From the NCBI GenBank assembly GCA_016212295.1, contig JACRGO010000210.1, forward strand, positions 1-42,332: 42,332 nucleotides of DNA. Direction: 5' to 3'. A program made the position numbers and the translations under genes. Source of the DNA: Nitrospinota bacterium. Its GTDB lineage: Bacteria; Nitrospinota; Nitrospinia; JACRGO01. Numbering within the stretch: the stretch's first letter is position 1; each line of letters starts with the position of its first letter. Positions 1-42,332 of the stretch are shown here, piece after piece. The notes below the pieces were generated by a model, which saw nothing but the letters and a program-made list of their open reading frames with translations, was not told the DNA's origin and searched no databases.

Positions 1-89
1 AGAGGGGTGGCCGAAGGCCGGGGTGTGTTAAGTATTTTCGTGGCTGTGTTTGCAAGCAGGCGGACCGTAATGTTTTTCAAGACAGCTTC
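1..89. repeat. Family A palindromic element, copy A1 (right arm only)
   Basis: Right arm of a MITE-like element whose full copies are at 15452-15771 and 22381-22689. The visible part contains the inner palindrome GGCCGAAGGCCGGGG and ends in the terminal repeat TTCAAGACAGCTTC at 89, followed by TAA (90-92), which matches the 3-bp duplication seen at copy A4. The left arm lies outside the window. Immediately after it, AAGAAGCCCCTTA (91-103) resembles an inner piece of the same family, perhaps a second fragment. Confidence 0.85.
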
Positions 90-122
90 TAAGAAGCCCC
101 TTAGCACCATTGGAATTTCCGG

Positions 123-151
123 TTGACACTCCTCACTATTCCGGTTAAACT
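123..151 (+). promoter_or_regulatory. Candidate sigma-70 promoter, possibly giving a leaderless mRNA
   Basis: A perfect TTGACA (123-128) lies 17 bp before TAAACT (146-151), a 4/6 match to TATAAT. The expected start of transcription is close to the ATG at 158, and no Shine-Dalgarno sequence precedes that ATG. A leaderless transcript is therefore possible; this is inference from spacing alone. Confidence 0.4.
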
Positions 152-157
152 TTATCC

Positions 158-613
158 ATGAAAAAGACCCTTCCTTTTTTATTGCTTCTTTTCATTATCC
201 TCTGCCATGTCCCTGTCCTTGCCGTGGAAACCGCTCCCCGGATATCCGACAGGGAAATCATAGAAAATTTATCCGATTTGCGGGGCGATATCAAGGAATT
301 AAAGGCCGGACAGAAGGCCCTTGAACAGCGGTTCGATGACATGAATAATTCCGTCAACAAACGGTTCGATGACATGAATAATTCCGTCAATAAACGGTTC
401 GATATCCTCCAGTGGATGCTCGGTCTTTTCATTACGGTTGCCCTTTCCATCTTTGGGGTCATGGGCAGGATACTCTGGAACCAGCAGAAGAAGCTGACGC
501 AAATCGAAGCCACCCTTGAAGCGCAAAAAGAGGAGCTTTCATTCCTGAAATCCCTCATCGAAAAACTCCAATCCCTCATTGAAAAACTCCTCCCGCCTAG
601 AGGCGTATTATAA
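158..613 (+). CDS. Small exported or membrane coiled-coil protein with internal tandem repeat
   Basis: Function not recognised. The 151-residue product starts with a signal peptide or membrane anchor (about residues 4-22, rich in L, I and F). A charged helical stretch with coiled-coil character follows, then a second hydrophobic segment (about 85-108, LQWMLGLFITVALSIFGVMG) and a C-terminal amphipathic helix ending in two copies of SLIEKL. Within the first coil the 11-residue unit RFDDMNNSVNK occurs twice plus a partial third copy (RFD), encoded by near-identical 33-bp repeats at 329-361 and 362-394. The unit could expand or contract by slippage. The layout (anchor, coil, membrane segment, coil) is that of a small envelope or tethering protein. 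It stands alone between a family A element and a decayed gene. No clear ribosome site precedes the ATG. Confidence 0.65.
   Translation: MKKTLPFLLLLFIILCHVPVLAVETAPRISDREIIENLSDLRGDIKELKAGQKALEQRFDDMNNSVNKRFDDMNNSVNKRFDILQWMLGLFITVALSIFGVMGRILWNQQKKLTQIEATLEAQKEELSFLKSLIEKLQSLIEKLLPPRGVL
329..403 (+). repeat. 33-bp in-frame tandem repeat
   Basis: Two 33-bp units (329-361, 362-394), differing at one base, and the first 9 bp of a third encode RFDDMNNSVNK twice and RFD within the coiled-coil protein. The reading frame is kept whatever the copy number. Confidence 0.9.
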
Positions 614-667
614 TATAGGAATTTCGCAGTAAGGCGCCTCATTGACAAAAAAAATTAAAAGCGTAAC

Positions 668-1119
668 ATGAAGCCATTTTATTTTTCGATAAAATACATG
701 GCCTTTATTTCCCACAAATTTAAAAACTTCAAGGCTCGCTCAACAGGCTGTTATAGCGTGAAGAGCGGGCTTTTTCGCGTCCGTCCTTGTTCCGTTTTCT
801 GTCTTTGCCTCCGGGACCGGCGCCCTTGTTATTACCACTCAGGACACCTCGAAAAAACAGGTAACAGCTCCGATATCCGTTGATAATGTGCAGCAGGGGA
901 CAGGTAAGGTTACCGTGACGGTTTACGGCAGGGACGCACGAGGTGAAGTTCGGGGACCTGACTGGATATTCCATCGTGTCTCCCAGGAACGGAAAGAAAA
1001 ATGTACCGGTAAAGACAGGGAAGACAACGCCGGTAAGAGCGACTTATAAAAAATCTTCCTCCAGTGGCGGTGGAAAAACGGTAACCGACATTGACGGCAA
1101 CGTTTATAATACCCGTTAA
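668..1119 (+). pseudogene. Frameshifted relic of a secreted protein with a truncated FISUMP-like end
   Basis: No intact frame spans this stretch, but conceptual translation in successive frames gives coherent secreted-protein sequence. A hydrophobic signal-like stretch (GFFASVLVPFSVFAS, about 756-802) leads into a beta-rich segment (SKKQVTAPISVDNV, then GTGKVTVTVYGRDARG). Near 940 the sense shifts one frame to KFGDLTGYSIVSP and a Ser/Gly linker. It ends with TVTDIDGNVYNT, which matches the opening of the FISUMP domain (TIGR02145, usual form DIDGNVYxTVxIG), and then R and a stop at 1117-1119, where the domain should continue. At least two frame breaks and a missing C-terminal domain make it a decayed gene. 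The exact start is unknown; 668 is the first ATG. FISUMP domains are usual in exported lipoproteins, so a surface role is likely for the ancestor. Confidence 0.6.
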
Positions 1120-1160
1120 TTCAATCTGAAGCTTCTTTATGTGTTAAGGAAGATGATAAT

Positions 1161-1183
1161 AAGAGGTAATCTCTTCTTTTTTT
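1161..1183 (+). terminator. Weak candidate intrinsic terminator
   Basis: AAGAG-GTAAT-CTCTT is a 5-bp stem with a 5-base loop, followed by C and a run of seven T. The stem is short and AT-rich, so this is weak. It lies downstream of the decayed FISUMP-like gene. Confidence 0.25.
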
Positions 1184-1318
1184 CCCCACCACTCTTGGGA
1201 AATTTCTTGGTGCGCGGCAAGGACTAAATCCCGGCTTATGGGATTTGTCAGGTAACTTACAAAACTCGTCTCGATATATATTCTATTTCTTTAGATTAAG
1301 GTATGATAAAAAATATCT

Positions 1319-1357
1319 CAACTTCAGCTCACTTTAAACTTTAGTCACTCAAAACTT
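1319..1357. repeat. Family F repeat, half copy
   Basis: The stretch reading AGCTCACTTTAAACTTTAG then TCACTCAAAACTTG matches one arm of the inverted repeat at 5246-5343 (AGCTCACTTTAGGCACTTAAAACTTG there). It lies just upstream of uup. Confidence 0.55.
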
Positions 1358-1398
1358 GAATGCGCTTATCGCCATTCGGCGGAAAAAAAGGAGCTGTA

Positions 1399-3312
1399 AT
1401 GGCATTGATCGGTTTAAAGGAAATCAGCCTGGCCTTTGGCAGGCAGCCGGTCCTGGATGGGGTGGACCTGCAAATCCAGGACGGCGAAAGGATCTGCCTT
1501 GTAGGGAGAAACGGCGCTGGAAAATCATCCCTTTTGCGGCTTATCAGCGGAGAAGCGGCCCCGGACAGCGGGACCATTTCAAGGCAGAAAGGGTCGAACT
1601 CCGCTTTTCTGGCCCAGGAAGTCCCGGATGACATCGAAGGCTCTATCTTGCATGTGATTGCCGGGGGGCTTGGAAAGGAAGGCAAGCTGCTGGAAAAGCA
1701 TCACCAATTGAGCCTGCAGCTTGGAATTGAGTGGAAAGAGTCTCTTGCGCTTGAGTTGGAGAGGCTTCAGCACGAGATGGAAACAGCAGGCGCCTGGCAG
1801 GCCATGCTCAAGGTTGAAACCATCATTTCACGTATGAGTCTCAAGGACGATGATGATTTTTCCACTCTTTCCACCGGGATGAAGCGAAGGGTACTCTTGG
1901 CGCGGGCCGCTGTTTCTTCCCCAGACCTCCTCCTGCTTGACGAACCCACGAACCACCTTGATATCGAATCCATTTTATGGATGGAGGAATTCCTTCTCGA
2001 TTACCGCGGGACCCTGGTTTTCGTGACCCACGACCGGGCCTTCCTGCGCAGGCTGGCCACTCGGATAGTGGAACTGGACCGCGGAAAACTCTTTGACTGG
2101 GCCTGCGATTACGACGCCTTCCTCGTCCGGCGCGACGCCGCCCTTCAGGCGGAGGAAGCGGAGTGGGAGAGGTTCGATAAAAAACTGGCCAGGGAAGAAG
2201 TGTGGGTGAGGCAGGGGATCAAGGCGCGCCGGACCCGCAACGAGGGCAGGGTGCGGGCCTTGAAGGAGATGAGGCGCGAGAGGAGCGAGAGGCGGCAGCG
2301 GACGGAAACCGCCCGCATGTCCATTCAGGAAGCGGAACGGAGCGGGCGTATAGTGATCGAGGCCCAGGGGATCAGCCACCGTTACGGTGAAAAAGAGGTG
2401 GTCAGTGATTTTTCCTGCACCGTGGCCAGGGGCGATAAGATAGGGATCATAGGGCCAAACGGCGCGGGCAAAACCACCCTGCTTAATATCCTTCTTGGCA
2501 AACTCACCCCGTCCGAAGGCACGGTCAGGCACGGCGCCAGGCTGGAGGTCGCCTACTTTGACCAGCTCCGGGGCCAACTGGACGAAACAAAAACCGTGCG
2601 GGACAATGTTTGCGCGGGCGATACCGTGGTCGTCAACGGAAAATCGCGCCACATAATCGGTTATCTTGAGGATTTTCTTTTTACCCCGGACCGCGCCAGA
2701 ACGCCCATTACCATGCTTTCCGGCGGGGAACGGAACCGCTTGCTGCTGGCCAAACTCTTCACCAAGCCCTCCAATGTGCTCGTACTTGATGAACCCACGA
2801 ACGATCTTGACGAAGAGACCCTGACTCTGCTGGAAGAGCTTCTTATTGATTATCCAGGCACTATCCTTCTGGTATGCCACGACAGGGTTTTCCTGAATAA
2901 CGTTGTTACCAGCGTGGCCGTTTTCGAGGGGAACGGCAAGGTGCGCGAGGTGGTCGGCGGCTATGATGACTGGCTAAGGCTGAAAGAACAGCTTGCCCCC
3001 AAGTCCAACGGAAAAGACATTGGCCGGAAAGACAGGAAGTCGAAGTCCAAATCCGATGGTCCCCGCAAGATCAGCCAAAAGGAGCGCATGGAGTTGGAGA
3101 AGCTCCCGGCGCGCATAGAGGAACTGGAAAGGGACCGCGACGCCTTATATGAAAATATGGCCGACGCCGCCTTTTATAAGAGCGGCGGAGAACAAGTGTC
3201 CAAGGCCACGGGGCGGCTGGAGGACTTGAATCAGGAACTGGCTGAACTTTTCAAGCGGTGGGAGGAGTTGGAGGCATTGAGTAGTGGACAAAACGAGTTT
3301 AAAGAATGGTAG
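1399..3312 (+). CDS. uup: ABC-F family ATPase, Uup type
   Basis: Soluble tandem ABC ATPase of 637 residues, without membrane segments, as usual for ABC-F proteins that act on the ribosome or, for Uup, in DNA and ribosome homeostasis. The first cassette has Walker A GRNGAGKS (36-43), signature LSTGMKRR and Walker B LLLLDEPTNHLD. The second has GPNGAGKT, LSGGERNR and VLVLDEPTNDLD. The DEPTN form is typical of ABC-F. A lysine-rich linker and a C-terminal coiled coil (last about 75 residues, QKERMELEKLPARIEELE onward) match the DNA-binding tail of Uup. I chose ATG 1399 (MALIGLKEI), which has AAAAGGAG upstream at good spacing; an in-frame ATG at 1360 lacks this. The stop codon TAG (3310-3312) lies inside the terminal repeat of a family C element, so the last codons may have been altered by that insertion. 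Assignment to ABC-F is firm; Uup rather than another subfamily rests on the tail. Confidence 0.93.
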   Translation: MALIGLKEISLAFGRQPVLDGVDLQIQDGERICLVGRNGAGKSSLLRLISGEAAPDSGTISRQKGSNSAFLAQEVPDDIEGSILHVIAGGLGKEGKLLEKHHQLSLQLGIEWKESLALELERLQHEMETAGAWQAMLKVETIISRMSLKDDDDFSTLSTGMKRRVLLARAAVSSPDLLLLDEPTNHLDIESILWMEEFLLDYRGTLVFVTHDRAFLRRLATRIVELDRGKLFDWACDYDAFLVRRDAALQAEEAEWERFDKKLAREEVWVRQGIKARRTRNEGRVRALKEMRRERSERRQRTETARMSIQEAERSGRIVIEAQGISHRYGEKEVVSDFSCTVARGDKIGIIGPNGAGKTTLLNILLGKLTPSEGTVRHGARLEVAYFDQLRGQLDETKTVRDNVCAGDTVVVNGKSRHIIGYLEDFLFTPDRARTPITMLSGGERNRLLLAKLFTKPSNVLVLDEPTNDLDEETLTLLEELLIDYPGTILLVCHDRVFLNNVVTSVAVFEGNGKVREVVGGYDDWLRLKEQLAPKSNGKDIGRKDRKSKSKSDGPRKISQKERMELEKLPARIEELERDRDALYENMADAAFYKSGGEQVSKATGRLEDLNQELAELFKRWEELEALSSGQNEFKEW

Positions 3313-3402
3313 CCGTTCAATGTGGAGCGCCCTAAAAAACCTTGCAACATTGCCGTGTTTGACGGTTTTTCAACTCTGAACCTTGAACCTGTGAACGGAT
3401 AC
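3309..3402. repeat. Family C element, copy C1
   Basis: A 94-bp element with ends GTAGCCGTTCA and GTGAACGGATAC, aligning in reverse complement with the first half of C2 (10817-10963); they share GCAACATTGCCGTGTTT and GAACCTTGAACC. It supplies the TAG stop of uup and fills the gap up to the rhomboid gene. Confidence 0.8.
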
Positions 3403-3411
3403 AAAGAATGA

Positions 3412-4305
3412 ATGGCTAAAATTTTCCAGGAAGAAGGCCGCCTTGCCGTCGAAGTCCGAAGCGCCAGGGAGGCCAGGGACTATGAGTTGCTTTTCCTCTC
3501 AAGGAAGATACCTTTTTCCCTGGAGAAGGGACCGCCTGTTTGGACCCTTGTTATTCCCGAAGCCTTTGCCGGAAAGGCCCAAAAGGAGATCGGCCTCTTC
3601 CAAAAGGAAAATCCCAGGAGGCGCTATCCACATAAAAAAGGAGTTCATGATGTTTGCCGTTTTCCTTATGTCAATGAAATCGTCCTTTTGTGCCTTGCCT
3701 TGTTTCATTGGATTGCCGCCGGCCCAGGCGCGTCTCCCTCATGGGTCGAAAAGGGGAGGGCGTCGGCAAGTGATATTCTTTCCGGCGAGTGGACCCGCTC
3801 CGTTACCGCCCTTACTCTGCATGGCGACTATACCCATCTCATTGGCAACCTGGCCGCTTTATGGCTCTTTGTGAACGAGGAAGGCTATTATGTTGGAAGC
3901 GGCATGGCGTGGCTTTTGGTTCTCCTGTCCGGCTCATTGGGGAATATGATGTCGGCCTGCTTTTATGGCGGGAACCATTTTTCCATCGGGGCCTCCACCT
4001 CGGTTTTCGGGGCAGTGGGCATACTGGGAGGGATGAAGGCGGTCAAGGGATTTCATGAGCTGCAGTCCTGGAAAAGAAAGATTATTCCCATTGGCGCGGC
4101 CTTGGCCCTGCTGGCCATGCTGGGGGCGGACCCCGAATCTGACGTGATGTCCCATCTCTTCGGTCTTATCGCCGGGTTAGGAACTGGGCTTTTGACAGCG
4201 TCCTTTTTTCCCGGGAAGGCGGCTGGAAGACCGGCCTTTCAGTGGCTGGCCCTTGCGGCCTTTTGCGGCGCGGTGTTTCTGTGCTGGATGGACAGGCTGA
4301 AGTAG
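3412..4305 (+). CDS. Rhomboid family intramembrane serine protease
   Basis: Integral membrane protein of 297 residues. The first 80 or so residues form a soluble N-terminal region (resembling the DUF2007-type domain often fused to rhomboids). At least six hydrophobic segments follow. Rhomboid motifs are present: HxxxxHLIGN (His137, His142, Asn146), the nucleophile in GAST (Ser195, where GxSx is the family pattern) and the catalytic histidine in SHLFG (His248). All active-site residues are in place, so an active protease that cleaves membrane-spanning substrates is expected; the substrate is unknown. ATG 3412 is the only workable start, with no good ribosome site because the upstream 94 bp are the C1 repeat. 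Another ATG at 3408 is out of frame and closes at once. No partner gene suggests its role. Confidence 0.9.
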   Translation: MAKIFQEEGRLAVEVRSAREARDYELLFLSRKIPFSLEKGPPVWTLVIPEAFAGKAQKEIGLFQKENPRRRYPHKKGVHDVCRFPYVNEIVLLCLALFHWIAAGPGASPSWVEKGRASASDILSGEWTRSVTALTLHGDYTHLIGNLAALWLFVNEEGYYVGSGMAWLLVLLSGSLGNMMSACFYGGNHFSIGASTSVFGAVGILGGMKAVKGFHELQSWKRKIIPIGAALALLAMLGADPESDVMSHLFGLIAGLGTGLLTASFFPGKAAGRPAFQWLALAAFCGAVFLCWMDRLK

Positions 4306-4316
4306 CGCAAGGATCA

Positions 4317-4675
4317 TGGCGCTGCGTAGCCGCAGCCAAAGGGAAAACAAAATCCCAAATGACAAATAACGTAACACTTTAGCCTTTTGAAAAAATCTGT
4401 TTTAGAAAAGGAAGAACCACGAATGGACACTAATGAACACGAATTATTTTTAGTAGTTTTATAAAATTCGTGTCAATTCGTGTTAATTCGTGGTTGAGGT
4501 AGCCTTTTTTTCAAACAGCTAAAATGTTACCAAATAACAAATTACAATTACTGAATGTCCAAAACAACTCCATTTCCTTGTTTGGCATTTGTAATTTTGG
4601 TTATTGAGATTTATTTGTTATTTTGACAATTGAGATTTGGAGTTTCATAAAATTTTTTTTAGCAAAATTTTATAT
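4317..4675. repeat. Family D element, copy D1, split by an inserted element
   Basis: Two blocks (4317-4370 and 4539-4675) together align with the intact copy D2 at 38196-38395. Both begin with a GC-rich hairpin (GCGCTGCGTAGCCGCAGC here), then AAATCCCAAATGACAAATAA, an AT-rich inverted pair (ATTACAATTAC; TTGGTTATTGAGATTTATTTG) and end in a hairpin with stem ATAAAATTT/AAATTTTAT. The break is element H, with a direct repeat on both sides. Confidence 0.8.
4371..4530. mobile_element. Element H: 160-bp MITE nested in family D, with 8-bp target duplication
   Basis: The ends are inverted copies: GTAACACTTTAGCCTTTTGA at the left and, read from the other strand, GTAACATTTTAGCTGTTTGA at the right. The flanking bases CAAATAAC occur directly on both sides (4363-4370 and 4531-4538), and removing one copy plus the insert restores the family D sequence. 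The interior is also palindromic: CCACGAATGGACACTAATG and ATTCGTGTTAATTCGTGG are inverted halves. No coding capacity. Confidence 0.8.
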
Positions 4676-4677
4676 AT

Positions 4678-4736
4678 TTGTTGCACAGATTAATTTTTTT
4701 TTAAATCCGTGCAATCGGTGAAATCTGTGGTTATGT
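4678..4736. repeat. Short AT-rich inverted repeat
   Basis: CACAGATTAA and AAATCTGTGG are inverted halves around a T-rich centre containing AAATCCGTGCAATCGGTG. It has the same short-word style as the other intergenic palindromes. No coding content. Confidence 0.45.
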
Positions 4737-4777
4737 TTGCAGTGCGGAGTTTAATGAAATGGAATTATTTTAGACAT

Positions 4778-4972
4778 TCAGCCGACTATCTCCTTCACCC
4801 GGCCGACTACTCCGTTTGCCAGGCGCACTTTAATCCCATGTGTGTGAACGGCGGATTTTGTGAGGATGTCCTTGACTGTCCCCTCAGTCAGTTTCCCGGA
4901 ACGCTGGTCTTCTTTCCTTACAACCAGCACATGCGCTCCAGGCTTTATGTCCGCTCGGCTTCTGCCATTCAT
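4778..4972 (-). CDS. ywbE: YwbE family protein (DUF2196)
   Basis: Short basic protein of 64 residues matching the YwbE/DUF2196 family along its whole length. It opens MNGRSRADIKPG and contains EDQRSGKLTEGTVKDIL, THGIKVRL and ends GVVGRVKEIVG. The family is normally about 65 residues and looks like a small beta-barrel of KOW type; the biochemical role is not established. The ATG at 4972 is the conserved family start, with only a weak purine-rich stretch upstream (GTAGAACGA). It is a lone gene embedded in a repeat-rich kilobase, between element D1 on one side and B1 on the other, so it probably has its own promoter. An open frame on the opposite strand over the same bases is a shadow. Confidence 0.85.
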   Translation of the reverse strand: MNGRSRADIKPGAHVLVVRKEDQRSGKLTEGTVKDILTKSAVHTHGIKVRLANGVVGRVKEIVG

Positions 4973-5021
4973 TCGTTCTACAATCGTAACTATTTACCGC
5001 AGGCGCGGAGAAAAATAAGAA

Positions 5022-5231
5022 TGCTCACGCAGTTGTCATGAAAAACCAGAGAAAGCCTCATCAGCTATTTTTTACATCCCCCTGAATCCCCCTTGCCAAG
5101 GGGGAATTAGAACAGAGCCCATTTAGGTGCGTTTCCCGCATTCCCCCTTACCAAAGGGGAACCAAGGGGGATGTGGTTTCCCCGGCAATTGAGCGTGAAG
5201 CCGTTTTCCACGACGCCTCGTGAACATTTAC
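5022..5231. repeat. Family B element, copy B1
   Basis: A block built from nested palindromes: CCCCCTTGCCAAGGGGG, then CCCCCTTACCAAAGGGG and AAGGGGGATGTGG, flanked by GTTGTCATGAAAA on the left and GAGCGTGAAGCC and CGTGAACATTTAC on the right. It aligns with B2 (reverse orientation, 21818-21926) and B3 (36465-36652). It lies between ywbE and the aldolase gene. No coding content. Confidence 0.8.
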
Positions 5232-5245
5232 AGGTTTTCTTTTTT

Positions 5246-5343
5246 TAGTTCAAAGTGACTAAAGTGTGAAGTGAACTAAAGTTGCGGTAGAGAATCAATT
5301 TTTAACTTTAGCCGCTTTAGCTCACTTTAGGCACTTAAAACTT
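5246..5343. repeat. Family F inverted repeat, full copy
   Basis: TTTAGTTCAAAGTGACTAAA at the left pairs with TTTAGGCACTTAAAACTT at the right, and GTGAACTAAAGTTG with CAATTTTTAACTTTAGC. One arm recurs at 1319-1357. The element ends where the aldolase terminator hairpin begins. Confidence 0.6.
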
Positions 5344-5362
5344 GGCCGCGGCGAAGCCGCGC
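5338..5362 (-). terminator. Candidate intrinsic terminator of the aldolase gene
   Basis: Read on the minus strand, a stem CGCGGC-TTC-GCCGCG starts 9 bp after the aldolase stop and is followed by GCCAAGTTTT. The stem is strong but the T run is short. The same type of hairpin heads family D elements, so it may instead be a repeat fragment. Confidence 0.4.
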
Positions 5363-5368
5363 CAGGGC

Positions 5369-6367
5369 TCAAGCCTTTCCAGCCGACCCAAGCACTTCCT
5401 TGTTTTTATAAATAATCATCTTCTTCAATTCCTCGCGCGCTGGGCCGAGGTACTTTCTTGGATCAAATTCGCCGGGATTTTCCGTGAAAACCTTTCGGAT
5501 CATTGCCGTAATGGCAAGCCTGCCGTCGCTGTCGATGTTTATCTTGCACACCGCCGAGCGGGCGGCCCTGCGTAGCTGCTCTGTTGGTATGCCGACAGCG
5601 TCCTTGAGGGCGCCTCCGCATTTGTTTATGATATCCACATACTCCGGAACCACGGACGAGGCCCCATGCAAGACAATCGGGAAGCCCGGAATCCTTTTTT
5701 CAATTTCCTCTAAAATATCAAAACGGAGAGGAGGGGGTTCCAGCACGCCTTTTTCATTTCTGGTGCATTGCGCGGGCGTGAACTTGTACGCGCCGTGTGA
5801 GGTCCCTATTGAAATGGCGAGGGAATCAACATTGGTCTTCTTGACAAAATCCTCCACCTCGTCAGGCTGGGTGTAGATGGATTTGGCCGCCTCCACATCG
5901 TCCTCTATCCCGGCCAATACCCCAAGCTCTCCCTCCACCACCACGCCGTTCGCGTGCGCGTACTCAACCACCTTTTTTGTAAGGGCCACGTTTTCGTCAT
6001 ATTTGTGATGGGAGCCGTCGATCATTACAGAGGAAAAGCCGGAGTCGATGCAGGATTTGCAAAGATCAAAGGTGTCGCCGTGGTCCAGGTGAAGGGCGAA
6101 TTTCACATTGGAACCCGCTTCCTTTATCATTGCCACCGCGCCCATTGCCATGAAGCGGAGCAGGGTCTGGTTCGCGTATTTCCTGGCCCCGCTGGAGACC
6201 TGGAGAATAAAGGGGGATTGGGATTCCACGCAGCCAAGGACTATGGCCTGCAACTGTTCCATGTTATTGAAGTTATAAGCCGGGATGGCGTATCCGCCAG
6301 CCACCGCCTTTTGAAACATTTCCTTCGTGGTGACAAGACCTATTTCCTTATATGAGATCTTTTCCAT
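5369..6367 (-). CDS. fba: Class II fructose-bisphosphate aldolase
   Basis: Cytoplasmic zinc enzyme of 332 residues that interconverts fructose 1,6-bisphosphate with dihydroxyacetone phosphate and glyceraldehyde 3-phosphate in glycolysis and gluconeogenesis. Family motifs are intact: PAYNFNN (29-35), LHLDHGD with catalytic Asp95 and metal ligand His96, GELG (Glu147), SIGTSHGAYK (His191) and VLHGASS (His234). The length suits the short class II type rather than the E. coli FbaA type. The start ATG at 6367 is well supported by AAGGGGAG eight bases upstream. It is a single-gene unit: a promoter candidate lies at 6432-6460, a hairpin follows the stop, and the neighbours are on other transcripts. 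The family also contains tagatose-bisphosphate aldolases, but nothing here favours that. Confidence 0.95.
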   Translation of the reverse strand: MEKISYKEIGLVTTKEMFQKAVAGGYAIPAYNFNNMEQLQAIVLGCVESQSPFILQVSSGARKYANQTLLRFMAMGAVAMIKEAGSNVKFALHLDHGDTFDLCKSCIDSGFSSVMIDGSHHKYDENVALTKKVVEYAHANGVVVEGELGVLAGIEDDVEAAKSIYTQPDEVEDFVKKTNVDSLAISIGTSHGAYKFTPAQCTRNEKGVLEPPPLRFDILEEIEKRIPGFPIVLHGASSVVPEYVDIINKCGGALKDAVGIPTEQLRRAARSAVCKINIDSDGRLAITAMIRKVFTENPGEFDPRKYLGPAREELKKMIIYKNKEVLGSAGKA

Positions 6368-6431
6368 TTTCTCCCCTTTCCTTGAACAGGTTTTTAGGTT
6401 AAAAAATCATTGGGCAATGCTAAGTGCTTTT

Positions 6432-6460
6432 ATTATATACCTTGTATTTTGAAATTTCAT
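6432..6460 (-). promoter_or_regulatory. Candidate promoter of the aldolase gene
   Basis: On the minus strand ATGAAA (6455-6460, 4/6 to TTGACA) is 17 bp from a perfect TATAAT (6432-6437). It lies 65 bp before the start codon with no other gene between. Confidence 0.5.
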
Positions 6461-6462
6461 CA

Positions 6463-6575
6463 GGGAACAGGAATCAGGTGTCAGGTACCAGGTGTCAGGG
6501 AACAGAGGAGCAAGGGCACGTTGAAGTGCAATCTTGAATTTCCCTAACCCCTAACCCCTAACCCCTGCCATCCAC
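6463..6575. repeat. Word-repeat palindrome upstream of the radical SAM gene
   Basis: The left part repeats CAGGTGT and GGGAACAG words; the right part is four CCCTAAC-like heptamers (TAACCCCTAACCCCTAACCC). It has the same style as the other short-word inverted elements at 12485-12568, 16938-17030 and 25655-25740. Non-coding. Confidence 0.5.
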
Positions 6576-6599
6576 AAAAAAATACGATAGAATATACGA

Positions 6600-8330
6600 A
6601 TGAAAGTATTGCTGGCCACTCTCCACTCCAAATTCATTCATTCCTCCCTGGCGCTTCCATGTATTGCCGCGACCTGTTCCGGCCTGAAAGGTGTGGATAT
6701 CTCCATCAAGGAGTTCACCACCAAGGAACCTCTTGACCGCCTCATAGTTGACATCTTAGATGAAGGCCCTGACATCATAGGCTTCTCCTGCTACATCTGG
6801 AATATTGAAAAGACCCTGTTATTGGCTTCCGGGATAAAACGGGTACGGCCCGGAATCCTTGTGGTCCTTGGCGGCCCGGAAGTGTCATACGACGCCGGGA
6901 ACATTTTAAAAACAAACAACGCGGTGGACTGCATAGTTAAAGGGGAAGGGGAGGGGGTTTTCAGGGATTTTTTGGATTCAGTGAATATGGCTGGAGTGGC
7001 TGGCTTATCACATCCAGGCTTGAGGAAGGCGCCAGGCATTAGTTATAGAACGGGGGGCGGGATATTCGATAACGGCACGGCCCCTGCCATGCCTGACCTC
7101 GACCTGATTCCATCCCCCTTTTCGTTGGGTCTCGTGGAAACCGGCAAGCCCCTTGTCTATTACGAGTCGTCCAGGGGTTGCCCCTTCACCTGCGCCTTTT
7201 GTCTTTCCGCTCTTGATGGACAAGTGCGGTCCTTTTCAATGGAGCGCATCCGTGAGGACCTTTCAACGCTTATCAATGCAGGCGCCAAGCAGGTCAAATT
7301 CGTGGACAGAACGTTCAACTACCATGCTGGCAGGGCCAACGCTATTTGGGCCTTTATCCTGGAGCAAAATATAGCGCGGCGTGGCCGCGACAGCCGGTTC
7401 CACTTCGAGATAGCCGCCGACCTCCTCACGGACGAAAATATCGAAACCCTTAAAAAGGTCCAGCCAGGAGTCTTTCGTTTTGAAATAGGCGTGCAGTCGA
7501 TTGCCGAGGAGACCCTTGCCTCAGTGAGCCGTAAATCGGATGCCTCAAGGCTTTTTTCCAATGTGAAGCGGCTGGTGGAGGAGACTTTTGTCCATATCCA
7601 CCTCGACCTTGTGGCTGGATTGCCGGGAGAGGACTTTTCAGGTTTTCTCGCGTCCCTTCAGCGGCTTTTTTCCGCCAATCCTCATCACATACAGGTGGAA
7701 CCGCTCAAGGTGCTGAAGGGGTCGCCCATGATGGATATCGCGAAAAAGGAGGGATACACCTTCAGCGGCGTTCCACCCTACAGGATAATAACCACCCCGT
7801 GGCTGAGTGAGGAAGAGGTCGAGAGGATCGAAACCATCGGCAGGCTTCTGGAACTCGTGTACAATAAAGGGAGGTTCAAAAATACCCTTCATATCATCAG
7901 AGAGCGGACGCCTCTTTCTGAATTTTTTGACGGACTTTCCCGATATTGGCGCAGCGCTGAAATCCAAACCCTGTCCCTGGACGATCTCTTTGAAACGTTT
8001 TGGACGTTCGCTAAGGGGGTTTTGAGCGCTGAATCTCTCCCTATTTTCGCCGGCGCGCTTTCCCATGACCGGTGCCTTGCTGATTATCCCGTGGCAAAAG
8101 GATTGCCGTCCTATATGGCCAGGGACTTGAATGATTGCAGGGTAACCAGAAGTGAAATAAGGAAAATTCGGAAAAAATTTGATATCGCGCCACATATCCA
8201 GGTGAAGGCGTTCAGGTATCGCTTTGAAAGCTGTTATGGCGTGGACGGCGGGCGTGATCGTCTCTTTATCTACCTGTCCGGAGAGGGCAGGAAGCTTGAG
8301 GTGATTGCCATGCCGGTTTTAGCGGAGTAA
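6600..8330 (+). CDS. B12-binding radical SAM protein with DUF4080-like C-terminus
   Basis: The 576-residue product has the layout of B12-dependent radical SAM enzymes. Residues 1-130 form a cobalamin-binding Rossmann domain (MKVLLATLHSKF at the start, GPDIIGFSCYIWN and GGPEVS later). A radical SAM barrel follows with the cluster motif CPFTCAFC (Cys194, Cys198, Cys201), VKFVDRTFN and FRFEIGVQS. The C-terminal 200 residues resemble DUF4080, which accompanies such proteins in many anaerobes. The canonical DxHxxG of the B12 domain is not obvious, so cobalamin binding may be base-off or lost. It probably catalyses methyl transfer or another radical step on an unknown substrate; members are scattered and uncharacterised. 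No clear ribosome site precedes ATG 6600. It stands alone, without genes for a substrate. Confidence 0.85.
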   Translation: MKVLLATLHSKFIHSSLALPCIAATCSGLKGVDISIKEFTTKEPLDRLIVDILDEGPDIIGFSCYIWNIEKTLLLASGIKRVRPGILVVLGGPEVSYDAGNILKTNNAVDCIVKGEGEGVFRDFLDSVNMAGVAGLSHPGLRKAPGISYRTGGGIFDNGTAPAMPDLDLIPSPFSLGLVETGKPLVYYESSRGCPFTCAFCLSALDGQVRSFSMERIREDLSTLINAGAKQVKFVDRTFNYHAGRANAIWAFILEQNIARRGRDSRFHFEIAADLLTDENIETLKKVQPGVFRFEIGVQSIAEETLASVSRKSDASRLFSNVKRLVEETFVHIHLDLVAGLPGEDFSGFLASLQRLFSANPHHIQVEPLKVLKGSPMMDIAKKEGYTFSGVPPYRIITTPWLSEEEVERIETIGRLLELVYNKGRFKNTLHIIRERTPLSEFFDGLSRYWRSAEIQTLSLDDLFETFWTFAKGVLSAESLPIFAGALSHDRCLADYPVAKGLPSYMARDLNDCRVTRSEIRKIRKKFDIAPHIQVKAFRYRFESCYGVDGGRDRLFIYLSGEGRKLEVIAMPVLAE

Positions 8331-8597
8331 GGGGCAAGAATTGTGGATTCCGGATCGTGGATTCGGGATTTAATATCCCAAATAAAAATCGGCCATTATC
8401 CCGGCTTGTTCAAATTATGGTTTTTGGGATATATTGATAGGTAACCCATTGATATAGTAATGAAAGGAGGTGTTACCAGGAGCCAGATCCTGAAAGTAGT
8501 GAAACGGTCCGGAATAAATCTCCGGAATATAAAATTTATAACTTTTCATTTGCCGCTGATGAACGCGGATAAATGCCGATAAAAAAAGGAGACATAA
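8331..8597 (+). other. Intergenic leader before the Ig-like gene
   Basis: Contains word repeats (GTGGATTCCGGATCGTGGAT), then TTGTTC (near 8407) with TATATT 18 bp later as a weak promoter, an orphan AAAGGAGGTG not followed by a usable start, and a phrase GCTGATGAACGCGGATAA that is common in interspersed repeats. A 40-codon frame opening at 8460 is not supported by a ribosome site. Confidence 0.3.
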
Positions 8598-9326
8598 ATG
8601 AAGTTAGCGCTGAAAAAAGGCAGGGCATTATTTTTAATTGAGATATTGCTGTTGGCCGCTTGTTTTGCGGGTCTTGGGGCCTCGAACGCGTGGGCCAAGG
8701 CAAAAGTAAAGGCGGTGGACTCCATCGCAGTCACCTATGAGGACCAGAAAGGCGGCGCGATAGATGTATACGACGGCGACAGCATATCCATCCCGGTCAA
8801 GGAAAAACAAGCCTTCACCGCAGTGGCGTATGATGTGGACGAAAATGTCGTGAAAACCAAACTGACATGGGCAAGCAGCGACAAGAAAATCGCCAAGGCG
8901 TCCTCAAGCGGCGTTGTCACAATGTCCAAAAAGACAGGAGTTTCCACTATCACCGTTTCAGACAGAAAAAGCGGCGCCGCGTTGAGTTTCGATGTTTCAT
9001 CCGAGGAGGACCTGGGAATAGCCAGCATTGGAGTATTCGATGAAAATGATGTTGAAATAACGGACGCCGCGCTTGGCACTTTGGACATGGCGGTTGATGA
9101 CGTAATGCAGCTTACTCCCAGGGCATTCGATGATACCGGAGCGGAAATAAATGTTGATCCGTCCTTGTTTCGTTGGACGCTTGACCATTCAACGCCTAAA
9201 GGCGCGGTTACCTGCGGCAAGGACGGGGTTGTGACAGCCAATGATATAGGTGAGGCAAATATCACCGTTTCCATCGGCGCGGGGAGTTTTGAAGTTACAG
9301 CGCAATTCGGCGTAAGCGTTCAATAG
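8598..9326 (+). CDS. Secreted protein with two bacterial Ig-like (Big_2) domains
   Basis: The 242-residue product begins with a basic n-region and hydrophobic core (residues 10-28) and a signal cleavage site near ASNAWA-KA (about 34). Two beta-rich repeats follow with the Big_2 pattern: the first (about 40-140) has TWASSDKKIAKASSSGVVT and GVSTITVSD, the second (about 145-242) has FRWTLDHS, CGKDGVVTANDIGEANITVS. These folds usually serve in adhesion or as spacers in surface proteins, but here there is no anchor or catalytic domain, so a free or periplasmic protein is likely. The start is supported by AAAGGAG upstream. A GC-rich hairpin separates it from the next secreted-protein gene, so the pair may be a unit with graded expression. 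Function unknown. Confidence 0.8.
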   Translation: MKLALKKGRALFLIEILLLAACFAGLGASNAWAKAKVKAVDSIAVTYEDQKGGAIDVYDGDSISIPVKEKQAFTAVAYDVDENVVKTKLTWASSDKKIAKASSSGVVTMSKKTGVSTITVSDRKSGAALSFDVSSEEDLGIASIGVFDENDVEITDAALGTLDMAVDDVMQLTPRAFDDTGAEINVDPSLFRWTLDHSTPKGAVTCGKDGVVTANDIGEANITVSIGAGSFEVTAQFGVSVQ

Positions 9327-9341
9327 AGTTTTTTTATCATA

Positions 9342-9382
9342 GCGCGCCGCTCCGCTGTGAAGCGGGCGGCGCGCCGTCTTTT
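9342..9382 (+). terminator. Strong GC hairpin between the two secreted-protein genes
   Basis: GCGCGCCGC then CCGCT pairs with AGCGG and GCGGCGCGC (one bulged base, loop GTGA), followed by CGTCTTTT. The U tract is short and runs into the GAGGAG ribosome site of the next gene, so it may act as a partial terminator or attenuator. Confidence 0.6.
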
Positions 9383-9396
9383 GAGGAGATACGCAT

Positions 9397-10782
9397 TTGA
9401 GAGCATTAAATTTCATCCTCAATTTCATCTGTCTTTTTGCAATGGCGTTGTCAGGCCTCACGCTTTCAAACATCGCGTCAGCAGACCTACTGGAAGCCGA
9501 CCCCAGCCAAATCGTCTATAATTCCGCGTTGGAGTCCGAGACCCAGCGGAGCACGAAGCTGGAGCAGGCCAGGACTGAATACGAGGCGTGGAAGCATAAC
9601 GCGGAACAAGTTTTAAAAGATAAAAAAAAACCGGCTTTGCCGGCGCCCCCTTCCATTTCCTTCAAGTGCGAGGAAAATAAATCCAAGGCTTCGTCCAAGG
9701 CCGTTGACCAATTCATCAAGGAGATGAATGACCCGGAAGCCCTCATTATCAAGAACCTGATCTCCACCCAAAAAACCTTGATAAGCCTTGGAGACCCGGA
9801 TGACGGCGAGGCGTTAGACCTTGCAGGCAGGCTCCAGGGCAGGGTGGTATGGAAGGCGGAACTTTTAATCAGGAAATATCAGAAGGCAAAGGACCAGGAT
9901 AAGCTCCATGCAGTGGCCGTGGCGGCGCTCAAGGCCGACAAGGAAGCAAATCTTTTAGGGGTCCAAGGTTCTTCAATCATGTCCGATCTTGCGTCCTGGT
10001 TTGGCGATGTTGAGGACCAGTATATTGAAGACCTCAGGGCCAGGCATGACTACAGGGTTGTGGGCGCCTTGCTGGAGTTGGACAAATCGGCCTCCCTGCT
10101 GGGCGCGGCTAACGATATATCCAGCCTGGAAGACAAGCTTTCCAAGGCCCTGACATTCCAGGCGGGCTTTGATAATAAAACCGGCGCTGTCGGGTCTAAC
10201 GGGCAACTGGCTTATATTCTCAGCGGCGAAGTAAAAAATATATCCCCGGCTAACTATTTTTCAAATAATAAGTGGGAGGGCACGGGACGAAAGGCAGGCT
10301 CGTATACCTCTTGTAAAATCTCTCAACCAGGCTCATGGCTGGTCCTTCCTAATTACTTTCCAGTAACTGTCCGCATTGAAAAATTTGACGCTTGCAAAAG
10401 CAAAAGCGTTGACGTCTATATAGACCGCCTCGGCGCGAAGACGGAAACTTTCGCCACTTCAAAAGGGTCAGCTCCAGTTTCAGGAGTTGTTCAAGCCACG
10501 GACATGGCCTTGTTGAGTGATCATATTACCTCCACGGCAGGGGGCGGCGAATTCAAGTTCACCCTCCCATTGAAAAATCTGCAAAAAGAAGCGGCAAACG
10601 AGACCTTTGATAAATCCCTGGGCCCTTTATCCGTGAGCTACCAATTGCGCCTGGAACACACCCCGCCGGACCATAAGATCAGGCTGCAACGGGACTGCCG
10701 TTGCAGCAATGTCCGTCTGTCCAAAAGCCGGAAACAATCCTGCCGCCAAGCGTGCGCGCGCGCCGGTTCGCGGGAGAAATAA
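9397..10782 (+). CDS. Secreted protein of unknown function
   Basis: Not recognised. The 461-residue product has a signal peptide (hydrophobic 5-24, cleavage near SNIASA-DL). Residues 45-130 are charged and helical with coiled-coil character (LEQARTEYEAWKHNAEQVLKDKKK) broken by a proline-rich bit (ALPAPP). Residues 130-265 are helical, with LEDKLSKAL and repeated alanine-rich stretches. The C-terminal 190 residues look beta-rich with scattered cysteines. The last 40 residues are unusually basic and Cys/Arg-rich (RDCRCSN, SCRQAC), unlike the rest, and another frame over the same bases is also open. A late frameshift is therefore possible. The start is TTG at 9397, chosen because GAGGAG lies at 9384-9389; no ATG fits as well. 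It follows the Ig-like gene by 70 bp and is probably co-transcribed in part. Confidence 0.65.
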   Translation: MRALNFILNFICLFAMALSGLTLSNIASADLLEADPSQIVYNSALESETQRSTKLEQARTEYEAWKHNAEQVLKDKKKPALPAPPSISFKCEENKSKASSKAVDQFIKEMNDPEALIIKNLISTQKTLISLGDPDDGEALDLAGRLQGRVVWKAELLIRKYQKAKDQDKLHAVAVAALKADKEANLLGVQGSSIMSDLASWFGDVEDQYIEDLRARHDYRVVGALLELDKSASLLGAANDISSLEDKLSKALTFQAGFDNKTGAVGSNGQLAYILSGEVKNISPANYFSNNKWEGTGRKAGSYTSCKISQPGSWLVLPNYFPVTVRIEKFDACKSKSVDVYIDRLGAKTETFATSKGSAPVSGVVQATDMALLSDHITSTAGGGEFKFTLPLKNLQKEAANETFDKSLGPLSVSYQLRLEHTPPDHKIRLQRDCRCSNVRLSKSRKQSCRQACARAGSREK

Positions 10783-10816
10783 ACATGGCTATGCCGCGCT
10801 ATGACATTCGAGTTTA

Positions 10817-10963
10817 GTATCTCACGGGTTCAGGGTTCAGGGTTGAAAGGGCGTGAAACACGGCAATGTTGCAAGGGATTTTTAGGGCGCTTCACATTGG
10901 ATCTGATGGATACATAGTTTTCTAAAACCTGGAACCCTGAACCTTGAACCCGTGAACGGTTAC
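10817..10963. repeat. Family C element, copy C2
   Basis: 147-bp inverted repeat: CACGGGTTCAGGGTTCAGGG at the left pairs with AACCCTGAACCTTGAACCCG at the right, ending GTGAACGGTTAC. The core shares AACACGGCAATGTTGCAAGG with C1 (reversed). It lies between convergent genes and fills most of that gap. Confidence 0.85.
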
Positions 10964-10987
10964 CGAATTTATTTCAGGTTTCGATAT

Positions 10988-11749
10988 TCAAGTAACTCTT
11001 TTTTCAGAATTTTCCGCTGACTCTTCCAGGTCGATGATTCGATAATCGTTCAGATAGGGCTTTGTTTTATATGAGCGGATGCTCCTTATATTGTCCATGA
11101 CTTTCGCTACCCTGTCGAGGAGTTTGAGGACTTCATTGAGGATTTTATAATGGGGGTGGTCCTTGCCGGCTATTTTTAACAACACTTCTATGTTGGTTAC
11201 GATAGCGCAAAGTGGATTGCTGATTTCATGGGCCACGGCGCCCGCCATTTCAGTAAGGGCCAGCATGCGTTTTGAGTCTATCAGTTCATTCTGGGTTTTT
11301 TTCAGTTGATCAATGGTTTCAAGGAGTTCGGCATTGCTCTTTTTCAGGGAAGCCATCAGGCCCCTTTTTTGAAGCTCCAGTTCCTTTTTTTCCCAGGCCC
11401 TGCGGCAGGCCGATAAAAGAAGATCGAGGTTTTCAAGGGGTTTCATCAGGTAATCGTAGGCCAGTTCCTCACGGAGGCTTGTAACGCAGGTATCCATGCT
11501 GCCCTTTCCAGTGAGGATAATCCCGATGCAATCAGGGTCTTTTTCCTTAAGCCTCTTCAGGAATTCCATCCCGTTCATTCCGGGCATATCCAGGTCGGTA
11601 ATCACCAGCCCGTCGAAATCCGTCCCGTATTTTTCCAAACCCTCCTTCCCACTCCGCGCCGTTGCCACCATGAATCCCTGGCTGGAAAGGAAGTCATTCA
11701 AAAGCTCCAGAATGTCATCATCGTCAACCACAAGCAGTTTTTTTTTCAT
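10988..11749 (-). CDS. Response regulator fused to a HisKA domain, without ATPase domain
   Basis: The 253-residue product has a receiver domain (1-120; acidic pocket DDDD at 9-12, phosphoacceptor Asp52 in TDLDMP, Thr80, Lys103), a coiled linker (120-160) and a HisKA-type dimerisation helix pair with H-box AHEISNPL (His174). It ends about 75 residues later with no N, G1 or G2 boxes, so it cannot phosphorylate itself. It could pass phosphate between Asp52 and His174 or be phosphorylated in trans, like a phosphotransfer protein. The receiver and linker are closely related to those of the REC-PAS-GGDEF gene at 19964-21064 (same TDLDMP, DPDCIGIILTGKG and AYDYL.KPLEN blocks). The start at 11749 (MKKKLLVV) has AGGTGAAAAA upstream; the longer open frame to 11854 runs into repeat A2 and is rejected. 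It is the last gene of the signalling block. Confidence 0.85.
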   Translation of the reverse strand: MKKKLLVVDDDDILELLNDFLSSQGFMVATARSGKEGLEKYGTDFDGLVITDLDMPGMNGMEFLKRLKEKDPDCIGIILTGKGSMDTCVTSLREELAYDYLMKPLENLDLLLSACRRAWEKKELELQKRGLMASLKKSNAELLETIDQLKKTQNELIDSKRMLALTEMAGAVAHEISNPLCAIVTNIEVLLKIAGKDHPHYKILNEVLKLLDRVAKVMDNIRSIRSYKTKPYLNDYRIIDLEESAENSEKRVT

Positions 11750-11782
11750 TTTTTCACCTATAAAATAAAAAAAATTAAACGC

Positions 11783-12005
11783 GGAGGCTTGAATAAGAAG
11801 CCCCTTAACACACCCCGGCCTTCGGCCACCCCTCTCAAGAGGGGAATTTTTCAAAGGAAAAATTTTTTAATCGCCGGTGGTATGATTTCCCGCGGTTTGC
11901 CGCGACGCCTTGTCCCTTAATCCCATATTACCACCTATAAATTCCCCTCTTGAGAGGGGTGGCCGAAGGCCGGGGTGTGAGGGGCTTCGTGGCTGTTTGC
12001 AAGAG
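11783..12005. repeat. Family A element, copy A2 (outer ends missing)
   Basis: It carries the inner inverted arms (ACACACCCCGGCCTTCGGCC and the reverse copy, with CCCCTCTCAAGAGGGG palindromes) and a central loop like those of A3 and A4, but lacks the terminal AGAAGCTGTCTTGAAAA repeats. It fills the gap between the REC-HisKA and REC genes and ends 2 bp from the stop codon of the latter. Confidence 0.85.
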
Positions 12006-12007
12006 GC

Positions 12008-12463
12008 TCACATAACAACCCTGGACACATCCTTGGCCTTCTTTTTTTTCGTTTGAAACGCCTTGAATACGATTTCCCGTTTATGCCGTTGATACTCCAC
12101 CGCCATCTTTACCCTGTCAAGGATGGTCTCGATCTGGTCCAAGGGTTTTTCCAGATAACTGAAGGCGCCTTGGTCAAGGCAGTCAATGGCCAATTCCATG
12201 GTGGAATAGCCTGTCATTAAAATCACTTCAATATATTTGGTTATTTTTTTTATTTCCTTGAGGAATTCCAACCCGCTTATGCCTGGCATCATGATGTCAG
12301 AAACCACGACATTGAAACGCTGCAAGTCCGTTTCAATCATCTTGACGCCTTCCATGGCCGTGGAGGCTGTTGCAACCCTATAGCCTTCCGCCTCGAAAAG
12401 TTCCTTAAGCATTTCCCTTATTTCCTTGTCATCATCCACCACTAAAATCTCGGCTTTTTCCAT
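12008..12463 (-). CDS. Single-domain response regulator
   Basis: The 151-residue product is a receiver domain with a short charged helical tail. The acidic pocket is DDD (10-12), the phosphoacceptor Asp56 in VSDIMMP, the switch Thr near LMTGYS and the conserved Lys in YLEKPLD. There is no DNA-binding or enzymatic output, as in CheY- or Spo0F-like relays. It is encoded directly downstream of the histidine kinase gene at 12553-15348 and is the obvious phosphate acceptor. I chose ATG 12463 because GAGGAGG precedes it at ideal spacing; the open frame extends upstream to 12556 only through a word-repeat element. The basic tail (QTKKKKAKDVSRVVM) ends two bases before repeat A2. Confidence 0.88.
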   Translation of the reverse strand: MEKAEILVVDDDKEIREMLKELFEAEGYRVATASTAMEGVKMIETDLQRFNVVVSDIMMPGISGLEFLKEIKKITKYIEVILMTGYSTMELAIDCLDQGAFSYLEKPLDQIETILDRVKMAVEYQRHKREIVFKAFQTKKKKAKDVSRVVM

Positions 12464-12484
12464 TGTGGCCTCCTCAAAGAAAGT

Positions 12485-12568
12485 AACGAGTGACGAGTGA
12501 CAAGTAGGGAGTAAACAGTAGGCGGTAAGCAGCAACCACCACTTGTCACTCGTCACTTGTCACTGTTT
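12485..12568. repeat. Family J word-repeat inverted element
   Basis: GTAACGAGTGACGAGTGACA at the left pairs with TGTCACTCGTCACTTGTCAC at the right around a centre of related 7-mers (AGTAGGGAGTAAACAGTAGG). Its right end encodes the last residues and TGA stop of the upstream kinase (VNSDK). A shorter trace, GACGAGTAACGAGTGAC, occurs at 38430-38446. Confidence 0.75.
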
Positions 12569-15348
12569 ACAGCCGGCAGTGTAATCCTGAAAACCGCCCC
12601 CTCTTTATTATTTGATGCTTCAATGTCTCCTTTGTGTTCTTTAATTATCCCGTAGCTGACGGACAGGCCCAGGCCGGTGCCTTTCCCCACCTCCTTTGAG
12701 GTGAAAAACGGGTCGAATATTTTATCAAGATAATCATCGGGTATTCCCCCTCCGGTATCAGAGAACTCCAGCCAAACCTTGTCAGTTTCACGGTTGTATC
12801 CGGTTTTAACTGAAATCAGTTTTTTCCAATCCGACTGCTCCTTCCCAAGTTTTATTTCATATTCGTCCATGGCGTGCCTGGAATTGGAGATAAGGTTCAG
12901 GAAGACCTGCTCCAGTTGATGGTTGTCCCCTTTAATCAACGGCAAATCGGGCTGGTAGTCTCTCTCCACTATAATATTGCTGGACTTGAGTTGATCGCCC
13001 ACGAACGCGAATGCCTCTTCAAGGGGGGAGCGCAAATCGAGCGCCTTGGGGCTTCCCGCGGATTTCCTTGAAAAAGTCCTCAAGTGGTCAATGGTTGCCA
13101 TCATCCTCGAAGTGCTTTTTTCAATGATTTCCAGGTTCCTTTGCGTCTTTTCGTCATATTTTTCCTTGTCCCTGAGCATCATTTGGGTAAACCCGCGGAC
13201 CACCATGATGGGCTGGTTCAATTCATGGGCCACTCCCGCGGTCAGCTCTCCGATGGAGGCAAGTTTGCTGGATTGAATCAACTGGGCCTGTTTATTTTTC
13301 AGCTCGGATATGGCCGACTTCAGCTGCTGGTGTATTTCGTTGGAATCCTCAAGGATGCTGAGCAGCACGTCTGAATACCGCCTCAATTCACTCACCTGCT
13401 TTTCGATAGTCTCCATTTGCCGTATTTCTCCGGTCACATCGCGCTTCACGGCAACGTAATTGATAATCTTGCCTGAACCATCAAATATGGGGGCGATGTT
13501 GGCTTCTTCCTGATAGATCGTGCCGTCCTTTTTCCTGTTAGTGAAGCGGCCTTGCCAGATTTTCCCTCCAGTGATTGTATCCAACATTTTCCGGTAAACG
13601 GCGCCGTCAGTTTGGCCGCTCTTGAAAATGCTGGGATTTTGTCCTATTGCCTCCTCGGCGGAGTAGCCTGAGACTATCTCAAAGGCCGGGTTTACATATT
13701 GTATGGTCCCGCCGGCGTCAGTAATGACAATGGTATCGCCGGATTGTTTCACAGCCATTGCCAGGCGGGAGAGTTCCACCTCAGCCTTCTTCCGTTCCGT
13801 GATGTCCTGCGCCACGCAGACTATTCCCTGGATATTGGCGCCGCTGTCGCGCATGAGGGAAGCTGAAAAAAGAACAGGTATTCTGCGGCCATCCTTTGAA
13901 AGCAAGTCCTTTTCCATGTCTTTCAGGAAACCTTTTTTAAATAAATCCTCGAGCCCCATTCCCTTAAAGAGTTCTTTCCTGGCAAAAACCAAACTGGCCG
14001 GCCGGCCGGTCAACTCATCTTCCCGGTAGCCCAGGAGATCGCATGCGGCCTGATTCGTGGACTTGATGGTGATCTCCGAGGAAATTATAAAAAGGGCATT
14101 GGTCATGCTTCCAATGATTTTATCAACGTAATTTTTTGAGACGGTTTTTTCCAGCAAATCCTCCGCCATCCTGTTAAAGGAATTGGCTATTTGGCCAAGT
14201 TCGGTTGAGTCTTTAAAATTTATCCGCGCGTCAAGGCCGCCTTTTCCCATTTTAGCCATTGCATCTTCAAAGGCTTTAAGGGGAAGCAGGGTTTTATGCG
14301 TGAATAAAATGGAAAGCAAAAGAGAGGCTCCAAGAATAGCCAATAACCAGGCAAGGCCATTCCTGGCGGCGTTAAACCATGTGGATGTAATAGAGGCTTC
14401 CGAATGCCTCTCCATGAAAACCCAGTACTTTTTCGGCGCCATACTTTTGTCAAAGAATACTTTTCTCCAGACCCTGAATTCCCTTAGCTCAGGGTCATAA
14501 TGAATCATGGAATCCTGTCTTTGCAGATTCAGCTTGAGCACGGGTAATTCCGCCAGCAGATTGGCTCCGTGGCCGAGTTCCTTTCCAAAGAGCATCTTTT
14601 TGTCCCAATGGCGGAGGTATGTGCCTTCATTATCAATAATCAAAAAGCTAGGTTTTTCCCCGGAAGTTGTCCGGCCAAAAACGAGGTCAGAGTTTATATT
14701 CAACACAAGAATCCCGAAAAGCCTTCCATCTTTCATGTAAATCCGCTTGCCAAGTCTCAACATGGGAGTGGGAGGGGAGGTAATTTCGCCGTGTTCTTTT
14801 TTCAGAGAGACGGTGGCGGCACGGACCTCATTGCCCGGAGCTTCCATGAAATACCTGAAATAGTCTCTGTCGGCCTTATTTTGCAGTTCATTCACAGGAA
14901 CCTGGGCCACTCCGGCGCCGGTACGGTCAAACCGGATGAGCTCCTGGCCGTTGGGAAGAATTATCCTCAATTGAAGATAAAATTCATTTATATTTATATT
15001 TATCCTGAGGTCCGAAGCCAAATCCTTGCATAACGCGCTTTCATAGAAAGAATCAGAGGGAACTCCTTTAGTGATATCTATTTCTTCCACGCCGGGATAC
15101 TTGAGGATATCCTCCTCCATTTCATTTACCTGACCCTCAATTTCCCCTTTGACAAAATCAAGCATGGATAAAGCTTTTTCCGCCTTAATCTCCAGTTCAT
15201 CGGCAAACTGATTGAGAGTAGCCTGTCTGGAATTATTTTTAAGGTTATTGCCGATTATGGCAATGGCGATCCCGGCTGGGACCGCCAATATTAAAAAGAT
15301 CCCAATGGAAAATCTGACGCTTAATTGGTTTAAAAATTTTTTTTTCAT
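12553..15348 (-). CDS. Membrane-bound sensor histidine kinase (extracytoplasmic sensor-HAMP-PAS-PAS-HisKA-HATPase)
   Basis: The 931-residue kinase has a first membrane helix (about 11-33), a 300-residue extracytoplasmic sensor of double-Cache type (about 40-325), a second membrane helix (about 331-350) and a HAMP linker (350-400, PLKAFEDAMAKMGKGGLDARI). Two PAS domains follow (about 403-520, and about 530-645 ending in a PAC-like IINYVAVKRDVT). The HisKA H-box is AHELNQP with His708; the ATPase domain has NLISNSRHAM, DTGGGIP, FDPFFTSK and GTGLGLS. All kinase boxes are intact. It most likely senses a small ligand outside the membrane and phosphorylates the receiver encoded next at 12008-12463. 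The last residues and stop come from repeat J. The start ATG has no clear ribosome site; just upstream is the palindrome GGGGCGACCGGCCGGTCGCC. Confidence 0.93.
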   Translation of the reverse strand: MKKKFLNQLSVRFSIGIFLILAVPAGIAIAIIGNNLKNNSRQATLNQFADELEIKAEKALSMLDFVKGEIEGQVNEMEEDILKYPGVEEIDITKGVPSDSFYESALCKDLASDLRINININEFYLQLRIILPNGQELIRFDRTGAGVAQVPVNELQNKADRDYFRYFMEAPGNEVRAATVSLKKEHGEITSPPTPMLRLGKRIYMKDGRLFGILVLNINSDLVFGRTTSGEKPSFLIIDNEGTYLRHWDKKMLFGKELGHGANLLAELPVLKLNLQRQDSMIHYDPELREFRVWRKVFFDKSMAPKKYWVFMERHSEASITSTWFNAARNGLAWLLAILGASLLLSILFTHKTLLPLKAFEDAMAKMGKGGLDARINFKDSTELGQIANSFNRMAEDLLEKTVSKNYVDKIIGSMTNALFIISSEITIKSTNQAACDLLGYREDELTGRPASLVFARKELFKGMGLEDLFKKGFLKDMEKDLLSKDGRRIPVLFSASLMRDSGANIQGIVCVAQDITERKKAEVELSRLAMAVKQSGDTIVITDAGGTIQYVNPAFEIVSGYSAEEAIGQNPSIFKSGQTDGAVYRKMLDTITGGKIWQGRFTNRKKDGTIYQEEANIAPIFDGSGKIINYVAVKRDVTGEIRQMETIEKQVSELRRYSDVLLSILEDSNEIHQQLKSAISELKNKQAQLIQSSKLASIGELTAGVAHELNQPIMVVRGFTQMMLRDKEKYDEKTQRNLEIIEKSTSRMMATIDHLRTFSRKSAGSPKALDLRSPLEEAFAFVGDQLKSSNIIVERDYQPDLPLIKGDNHQLEQVFLNLISNSRHAMDEYEIKLGKEQSDWKKLISVKTGYNRETDKVWLEFSDTGGGIPDDYLDKIFDPFFTSKEVGKGTGLGLSVSYGIIKEHKGDIEASNNKEGAVFRITLPAVNSDK

Positions 15349-15349
15349 A

Positions 15350-15376
15350 TTGTTGGGGCGACCGGCCGGTCGCCCA
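15350..15376. repeat. Family G palindrome, copy G1
   Basis: GGGCGACCGGCCGGTCGCCC is a perfect 20-bp palindrome here, preceded by ATTGTT. Further copies are at 15824-15847 and, inside a coding region, at 16280-16310. It sits just before the start codon of the kinase gene on the minus strand and could affect translation. Confidence 0.75.
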
Positions 15377-15451
15377 TGCCTGTTTTTTTAAAGTTTTTTG
15401 TCTTAACGCAAAGAACGCGGAGAAAAGCTAAAAAATCTTTTTTTCTTTTTA

Positions 15452-15771
15452 GAAGCTGTCTTGAAAAAATGTTTATACTGAAGCGCGAATATGAGGCTTG
15501 AATAAGAAGCCCCTTAACACACCCCGGCCTTCGGCCACCCCTCTCAAGAGGGGAATTTTTAAAGAAATAAATTTTTCAGTCACCGCCGGTATGATTTCCA
15601 GCGGCTTGCCACGAGTCATAGTTAGTTAATCCCATAGTCGCCTGTTGAAAAGGCGCTGTCATATATAAATTCCCCTCTTGAGAGGGGTGGCCGAAGGCCG
15701 GGGTGTGTTAAGGATTTCTCCGGCAATTTGCAAGAAAGCAAAGCCTTAATGTTTTTTTTCAAGACAGCTTC
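15452..15771. mobile_element. Family A MITE, complete copy A3
   Basis: 320-bp element with terminal inverted repeats GAAGCTGTCTTGAAAAAA and TTTTTTTTCAAGACAGCTTC. Long inner inverted arms carry CCCCGGCCTTCGGCCACCCC and CCCCTCTCAAGAGGGGAATT, around a loop of about 80 bp. The trinucleotide TTA lies directly on both sides (15449-15451 and 15772-15774), as expected of a 3-bp target duplication. No coding capacity. It fills the gap between the REC-PAS gene and the histidine kinase gene. Confidence 0.88.
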
Positions 15772-15823
15772 TTAATCTCCCGGGTCCTCCGCGCCTGGTT
15801 AAGCAACAATCTTTAATTTTATT

Positions 15824-15847
15824 AGGGACGGCCGGCCGGTCGCCCCT
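15824..15847. repeat. Family G palindrome, copy G2
   Basis: GGGACGGCCGGCCGGTCGCCC followed by CTA differs from G1 at two bases. It lies just downstream of the REC-PAS gene on the minus strand. Confidence 0.7.
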
Positions 15848-15864
15848 ACATTTGCACTTCGCCT

Positions 15865-16926
15865 TTAGCCCTTCCCCTCCAGCCTTGCTTCCAGCTCTTT
15901 AATCTTCTTTTTTAATTGAACAATTCTTTCTTCCCGTCCTATGGTTAATTCCTGGAATTTCTCCAGGCTTTTCACTTTTTCCTTTAAGCCGGCGTTGGCC
16001 TCTTCCAGCTCCTCCCTGGCGGTTTTCAGTTCCATTAAAAGCCGCTTCTGAATTTTTTCCGCCTCTTTCCGTTCGGTGACGTCCTTTATAATGCCCACCG
16101 TCCCGATAACCTTTTTGCTTTGAGAATCATATTGGCCGGCGGAGTCCACCTCGCTGAAGGCAATGGTTACAGTGACCGTTTTGCAGGGCGATCCTTTTTT
16201 TTCGTCATCCAAATTCCTTGGCGCCAACCGGATCTCCAGGTTTCTTGTAGCCCGATCCATGGATCTTCTTTCATCAAACAGCAGGGGCGGCCGGCCGGTC
16301 GCCCCAACAATGCCGTCCGTGGCCTTGCCAACGTATTTCGGCAAAACCACTGACCTGCTGACCAGGGGCACGTCTTCAACATGAATGAATTCGCTGAAGT
16401 GTCTTCCTATAAGTTCGTGAGGCTCATATCCAAGGGTCCTGACCGAGTCGTTGACAAATACAAAATTTCCATCCATGTCCAGTTTGTAGACAACATCCGG
16501 CAATGCCTGCAAGAGATTTTCATATTTTCGCTCCGACGCCATTGCCTTTTCGTAATAATCCTTCAAATTGAGCATGGCCTTGACTCTGGCGCTGAAGGCG
16601 ACCCCGTCAACCGGTTTTACAATATACTCGTTTGCGCCAAGTTCCAGGGCCTTTTTCAGGTCGTCCGGCGCATCAATACCGGATGCTACGATGATGGGAA
16701 TAAAGGGAATGGATTTAATTTCTCTGATCCGCCGGATGGCCTCAAAGCCGTCCATGACAGGCATCATCAGGTCCATGATAATCAGGTCAAAGCGCTCCCT
16801 CTGGACCTTTTCCAGGGCGTCCTTGCCGTTTTCGGCGGCGGCCGTTTCATAGCCGGCTGTTTTTAAATATTCGAGGAATTTCCCTCTGATTATTAAACTA
16901 TCCTCTACTACCAGTATTTTTTTCAT
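15865..16926 (-). CDS. Response regulator with PAS domain and C-terminal coiled coil
   Basis: The 353-residue product has a receiver domain (1-120; Glu8-Asp9 pocket, phosphoacceptor Asp52 in IMDLMMP, Lys in YIVKPVD), a PAS domain (about 130-285, ending in the PAC motif IGTVGIIKDVTERKEAEK) and a coiled coil to the end. No kinase, cyclase or DNA-binding output is present. The tail LTIGREERIVQLKKKIKELE is nearly the same as that of the next protein (17027-18934), suggesting that both bind the same partner. Unusually, the PAS domain carries an in-frame copy of palindrome G (16280-16310) encoding GIVGATGRPPLL between VGKATD and FDERRSMD. The start at 16926 has no visible ribosome site. Confidence 0.85.
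   Translation of the reverse strand: MKKILVVEDSLIIRGKFLEYLKTAGYETAAAENGKDALEKVQRERFDLIIMDLMMPVMDGFEAIRRIREIKSIPFIPIIVASGIDAPDDLKKALELGANEYIVKPVDGVAFSARVKAMLNLKDYYEKAMASERKYENLLQALPDVVYKLDMDGNFVFVNDSVRTLGYEPHELIGRHFSEFIHVEDVPLVSRSVVLPKYVGKATDGIVGATGRPPLLFDERRSMDRATRNLEIRLAPRNLDDEKKGSPCKTVTVTIAFSEVDSAGQYDSQSKKVIGTVGIIKDVTERKEAEKIQKRLLMELKTAREELEEANAGLKEKVKSLEKFQELTIGREERIVQLKKKIKELEARLEGKG
16280..16310. repeat. Family G palindrome inside a coding region, copy G3
   Basis: GGGGCGGCCGGCCGGTCGCC then CCAACAAT; in reverse complement it matches the flank of G1 (ATTGTTGGGGCGACCGGCC). It is read through in frame by the REC-PAS gene as GIVGATGRPPLL. Confidence 0.75.
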
Positions 16927-16937
16927 GGTTTATAAAA

Positions 16938-17030
16938 GTCATTGGGTCATTAGTCATTGGGTCATTGGTCATTGGGTCATTGGTCTGCCTAATGACTTAA
17001 TGACCAATGACTTAATGACCAATGACTTAA
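16938..17030. repeat. Family I word-repeat inverted element
   Basis: Left half is repeats of GTCATTGG; right half is repeats of AATGACTTAATGACC, the inverted words. It fills the gap between the two REC genes and encodes the last residue and the TAA stop (17027-17029) of the upstream gene. Confidence 0.8.
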
Positions 17031-18934
17031 TGACTTTTCTTTTCCCTCTCTTCCAGTTCCCTTACCTTATTTTTTAATTGGATGATTCGTTCTTCCCGGT
17101 CCATGGTTACCTTATGGAACCTCTCCAATTCTTCCATTTTCCCGAGCAATTCCGCGTTGGCTTTTTCCAATTCAAGCTTGGCGGCTTTCAGTTCCTCAAA
17201 AAGCCGGGCCTGTGCTTCATCCTCCCGCCTGCGTTCGGTAATATCAAGGGACATTAAGACAAAACCGGCTAAATTTCCGTCTTTATCCCATATGCCGGTT
17301 ACCCTGGATTCAATATATCGGATACCTGCCTTTCCTTTCCGGTTGACATAATAAAGATACTCCCCTTCTTTTTTGACAATCTCTATGGCCCTTTCAAAGC
17401 GGGCATGGTCCACTTTTTCCTTGGTATGCATCTCCATAACCGTATGGCCGATAACTTCTTCCGCCGTGTACCCGAATATATTCTCGGCCACCGGATTGTA
17501 ATAAATGATTCGAAAATCCATGTCCGTGGCGGCAATGGCCATGTTCGTGGAGGAGCGAAGAATGTTATCCAAGTGAATGGTCTTCTCTGTCAGCGCTTTC
17601 TCCATCTGCTTCCGCTCAGTGATATCCGTGCTGATTCTCAACAGGCTTTCCACTTCCCCTTTGGCGTTTTTGACCGGGCTTATGGCGCATTCCAACCATT
17701 TTTCCTTTCCCCCGGCTGTTATAAACATGCACTCCAATTTTGTAGTTTCTCCCTTTTTGGCCTTTTCCAGGGCGTCCTTCATTCCGCCCTGGTATTCTTT
17801 TTTTAATCCATAGGCGTAATCCATGCCTGGAATGTCCTCTAAATTTTCAATTCCGTGAAACCTTCGCCCGGCTGGGTTCATGTATACAAGTTTTCCTTCA
17901 AGGCTGATGTGGCAAATACAAACCGGGGAGTTGTCTATCAAGGTCCTGTATCTCTCCTCGCTTGTTTTCAGCAATTCCCGGGAAAACCTGTTTTTTTCTT
18001 CCGCCGCCAGCCGTTTTTTCCGCTCGTGTTCTTTTTCCAGATTAAGCATCTCCATTGCGTAGGCGTTTTTCAGGGGAGCGGCGGAAAGGTGGGCGATCAC
18101 GCTGCAAAATCTGATCTCCCGGTCATTAAAAGCCTTCTCTCTTCTGGAGGTGCGGAGAATGAGAGTGCCTATGATGGCCTCCTTAAAGGCAATGGGAAAG
18201 GCCATGATGGATTTTATGGAGAGCAAATTAAGCGCGTCCCGGACGCTGAAGAGTATAGGGTCGTTGCAGACGTCGTTTATTATTACCGGCTCGCCGGTTT
18301 CCTTGACCTTTTTAATTTCCGGGTATTTATCGAGGTCTATTTCAAGATGTTTGATTTCCCTGGAATCGTGCGAGGCCATCACGAATCCATGTTTGTTTTG
18401 TGGATCGATGTAGATTATGGAACAGCGCTTGACTTCCATGACCCCGGCGATCTTGGAGACAATGAGGTAAAGGGTCTCATTGGGGCCGGAGGCGGAGGAG
18501 AGGGCCCGGGAAATATCGAGGAGGGCGGATTTTTCCTCCTCATCGGTCTTGACGATATCGTAGAGGTCCTTTGTTCTCAGATGGGATTTTATCCGGCTGA
18601 GAAGCTCTATTAAATTAAAGGGCTTGGAGACATAGTCATCGGCCCCGGCGGAAAAGCCATTGACCTTATTTTCCACATCATCCAACGCTGTTATCATGAG
18701 CACTGGAATGGATTTAAATTCAGCGCCGGATTTGAGGGAACGGCATACCTCAAATCCATTAATGCCGGGAAGCAAAACGTCGAGAAGAATAAGGTCCGGC
18801 GCGGCTGAGCGGGCCATTTCAAGGCCGGTTTCCCCGTTTTCAGCGGATATTACTTCATATCCCTCTTCCTCAAGGGCAAACCTTATTAACTCCTGAACTT
18901 TTTCTTCATCTTCCACCACAAGAATTTTTTTCAC
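17027..18934 (-). CDS. Response regulator with GAF and two PAS domains
   Basis: The 635-residue product has a receiver domain (1-120; Glu8-Asp9, phosphoacceptor Asp52 in LLDVLLP, Lys105 in VSKPFN), a GAF domain (about 135-300, GPNETLYLIVSKIAGVMEV to FCSVIAHLSAAPLKN), two PAS domains (about 325-450 and 460-580, each closed by a DITERK or DITERR motif) and a C-terminal coiled coil. No HisKA, GGDEF or DNA-binding domain follows. It could act as a phosphorylation-controlled scaffold that reports a ligand or redox signal to a partner through the coil. The tail VTMDREERIIQLKNKVRELE matches the neighbouring REC-PAS protein. The start is GTG at 18934, supported by AAGGG upstream. It is probably the first gene of a minus-strand run that continues to 10988. 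Confidence 0.87.
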   Translation of the reverse strand: MKKILVVEDEEKVQELIRFALEEEGYEVISAENGETGLEMARSAAPDLILLDVLLPGINGFEVCRSLKSGAEFKSIPVLMITALDDVENKVNGFSAGADDYVSKPFNLIELLSRIKSHLRTKDLYDIVKTDEEEKSALLDISRALSSASGPNETLYLIVSKIAGVMEVKRCSIIYIDPQNKHGFVMASHDSREIKHLEIDLDKYPEIKKVKETGEPVIINDVCNDPILFSVRDALNLLSIKSIMAFPIAFKEAIIGTLILRTSRREKAFNDREIRFCSVIAHLSAAPLKNAYAMEMLNLEKEHERKKRLAAEEKNRFSRELLKTSEERYRTLIDNSPVCICHISLEGKLVYMNPAGRRFHGIENLEDIPGMDYAYGLKKEYQGGMKDALEKAKKGETTKLECMFITAGGKEKWLECAISPVKNAKGEVESLLRISTDITERKQMEKALTEKTIHLDNILRSSTNMAIAATDMDFRIIYYNPVAENIFGYTAEEVIGHTVMEMHTKEKVDHARFERAIEIVKKEGEYLYYVNRKGKAGIRYIESRVTGIWDKDGNLAGFVLMSLDITERRREDEAQARLFEELKAAKLELEKANAELLGKMEELERFHKVTMDREERIIQLKNKVRELEEREKKSH

Positions 18935-18986
18935 TCGAAGACCCTTAGGGAAATTTTGGATTTGGGGTTAATTTTAATATTTTTGC

Positions 18987-19129
18987 AGCCGTTCACGGGT
19001 TCAAGGTTCAAGGTTGAAAGGTTTTTTTAGGGCATTCCACCTTGGTTATAGCGCCGCTCAATAAAAATCCGCGTGGGCACAGGGTTTTCTAAAACCAGGA
19101 ACCCTGAACCTGAAACCGTGAACGGTTAC
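18987..19129. repeat. Family C element, copy C3
   Basis: Ends are GCCGTTCACGGGTTCAAGG and CCGTGAACGGTTAC. It aligns with C2 on both arms (AGGGTTTTCTAAAACC is shared) but has a different centre. It fills the gap between the REC-GAF-PAS-PAS and SnoaL-like genes. Confidence 0.82.
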
Positions 19130-19156
19130 ATATTTTTTTCTCCGCGCCTATGCCCG

Positions 19157-19741
19157 TCAAAATAGAGGATGGAGCGGCTTGTCGAACCAGAACCTTTTTT
19201 GTTCCTTTCCTGAACTCCCCATAAGCCGCCATTTTCCATCTTCATTGACAAGGACATGGTCGTTGTCCACCCAATTGTCGAGGGCGATGAGCCCGTCTTC
19301 TCCTTTCGGTATTCCCATCAATATGCCGCTGCAACGAATGATCATGACGTTGTTTGCCGCTGAAGTGGTGATAAAGCGCATGTTGTGTATGGTGGCCAAG
19401 CCGCTGAAATTGGAAAATATGGATTCCCATATTTTTTTCACGGACTCCTTATTATGCGGACCGTTGATGTAGCTGTCCGAATAAAGGCCCATCAAGGCGT
19501 CCATGTTTTTGGCCTCAATGGCCGCTTCCGCGTCGTGGAAAAAATTGTTGATTTCCTTGAAAACTTTAGCGTCCACCATCTTTTGGGTATGGGGATCAAA
19601 CTTCAGGTAATGGTGCTCCGAAAGTTGGTCCGCGCCGGCCAGGGCCGGGCCAAGGCAAAAAATCAGGCCCAATGCGAAAAAGAAAGCGGATCGTCCAAGC
19701 GCTCCATTATTCTTTTGCTTCTTGCTCATTTGGGTAACCAT
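19157..19741 (-). CDS. Secreted NTF2/SnoaL-like protein
   Basis: The 194-residue product has a signal peptide (hydrophobic 18-35, cleavage near LAGA-DQ). A cone-shaped NTF2-like fold of about 130 residues follows, with the usual opening helix FFHDAEAAIEAKNMDALMGLYSD and the closing strands LIALDNWVDNDHVLVNEDGKWRLMGS. The pattern is that of SnoaL/DUF4440-type proteins, which may bind small ligands or have lost activity. No catalytic residues can be assigned. The start at 19741 has GAGGAG upstream; a second Met five codons in is less well placed. It is encoded downstream of the frameshifted diguanylate cyclase gene, between two signalling genes, so a role as a periplasmic sensor accessory is a guess. 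Confidence 0.72.
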   Translation of the reverse strand: MVTQMSKKQKNNGALGRSAFFFALGLIFCLGPALAGADQLSEHHYLKFDPHTQKMVDAKVFKEINNFFHDAEAAIEAKNMDALMGLYSDSYINGPHNKESVKKIWESIFSNFSGLATIHNMRFITTSAANNVMIIRCSGILMGIPKGEDGLIALDNWVDNDHVLVNEDGKWRLMGSSGKEQKRFWFDKPLHPLF

Positions 19742-19766
19742 TATGATACGCTCCTCAATTGAAAGG

Positions 19767-20156
19767 TTATTGAAAAACCTGAAAATTGTTCTTTCCTTTT
19801 TCCTTGGCGCGGTACATGGCCGTGTCAGCGCTTTTTATCAGTGTTTCCGGGTCCATGCCGTGCAATGGGAAAAGGGCTATGCCGATGCTGGCGGAGACGC
19901 GGACCTCGCGGCCGTCAAGTTGAAACGGTTTGCGCATGGCTTCTTTTATCCTTTGAGCGGTCCTTAAATAATCGCTCCCCGCGCCATGGCTCTCAAGCAG
20001 AATAATGAATTCATCTCCTCCGCGCCTTGAAACCGTATCTTCCTTCCGCACGCAGCCGGACAGGCGCAATGCCGCCTCGGCAAGCAGCAGGTCCCCGATT
20101 TGATGGCCAAGGCTGTCATTGATTTCCTTGAAATGGTCCAGATCCAGAAAAAACAC
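19767..20156 (-). CDS. GGDEF domain, separated from its REC-PAS part by a frameshift
   Basis: 129 residues forming most of a diguanylate cyclase domain: FFLDLDHFKEINDSLGH (magnesium and substrate Asp), then the active site RRGGDEF and the feedback I-site RKED five residues before GGDEF, and the end AMYRAKEKGKNNFQVF. The first helix (DALTGLPNRLLFNDRL) is encoded upstream in another frame. The shift lies near 20174-20176, where a lost base in GCCC would explain it. A GTG at 20156 is preceded by AAGGAGGAG at ideal spacing, so this half could be translated on its own, though it would lack the first helix. The intact active site suggests that the break is recent, an assembly error, or tolerated. 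Confidence 0.75.
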   Translation of the reverse strand: MFFLDLDHFKEINDSLGHQIGDLLLAEAALRLSGCVRKEDTVSRRGGDEFIILLESHGAGSDYLRTAQRIKEAMRKPFQLDGREVRVSASIGIALFPLHGMDPETLIKSADTAMYRAKEKGKNNFQVFQ

Positions 20157-21064
20157 GGAAAGCTCCTCCTTATGGCGCGTCTTCCGCTCTCTATAGCGTG
20201 GGCAAGACGGTCATTGAACAGGAGCCGATTCGGAAGGCCCGTTAAAGCGTCATGGTAGGCAAGGCTCTTGATATGGTCCTGTTCTTTTTTGTTTTCCGTT
20301 ATATCGTAGAAAATACATGAGTAATGGGTCGTTCGGCCGGATGCGTCCTTGACTGATGTAATGGTAAGCCTTATAAGAAAGGCCTCGCCGTTTTTGCGCC
20401 GGTTCCAAATCCGGCCCTGCCACTGTCCGCTACTCAGCAAAGCCTTCCACATATCTTCAAAGAACGCCTTGTCGTGCCGGTCTGATTTCAGAATGCTGGT
20501 TTTTTTGCCGACCGCCTCGCCCACCCCATATCCAGTGATGGAGGTAAATGACGGGTTCACTTTTTGGATTACAGCGTCCCTGTCGGTGACTATAATTCCT
20601 TCCACTGCGTTCTCAAACACCTTCGAGGCCAGTTGCAGGTCCTCATTGCTTTTTTTCAGGGAATCCATCAAGTCCCTGTTATGAAATTCAAGATCCTTTT
20701 TTTCCCACGCCCTTTGGCAGGCGGTCAAAAGCAGGTCCATGTTTTCCAACGGTTTCAGAAGGTAATCGTAGGCCAATCCGTCGCGGAGACTTGTAATGCA
20801 GGTTTCCGCGCAGCCCTTTCCCGTGAGTATAATGCCGATGCAGTCAGGGTCTATTTCCTTCAGTCTTTTCAGGAATTCTATTCCGTCCATTTCAGGCATA
20901 TCCAGGTCCGTGATAACCAGCCCGTCAAAATCGGCCTGATATTTTTCCAGGCCCTCCTTTCCGCTGCCAGCGGCAATAACGTTGAATCCTTTCCCGGTAA
21001 GATAAGCCTCCAGCAGCGCCCGGATATCCTCGTCATCATCCACAACCAGCAAATTTTTTTTCAT
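19964..21064 (-). CDS. REC-PAS-GGDEF response regulator, frameshifted in the GGDEF domain
   Basis: The 366-residue frame has a receiver domain (1-120; Asp53 in ITDLDMP), a coiled linker, a PAS domain (about 145-265, IIVTDRDAVIQKVNPSFTSITGYG to THYSCIFYDITENKKEQ) and the start of a GGDEF domain (SLAYHDALTGLPNRLLFNDRLAHAIESGRRA). From about residue 297 the sequence loses sense (FPCFFWIWTISRK, Cys/Arg-rich) because the true frame continues in the adjacent gene entry at 19767-20156. Restored, it would be a 432-residue REC-PAS diguanylate cyclase. The receiver is a close paralogue of the REC-HisKA protein at 10988-11749. The start at 21064 has only a weak ribosome site. As it stands it would not make c-di-GMP unless the two parts assemble. 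Confidence 0.82.
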   Translation of the reverse strand: MKKNLLVVDDDEDIRALLEAYLTGKGFNVIAAGSGKEGLEKYQADFDGLVITDLDMPEMDGIEFLKRLKEIDPDCIGIILTGKGCAETCITSLRDGLAYDYLLKPLENMDLLLTACQRAWEKKDLEFHNRDLMDSLKKSNEDLQLASKVFENAVEGIIVTDRDAVIQKVNPSFTSITGYGVGEAVGKKTSILKSDRHDKAFFEDMWKALLSSGQWQGRIWNRRKNGEAFLIRLTITSVKDASGRTTHYSCIFYDITENKKEQDHIKSLAYHDALTGLPNRLLFNDRLAHAIESGRRAIRRSFPCFFWIWTISRKSMTALAIKSGTCCLPRRHCACPAACGRKIRFQGAEEMNSLFCLRAMARGAII

Positions 21065-21491
21065 TTTTTCTCACATGGCGGCATTGCCGCCTGAATCAAA
21101 ATGACCCAATGACTTCGCCCGAAGGTCGTTAAGTTTTTTTGAAAGCCCAGTGGAGAACATTGTATTGCCGGAAGCGTTTTATTGCAAGGTGGCGGCTTAT
21201 AATGGATTGGATGCAGACGAAGATTTGAAGATTCTATTTAGTGCCTGAACGAATACCCTGATTTTTCGGTCAAGAAATTCGAAATCCGAAGCACGAAATA
21301 CGAAACAATGACCAAAGCACTAATCTTCAAATGACAAAAACCTAGCGCGACGTGGCCGCAACCAAAAATTTCTATGTATTCAAACGTTCGATGATATTAT
21401 TACGTTCAGAAATTCACGTTGTTCCGCTTGAAATAAAATCAGCGTTGAGTGCTCCAATAGAAATTTATTTTGATTGCGGCAAGGATTCAAA
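21065..21491. other. Intergenic stretch with hairpins and repeat fragments
   Basis: Holds GGCGGC-ATT-GCCGCC (near 21076-21090), a word-repeat trace (ATGACCCAATGAC, as in family I), a GC hairpin GACTTCG/CGAAGGTC followed by TTAAGTTTTTTT, a fragment with AAATCCGAAGCACGAAATACG words (21273-21300) and a family D-like head (AGCGCGACGTGGCCGCAACC, 21342-21361). A 31-codon frame at 21151-21246 without a ribosome site is not convincing. I see no gene. Confidence 0.4.
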
Positions 21492-21817
21492 TCAATTCCC
21501 TCTGAGCAGCGCTTGAAGGCTGTCGCCGTTTACCACAGGGGCGGAGCAGGTGGATTTGTGGCAAACGTATGCGGCAGCTTTGCCGTCCACCGCCCCTTTT
21601 TTCACCAGCAAATCCGCCACAGCTTGGGGCAAGTCCATCTCCGGGGACTCCGCCGCCACGATGATTTTGTTAGGCGCTAATTCCTGGTGGGTTGCCCTAA
21701 TGAGAGACCTGACTCCATCGGCATCCCCAGCGCCGACTATGGCCACGGTATAAGGCGTCTCCACATGCCAGTCTATGGCGCAAAGCAGGCCCCCGAACCC
21801 TCCATGAGTCGGGTCCA
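21492..21817 (-). pseudogene. C-terminal fragment of a DUF255 thioredoxin-domain protein (YyaL/SPATA20-like)
   Basis: About 108 residues match the C-terminus of DUF255/YyaL-type proteins: ALCAIDWHVETPYTVAIVG-like strand and turn near the start, then KIIVAAE, and the typical end AAYVCHKSTCSAPVVNGDSLQALL. The full protein is normally 600-700 residues with an N-terminal thioredoxin domain and a six-hairpin barrel, all missing here. The coding sense stops exactly where repeat B2 begins (21818), so the 5' part was probably lost by deletion or recombination at the repeat. No ribosome site precedes the first Met. Confidence 0.72.
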
Positions 21818-21926
21818 TTAGGGGTGCTTCCCATATTCCCCCTTACCAAAGGGGGACCAAGGGGGATGTGAAAAATAGCTAATCAGGCTTCCTCCGGGTT
21901 TTCATGACAACCCAGTGAACGGTTAC
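21818..21926. repeat. Family B element, partial copy B2, reversed
   Basis: In reverse complement it reads GTAACCGTTCAC, then GTTGTCATGAAAACCCGG, AGCTATTTTTCACATCCCCC, and the palindrome CCCCCTTTGGTAAGGGGG, matching the left part of B1. It lies between fragments of two unrelated genes. Confidence 0.8.
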
Positions 21927-21946
21927 TAAAAAAATTATGGTTATTA

Positions 21947-22362
21947 TTATTTGTCGACGACTCCGTGCTTGCGCAGTATCTGCGTGATAGTCAATGTGAG
22001 ATCGGTGGCGGTCACGCCTTCGCGCAGCAACACAACCTTCGCCAAATATTCAAGATTGACTTGATGCACAATGCCGGTAGCCGGCGGCACAACGCGAAAA
22101 TTGTCGAAGGCCTGCTGGCCCCAGCTTGCGCCGGCGACTTGGCGTTGTAGTTCGCCAGCGCCTCCACATCGTCCACGGTAACGATACGCCCGTCGCAATT
22201 GCGCAACGCCGATTCGAGCAACACCTTGATCGAGAACGGCAGCCAGTCGATCCTTGCAATGCCTTTTTTCTCCAGTTGGCTCAAACGATAGATCGCCGCC
22301 TTGCCGGATCCAGTCTCGAACGTATCGCGCGCGCCAAAGAAGTTTGTGCTATCCGATGTCAT
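21947..22362 (-). pseudogene. acnA: Internally deleted aconitase gene remnant
   Basis: The first 75 residues are a normal AcnA-type aconitase N-terminus ([59 protein letters not shown]). Then, with a frame change, come two pieces from further on in the protein: [20 protein letters not shown] (about residue 170 in full-length enzymes) and [21 protein letters not shown] (about residue 265), ending GVVDK and stop. The substrate-binding and cluster-ligating parts are absent. It is thus a collapsed 890-residue gene with at least two internal deletions and 3' loss. It keeps a start and a GGGGGAAAA ribosome site, 18 bp from element A4. Codon use is more GC-rich than in its neighbours. Confidence 0.8.
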
Positions 22363-22380
22363 GGTTTTCCCCCAATCTAA

Positions 22381-22689
22381 GAAGCTGTCTTGAAAAAAGC
22401 ATTATGGTCCGCCGCCTTGCAAGCAGCCACTGAAATCCTTAACACACCCCGGCCTTCGGCCACCCCTCTCAAGAGGGGAATTTTTCAAAGTAAAAAATTT
22501 TAATCGCGGCAGTATAATTTTCATGGGCTTGCCGAGGCGCCTTATTCATTAATATCCTATTGAAAGGACGCCACCGCCTATGAATTCCCCTCTTGAGGGG
22601 GGTGGCCGAAGGCCGGGGTGTGTCAGCGGGTTTTTTATACCAATCGCATGTTTGCCTTTCGGGGCAAACTTTTTTTTCAAGACAGCTTC
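22381..22689. mobile_element. Family A MITE, complete copy A4
   Basis: 309-bp element with terminal repeats GAAGCTGTCTTGAAAAAA and TTTTTTTTCAAGACAGCTTC, and TAA directly repeated on both sides (22378-22380, 22690-22692). Its left arm (CATTATGGTCCGCCGCCTTG then CAAGCAGCCACTG) is the reverse complement of the right arm of A1, so the intact element is a nearly continuous palindrome with arms of about 120 bp. It truncates metE. Confidence 0.9.
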
Positions 22690-22870
22690 TAAATTGGTTA
22701 ATGATTAGAGCGTTTTTTTGAATTTTCCAATTTGTCTGGTGGATTTCCTTGGCTGTTTTTTGAAGATTGGATTCAGAGATTATGCCCTTCCAATAGGATT
22801 CCGTGGCTTTTTTAAGTTCCCGGTGTAAAGCGATGCGGGGGTAACCAAGATTTGTGGATTTAACGGGCAT
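22690..22870 (-). pseudogene. metE: 5' fragment of metE cut off by a MITE
   Basis: About 55 residues match the N-terminus of cobalamin-independent methionine synthase: STNLGYPRIALHRELKKATE, SYWKGIISES, KTAKEIHQTNWKIQK. MetE is normally about 750 residues and reads LGFPRIG at the start, with Gly instead of the Ala seen here. The frame passes into the terminal repeat of element A4 (FRSCLEKK are repeat-encoded) and never returns to MetE. The rest is not in this window. It lies 16 bp from the HD-GYP gene, without a clear ribosome site. Confidence 0.78.
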
Positions 22871-22886
22871 GGGTTTCGCTCAGGCA

Positions 22887-23876
22887 CTACTTAAAAAGAA
22901 GCACAAAATTCTGGAAGATTTTTTCCGAGAAATGGCCAAGCATTTGTTCTTTCATGATCTTCAACGCCTCAAATGGACTCAGGCTGGGCTTATAGGAACG
23001 CTTCGCGGTCAGGGCGTCAAAAACGTCCGCGATACAGCAGATGCGCCCATAAGTGTGAATCTCATCCCCCTTGAGCCCTAGAGGGTATCCGGTTCCATCG
23101 TCCCGTTCGTGGTGCTGCATGGCTATGACCCTGATCTCCTCATTTAACTGGCCTGTTTCCTTTAGGATTTTATAGCCTTGATAGGGGTGGGTCCGCATGT
23201 GTTTCATTTCGTCGTCGTCCAGCCTTCCCGGCTTGTTCAGGACCGACGCGTCGATATTGACTTTTCCCAAGTCATGAAGAAAAAAGCCTGCCCCCAGTTC
23301 TTCCATATTATGGCTGCCCTGCTGGTCCTTGAGCAGTACCTTTGCCAGTGATATGGACAACACCCCGACGTTCACCGAATGCGTATAAGTATAAAAATCA
23401 TGGTTTGTGATTTTCAGGAGGCAAGCGGGTGTTTCGTCTTCCGAAAGGACAAGGTTAACAATATCGTACACGGCATTCTTGACCTCTTTTATATTTTCGG
23501 CCTTGGGGCTCTCAAAAAGGTCCTTCATTATGCCCAATGAGTAGTTGTAAATTACTTCCGCCTTTTTTTCCGGGGCCATTTCCCTGCTGTTTATCGCTTC
23601 CTTGAAATCTTTTGAAACCACTTTTTCCGGCTCCCATTTCACGGGTGTGGCCTCCTTTTCTTCTCCATGGGAAATATGCTCCACCTCCTCGTTGAAGTCA
23701 TAGCCTTTCTGTGTGTCTATCATCACCTCCCCCAGCCCGCTGGCGATTATTTTTTTTATCTGGTCCTCCGATGTGATCAAAAACCGGTTCTTTAAAAAAG
23801 AATGGCTGAGCCACGAACCAGGGAGGACTGCAAACATTCCCTTTTTCAAGTTAGCAGGCTTGATGTTTTTCAGCAT
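22887..23876 (-). CDS. HD-GYP cyclic-di-GMP phosphodiesterase with DUF3391-type N-terminus
   Basis: The 329-residue product has an N-terminal region (1-75, LKKGMFAVLPGSWLSHSF) of the DUF3391 kind that precedes many HD-GYP proteins, a linker, and an HD-GYP domain (about 130-325). Catalytic motifs are intact: YTHSVNV (His166), FLHDLGK (His201-Asp202), MQHHERDDGTGYP (His255, His256, Gly263-Tyr264-Pro265) and IADVFDALT (Asp284). It should hydrolyse c-di-GMP to pGpG or GMP and thus oppose the nearby GGDEF protein. The start at 23876 has GGAGG upstream. There is no receiver domain, so control must come through the N-terminus or expression. It lies downstream of the suf operon, separated by a terminator. 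Confidence 0.93.
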   Translation of the reverse strand: MLKNIKPANLKKGMFAVLPGSWLSHSFLKNRFLITSEDQIKKIIASGLGEVMIDTQKGYDFNEEVEHISHGEEKEATPVKWEPEKVVSKDFKEAINSREMAPEKKAEVIYNYSLGIMKDLFESPKAENIKEVKNAVYDIVNLVLSEDETPACLLKITNHDFYTYTHSVNVGVLSISLAKVLLKDQQGSHNMEELGAGFFLHDLGKVNIDASVLNKPGRLDDDEMKHMRTHPYQGYKILKETGQLNEEIRVIAMQHHERDDGTGYPLGLKGDEIHTYGRICCIADVFDALTAKRSYKPSLSPFEALKIMKEQMLGHFSEKIFQNFVLLFK

Positions 23877-23936
23877 TACTTTCCTCCAAAAAAGAGATTG
23901 TTTATAAACGTAGAGGCGCAGAGGCCGCGGAGAATT

Positions 23937-23974
23937 AAAAAAGACGAAACAGACTATTCCATTGTGGTTTCGCC
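23937..23974 (-). terminator. Intrinsic terminator of the suf operon
   Basis: On the minus strand GGCGAAAC (inside the sufU 3' end) pairs with GTTTCGTC, followed by six T. The stem overlaps the sufU stop codon. Confidence 0.6.
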
Positions 23975-24406
23975 TGTTTTGTCAATCGCGCAAATCAGCG
24001 TATGCCATGCCAGCGTGGCGCACTTGATGCGCGATGGGAATTCTCGCACCCCATGGAATATGGTCAGTTTCCCCAAATTATGCAGGCCCGCCTGAGGTTC
24101 CATTTCGCCCATGACCATCTTGTGGAACTCGTCGAAAATGACCCGCGCGGCGTCCACGGTTTTTCCCTTGAGGTGGACAGTCATCATGGAGGCGCTGGCC
24201 TTTGAAATGGCGCATCCTGATCCGGTGAAGGCGGCGTCTTCTATCGTTCCCGCCTCGTTTATCCTCATATGCACGCGTATCTTGTCTCCGCACAAGGGAT
24301 TATAGCCGTCGCACGAGTGCGAAAAACCGGTTATTTCGTGGAAATTGCGCGGGTTCTTGTTGTGGTCCAATATCACCTGCTGGTAGAGTTCGCTTTGATA
24401 GCTCAT
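23954..24406 (-). CDS. sufU: SufU-type Fe-S scaffold or sulfur-transfer protein
   Basis: 150-residue IscU-fold protein. The three conserved cysteines are present: Cys39 with Asp41 in NPLCGD, Cys65 in GSGCAIS and Cys129 in KCATLAWH. The stretch between the second and third cysteine carries the extra 18-20 residues (MVMGEMEPQAG) that distinguish SufU from IscU. In Bacillus SufU is a zinc protein that accepts sulfur from SufS; the same role is expected here since no sufE is present. The ATG overlaps the sufS stop by one base (TGATG), indicating translational coupling. It is the last gene of the operon and its 3' end forms part of the terminator. Confidence 0.93.
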   Translation of the reverse strand: MSYQSELYQQVILDHNKNPRNFHEITGFSHSCDGYNPLCGDKIRVHMRINEAGTIEDAAFTGSGCAISKASASMMTVHLKGKTVDAARVIFDEFHKMVMGEMEPQAGLHNLGKLTIFHGVREFPSRIKCATLAWHTLICAIDKTGETTME

Positions 24407-25632
24407 CAGCCGAACACCTTGATAATTTTCCTCAAGCTCTCCGCCAGCATGTCCAGTTCCTCCGGCCGGTTGTAGAAGGAGAGTGATACCCTCGTGGTGG
24501 CGGGAACGTTGAAGCGCTGCATCAACGGCTGGGCGCAGTGGTGGCCGCCGCGCGCGGCTATATTGTCCTGGTCCAGCAAGGTAACCACGTCGTGCGGATG
24601 GACCGCATCCAGCCAGAAGGAAATGATGGCCGCCTTGCGCGGGGCCGCGCCGATTATCCGCAGGCCGTCAATCTTGCTTAATGCCCTAGTCCCGTATTCA
24701 AGGAGCGACGTTTCATACTCGAAAATCTTTTCCATCCCGGCGCCGGAAAGGTAGTCCACCGCGGCGCCAAGCCCTATAACCTGCGATATCGGCGGCGTGC
24801 CTGCCTCGAACCTGGCTGGCGGCTTGGCGAACGTCGTGCGCTCCATTGTAACCGTGTTGATCATGTCGCCGCCCGTGACGTATGGCGGCATGGCGTCCAG
24901 AATATCATACTTGCCGTAAAGAACGCCCACGCCGGAAGGACCGTACATCTTGTGCCCGGAAAACGCCAGGAAATCACAGTCGATATCCATAACGTCCATC
25001 TTTTTGTGCGGGACGCCCTGCGCGCCGTCAATCAGCACCATTGCGCCCACGGCATGGGCTTTCCTTGTGATTTCCTTGACGGGATTAATAGTTCCCAGCA
25101 CGTTGGAGGAGTGAGTAACCGCCACGAGTTTTGTTCGCGGCCCTAACAGTTTTTCAAACTCCTCCATTACAAGCTCGCCGCTGTCTGTTATCGGGACCAC
25201 TTTCAGCGCGCATCCCTTTTCCAGGCATAACGTCTGCCACGGCACGATGTTGGAGTGGTGCTCCATGTTGGATATGATGATTTCGTCCCCAGGGCCGATG
25301 AACTTTTTGCCGAAGCTTTGCGCCACGAGGTTTATGGACTGCGTTGCGCCGCTGGTGAAGATTATCTCGCGCCTGTCCCTGGCGCCAATGAAAGCCGCCA
25401 CCTTGCCGCGCGCGTCCTCGAACATCTCCGTGGCCTCTTCGCCTATGCGGTATGAGCCTCGCCGCACCGTGGCATACTGCCCGCTTTCAAAATCCCGTAT
25501 CCGCTCGATGACCGCCAGCGGTTTTTGGGTGGTGGCGGCGTTATCCAGATATATCAGCGGCTTGCCGTTTATCCTGGCCGAGAGCATCGGGAAATCCGCG
25601 CGTATTTTTTCAATTTCAGCCGGGGACATCAT
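24406..25632 (-). CDS. sufS: SufS cysteine desulfurase
   Basis: 408-residue class II cysteine desulfurase, a PLP enzyme that takes sulfur from cysteine to form alanine and a persulfide. The PLP lysine is Lys228 in AFSGHKMYGP; the catalytic cysteine is Cys366 in RGGHHCAQPL, the short-loop form typical of SufS. EHHSN (124-128) and IDGAQGVPH (201-209) are also conserved. It acts with SufU, encoded with a one-base overlap. A word-repeat palindrome (25655-25740) separates it from sufD. The start MMSPAEIEKIR has no strong ribosome site; the second Met is equally possible. Confidence 0.95.
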   Translation of the reverse strand: MMSPAEIEKIRADFPMLSARINGKPLIYLDNAATTQKPLAVIERIRDFESGQYATVRRGSYRIGEEATEMFEDARGKVAAFIGARDRREIIFTSGATQSINLVAQSFGKKFIGPGDEIIISNMEHHSNIVPWQTLCLEKGCALKVVPITDSGELVMEEFEKLLGPRTKLVAVTHSSNVLGTINPVKEITRKAHAVGAMVLIDGAQGVPHKKMDVMDIDCDFLAFSGHKMYGPSGVGVLYGKYDILDAMPPYVTGGDMINTVTMERTTFAKPPARFEAGTPPISQVIGLGAAVDYLSGAGMEKIFEYETSLLEYGTRALSKIDGLRIIGAAPRKAAIISFWLDAVHPHDVVTLLDQDNIAARGGHHCAQPLMQRFNVPATTRVSLSFYNRPEELDMLAESLRKIIKVFG

Positions 25633-25654
25633 ATTACAAACCTATCAAAAAATA

Positions 25655-25740
25655 TTTCAGATTTCAGATTTGAGATTGGAAGAATATTAAAAAAAACGCA
25701 CCAAAAATCTGAAATCTGAAATCGTAAATCTAAGATTGAT
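25655..25740. repeat. Family K word-repeat inverted element
   Basis: TTCAGATTTCAGATTTGAGA at the left pairs with AATCTGAAATCTGAAATCG at the right around an A-rich centre. It lies between sufD and sufS and would form a hairpin in the operon mRNA. Confidence 0.75.
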
Positions 25741-25760
25741 TTCATTATGAATGCGTGAAT

Positions 25761-27065
25761 TTACTCCAGCTTCCTCAAAAGTATCCTGTCCGCCTCCTGG
25801 GCGGCAGGCGCGAAGGGGATTTCGTTTATGACGCTTTTCGCGAATCCAGAGGTTAGCAGAGCCCTCGCCTGCGCGTCTGAAAGCCCGCGGCTTCTCATGT
25901 AAAAAACCTGATTTTCATCAACGCGACCCACGGTCGCTCCGTGCTTGCATTTCACGTCGTCGGCGTGGATCATCAGTATCGGCTTCATATCAGCCCTGGC
26001 CGTTCCGGACAGCATCAGATTGTTTATCAACTGTTCGGATACTGTCAATTGCGCCCCTGGACGCACAACCGCGGCTGTATCCACGCTGGCAACGGACGCG
26101 CCGCGGAGGATGTTCCTGAAAAGCTGATAGCTGGAGCAGCCGGGCGCTTCGTGATACGCGCGGAAATAACTGTGGGCCTGCTCCGTCCCTTCCAACACGG
26201 CAAGGCCGCGCAAAGTGAGTTCCGCTCCCTCGCCGACAAGTCGAACCTCGCAGTTATGGCGCTCCACTTTTCCGCCTGACGAGGCGCCCACCCCCTTGAA
26301 CCGGCTATCCTTGGCCATCCGTATCCGCGTTTTGGAAAAGTGGAACCCGCCCGCGCCGCCGGATTGCACTCTCGACCATTGCGCGCTTGCCCCTTCCTTC
26401 ATGTTGACCTCTGTTACGGCGTTAAAAAAATGGCCGCCGGGGTTGCCAGCCAACTTTTCCACCACCTGTGCCCCGGAACCGCTCCCGATATTAACGATGA
26501 CGCGCGGCGATGTGAACGTGTTTTTCCCGGCGATGCCGGTGGAAAGGTGTAAAATCTGAATCGGCGTTTCCAGTTTAGTCCCGTCCCTTATTTCCACGGA
26601 AACGCCACCGGAAAGGAACAGGGAGTTGATACAGGCGAATATGTCATTTTCCTTTTTAACGCCGTCCATCAATGCCGCAATGTCCGGCCCTTTTTCCAAG
26701 GGCGCAACCGTTATCAGGCCGGTGAGGGAAACGACGTTTGATAGTTTTTCATCGAACTTTCCGTCTACCAGCACAATGTACGATTGTTCGCAACCGGGAT
26801 AAACGTGCTTTTTCACTTGACCCTCGTCAGGCGCTTTTTCCGGGCCGTATTGGAATTCAAACTGGATTGTAAAAAGCTCGCGAAGGCTCACGAAGGTGAA
26901 CATTTCGTGCTTTTTCCCCGGCAGGCCAAGCTCCGCTAACCGCTTTGCAGCGGCCTCATTCACTGGACGCAGCAGTGGATTCGACTCGAACCTGCCGTAC
27001 AGTTCGAGAAGCCGCGATTCCCAGGCTTGCGTGATCTCCTTCAAAGTCATCCCCATCGGGAGCAT
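25761..27065 (-). CDS. sufD: SufD subunit of the SufBCD Fe-S assembly complex
   Basis: 434-residue SufB/SufD family protein that pairs with SufB and the SufC ATPase in cluster assembly. The family core is a right-handed beta-helix, recognisable in the region 160-400 (VNIGSGSGAQVVEKLAG, AHSYFRAYHEAPGCSSYQ, VDTAAVVRPGAQLTVSEQL). The conserved end is KHGATVGRVDENQVFYMRSRG, containing the invariant Lys-His-Gly. The length fits. Three in-frame ATG codons at the start (27065, 27056, 27050) are all possible; AGGA at 9 bp favours 27056. It lies 14 bp from sufC. Confidence 0.93.
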   Translation of the reverse strand: MLPMGMTLKEITQAWESRLLELYGRFESNPLLRPVNEAAAKRLAELGLPGKKHEMFTFVSLRELFTIQFEFQYGPEKAPDEGQVKKHVYPGCEQSYIVLVDGKFDEKLSNVVSLTGLITVAPLEKGPDIAALMDGVKKENDIFACINSLFLSGGVSVEIRDGTKLETPIQILHLSTGIAGKNTFTSPRVIVNIGSGSGAQVVEKLAGNPGGHFFNAVTEVNMKEGASAQWSRVQSGGAGGFHFSKTRIRMAKDSRFKGVGASSGGKVERHNCEVRLVGEGAELTLRGLAVLEGTEQAHSYFRAYHEAPGCSSYQLFRNILRGASVASVDTAAVVRPGAQLTVSEQLINNLMLSGTARADMKPILMIHADDVKCKHGATVGRVDENQVFYMRSRGLSDAQARALLTSGFAKSVINEIPFAPAAQEADRILLRKLE

Positions 27066-27079
27066 TCCTGAATTGACAT

Positions 27080-27820
27080 TTAATGTATGTAGCGGTCGTA
27101 ACCGGTTTCTTCAAGTTCGCGCGCCAGGTCGTGGCCGCCTGAGCGCACGATTTTCCCGTGTATCATCACATGCACGCTCCGGGGCTTTATGTACTGCAAA
27201 AGGCGTGGATAATGTGTAATGGCAAGCAGGGCGTTGTTGCCGTCAGCCAGCTTGTTCACCCCTTCAGCCACGATCTTCAGCGCGTCTATGTCCAGCCCGG
27301 AGTCTATTTCGTCAAGCACGGCAAGCCGGGGTTCCAGTATCGCCATCTGTAGGATTTCGTTTTTCTTTTTCTCTCCGCCGGAAAAACCTTCGTTCACCGA
27401 GCGCTCGCGGAATTTTGATTCAATCCCCAGCAGGGACATCTTGGCGTTTAGTATCTCCTCGAAATCCAGCGCATCCACCAGTTCCTTCCCCTCGCGCTTG
27501 AGCTTTGCGTTATATGCCATGCGCATGAACTCCGCGTTGTTAACGCCAGGTATCTCCACCGGGTATTGATAGGCAAGGAAAATGCCCTCCAGCGCGCGCT
27601 CTTCCGGCGGCATCTCCAGAAGGTTCCTGCCGTTGTACGCTACAGAGCCTGAGATCACTTTGTAGTCCGGGTGGCCTATCAGAATTTTGGAAAGGGTGCT
27701 TTTACCGTGGCCGTTCGGCCCCATGATGGAGTGGATTTCTCCCTTGTTCACCGTGAGCGAGATTCCCTTTAGTATTTCCATGCCGTCAAGTCCGGCTACC
27801 AGATTTTTTATTTCGAGCAT
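27080..27820 (-). CDS. sufC: SufC ABC-type ATPase of Fe-S assembly
   Basis: 246-residue soluble ABC ATPase. Walker A is GPNGHGKST (34-42), the His being typical of SufC; the signature is FSGGEKKKNE, which is diagnostic of SufC, and Walker B is LAVLDEIDSGLD followed by ITHYPRLL. It drives conformational change in SufBCD. I chose ATG 27820 (MLEIKNLV), which has AAAGGGAGGACC just upstream, over an open frame that extends to 27868 through a repeat. The 140-bp gap to sufB holds repeat E1. Confidence 0.95.
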   Translation of the reverse strand: MLEIKNLVAGLDGMEILKGISLTVNKGEIHSIMGPNGHGKSTLSKILIGHPDYKVISGSVAYNGRNLLEMPPEERALEGIFLAYQYPVEIPGVNNAEFMRMAYNAKLKREGKELVDALDFEEILNAKMSLLGIESKFRERSVNEGFSGGEKKKNEILQMAILEPRLAVLDEIDSGLDIDALKIVAEGVNKLADGNNALLAITHYPRLLQYIKPRSVHVMIHGKIVRSGGHDLARELEETGYDRYIH

Positions 27821-27851
27821 TGGTCCTCCCTTTACAAATTCATAATACAAT

Positions 27852-27916
27852 GTCTCACACAAAGCCACTAAGCCACTAAGATTTTTTCTTTGTGATCTTT
27901 GTGTCTTTGTGTGAGG
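27852..27916. repeat. Family E hairpin repeat, copy E1
   Basis: 65-bp unit: CTCACACAAAGCCACTAAG pairs with CTTTGTGTCTTTGTGTGAGG around GATTTTTTCTTTGTGATC. Nearly the same unit is at 35439-35503. It lies in the sufB-sufC gap, so it would be transcribed inside the operon. Confidence 0.8.
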
Positions 27917-27961
27917 TTATCTCTTAAATGGATTCAGGTTGAGGCCAAGGGCCGCGCCATG

Positions 27962-29407
27962 TTATCCCACGCTTTTCTCAAGTTTCAGCGCAAGAAGTTT
28001 TTGAGCCTCAACCGCGAATTCCAGCGGCAATTGCTTGAATACGTCCTTGCAAAATCCGTTTAGTATCGTCCGTATCGCCTCTTCGCGCGAAATCCCGCGC
28101 TGCTGAAAGTACAAAAGCTGTTCCTCGCTTATTTTCGACGTGGAGGCCTCGTGCTCCAGTTGCGCCGAGCTGTTGTCGGCCTCGATGTAAGGGAAGGTGT
28201 GGGCGCTGCATTTGTCACCCACCAGCATGCTGTCGCACTGGGTGTAATTCCGCGCGTTTTCCGCCACGCCGGCCACGCGGACAAGTCCACGGTAGCTGTT
28301 GCTCGCGTGGTCCGCCGCTATGCCCTTGGATATGATGACGGATTTAGTGTTTTTCCCTATGTGTATCATCTTCGAGCCGGTGTCCGCCTGCTGATAGCCG
28401 TTGGTGAGCGCCACGGAATAGAACTCGCCTGACGAATTATCGCCGATAAGCACGCAACCCGGATATTTCCAGGTGATGGCTGAGCCGGTTTCTATCTGCG
28501 TCCAGGAAATTTTTGAATTCCTGCCGAGGCATTTCCCGCGCTTCACGACGAAATTGAAAATGCCGCCCTTGCCGGTTTCAGGGTCTCCGGCGTACCAGTT
28601 CTGCACTGTGCTGTATTTTATTTCCGCGTTGTCCAGCGCCACCAGTTCCACGATGGCGGCGTGGAGTTGGTTGGTGTCGAACTGCGGGGCGGTGCACCCC
28701 TCGATGTAGGAAACATGGCTGTTGCAGTCCGCGATTATGAGAGTGCGCTCGAACTGTCCGGTCTCCTCGGTGTTTATGCGGAAGTAGGTGGAAAGCTCCA
28801 TCGGGCATTTGGTGTCCGGCGGTATGTACACAAACGAGCCGTCAGAGAAGACCGCGCTGTTGAGCGCGGCGAAAAAATTGTCCGTGTACGGAACCACGGA
28901 GCCCAGGTATTTTCGCACCAGATCAGGATGTTCCTTTATCGCCTCGGAGATGGAGCAGAAGATGATCCCATGTTCCTTAAGCTTTTTCTGGTGCGTTGTG
29001 GCCACGCTCACGCTGTCGAATACAGCGTCAACCGCCACGTTGGAAAGCCGTTTTTGTTCCGAGAGCGATATGCCAAGCTTTTCAAACGTGCGCAGTATTT
29101 CAGGCGGGACTTCCTCCAGGCTTTCCAGTTTTTTTTTGGGTTTTGGAGCGGAATAGTACGAAACCGCCTGATAATCGATCGGGCCGTACTTCAGGTTCGA
29201 CCAGTGCGGCTCCGCCATTTTCGTCCATTGCCGGTAGGCGTTCACGCGAAAATCCAGCATGAAGTCCGGATCATTCCGCTTGGCGGAAATAGCCCGCACC
29301 ACGTCTTCGTTTATCCCCTTCGGGAGCACGTCGGATTCAATCGGAGTAACAAATCCGTACTTGTATTCTTCCCGTTTGTAAGCGTGTGGAATCTCCTCGT
29401 TTTTCAT
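27962..29407 (-). CDS. sufB: SufB scaffold subunit of the SufBCD complex
   Basis: 481-residue SufB. It shows the family's opening [28 protein letters not shown]-like WRLKAYR region ([13 protein letters not shown]), the beta-helix core with [18 protein letters not shown] and the conserved [29 protein letters not shown] segment, whose Cys is required for cluster assembly. SufB accepts sulfur and builds the cluster with SufC and SufD. I chose ATG 29407 ([10 protein letters not shown]) as family starts lie here; in-frame Mets further up (to 29488) add residues without family resemblance. TATAAT occurs 6 bp before this ATG, so the transcript may be nearly leaderless. First gene of the operon, divergent from the gene at 29540. 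Confidence 0.93.
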
Positions 29408-29467
29408 ATTTGTATTATACAAAGGATAGCGGGGCATTGATACAGTTTTTTCCATTGTAAAATCGTT

Positions 29468-29496
29468 TTGATACCAAAAGGCATCCAATATAGTAT
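29468..29496 (+). promoter_or_regulatory. Candidate promoter for the small exported protein
   Basis: TTGATA (29468-29473) lies 17 bp before TAGTAT (29491-29496). This is a fair match, between divergent genes and 44 bp before the ATG at 29540. Confidence 0.4.
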
Positions 29497-29539
29497 AGCG
29501 AAATTTCTTTTTTTCAAGTCATTTTGAGGAGGCTTCGCC

Positions 29540-29899
29540 ATGAAAAAAATATTAGGGACGGCGCTTGGAATTCTTGCCATGCTGTCAATCTGCTCTACAG
29601 CGGCGGCCAACAAGGTCTTTAAAGGCTACCTGACAGGAAAGGATTGCGCCTCTCATTCCATGCTCTGCCCCTTGGACCATAAAGACAAGGGAATGGAGAC
29701 GGTGGTTTTGTTATCGGAGGATGGAAAATCAGTTTACCTACTTAAAGGAGTGGACAACAAAAACCTCCAGATGCACTACAACCATATCGTTCAGGTGGAA
29801 GGAAAACTCACCGGAGATGTTATTGATGTGGAAAAAATCTCACACATGGGCATTGGAACGGACGGTAAGGTAATTGGCGGCGGGGGTACTGGACAATGA
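29540..29899 (+). CDS. Small exported protein with a CxxHxMxC motif
   Basis: 119 residues with a signal peptide (hydrophobic 5-22, cleavage near STAAA-NK). The mature part has one notable motif, GKDCASHSMLCPLDHK (about 34-49), with two Cys, two His and a Met that could bind a metal or form a disulfide. A beta-rich stretch resembling an OB-type fold follows (VVLLSEDGKSVYLLKGVDNK; HIVQVEGKLTGDVIDVEKI) and a glycine-rich end. Function not recognised. The ATG is well supported by GAGGAGG upstream. The gene reads away from the suf operon, and a 35-residue membrane peptide follows 66 bp later, probably on the same transcript. Confidence 0.75.
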   Translation: MKKILGTALGILAMLSICSTAAANKVFKGYLTGKDCASHSMLCPLDHKDKGMETVVLLSEDGKSVYLLKGVDNKNLQMHYNHIVQVEGKLTGDVIDVEKISHMGIGTDGKVIGGGGTGQ

Positions 29900-29965
29900 C
29901 GCAACCCCGGCGTCCAAGTTGCAAAAGGTCTTTCTGGAGCGGTTTTCCTGAAAGGAGAAATTATC

Positions 29966-30073
29966 ATGCTATACTACACATCAAACAATTGGAGCGATTT
30001 GGAAATTTCCTTGTTAATTATAGGTTTGTTTATCGCCTTTTTCATGATGCCGCTAGCCCTTTATGCCTTATAA
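29966..30073 (+). CDS. 35-residue single-span membrane peptide
   Basis: A short frame, MLYYTSNNWSDLEIS then a hydrophobic stretch of about 19 residues (LLIIGLFIAFFMMPLALYAL), ending TAA at 30073. It has an excellent ribosome site, AAAGGAGAAA (29951-29960), 5 bp from the ATG, and is followed by a terminator at 30115-30160, so translation is credible. The layout (short polar start, one membrane span, no tail) is that of small regulatory or accessory membrane proteins. It probably shares a transcript with the exported protein at 29540. Function unknown. Confidence 0.6.
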   Translation: MLYYTSNNWSDLEISLLIIGLFIAFFMMPLALYAL

Positions 30074-30114
30074 GCCGGCGGCAAAAAAAGGGAATTCCCA
30101 CGGCACAATTCCGA

Positions 30115-30160
30115 GCGCGGCGAGGCGGCCCTAGGGTTGCTTCGCCGCGTTTGTTTTTTT
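30115..30160 (+). terminator. Intrinsic terminator after the small membrane peptide
   Basis: CGCGGCGA (30116-30123) pairs with TCGCCGCG (30142-30149), followed by TTTGTTTTTTT. The loop is 18 bases and includes a smaller palindrome, GGCCCTAGGG. Confidence 0.65.
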
Positions 30161-30177
30161 ATAAAATGTACGAATTA

Positions 30178-30290
30178 ACCATGACGCGGCTTCGCCACAA
30201 CCAAAATCCGAATACCAAAATCCGAATACCGAATATCGAAATACGAAACAAATCCGAATAACAAAACTCCAATATTCCAAACCACGGGGC
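30178..30290. repeat. Word-repeat element with family D-like head
   Basis: Opens GACGCGGCTTCGCCACAACC, like the D heads, then repeats CAAAATCCGAATAC words and CGAAATACGAAAC. It is followed by CCAAACCACGGGGCC. The same words occur at 21273-21300. Non-coding. Confidence 0.5.
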
Positions 30291-30305
30291 CTGGGTTTTG
30301 AAATT

Positions 30306-30470
30306 TTAATTGATGTAGAACATGGCCGGGAGAAAGAATAGGAGGAGATTCCGGTTCAGGCTGGAAGAACGGTCCAACGCCTCCTTGATATCTTCTTCCT
30401 TATTGTCATCACCGAGGTCAATTAATAATGTTGCCGCTGCTTCCTGCGCTTCGTCAGACATGGCCGCCAT
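30306..30470 (-). CDS. Doubtful small frame
   Basis: 54 codons, MAAMSDEAQEAAATLLIDLG onward, with an acidic amphipathic first half and a hydrophobic end (NLLLFFLPAMFYIN). It ends 40 bp after a word-repeat element and begins 60 bp from the methyltransferase stop. No ribosome site is visible. It may be a real tail-anchored peptide, a gene remnant, or chance. Confidence 0.25.
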   Translation of the reverse strand: MAAMSDEAQEAAATLLIDLGDDNKEEDIKEALDRSSSLNRNLLLFFLPAMFYIN

Positions 30471-30529
30471 TCAAGCGTGGAGGATTAAAAGGACGCTGTT
30501 CACCATGTTTACATAGATAAAATTGTTTT

Positions 30530-31180
30530 TCAACGCTGGAAAATGGCCACTGAGATCCCGAAAAAGTCGAGCTTTAACTCATGCCTCTCGGCCAGCCATT
30601 GGAAGGTCTTTTGGGAATAGAAGCAGACGTGGGTTGGCTCCTTTTTGTAGTGCCAGGAAGGGAAATCGGCCCCTTCCTTCAGTAGATCAGTCATAACTCC
30701 GATAAATCCCCCTTTCTTCACCATCCTCATGAAAAGCTCCCATTCTTTCTTGGGATCGGAAAAATGCTCCATTGCCTCGGAGCAGGCCAAGAAATCATAG
30801 GTTTCTTCTAAAACCTCAGGGTCGTTGGCGTAGAAGGGGTCGAAATTTTTCATGGAAAACCCAAGCTCGGAGAGCATGATTGACAACGCGGGACCTGGGC
30901 CTGAACCGAAATCAATCCCCTTGGCCCCTTTGGGGAGGCGGGCGGCCAGGGGAACGGCAAGTTTATTTAAAAATTCCCTGTAGCGCGGATCATCCGGATT
31001 GTTTTCGTGGAGGCCGTAGCGCTTCTTCTCCTCTTCGGAAGATAGGTGAAATCGCGAGGGGACGAAGATAAGTGAACACTCATGGCAACGGAGGTATGGC
31101 CTCGCCGGTTCCTTGAAAAAAAGTTCAGCGCCGGCGCCTATACAGAGTGGACAGGGAATGGGTTCCGGTTTTTCGGGCAT
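30530..31180 (-). CDS. Class I SAM-dependent methyltransferase with N-terminal zinc-ribbon
   Basis: 216 residues. A Cys4 ribbon comes first (CPLC at about 10-13, then CHEC near 32-35), as in several C-methyltransferases of the Methyltransf_23 type. A Rossmann core follows with SAM motif I GIDFGSGPGPALS, FDPFYA and CSEAMEHFSDP (motif IV region), then VKKGGFIGVMTD. The end, SQKTFQWLAERHELKLDFFGISVAIF, closes the sheet. The ribbon-plus-core form is common in enzymes acting on sugars or small metabolites; the substrate is unknown. I chose ATG 31180 (MPEKPEPIPC); nine further in-frame codons upstream look non-native. No clear ribosome site. It lies near the TPR membrane genes but on a separate unit. 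Confidence 0.85.
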   Translation of the reverse strand: MPEKPEPIPCPLCIGAGAELFFKEPARPYLRCHECSLIFVPSRFHLSSEEEKKRYGLHENNPDDPRYREFLNKLAVPLAARLPKGAKGIDFGSGPGPALSIMLSELGFSMKNFDPFYANDPEVLEETYDFLACSEAMEHFSDPKKEWELFMRMVKKGGFIGVMTDLLKEGADFPSWHYKKEPTHVCFYSQKTFQWLAERHELKLDFFGISVAIFQR

Positions 31181-31340
31181 GTATGCAGGCAAAAAAAGGC
31201 ACAACATTGAACATCAAACACTTAACATCAGGTTCTGAAAGGCTGATGGCGCAAGGCTTAAGGTGGAAGTTGAATTCCTCAAAATTTGAGTTGAAATTTC
31301 CTTAATTTCAGCAAAATTATCCCAAAATATTTAAAATTTC

Positions 31341-31370
31341 CAAAAAAATCGCAATGTTTTTTCACTTGCG
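31341..31370 (-). terminator. Candidate terminator after the TPR gene pair
   Basis: On the minus strand CGCAA pairs with TTGCG, followed by A and seven T. The stem is short but the U tract is good, and it begins 6 bp after the stop. Confidence 0.45.
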
Positions 31371-31375
31371 TTGAT

Positions 31376-33580
31376 TTAGTCAACTTCCTTCATTTCCTTA
31401 ATGCCACTCTCCCGTTTTCCCTGTTGTTTCTCCGCCATTTCAGCCAGTTCCAGGTTATGTTGCGCCTCCGGGAAATCCGGGGACATTTCCAATGCCCTTT
31501 TAAAGGCATTTTTCGCGTTGCTGTAATCCGAGTTGGAAAAATAAACAGAGCCTATCAGGTTCAATGTTTCATGATTGGACGGATTCAGCCTGAGGGCATG
31601 GTTCAACTCCTCCAGTGAAAGGGCGACCTTTTCCATGTCCTTGTAAAGAAGTCCGAGGTGGATGTGGACTTTCTCCGAATCCGGGTCCTTGTCCATGGCC
31701 TTCCGATACCAGGAAAGCGCAAGCTCGAATTTCCCCATTTTCCTGTAGCTGAATCCCAGGTTCAGCATTGCCTCTCCAAAATCCGGACGCAGATTCAGCG
31801 TGTCGATATAGAGTTTTTCCGATTCCTCAAATTTCCCTTCCAGCATATAAACCTCCGCCAGATTAAACTTTAAATGGTGGCTGTTTGGTTCCAGGGCCAA
31901 GCCGGAGTTGTAGGCGTCCTTTGCCTTTTTCAAATCGCCGAGCATTTTATAAGCCAGCCCCAGCCTTAAATGATAATAGGCTTCGTCCGTCCCGCTCCTT
32001 ATCGCCTCCAGGAAATATTCGGCCGCCTTGTTGAATACCCCCTTCCGCATATAGGAGTCACCAAGAAAACCGCAGGCCCAGGGCCGGGATTTCGGATCAA
32101 GAAAATAAACGTGCTCGAATTTCTGTATGGCCTCGTCTATCCTTCCAGACTCGTAGTACGTGGAGGCAAGGTTTTTGTGGGCATCGATGAAGCGCGGGTC
32201 CAGCCGGAGCGCCTTTTCAAATTGGTGAATCGCTCCCTGGAAATCATTCTTCTCCCTGAAGAGGGACCCTCCCAGATTGTTGAATGGACGCGGCTTATCC
32301 GGCGATTTGCGAGCTGCGTCCGACCAAAGGGAGCGGCCATTCATCCAAACGCGGTTTCTGGCCATTGCGCCTATGGAAAAAAGCAGCGGTATAAGCACCA
32401 GCAAAAGCCTCCAATTCCCGGCAAGACGCAGCCTGCCCGCCAGGAGGGCCAATGCCACGAAAAATCCAATAGACGGAAGGTAAGCCCTATGCTCCGTGGC
32501 AGGATCGGAAAGGGGAATAATGCTCGACGTAGGGAGGAGAGCGAGAAAAAACCAAAGGACTGCAAAGGAAAAAACTGAAAATCTCCTCCGCGAAAACGCC
32601 CAGTATATTAAAGAGAAGATAAGAAAGACCCCGGACAAAGTCCTCAGGCAAAGAAACGGGATTGCGCGTGAAAAATCAGGGTCGATATTTTGATTAAAGG
32701 GAAAAAGCAAAAGCCTTAGATATTGATAGGGAATAACATTCAGTTGGGTAATTAGATACCTGACATGCGGATTGGCCTCACCCCCCATTTTGAAGGACTC
32801 TATGGCGGTATCCGGGACACCGATGCCTCCCCTGAAAACTATATAACCTCCGATCAGGCATAGAGGGAGCAGCAATGAAAGCAGGTTCCTTTTGAGCAAG
32901 GCGGACCTTGAGCCTGAGCGGAGTATATAGAGGGACAAGATAGCGGCGGCTGGAGCGGTGATAACGATTTCCTTGGCGCCGATGCCTAAGGCGAAAAACA
33001 AAAGGGCGCAGGATAAAATCAGGATTGAGCCTGGAAAAGCGCGCTGGTATCCAATGAAAAAGAAGAGGACTGAAAGGACATAAAAAAGCGTGGAAAGCGT
33101 GGACGACCTCCCCATTATATAAGTGACACCTTCAGTTGCCATTGGACTTACCGCGAAAAAAACGGCCGCTGCCAGGGCCAGCCGGAATCGCCCTCCGCGC
33201 TCGAATTCATCCGGGCTGTTTTTCAAAAGGGCGTGGAATAGAGAGAAAAGACCTATTGAAACCAATATGTGAATTATGATGTTGACCAGGTGGTATCCAA
33301 ATACCGCGTCCTTGCAATAATGATAATTAGCGGCGAAAACGTATTTCAGGACCGCCCTGTTTTTTAAGTCGATGACCGCCTCGATCCAGTTGTTGTAAGA
33401 GCGCAGGTCAATGAAATTTCCAATGGAACGGGGGGTCTGCCCCACTACAAAGGAGTCATCGTATTGGAAGGAATTGCCGAAGGTGTTGAAGTACGATAGC
33501 AGGGACAATGTGAAAAGGAGGGAAACGGCCATGAGATTGCGTTTGAAAACAGCGCGATTTAACGGCTCCGTCCCTTTCAT
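31376..33580 (-). CDS. Multi-pass membrane protein with TPR repeats (TMTC/GT-C-like)
   Basis: 734 residues. The first 430 have about 10-12 membrane helices with the layout of GT-C glycosyltransferase-like proteins: an acidic pair in the first loop (GNSFQYDDSFVV), conserved ITYIMGRSS and SDPATEHRAYLPS, and HLVNIIIHIL. The C-terminal 290 residues are seven or more TPR units (AIHQFEKALRLDPRFIDAHK, DAYNSGLALEPNSHHLKFN, NAFKRALEMSPDFPEAQHN). This combination resembles eukaryotic TMTC O-mannosyltransferases and their bacterial relatives; the function of the bacterial ones is not known. The start overlaps the stop of the upstream gene by four bases (ATGA), so the two are translationally coupled. The TPR part should lie outside the membrane on the periplasmic side. 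Confidence 0.85.
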   Translation of the reverse strand: MKGTEPLNRAVFKRNLMAVSLLFTLSLLSYFNTFGNSFQYDDSFVVGQTPRSIGNFIDLRSYNNWIEAVIDLKNRAVLKYVFAANYHYCKDAVFGYHLVNIIIHILVSIGLFSLFHALLKNSPDEFERGGRFRLALAAAVFFAVSPMATEGVTYIMGRSSTLSTLFYVLSVLFFFIGYQRAFPGSILILSCALLFFALGIGAKEIVITAPAAAILSLYILRSGSRSALLKRNLLSLLLPLCLIGGYIVFRGGIGVPDTAIESFKMGGEANPHVRYLITQLNVIPYQYLRLLLFPFNQNIDPDFSRAIPFLCLRTLSGVFLIFSLIYWAFSRRRFSVFSFAVLWFFLALLPTSSIIPLSDPATEHRAYLPSIGFFVALALLAGRLRLAGNWRLLLVLIPLLFSIGAMARNRVWMNGRSLWSDAARKSPDKPRPFNNLGGSLFREKNDFQGAIHQFEKALRLDPRFIDAHKNLASTYYESGRIDEAIQKFEHVYFLDPKSRPWACGFLGDSYMRKGVFNKAAEYFLEAIRSGTDEAYYHLRLGLAYKMLGDLKKAKDAYNSGLALEPNSHHLKFNLAEVYMLEGKFEESEKLYIDTLNLRPDFGEAMLNLGFSYRKMGKFELALSWYRKAMDKDPDSEKVHIHLGLLYKDMEKVALSLEELNHALRLNPSNHETLNLIGSVYFSNSDYSNAKNAFKRALEMSPDFPEAQHNLELAEMAEKQQGKRESGIKEMKEVD

Positions 33581-35421
33581 TTACCGTGGGCTCCAGATGG
33601 TAGAAGGGTCTCCAGTTTTTCAAGGTTTATCCTTATCTCTGTTTCATTAGGATTTTGCTCCAGGATCGCCTTGAACTCCTTATATGCTTTTTCGTACAAG
33701 CCCTTTTGGGCGTAGATCACCCCTAAATTGTTCCTGGCGGCAACATTTGCGGGATTGATGGCGAGCGCCTTCAAAAGGGCTTCTTCCGCCTTTCCGGTTT
33801 CTCCTGTTTTCAGGTACGCGCCGGCGAGATTGCTGTATGGGAGATCATAATTGTCTTTGGCCTTGATCGCTTCCTTGAATTCCTCTATGGCCTTATCATA
33901 CAAACCTTTTTCCATATAGATCGCCCCTAATCCGTTGTGGATTTCATGGTTGTATGGACTGTACCCGGTGGCCATGGCCTTCTGAAAAGCTATGATCGCT
34001 TCATTATGTTTCCCGGATTTTTTAAGGGCCTTGGCGTAATTGAAGTGGGGCCTTGGCTCTATAACCGCTTTTGACGACGAATCACGCCACAAGGTGATTC
34101 CGTCCTTGTAAACGGTGTTTCGCTGGATGGTGTTAACGCAAAAAAACAAAAGGGGCAAAATAAGAAGCATGGCCCTTCTCTTGGAAAATCCCGATAGAAA
34201 ATGCAGCCAGAAAAAGGACATGGCTATGCCGGAGAAATAAAGCCTCCGCTCCACCGCCACATCAAGGATAGGGACAAAACTGGAGGTCGGGGAAAGGGCC
34301 GTGAAAAACCAAAATACGCCAAGGGAAAACCACAGGGAGGAACGCTTCCAGACCGCGCGGCCAACCAGGGCAAGGAGGATCGCTCCGGCAAGCAAGGTGG
34401 AAAAATTGAAAGGGGAGTCAACAGTCTCAAAGGATATATCAATGTTCTGGTTTTGGGGAAAGAATAGTTTGTTTATGTAGTAATAAAGGATGACATTCCA
34501 TTGAGTAAAAAAATAAGTAGCGCGGGAATTGTCTTGCAGAAAGGCGCTGTTCTTTTCCAGCAAGGCGCCTTCCTGTATTAGAAACCGGAAGGCAAGGAAA
34601 AGGAATATAACGAAAAGAAAAGGCAGGAAGGAAGCCCCTCGCTCCTTGCAGTAGGAAACCAGGGCATTGGCCCGGCCCTGGCCTTTATGCCTTGGCAGGA
34701 AGGAAAAGTAAAAATCAGCGGCCAGCAAAAGGGCCGGGAGCACTATCCCTATCTCCTTCGAGGCGCAGGCAAGAAAATAGAACAGGGCTGACATTCCGAT
34801 GCGCAGTCCCTTGAGAAAGGGCTGGACCTGGACATCCGGCAGCCTGGATTTGAAGAAGAACCAAAAACCGAAAAGCAAAAAAAACGTGGCAAGGGACGAG
34901 GACCTGCCGGAAATATAGGTGATTGCTTCCGTGTTCATGGGCTGGACGCAAAAAAACAGCGCCGCCGACAGTATCAAGCCCAAGGGGGGGAGCCTGTGGA
35001 AGGACCTGCGCCGGATGGGTTGTGCCCCGCTGGAAAAATGCCACAAAAGAAGGCAAATGGAGTAGACCAGAATGGAGGAAAAAGAATGAAGGAGTATATT
35101 GAACATATGGTAGCCGAAGACATTGTTCCCGCTGAAATGATAGTTAAGGCCCAGGGAAAGCATCAGGAGCGGACGGTTCTTGTGGCCAGGATCGTTGGAA
35201 ATAATTACTCGTAGAGGCTGGCTGAAATCACGGATCGCGGTGTTGAGCTCAATCAGCTTTTGGTCGTCGAAATGAAATCCCCCCATGAAGGAATTTCCAT
35301 AAATAAGAATAACCAGAATGGGAATTACAAGGACCGGTAAAAAATAAAAAGCCCCTGGAGAATGGCGGGAAGGTTTCGCGCCGGGGTCCGGCTGTTTTAG
35401 TAAGGCTTCATTGTCTGGCAT
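33577..35421 (-). CDS. Multi-pass membrane protein with TPR repeats, paralogue of the next gene
   Basis: 614 residues with the same architecture as the downstream gene: 10-12 membrane helices with GGFHFDDQKLI in the first loop, HMFNILLHS, ITYISGRSSSLATFF and DVAVERRLYFSG. A shorter TPR tail follows (four or five units, AIIAFQKAMATGYSPYN, AIEEFKEAIKAKDNYD, AEEALLKALAINPANVAAR, AYKEFKAILEQNPNE). Shared blocks show the two arose by duplication. A membrane glycosyltransferase-like role on a periplasmic or surface protein is the usual prediction. I chose ATG 35421 (MPDNEALLK), as the open frame upstream passes through repeat E2. No strong ribosome site. Confidence 0.85.
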   Translation of the reverse strand: MPDNEALLKQPDPGAKPSRHSPGAFYFLPVLVIPILVILIYGNSFMGGFHFDDQKLIELNTAIRDFSQPLRVIISNDPGHKNRPLLMLSLGLNYHFSGNNVFGYHMFNILLHSFSSILVYSICLLLWHFSSGAQPIRRRSFHRLPPLGLILSAALFFCVQPMNTEAITYISGRSSSLATFFLLFGFWFFFKSRLPDVQVQPFLKGLRIGMSALFYFLACASKEIGIVLPALLLAADFYFSFLPRHKGQGRANALVSYCKERGASFLPFLFVIFLFLAFRFLIQEGALLEKNSAFLQDNSRATYFFTQWNVILYYYINKLFFPQNQNIDISFETVDSPFNFSTLLAGAILLALVGRAVWKRSSLWFSLGVFWFFTALSPTSSFVPILDVAVERRLYFSGIAMSFFWLHFLSGFSKRRAMLLILPLLFFCVNTIQRNTVYKDGITLWRDSSSKAVIEPRPHFNYAKALKKSGKHNEAIIAFQKAMATGYSPYNHEIHNGLGAIYMEKGLYDKAIEEFKEAIKAKDNYDLPYSNLAGAYLKTGETGKAEEALLKALAINPANVAARNNLGVIYAQKGLYEKAYKEFKAILEQNPNETEIRINLEKLETLLPSGAHGK

Positions 35422-35438
35422 AAAGTCACGTTGATAAT

Positions 35439-35503
35439 GTCTCACGCAAAGCCACGAAGGCACTAAGATTTTTTCTTTGTGATCTATGTGGCTTTGTGTG
35501 AGG
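35439..35503. repeat. Family E hairpin repeat, copy E2
   Basis: CTCACGCAAAGCCACGAAGG pairs with CTATGTGGCTTTGTGTGAGG around AGATTTTTTCTTTGTGATC. It is about 85% identical to E1, and several changes fall on both sides of the stem. It lies upstream of the TPR gene pair. Confidence 0.8.
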
Positions 35504-35537
35504 AAGGGATGATTGAAAGGCCGTGGTCCTGCATGAC

Positions 35538-36434
35538 TCAGGGCCTGGGAAGGGCTTTACCAGAGAAAACATAGCCGATCAACTTGGATACCAGTTTGGC
35601 CGCCAGAAAATCCGGGGCCGCGTTTTCCGGTTGAGGCAAGAGTTCCACCACGTCAAAGCCGATAATCTCCTTTTCCCTGCAAACCGTTTTTAAAATATTC
35701 AATGTCTCGTACCACAAGAGGCCGCCTGGCTCCGGCGTGCCGACAGCGGGCATGATTGACGGATCCAAGGCGTCCAGATCGATTGTAATGTATACTTTTT
35801 CGCCAAGACCGGCAATCATTCGACCCAGCCAATCCCGTTGCCCCACTATTTTCCTGGCCCAAAAGATATTCTCCGCGTTCCGCTTGAGCTGGCTTTCCTC
35901 CTCCTTAGAGGAACTCCTGATCCCCACCTGGGTCACAGGGGCAAAATCCAAGGTCCTGCGCATGGCGGAGGCGTGGCTATAGGGCGTTCCCCAATAACTT
36001 TCGCGCAGGTCGCTATGGGCGTCCAGTTGCAGGACAGAGAAATTTCCATGCTTTTCCTTCATTGCCATGACGGCCCCGACTGTTATGGAGTGCTCCCCCC
36101 CAAGCATGACTGAAAATTTCCCGGCGCCTGAAATTTCCCTTACCGCGTCCCGCACCCTCAGTGTCATGGCCTCCGGCGATTCAAGCGCGGGCTGCACCTC
36201 ATTGAGCGTGAAGATCCCGAAGTCGGATATTTCGCGACCGCATTCCTCGTCATAGAGCTCCATGTTCCTGGACGCATCGATAATCGCCCTAGGCCCGTTA
36301 CGCGTGCCGGTCCTGTAAGATACTGTCCCGTCAAAGGAAACCGGGAGGACGCATATCCTCGCGTTTTCATAATCATCGGGGCCGTTAGGGAGTCCGCCGA
36401 AGGAGAAGGGCAAACCATTATTGCAGTCGCTCAT
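35538..36434 (-). CDS. speB: Agmatinase/arginase family ureohydrolase
   Basis: 298-residue binuclear manganese enzyme. Metal ligands are in place: GGEHS (His115), LDAHSDLRE (Asp138, His140, Asp142) and TIDLDALDPS (Asp219, Asp221). The sequence SYRTGTRNGPRAI and the end GFDVVELLPQPE fit the SpeB agmatinase group, which splits agmatine to putrescine and urea. Related guanidinobutyrase or formiminoglutamase activities cannot be excluded. I chose ATG 36434 (MSDCNNGL), preceded by GGAAG; the frame can extend to a GTG at 36476, but that codon is part of the terminal repeat of element B3. No speA lies nearby, so the agmatine source is elsewhere. Confidence 0.88.
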   Translation of the reverse strand: MSDCNNGLPFSFGGLPNGPDDYENARICVLPVSFDGTVSYRTGTRNGPRAIIDASRNMELYDEECGREISDFGIFTLNEVQPALESPEAMTLRVRDAVREISGAGKFSVMLGGEHSITVGAVMAMKEKHGNFSVLQLDAHSDLRESYWGTPYSHASAMRRTLDFAPVTQVGIRSSSKEEESQLKRNAENIFWARKIVGQRDWLGRMIAGLGEKVYITIDLDALDPSIMPAVGTPEPGGLLWYETLNILKTVCREKEIIGFDVVELLPQPENAAPDFLAAKLVSKLIGYVFSGKALPRP

Positions 36435-36464
36435 GTTTTCTTCCAAAAAACGTTTATCAATTTT

Positions 36465-36652
36465 ATAACCGTTCACAAATTTTTACATCCCCCTTTGGTA
36501 AGGGGGAATTAAAACAGAGCCCGTTTTAGGGGCGTTTACAGCTTTAGGGGCGTTCTCGTGTTCCCCCTTACCAAGGGGGATTAAGGGGGATGTGATTTCC
36601 ATTGCAATTGAGCGTGAAGCCATTTTTCATGGCGCCTAGCGTGAACGATTAC
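36465..36652. repeat. Family B element, copy B3
   Basis: Ends are ATAACCGTTCAC and GTGAACGATTAC. The interior has CCCCCTTTGGTAAGGGGG and CCCCCTTACCAAGGGGG with GTTTTAGGGGCGTTTACAG and GAGCGTGAAGCC, as in B1. It lacks the GTCATGAAAA arm of B1 and B2. It lies between speB and the RodZ-like gene. Confidence 0.82.
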
Positions 36653-36698
36653 TCAATTTTTTTATTTTACCTCACCTGCATCCATATAGTAAACGCAA

Positions 36699-37229
36699 TC
36701 ACTTCCTTGGAAGCTGCTTTAAGTAGTTGTCTATAAGCCGCCTCGGTTCGTCAATTTTCAAGCAACGGGCATACTCGGCAATATAGCCCTGCAAATAGAC
36801 CGGTACAGGCAGGCGGTCTAAACGTTCCAGTTCGATATCTTCGAGCCTGGCCACACTGAGCTTGGTCCGCTCCGATATATCTTTTAAGCTGATGCCGGCC
36901 CTCTGCCGGAGCCAGCGAAGATATGCCCCAGGATGCTGCTCAGGATCAGGCATTGGAGCATCTTCTATTTTAGGTTCAACTATTTCAGGTTCAACGCGGG
37001 CTTGTGGAATGGCGGTGGTTGTCTTATGGCGCTGCCCGATTGACGCCGCAATCCGGCTGAAGGCCAGATCGAGGGAATCCAATAGCTTGCGCCGTTGCTC
37101 AGGGTCAAGCAGGGAATAGGTGGCAAGGGAGTCCTCGGAATATAACTCCTTGAGGCTCTTATATGCCCGCTCCGCCTCAAGCACACTGGCCCCGGGTTTC
37201 ACGCCAAGAGTCTCAAAAGGGTCAGACAC
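36699..37229 (-). CDS. RodZ-like HTH protein with J-domain-like N-terminus
   Basis: 176 residues. The first 60 (DPFETLGVKPGASVLEAERA, YSLLDPEQRRKLLDSLD) resemble a DnaJ-type helical domain without an HPD motif. A Pro/Glu-rich linker (EPEIVEPKIEDAPMPDPEQ) leads to an HTH_25 domain of RodZ type (LRWLRQRAGISLKDISERTK, VPVYLQGYIAEYARCL) at the C-terminus. RodZ itself has this HTH at the N-terminus followed by a membrane helix, which is absent here. The start is GTG 37229 with GGAGGG upstream, inside the 3' end of the MinD/FlhG-like gene (8-bp overlap), so the two are coupled and probably act together in placing a polar or division structure. Confidence 0.75.
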   Translation of the reverse strand: MSDPFETLGVKPGASVLEAERAYKSLKELYSEDSLATYSLLDPEQRRKLLDSLDLAFSRIAASIGQRHKTTTAIPQARVEPEIVEPKIEDAPMPDPEQHPGAYLRWLRQRAGISLKDISERTKLSVARLEDIELERLDRLPVPVYLQGYIAEYARCLKIDEPRRLIDNYLKQLPRK

Positions 37230-38151
37230 GGCCCCCCTCCACTTTATTAGCCAGCAAATTCGCCATGATATCATTAATTTCATTGGCAAAGGAGCTTTGC
37301 GGGTAGGCCTTCATGGCAGGCTTCCTCGTCTGTATCGAGAGAACCACCTTATCATCGTTATAAATCCCGCCGAGAAAATTCATCTCCACTCCGAAATAGC
37401 CCCGGCAGGCAGTGGACATTTTTGTCCCCAATGCGATCTCCTCGGGACGGCGGACCTGATTAACTATCAACTTGGGTCTAAAAACAGCCATCTTTTCGGA
37501 AACCGCCGCGCCAGCCTCCGGGCTTGTCTCCGCAAGGTGCTGGAGAAACTCGCGCGGAGTACGGATGCCGAGAGCCACTTTCTGTTCTTTTGCCTGATCA
37601 ACCAAATGGCCTACCTCCGCCTCCGCGATAGCCGTCTTGAGACGGCGGTAGAAAGCCGCCTTGAGGAAATGGTATGCGTTTTCAATTGAGGTGGGAGTGG
37701 GGACCACGACGGTGATCGGTTCGTGGGCGGCAAGGAAAAAATCAAGCACGTTGAAGGAAGAGCCTGCGCTCAGATCGAGCAGGACAACATCGGCGTCAAG
37801 GGTGAACAACTGGCGAATGATCTTTTGCTTCAAGAGGTGCTTGGGGTTGGCGATGTCAAGCAGGGCATGAGCGCCGCTGATAAGGCCCAGGTTGTTTATT
37901 CCCGTCGGGATCAGCACATCCGAGAGATTGCCCGCGTCTTTTGTGAATAGCTCCCTCAGGCTTTTGCCAGGGTTGGGAATACCCGCCATTGTGTGAAGAT
38001 TGGCCCCGCCTAGATCCGCGTCAACGAGGACGCAACGGTGTCCCTTTCTTGCCAGGGCCACGCCGAGATTGATGGAGATGACCGACTTGCCTATCCCGCC
38101 CTTGCCGCCCCCAATCGCCCAAACCCTTGGCTTTACTTGTTTATGCTGCAT
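37222..38151 (-). CDS. MinD/FlhG-like ParA family ATPase
   Basis: 309 residues. The deviant Walker A is GGKGGIGKS (15-23), followed by NLGVALARKGHRCVLVDADL (switch I, Asp) and VVLLDLSAG (Walker B region); VVVPTPTSIENAYHFLKA is typical of the FlhG/MinD group. The insert around 190-225 (EAEVGHLVDQAKEQKVALGI) is longer than in MinD. No C-terminal amphipathic membrane helix is obvious; the end is VEGGRV. Such ATPases position flagella, pili, chemoreceptors or division sites; no flagellar gene lies nearby, so the cargo is unknown. The stop overlaps the start of the RodZ-like gene. Confidence 0.87.
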   Translation of the reverse strand: MQHKQVKPRVWAIGGGKGGIGKSVISINLGVALARKGHRCVLVDADLGGANLHTMAGIPNPGKSLRELFTKDAGNLSDVLIPTGINNLGLISGAHALLDIANPKHLLKQKIIRQLFTLDADVVLLDLSAGSSFNVLDFFLAAHEPITVVVPTPTSIENAYHFLKAAFYRRLKTAIAEAEVGHLVDQAKEQKVALGIRTPREFLQHLAETSPEAGAAVSEKMAVFRPKLIVNQVRRPEEIALGTKMSTACRGYFGVEMNFLGGIYNDDKVVLSIQTRKPAMKAYPQSSFANEINDIMANLLANKVEGGRV

Positions 38152-38195
38152 CAGCTAAAGTATACGAGGATATCGCATGTTTTATCAAGGATTAG

Positions 38196-38395
38196 CGTGG
38201 CGCGGCTTCGCCGCAGCCCGAAAGAAAATAAAATCCCAAATGACAAATAAATTTCAAATTACAATTACCGAATATCCAAAACAATACCTTTTCCTTGTTT
38301 GTTCCTTGTAATTTTGGTTATTGAGATTTATTTGTTATTTGGCAATTGGGATTTGGAGTTTCATCAAACTTTGTTTTGTTAGCAAAGTTTGATAG
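38196..38395. repeat. Family D element, copy D2
   Basis: Intact copy of about 200 bp: head GCGCGGCTTCGCCGCAGCC, then AAATCCCAAATGACAAATAA, a mid-part with TTCCTTGTTTGTTCCTTG, TTGGTTATTGAGATTTATTTG and the hairpin ATCAAACTTTG/CAAAGTTTGAT. It agrees with D1 at most positions. It fills the gap between the MinD/FlhG-like gene and xseA, which are divergent. Confidence 0.82.
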
Positions 38396-38414
38396 GTTTT
38401 TAGTCCATAAGCCC

Positions 38415-38423
38415 TGCTATAAT
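38415..38423 (+). promoter_or_regulatory. Extended -10 promoter element for xseA
   Basis: TGCTATAAT, the TGnTATAAT pattern, lies 35 bp before the ATG at 38459. The -35 position (GGTTTT) is poor, as is usual for extended -10 promoters. It lies just beyond repeat D2. Confidence 0.45.
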
Positions 38424-38458
38424 CCTTAGTGACGAGTAACGAGTGACTATCCTTAAAA

Positions 38459-39799
38459 ATGAAATTCCCTGAAATAAAACCATATACCGTATCCGGACTC
38501 AACCGGAAGATAAAAAATATCCTCGAAACGGAACTTTTCTCCGTCTGGGTGGAAGGGGAGATATCCAACCTGCGCACCCCTTTTTCCGGCCACTCCTATT
38601 TTACCCTGAAGGACGAGGCGTCCCAACTGAAGGCAGTGCTCTTCAAGGGTCAAAGGGCATTTGTTCCCTTTGACCTTGAGGACGGACAGCAAGTCCTGGC
38701 CAAGGGCAGGGTCACTGTTTACGAGCCCAGGGGAGACTATCAATTCATAGTTGACTACGTGGAGCCCAAGGGATACGGCGCCTTGCAAAAGGCCTTTGAG
38801 CAATTGAAGGAGAAGCTCTCAAGGGAGGGGCTGTTCGATGAGGGCCGCAAAAGGCCCATCCCGTTCCTACCGGGAAAAATCGGCATAGTGACCTCCTCAA
38901 CGGGCGCGGCCATAAGGGACATCTTGCAGATACTGGAGCGAAGGTTTCCGGGTTTCCAGGCGTTGATCGCCCCTGTGAAGGTCCAGGGAGAAGGAGCGGC
39001 AGCGGAAATCGCCGCCGCCATCCGGGACCTGAACGCGCACGGCGAGGCGGACGTTTTGATAGTTGGCCGTGGCGGGGGATCGCTGGAAGACCTTTGGGCC
39101 TTCAACGAAGAAGTGGTGGCGCGCGCCATTTTTGAATCACGCATCCCGGTTATATCAGCAGTCGGACACGAAATCGATTTCACCATAGCGGACTTCACCG
39201 CGGATTTGAGGGCTCCGACCCCTTCCGCCGCCGCTGAGCTAGTGGTCCCGGACAAGGATGGCCTGGCGCAAACCATATCCTCCCATCGGGACGGCCTGGT
39301 CCTCGCCATAAGGCATATAATGGAGGCATACAGGGAATCACTTGAGAACATCAAGGGAAACAGAATTTTCCGGGAGCCTAAAGAAATTTTTTACGAGCCA
39401 AGACAGCGCCTGGATTATCTTGCCCTGGAATTAGAGAGAAACGCGCTGCAACTAGTGGAGGCCCAAAAGGGCCGGTTCGCTAATCTCTCGCGTTCCCTGG
39501 AATTGCTCTCACCCAGACAAAGGCTTCGCGCCCTGCGCGACCGTATCGCCGATTTTTCAAAGGCGGTCATGGAAAAAACGGGCCGGGTAATCCGGGACAA
39601 GCATGGCATGCTGGAAAAAGAGGCAAGCCGCCTGGACGCCCTAAGCCCGCTTGCGGTTCTCTCCAGGGGATTCTCCCTCTGCCGCGCGCCGGACAAAAAA
39701 ATTATCCGTGAGAGCGGGCAGGTTGAAATAGGCGACCCCGTGAGCCTCCTTCTGCATAAAGGGGAACTCCTTTGCCGGGTGGAGGGGAAAAAGAAATAA
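38459..39799 (+). CDS. xseA: Exonuclease VII large subunit
   Basis: 446 residues, as usual for XseA. The N-terminal OB-fold (about 1-100) has YTVSGLNRKIKNILE, WVEGEISNL and SGHSYFTLKDE. The catalytic domain has GIVTSSTGAAIRDILQIL, DVLIVGRGGGSLEDLWAFN, AVGHEIDFTIADFTADLRA and PTPSAAAELV, all conserved. A coiled-coil region follows, then the small C-terminal domain ending LSRGFSL. With the small subunit XseB it degrades single-stranded DNA from both ends. No xseB follows in the window, so it is encoded elsewhere. An extended -10 promoter is at 38415; the ribosome site is weak. Confidence 0.95.
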   Translation: MKFPEIKPYTVSGLNRKIKNILETELFSVWVEGEISNLRTPFSGHSYFTLKDEASQLKAVLFKGQRAFVPFDLEDGQQVLAKGRVTVYEPRGDYQFIVDYVEPKGYGALQKAFEQLKEKLSREGLFDEGRKRPIPFLPGKIGIVTSSTGAAIRDILQILERRFPGFQALIAPVKVQGEGAAAEIAAAIRDLNAHGEADVLIVGRGGGSLEDLWAFNEEVVARAIFESRIPVISAVGHEIDFTIADFTADLRAPTPSAAAELVVPDKDGLAQTISSHRDGLVLAIRHIMEAYRESLENIKGNRIFREPKEIFYEPRQRLDYLALELERNALQLVEAQKGRFANLSRSLELLSPRQRLRALRDRIADFSKAVMEKTGRVIRDKHGMLEKEASRLDALSPLAVLSRGFSLCRAPDKKIIRESGQVEIGDPVSLLLHKGELLCRVEGKKK

Positions 39800-39953
39800 A
39801 CATTCCACCTAAATTTTTCATTTAAAAAGCTTTTTCCTGCCTTCCTGGCATCCTAATATACGAATATTCATAAGGTATTACGCCCTTACAAATTTAAAAA
39901 ACATAAAAATCCATTGGTTACGCCTTTTCCTTGTAAATGTAAATGCTATCCGT

Positions 39954-40541
39954 TTATAACTCCCACCCCTTGAACACTGCTTCCAGTTCCTCCATGAATC
40001 TTTTCAGCGAATCATCAAGCTTTTTAATATTTAGCATATCCATGTGTTTTATAATCTCTTCCGCGTGTTCCATACCGCCTAGAAGCGGCGTACCGCCCGC
40101 TTTCCTAACAGCTTCACGCAAAAGGAATTTATAACGGTCTTTTTCGCATTTCTGGTCCGGCGCATCACACCCCTTGCCAAAGACCTGCTTAAAGGCCTGA
40201 GAATCTATTAAAAGCCAGCGTTCCACATGCGGATCTGGAACGGCGTGGACAAAGGGTATATGTCTGAGCTTGTCAGGAATCTTCGCGTCTATCTCGCTTC
40301 GTTTGTCGTTATGGCCTTTGCAATTGGCGTCAATGGCCGCCACAATTGCATCTGGGGAATAAGTTTGTCCACGTTCCACATTTTTCAGGTACTTTTCCAG
40401 TTCTGCAAGAGCGCGGCCCTTTCCTTGCCTGGCGCTGAGAGGCATCACCTGAACCGACCCCTTTGGCGCCAGTTTTATAATAAGGGCCTTGATCACTGCT
40501 TCATGACCGGAGTCTTCACAAAACAAGGCTATTTTACGCAT
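39954..40541 (-). CDS. TOPRIM-like (DUF4276/RloB-like) partner of the AAA ATPase
   Basis: 195 residues. The N-terminus RKIALFCEDSGHEAVIKALI has the acidic start of TOPRIM-type domains (Glu9, Glu14). A central AIVAAIDANCKG (Asp71, Asn73) corresponds to the DxD motif, with Asn in place of the second Asp. The PDPHVERWLLIDSQAF region (Glu107) is the P.hE.WLL block seen in DUF4276 and RloB families. Such small proteins are encoded next to OLD/AAA_21-type ATPases in several defence systems, where they cut nucleic acid. The start is ATG 40541, 8 bp inside the ATPase gene, with GGGGA upstream, so translation is coupled. The assignment to a TOPRIM fold is inferred from motifs; the changed DxD may reduce metal binding. 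Confidence 0.65.
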   Translation of the reverse strand: MRKIALFCEDSGHEAVIKALIIKLAPKGSVQVMPLSARQGKGRALAELEKYLKNVERGQTYSPDAIVAAIDANCKGHNDKRSEIDAKIPDKLRHIPFVHAVPDPHVERWLLIDSQAFKQVFGKGCDAPDQKCEKDRYKFLLREAVRKAGGTPLLGGMEHAEEIIKHMDMLNIKKLDDSLKRFMEELEAVFKGWEL

Positions 40542-41829
40542 CAAGGTCCCCACGTAAAATCAACTCAGATGGGCTGGGCTCTTCATCATTAAGTCCTTTC
40601 TCAATGCCGGTCTCCCGGAATAGCCCTATTTCTGTAAATTTTTCGATTTTTGTGTTCCCTTCTTTTTTCCGGCAGACATAGAGTGATGCATTATCTATTA
40701 AATCCGGCAGAATGGGAGAATGGGTTGTAACTATGATTTGAGATTTATTTCCAGCCGTATTTTTCAAGTACTCCGCGATCATTCCAATGCGGCGAGGATG
40801 TATGCCGTTTTCCGGCTCCTCAAAGCAAATAACGGATGGACTGTCCTCACCGCCGCTGATGGATAAAAGCCCAAGGACCCTCAGTGTGCCTTCGGATAGC
40901 AAACGAGAAGGAATCTTTACGCCGTTTTCAATAACGGACAATTCCACCTCGCCCGTTTTTGTGTCAATTATGGTTTCAACATTGTCTATCGCCGGAATAA
41001 TGCTGTGCAAGGCGCGTTCAATGGCCTTGAAACGCCCGTCATCCTTATTCTTTAGTGTATGCAAGTAAGCGGACAGCTCTTCGCCCATCATGCCTATATG
41101 AATGACTTCCTTTGTTGGGTTAGCCGCGCGCATCCGTTCCCGCGGTTCAAAATAAAAAAACTGCCAGTTTTCCATTTCATGTTTTAGCGCGGTCAGGTGA
41201 GGATAATGCGGTGGGTAAAGCGGCATGGAAAGAATAGTATGGTCAATGCCGATATCATAAAATGTGGGGTGAGCCTGTCCTTCCATCCGGAGACTTAATT
41301 TGTTTCCGGATTTTTCAAGAAAGGCGTTACGGCTTTCTTTTACGTCAAGATTTTTTTTAAGCGCGCAGAGTCTTTCATTTTTGACACGGAGAAATCCTTG
41401 CTTGGGCATGAGTTCCACTTCCAGATCATAGCGAAGCAGTTTTTCCTGTATGAAATTATCCTTTTTTCCATTGCCGTTTTTTGATTCCAGGCCTTTTCTC
41501 ATGCCGACAATTTCGGCGTTTACTTTATTTATAATATTTTCTGATAGTTCAACATCAACGGATAGCGTGAAACTGGCGGAGTCTTGAGAAATAATGCCTT
41601 CAATGCCGTTTTCATGAAAACTGAATGACTCAATCGGCCTGCCACGGTAAGGGGCATCAAATGCATTTTTTAGAGTCTTACTGGAGGCAATCCTGGACAA
41701 AAGCTGCATTGCATCGAGAAAATTGCTCTTACCGGCGGCATTGGATCCAAAAATGACTGAAAGTGGATTTAATTCCGTCTCAAAGTCATATAATGATTTA
41801 TAGCCGTTGATTCTAACGCGTCTTATCAT
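40534..41829 (-). CDS. OLD/AAA_21-type ATPase of a probable two-gene defence module
   Basis: 431 residues. The N-terminus IRRVRINGYKSLYDFETELN is typical of RecF/OLD-like ATPases. Walker A is GSNAAGKS (28-35), the region to about 230 is a long divergent insert, then come LLSEGTLRVLGLLSI (ABC-like signature), CFEEPENGIHP (Walker B) and VTTHSP (His switch). This is the AAA_21/AAA_15 layout shared by OLD, AriA of PARIS, RloA and similar ATPases. No nuclease domain is fused; the 195-residue TOPRIM-like protein is encoded next with overlap. A good promoter (41892-41920) and a GGGGGAAAA ribosome site are present. The pair is next to tRNA-Val, a common site for accessory genes. Sensor target and effect are unknown. 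Confidence 0.83.
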   Translation of the reverse strand: MIRRVRINGYKSLYDFETELNPLSVIFGSNAAGKSNFLDAMQLLSRIASSKTLKNAFDAPYRGRPIESFSFHENGIEGIISQDSASFTLSVDVELSENIINKVNAEIVGMRKGLESKNGNGKKDNFIQEKLLRYDLEVELMPKQGFLRVKNERLCALKKNLDVKESRNAFLEKSGNKLSLRMEGQAHPTFYDIGIDHTILSMPLYPPHYPHLTALKHEMENWQFFYFEPRERMRAANPTKEVIHIGMMGEELSAYLHTLKNKDDGRFKAIERALHSIIPAIDNVETIIDTKTGEVELSVIENGVKIPSRLLSEGTLRVLGLLSISGGEDSPSVICFEEPENGIHPRRIGMIAEYLKNTAGNKSQIIVTTHSPILPDLIDNASLYVCRKKEGNTKIEKFTEIGLFRETGIEKGLNDEEPSPSELILRGDLDA

Positions 41830-41891
41830 AGTTTTCCCCCAATGGCGCTGCTTTTCATAATTTAATCCGATTCAATATTGTTAAAGGGTGT

Positions 41892-41920
41892 ATTTTAAAT
41901 GACAAGAGCAATAATGACAA
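41892..41920 (-). promoter_or_regulatory. Promoter of the ATPase/TOPRIM-like pair
   Basis: On the minus strand TTGTCA (41915-41920) is 17 bp from TAAAAT (41892-41897), each a 5/6 match. It lies 63 bp before the ATG. A second TTGTCA overlaps the spacer. Confidence 0.6.
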
Positions 41921-42002
41921 GTGTTTTTTCAGGGCCATGGGACGCCGCGGTTTTTTTATTATTGGCGCATTGTGGACGGTCACTTTCATTTTTTTAAAAT
42001 TT

Positions 42003-42011
42003 TGGTATAAT
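42003..42011 (+). promoter_or_regulatory. Extended -10 promoter element of tRNA-Val
   Basis: TGGTATAAT (TGnTATAAT) lies 13 bp before the mature tRNA. The -35 region is AT-rich (CTTTCA at 41983-41988 at 17 bp) and weak. Confidence 0.6.
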
Positions 42012-42023
42012 GGTCTGAAAAGT

Positions 42024-42098
42024 GGGCGATTAGCTCAGCGGGAGAGCGCTGCCTTCACACGGCAGATGCCGCAGGTTCAATCCCTGCATCGCCCACCA
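42024..42098 (+). tRNA. tRNA-Val (anticodon CAC)
   Basis: 75-nt cloverleaf with encoded CCA. Acceptor GGGCGAT pairs with ATCGCCC, D arm GCTC/GAGC, anticodon stem CTGCC/GGCAG with loop TTCACAC (anticodon CAC at 42056-42058, reading GTG), T arm GCAGG/CCTGC with loop TTCAATC. Discriminator A at 42095, then CCA. Confidence 0.97.
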
Positions 42099-42197
42099 CT
42101 TTTGACATAAATATCTTTATTTTTCAATAAGTTATAAGTGTGCCGTCAAAAATACCAATGTCCGTGGGATGTCCTCGGGTTAGTTTTTTATTTTTCC

Positions 42198-42233
42198 CGT
42201 TAGCCAGTAGCTAACGCAACACTTACTACTGGC
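42198..42233 (+). promoter_or_regulatory. Two mutually exclusive hairpins before a partial gene
   Basis: CGTTAGC-CAGTA-GCTAACG (42198-42216) is a perfect 7-bp stem. GCCAGTAG (42203-42210) can instead pair with CTACTGGC (42226-42233), an 8-bp perfect stem that uses the same bases. The arrangement is that of a switch or attenuator in a leader, but no ligand class is recognised and there is no U tract after either stem. Confidence 0.35.
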
Positions 42234-42280
42234 GAAAGGTGACGTCTTCATGAATGCCTATTGAATGGGAGTAGAATATC

Positions 42281-42332
42281 GTGTCAAAAAAGGATAATCA
42301 AGTAAAACCGTCATTCAGAGACAGAGCTCCAG
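42281..42332 (+). CDS. Start of a gene running off the window
   Basis: GTG at 42281 opens a frame VSKKDNQVKPSFRDRAP to the window end, with GGGAG 11 bp upstream (42268-42272). The 17 visible residues are basic and not recognisable. The leader with alternative hairpins (42198-42233) is just upstream. Confidence 0.4.
   Translation, partial: MSKKDNQVKPSFRDRAP

Follow-up and report, generated by a model that had tools for sequence, protein, structure and literature searches.

A putative stand-alone copy of the candidate anti-phage system HEC-01, an ABC ATPase and DUF4276 gene pair, in a Nitrospinota bacterium

HEC-01 is listed in PADLOC-DB 2.0.0 as Hma-embedded candidate 01 (Payne et al. 2024 preprint, as cited in PMC12988326). 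According to PMC12988326, which cites the preprint of Payne et al., several of the Hma-embedded candidates (HECs) were antiviral in assays. In the PARIS system, AriB is a two-metal ribonuclease that cleaves tRNA (PMC12409363). The two-metal site of BpOLD consists of E400, D455 and D457 for metal A, and of E404, T506 and E508 for metal B (PMC6755086). D457 contacts the metal via water, and cleavage is not discernibly affected by the single mutation D457A (PMC6755086). TsOLD has S478-x-E480, and P2 OLD has D541-x-E543 (PMC7049728).

Here we analysed a gene pair in the window, which is the whole stretch of 42,332 nucleotides of contig JACRGO010000210.1. The preliminary description of this DNA proposed an overlapping pair of an ATPase gene and a TOPRIM-like gene. 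Both open reading frames are located at that place on the minus strand, and the overlap is exactly 8 bp when the small gene is read from its ATG. The features are as follows (window positions, strand, assignment and basis).

42024-42098, plus strand: tRNA-Val(CAC)
41892-41920, minus strand: promoter-like TTGTCA-17-TAAAAT, located 5' of the ATPase gene (agreement with the consensus only)
40534-41829, minus strand: ABC/AAA_21 ATPase, HEC-01A-like, 431 aa (ORF, Pfam AAA_21, PADLOC HEC-01A, AF2)
41725-41748, minus strand: Walker A, GSNAAGKS (alignment of relatives)
40879-40896, minus strand: ABC signature, SEGTLR (alignment of relatives)
40798-40824, minus strand: Walker B and D-loop, FEEPENGIH (alignment of relatives)
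40720-40722, minus strand: H-loop His370, TTHSP (alignment of relatives)
40534-40541, minus strand: 8-bp overlap of the last ATPase codons and the start of the small gene (identical length in the relatives L002 and L004-L009)
39954-40541, minus strand: DUF4276/HEC-01B-like protein with a predicted TOPRIM fold, 195 aa, predicted effector (Pfam, PADLOC, AF2)
40515-40517, minus strand: TOPRIM Glu9 after beta-1, FCEDSGHE (no variation in the clade; 90% or more in the DUF4276 sample)
40323-40331, minus strand: D71-A72-N73, DxN replacing DxD (neither D nor N varies within the clade; D71 at least 90% family-wide, position 73 variable)
40221-40235, minus strand: DPHVE, residues 103-107, with E107 as the proposed metal-B Glu (E107 unchanged in all 19 divergent DUF4276 rows)
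40128-40130, minus strand: Lys138, YK (invariant in the clade)

According to the profile matches and the gene order, the pair is a stand-alone copy of the catalogued candidate anti-phage system HEC-01 and a new HEC-01 member. The ATPase prefers the HEC-01A model over the other defence ATPase models. Its best PADLOC model is HEC-01A (PDLC04184, E = 3.6e-62), the next model of another type is PDC-M07A (1.2e-37), and AriA gives 1.1e-29. All seven aligned ATPases of the clade match HEC-01A. The small protein matches HEC-01B weakly (1.7e-5), and the HEC-01B model PDLC04194 matches 8 of the 15 members of its alignment (best E = 8.1e-69). The two genes are adjacent in one operon, with the same gene order as in HEC-01. 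Thus, the earlier impression that no known pair matches did not hold: HEC-01A and HEC-01B match both proteins, and one relative is embedded in an Hma locus as described below.

Among 84,980 species genomes scanned, the small protein has eight relatives, found in Betaproteobacteria, Spirochaetota, Anaeromyxobacter, Planctomycetes and Cyanobacteria. The closest paired relative (L002) is from a betaproteobacterial metagenome genome, and its ATPase and small protein are 54% and 42% identical to those of the window. The L002 pair sits exactly between hmaB (9.8e-232) and hmaC (2.8e-276). This Hma embedding applies to L002, not to the window copy. In the cyanobacterium G511 (L044:8929-12831, complete contig), the pair is located directly downstream of hsdR-hsdM-hsdS, and a second, different HEC-01A/HEC-01B pair (ATPase and canonical DUF4276) follows in tandem. 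HmaC was not found in the genome of the window copy (90.5% complete), and no PADLOC model matched the four genes neighbouring the pair. The window copy lies outside any defence island. The same genome contains a second DUF4276 gene (L030, G000:C13:10008-10247), which is truncated (107 aa, ...INDSPVTAPSKR...) and has no upstream ATPase. This gene is probably what is left of a further HEC-01-type pair.

In the list of open reading frames, the small gene starts at the GTG at 40553. The ATG was preferred here, being conserved in the relatives. The ATPase gene is directly upstream, with an overlap of 8 bp, in each of the seven relatives whose two starts are readable (L002 and L004-L009); the eighth relative, L003, is cut or fused and consists of the C-terminal part only. 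As the same 8 bp recur in each of the seven, the overlap is not a chance feature, and the operonic coupling proposed earlier is supported. The ATPase C-terminus is conserved across the relatives as RG-[DW]-[LF]-D-[GA]. In the window, the codons of the ATPase C-terminus RGDLDA contain a Shine-Dalgarno-like GGGGA ahead of the small gene's ATG. Since both the start codon and the G-rich stretch resembling a ribosome-binding site lie within conserved C-terminal codons, we infer that the translational coupling of the two genes is written into the sequence. An own promoter had also been proposed. A consensus-like -35/-10 site at 41920-41892 scores 10/12, at a distance of about 63 bp from the ATPase start on its upstream side. 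With 11 occurrences versus 5.3 expected, sites of this kind are frequent here, and an own promoter of the ATPase gene is therefore plausible at most.

The ATPase contains the full motif set, GSNAAGKSN, SEGTLR, FEEPENGIHP and TTHSP. As every motif is present and conserved in the relatives, the ATPase looks intact. The Pfam match to AAA_21 (1.8e-29) agrees with the AAA_21-type ATPase of the preliminary description. The AF2 model (pLDDT 88.3) shows an SMC/Rad50-head fold. According to Foldseek, the matches include the retron Eco7/Ec78 ATPases (1.5e-14) and TsOLD (8.8e-12), and by structural alignment the SMC/Rad50 heads give Z 23.

The small protein belongs to DUF4276 (PF14103) with E = 5.5e-7 and 30.5 bits, barely above the gathering cut-off of 30.2, and 14 of the 15 aligned relatives match this family. 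A DUF4276/RloB-like block had been proposed from the sequence; the DUF4276 part is retained, whereas neither RloB (PF13707) nor DUF4435 (AriB) was matched in Pfam at E up to 1. The AF2 model based on the 15-row alignment has a pLDDT of 90.5 and shows the order beta-alpha-beta-alpha-beta-alpha-beta. The predicted core is a four-strand Rossmann-like alpha/beta structure that matches the OLD TOPRIM domains. In a second look with a structural aligner against the PDB, PH0156 was on top (Z 10.7). The C-terminal region of BpOLD (6nk8) followed with Z 8.7 over 164 residues at 4.2 Å, and TsOLD (6p74), XccOLD (6njv) and AriB gave Z 8.1, 7.4 and 6.2. As Z of 7-8 can be the background of a common fold, weight is placed on BpOLD and TsOLD, on their aligned lengths and on the motifs. 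Foldseek alone gave no match to the PDB at E <= 0.001 for this protein, phmmer found nothing among the PDB sequences, and only matches with E of 0.02-0.08 were obtained against PHROGs. Matches of the alignment profiles to PPR-repeat and integrin sequences of the PDB were rejected as spurious, low-complexity matches. According to the OLD domains near the top of the matches, the aligned length and the conserved acids, a TOPRIM-like fold is predicted with high confidence. The preliminary description had named a structure prediction lacking this fold as counter-evidence; the prediction was examined, and this outcome did not occur.

We consider it probable that the pair is a horizontally acquired solo HEC-01, a split OLD/PARIS-type module in which an ATPase sensor and a nuclease effector serve phage defence. 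An ABC ATPase with a TOPRIM-fold protein is also the logic that was recognized at the outset. By analogy with AriB of PARIS and with the OLD nucleases, the ABC ATPase would be an oligomeric, ATP-gated sensor and holder that keeps the TOPRIM subunit inactive. A phage cue would alter the ATP state or the contacts. The released DUF4276 TOPRIM subunit would then act as a divalent-metal nuclease effector, and would cut DNA or RNA such as tRNA. The nuclease activity of the small protein, the gating by the ATPase and the role in phage defence are all inferred in this way.

In the small protein, E9, D10, E14, D71, N73, D103-P-H-V-E107 and K138 are the invariants of the near clade, and only E9, D71 and E107 remain at 90% or more across 19 divergent DUF4276 proteins. 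Compared with the Glu plus DxD metal site of a TOPRIM nuclease, Glu9 and Asp71 are present, the second Asp is Asn73, and E107 fits the metal-B Glu of OLD by motif. H105-x-E107 would correspond to T506-x-E508 of BpOLD, S478-x-E480 of TsOLD and D541-x-E543 of P2 OLD, and Lys138 is possibly the analogue of Lys562 of OLD; the assignments of E107 and K138 are based on motif spacing alone. The Asn at the second DxD acid (IDANCKG) is present as was first described. As a special feature it is not supported, however, since position 73 varies freely across DUF4276. After D-x, the near clade has Asn, the commonest form has Tyr, Phe or Leu (D-Y-Y-G, D-F-Y-G and D-L-Y-A), and others have Asp or Glu; this variability refers to the rows read, and the automatic motif reader missed some of the 30 broader DUF4276 loci. 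Degeneration or damage as the origin of Asn73 was ruled out, because the Asn is invariant in the near clade and the position is free to vary across the family. As D457 of BpOLD is water-bound and its single mutant cleaves normally, the DxN motif is compatible with nuclease activity, and is proof of neither activity nor loss.

The hallmarks of the clade are DxN, DPHVE, the C-terminus RG-[DW]-[LF]-D-[GA] and the fixed 8-bp overlap. With these, the clade could be a distinct split-OLD sub-type, whose TOPRIM effector would use an altered metal site and whose substrate or trigger would be unlike those of AriB and OLD; it would work both solo and inside Hma or type I RM operons. We regard this as possible and rather unlikely. 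Quite unlikely, in our judgement, is a catalytically dead TOPRIM pseudo-enzyme, in which the DUF4276 protein regulates or docks and the ATPase does the work. In line with a dead site, all clade members have Asn at the second DxD acid, and most of the DUF4276 proteins read from the broader family have an aromatic residue or Leu there. However, Glu9, Asp71 and Glu107 are nearly invariant over very divergent DUF4276 proteins, as for a working metal site, and the retention of three acids is not expected in a dead protein. The second Asp of BpOLD touches a metal-bound water only, and the unaffected cleavage by D457A (PMC6755086) also speaks against this explanation.

A toxin-antitoxin-like addiction module, in which the ATPase restrains a TOPRIM toxin and the pair serves selfish maintenance instead of phage defence, is distinctly improbable as well. 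The coupled expression would fit such a module, Pfam labels AAA_21 as 'putative AbiEii toxin, Type IV TA system', and AriA is termed an antitoxin in PDB titles. On the other hand, the link of the relatives to restriction and Hma loci favours defence, and both roles are compatible with each other.

The horizontal acquisition of the solo HEC-01 is indicated by its distribution and composition. The near clade is present in 1/77 genomes of the phylum, 1/398 genomes of another phylum and 4/299 genomes of a cyanobacterial order, and DUF4276 in the wide sense is present in 11/77 genomes of the phylum and 50/398 in another phylum. The GC3 values of the pair are 0.44 and 0.50, versus 0.56-0.74 in 15 other genes of the window. 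The occurrence of the clade in only one of the 77 phylum genomes and a GC3 lower than in any tested neighbour show that the pair was acquired horizontally and is not a housekeeping locus. This agrees with the mobile module proposed earlier, and the vertical conservation that would have contradicted it was looked for in the distribution and did not occur. Vertically inherited housekeeping (DNA repair) genes are highly improbable: the ATPase head is SMC/Rad50/RecF-like and the archaeal OLD protein Cran1 serves the cell cycle, not defence (PMC12796447), but the clade is rare (above), its GC3 is deviant, and close relatives lie inside Hma and type I RM loci.

The tRNA neighbour had been taken as a further sign of a mobile module, a view that is weakly supported. 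The tRNA-Val does adjoin the pair, and a dispersed repeat lies beyond it. As an integration site, however, the tRNA-Val was rejected; no integrase was seen. The pair is on the wrong (5') side of the tRNA and an att-like repeat is absent (the longest match of the tRNA elsewhere in the window is 11 bp), so that tRNA-targeted integration is unsupported. The dispersed repeat occupies the right end of the window (42193-42332) and starts about 95 bp after the tRNA-Val. At least 13 further copies, 88-100% identical, are present in the same genome, often at contig ends. Probably this is the terminal part of a transposable element at which the assembly broke off, and thus mobile DNA is nearby. The small protein had no match among plasmids, phages and IMG/VR, so nothing points to its being carried by the sequenced mobile elements searched. 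In the same-genus genome G001, xseA is followed by a 2559-aa ORF (L016:872-8551), the pair is absent and the synteny is broken. An empty site is therefore not demonstrable there, and the flank downstream of xseA is variable between the two species. The arrangement at window:35538-36476 and L011 also differs. A speB-like agmatinase gene adjoins xseA in the same-genus genome; in the window, a FlhG-like ATPase gene and an HTH/DnaJ-like gene lie between the two.

The name DUF4276 was not found in a search of 5.39 million open-access papers, and Pfam assigns no function to the family. The present analysis links it to a predicted effector fold of the TOPRIM/OLD type and to a nearly constant ATPase partner. 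Glu9, Asp71 and Glu107 can be named as conserved acids for mutation, and with the solo copy, two genes in a compact unit, HEC-01 can be probed outside the Hma system.

Compared with PARIS (AriA and AriB, OLD class 4), the ATPase and TOPRIM genes are likewise separate and side by side, the AriA models match the ATPase (1.1e-29), and AriB is a structural match of the small protein (Z 6.2). However, HEC-01A scores far better, and the small protein is a DUF4276 protein of 195 aa, whereas AriB has about 305. The likeness to AriB is in the fold only, with no DUF4435 match at E up to 1 and no AriB model matched in PADLOC. OLD class 1/2, including GajA of Gabija, shares the ABC ATPase and the TOPRIM domain, and its Glu / DxD / x-x-Glu layout of the active site would correspond by motif. 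Here, two genes replace the one fused protein and DxN replaces DxD, and no GajB helicase is encoded among the flanking genes (xseA, flhG-like, tRNA). In the case of MADS, the NCBIfam model MAD3 matches the ATPase (6.3e-45) and MAD4 matches the small protein weakly (0.011), but neither comes near its curated cut-off (154 versus 420 bits for MAD3 and 15.8 versus 160 bits for MAD4), and no other MADS genes are nearby. The Septu and retron PtuA ATPases are the nearest Foldseek matches to the ATPase fold; their partner is the HNH protein PtuB, not a TOPRIM protein, and there is no reverse transcriptase here. Identity with PARIS, RloAB, Gabija and MADS was thus ruled out by the lack of DUF4435, the lack of RloB (PF13707), the unfused genes without a helicase, and the MAD3 and MAD4 scores below the cut-offs. 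The window copy differs from the described HEC-01 in standing solo between xseA and tRNA-Val and in its weak HEC-01B match. In common with HEC-01, both components match the models, the gene order is equal, and one close relative is located in the hmaB-hmaC gap and a cyanobacterial one in a type I RM operon.
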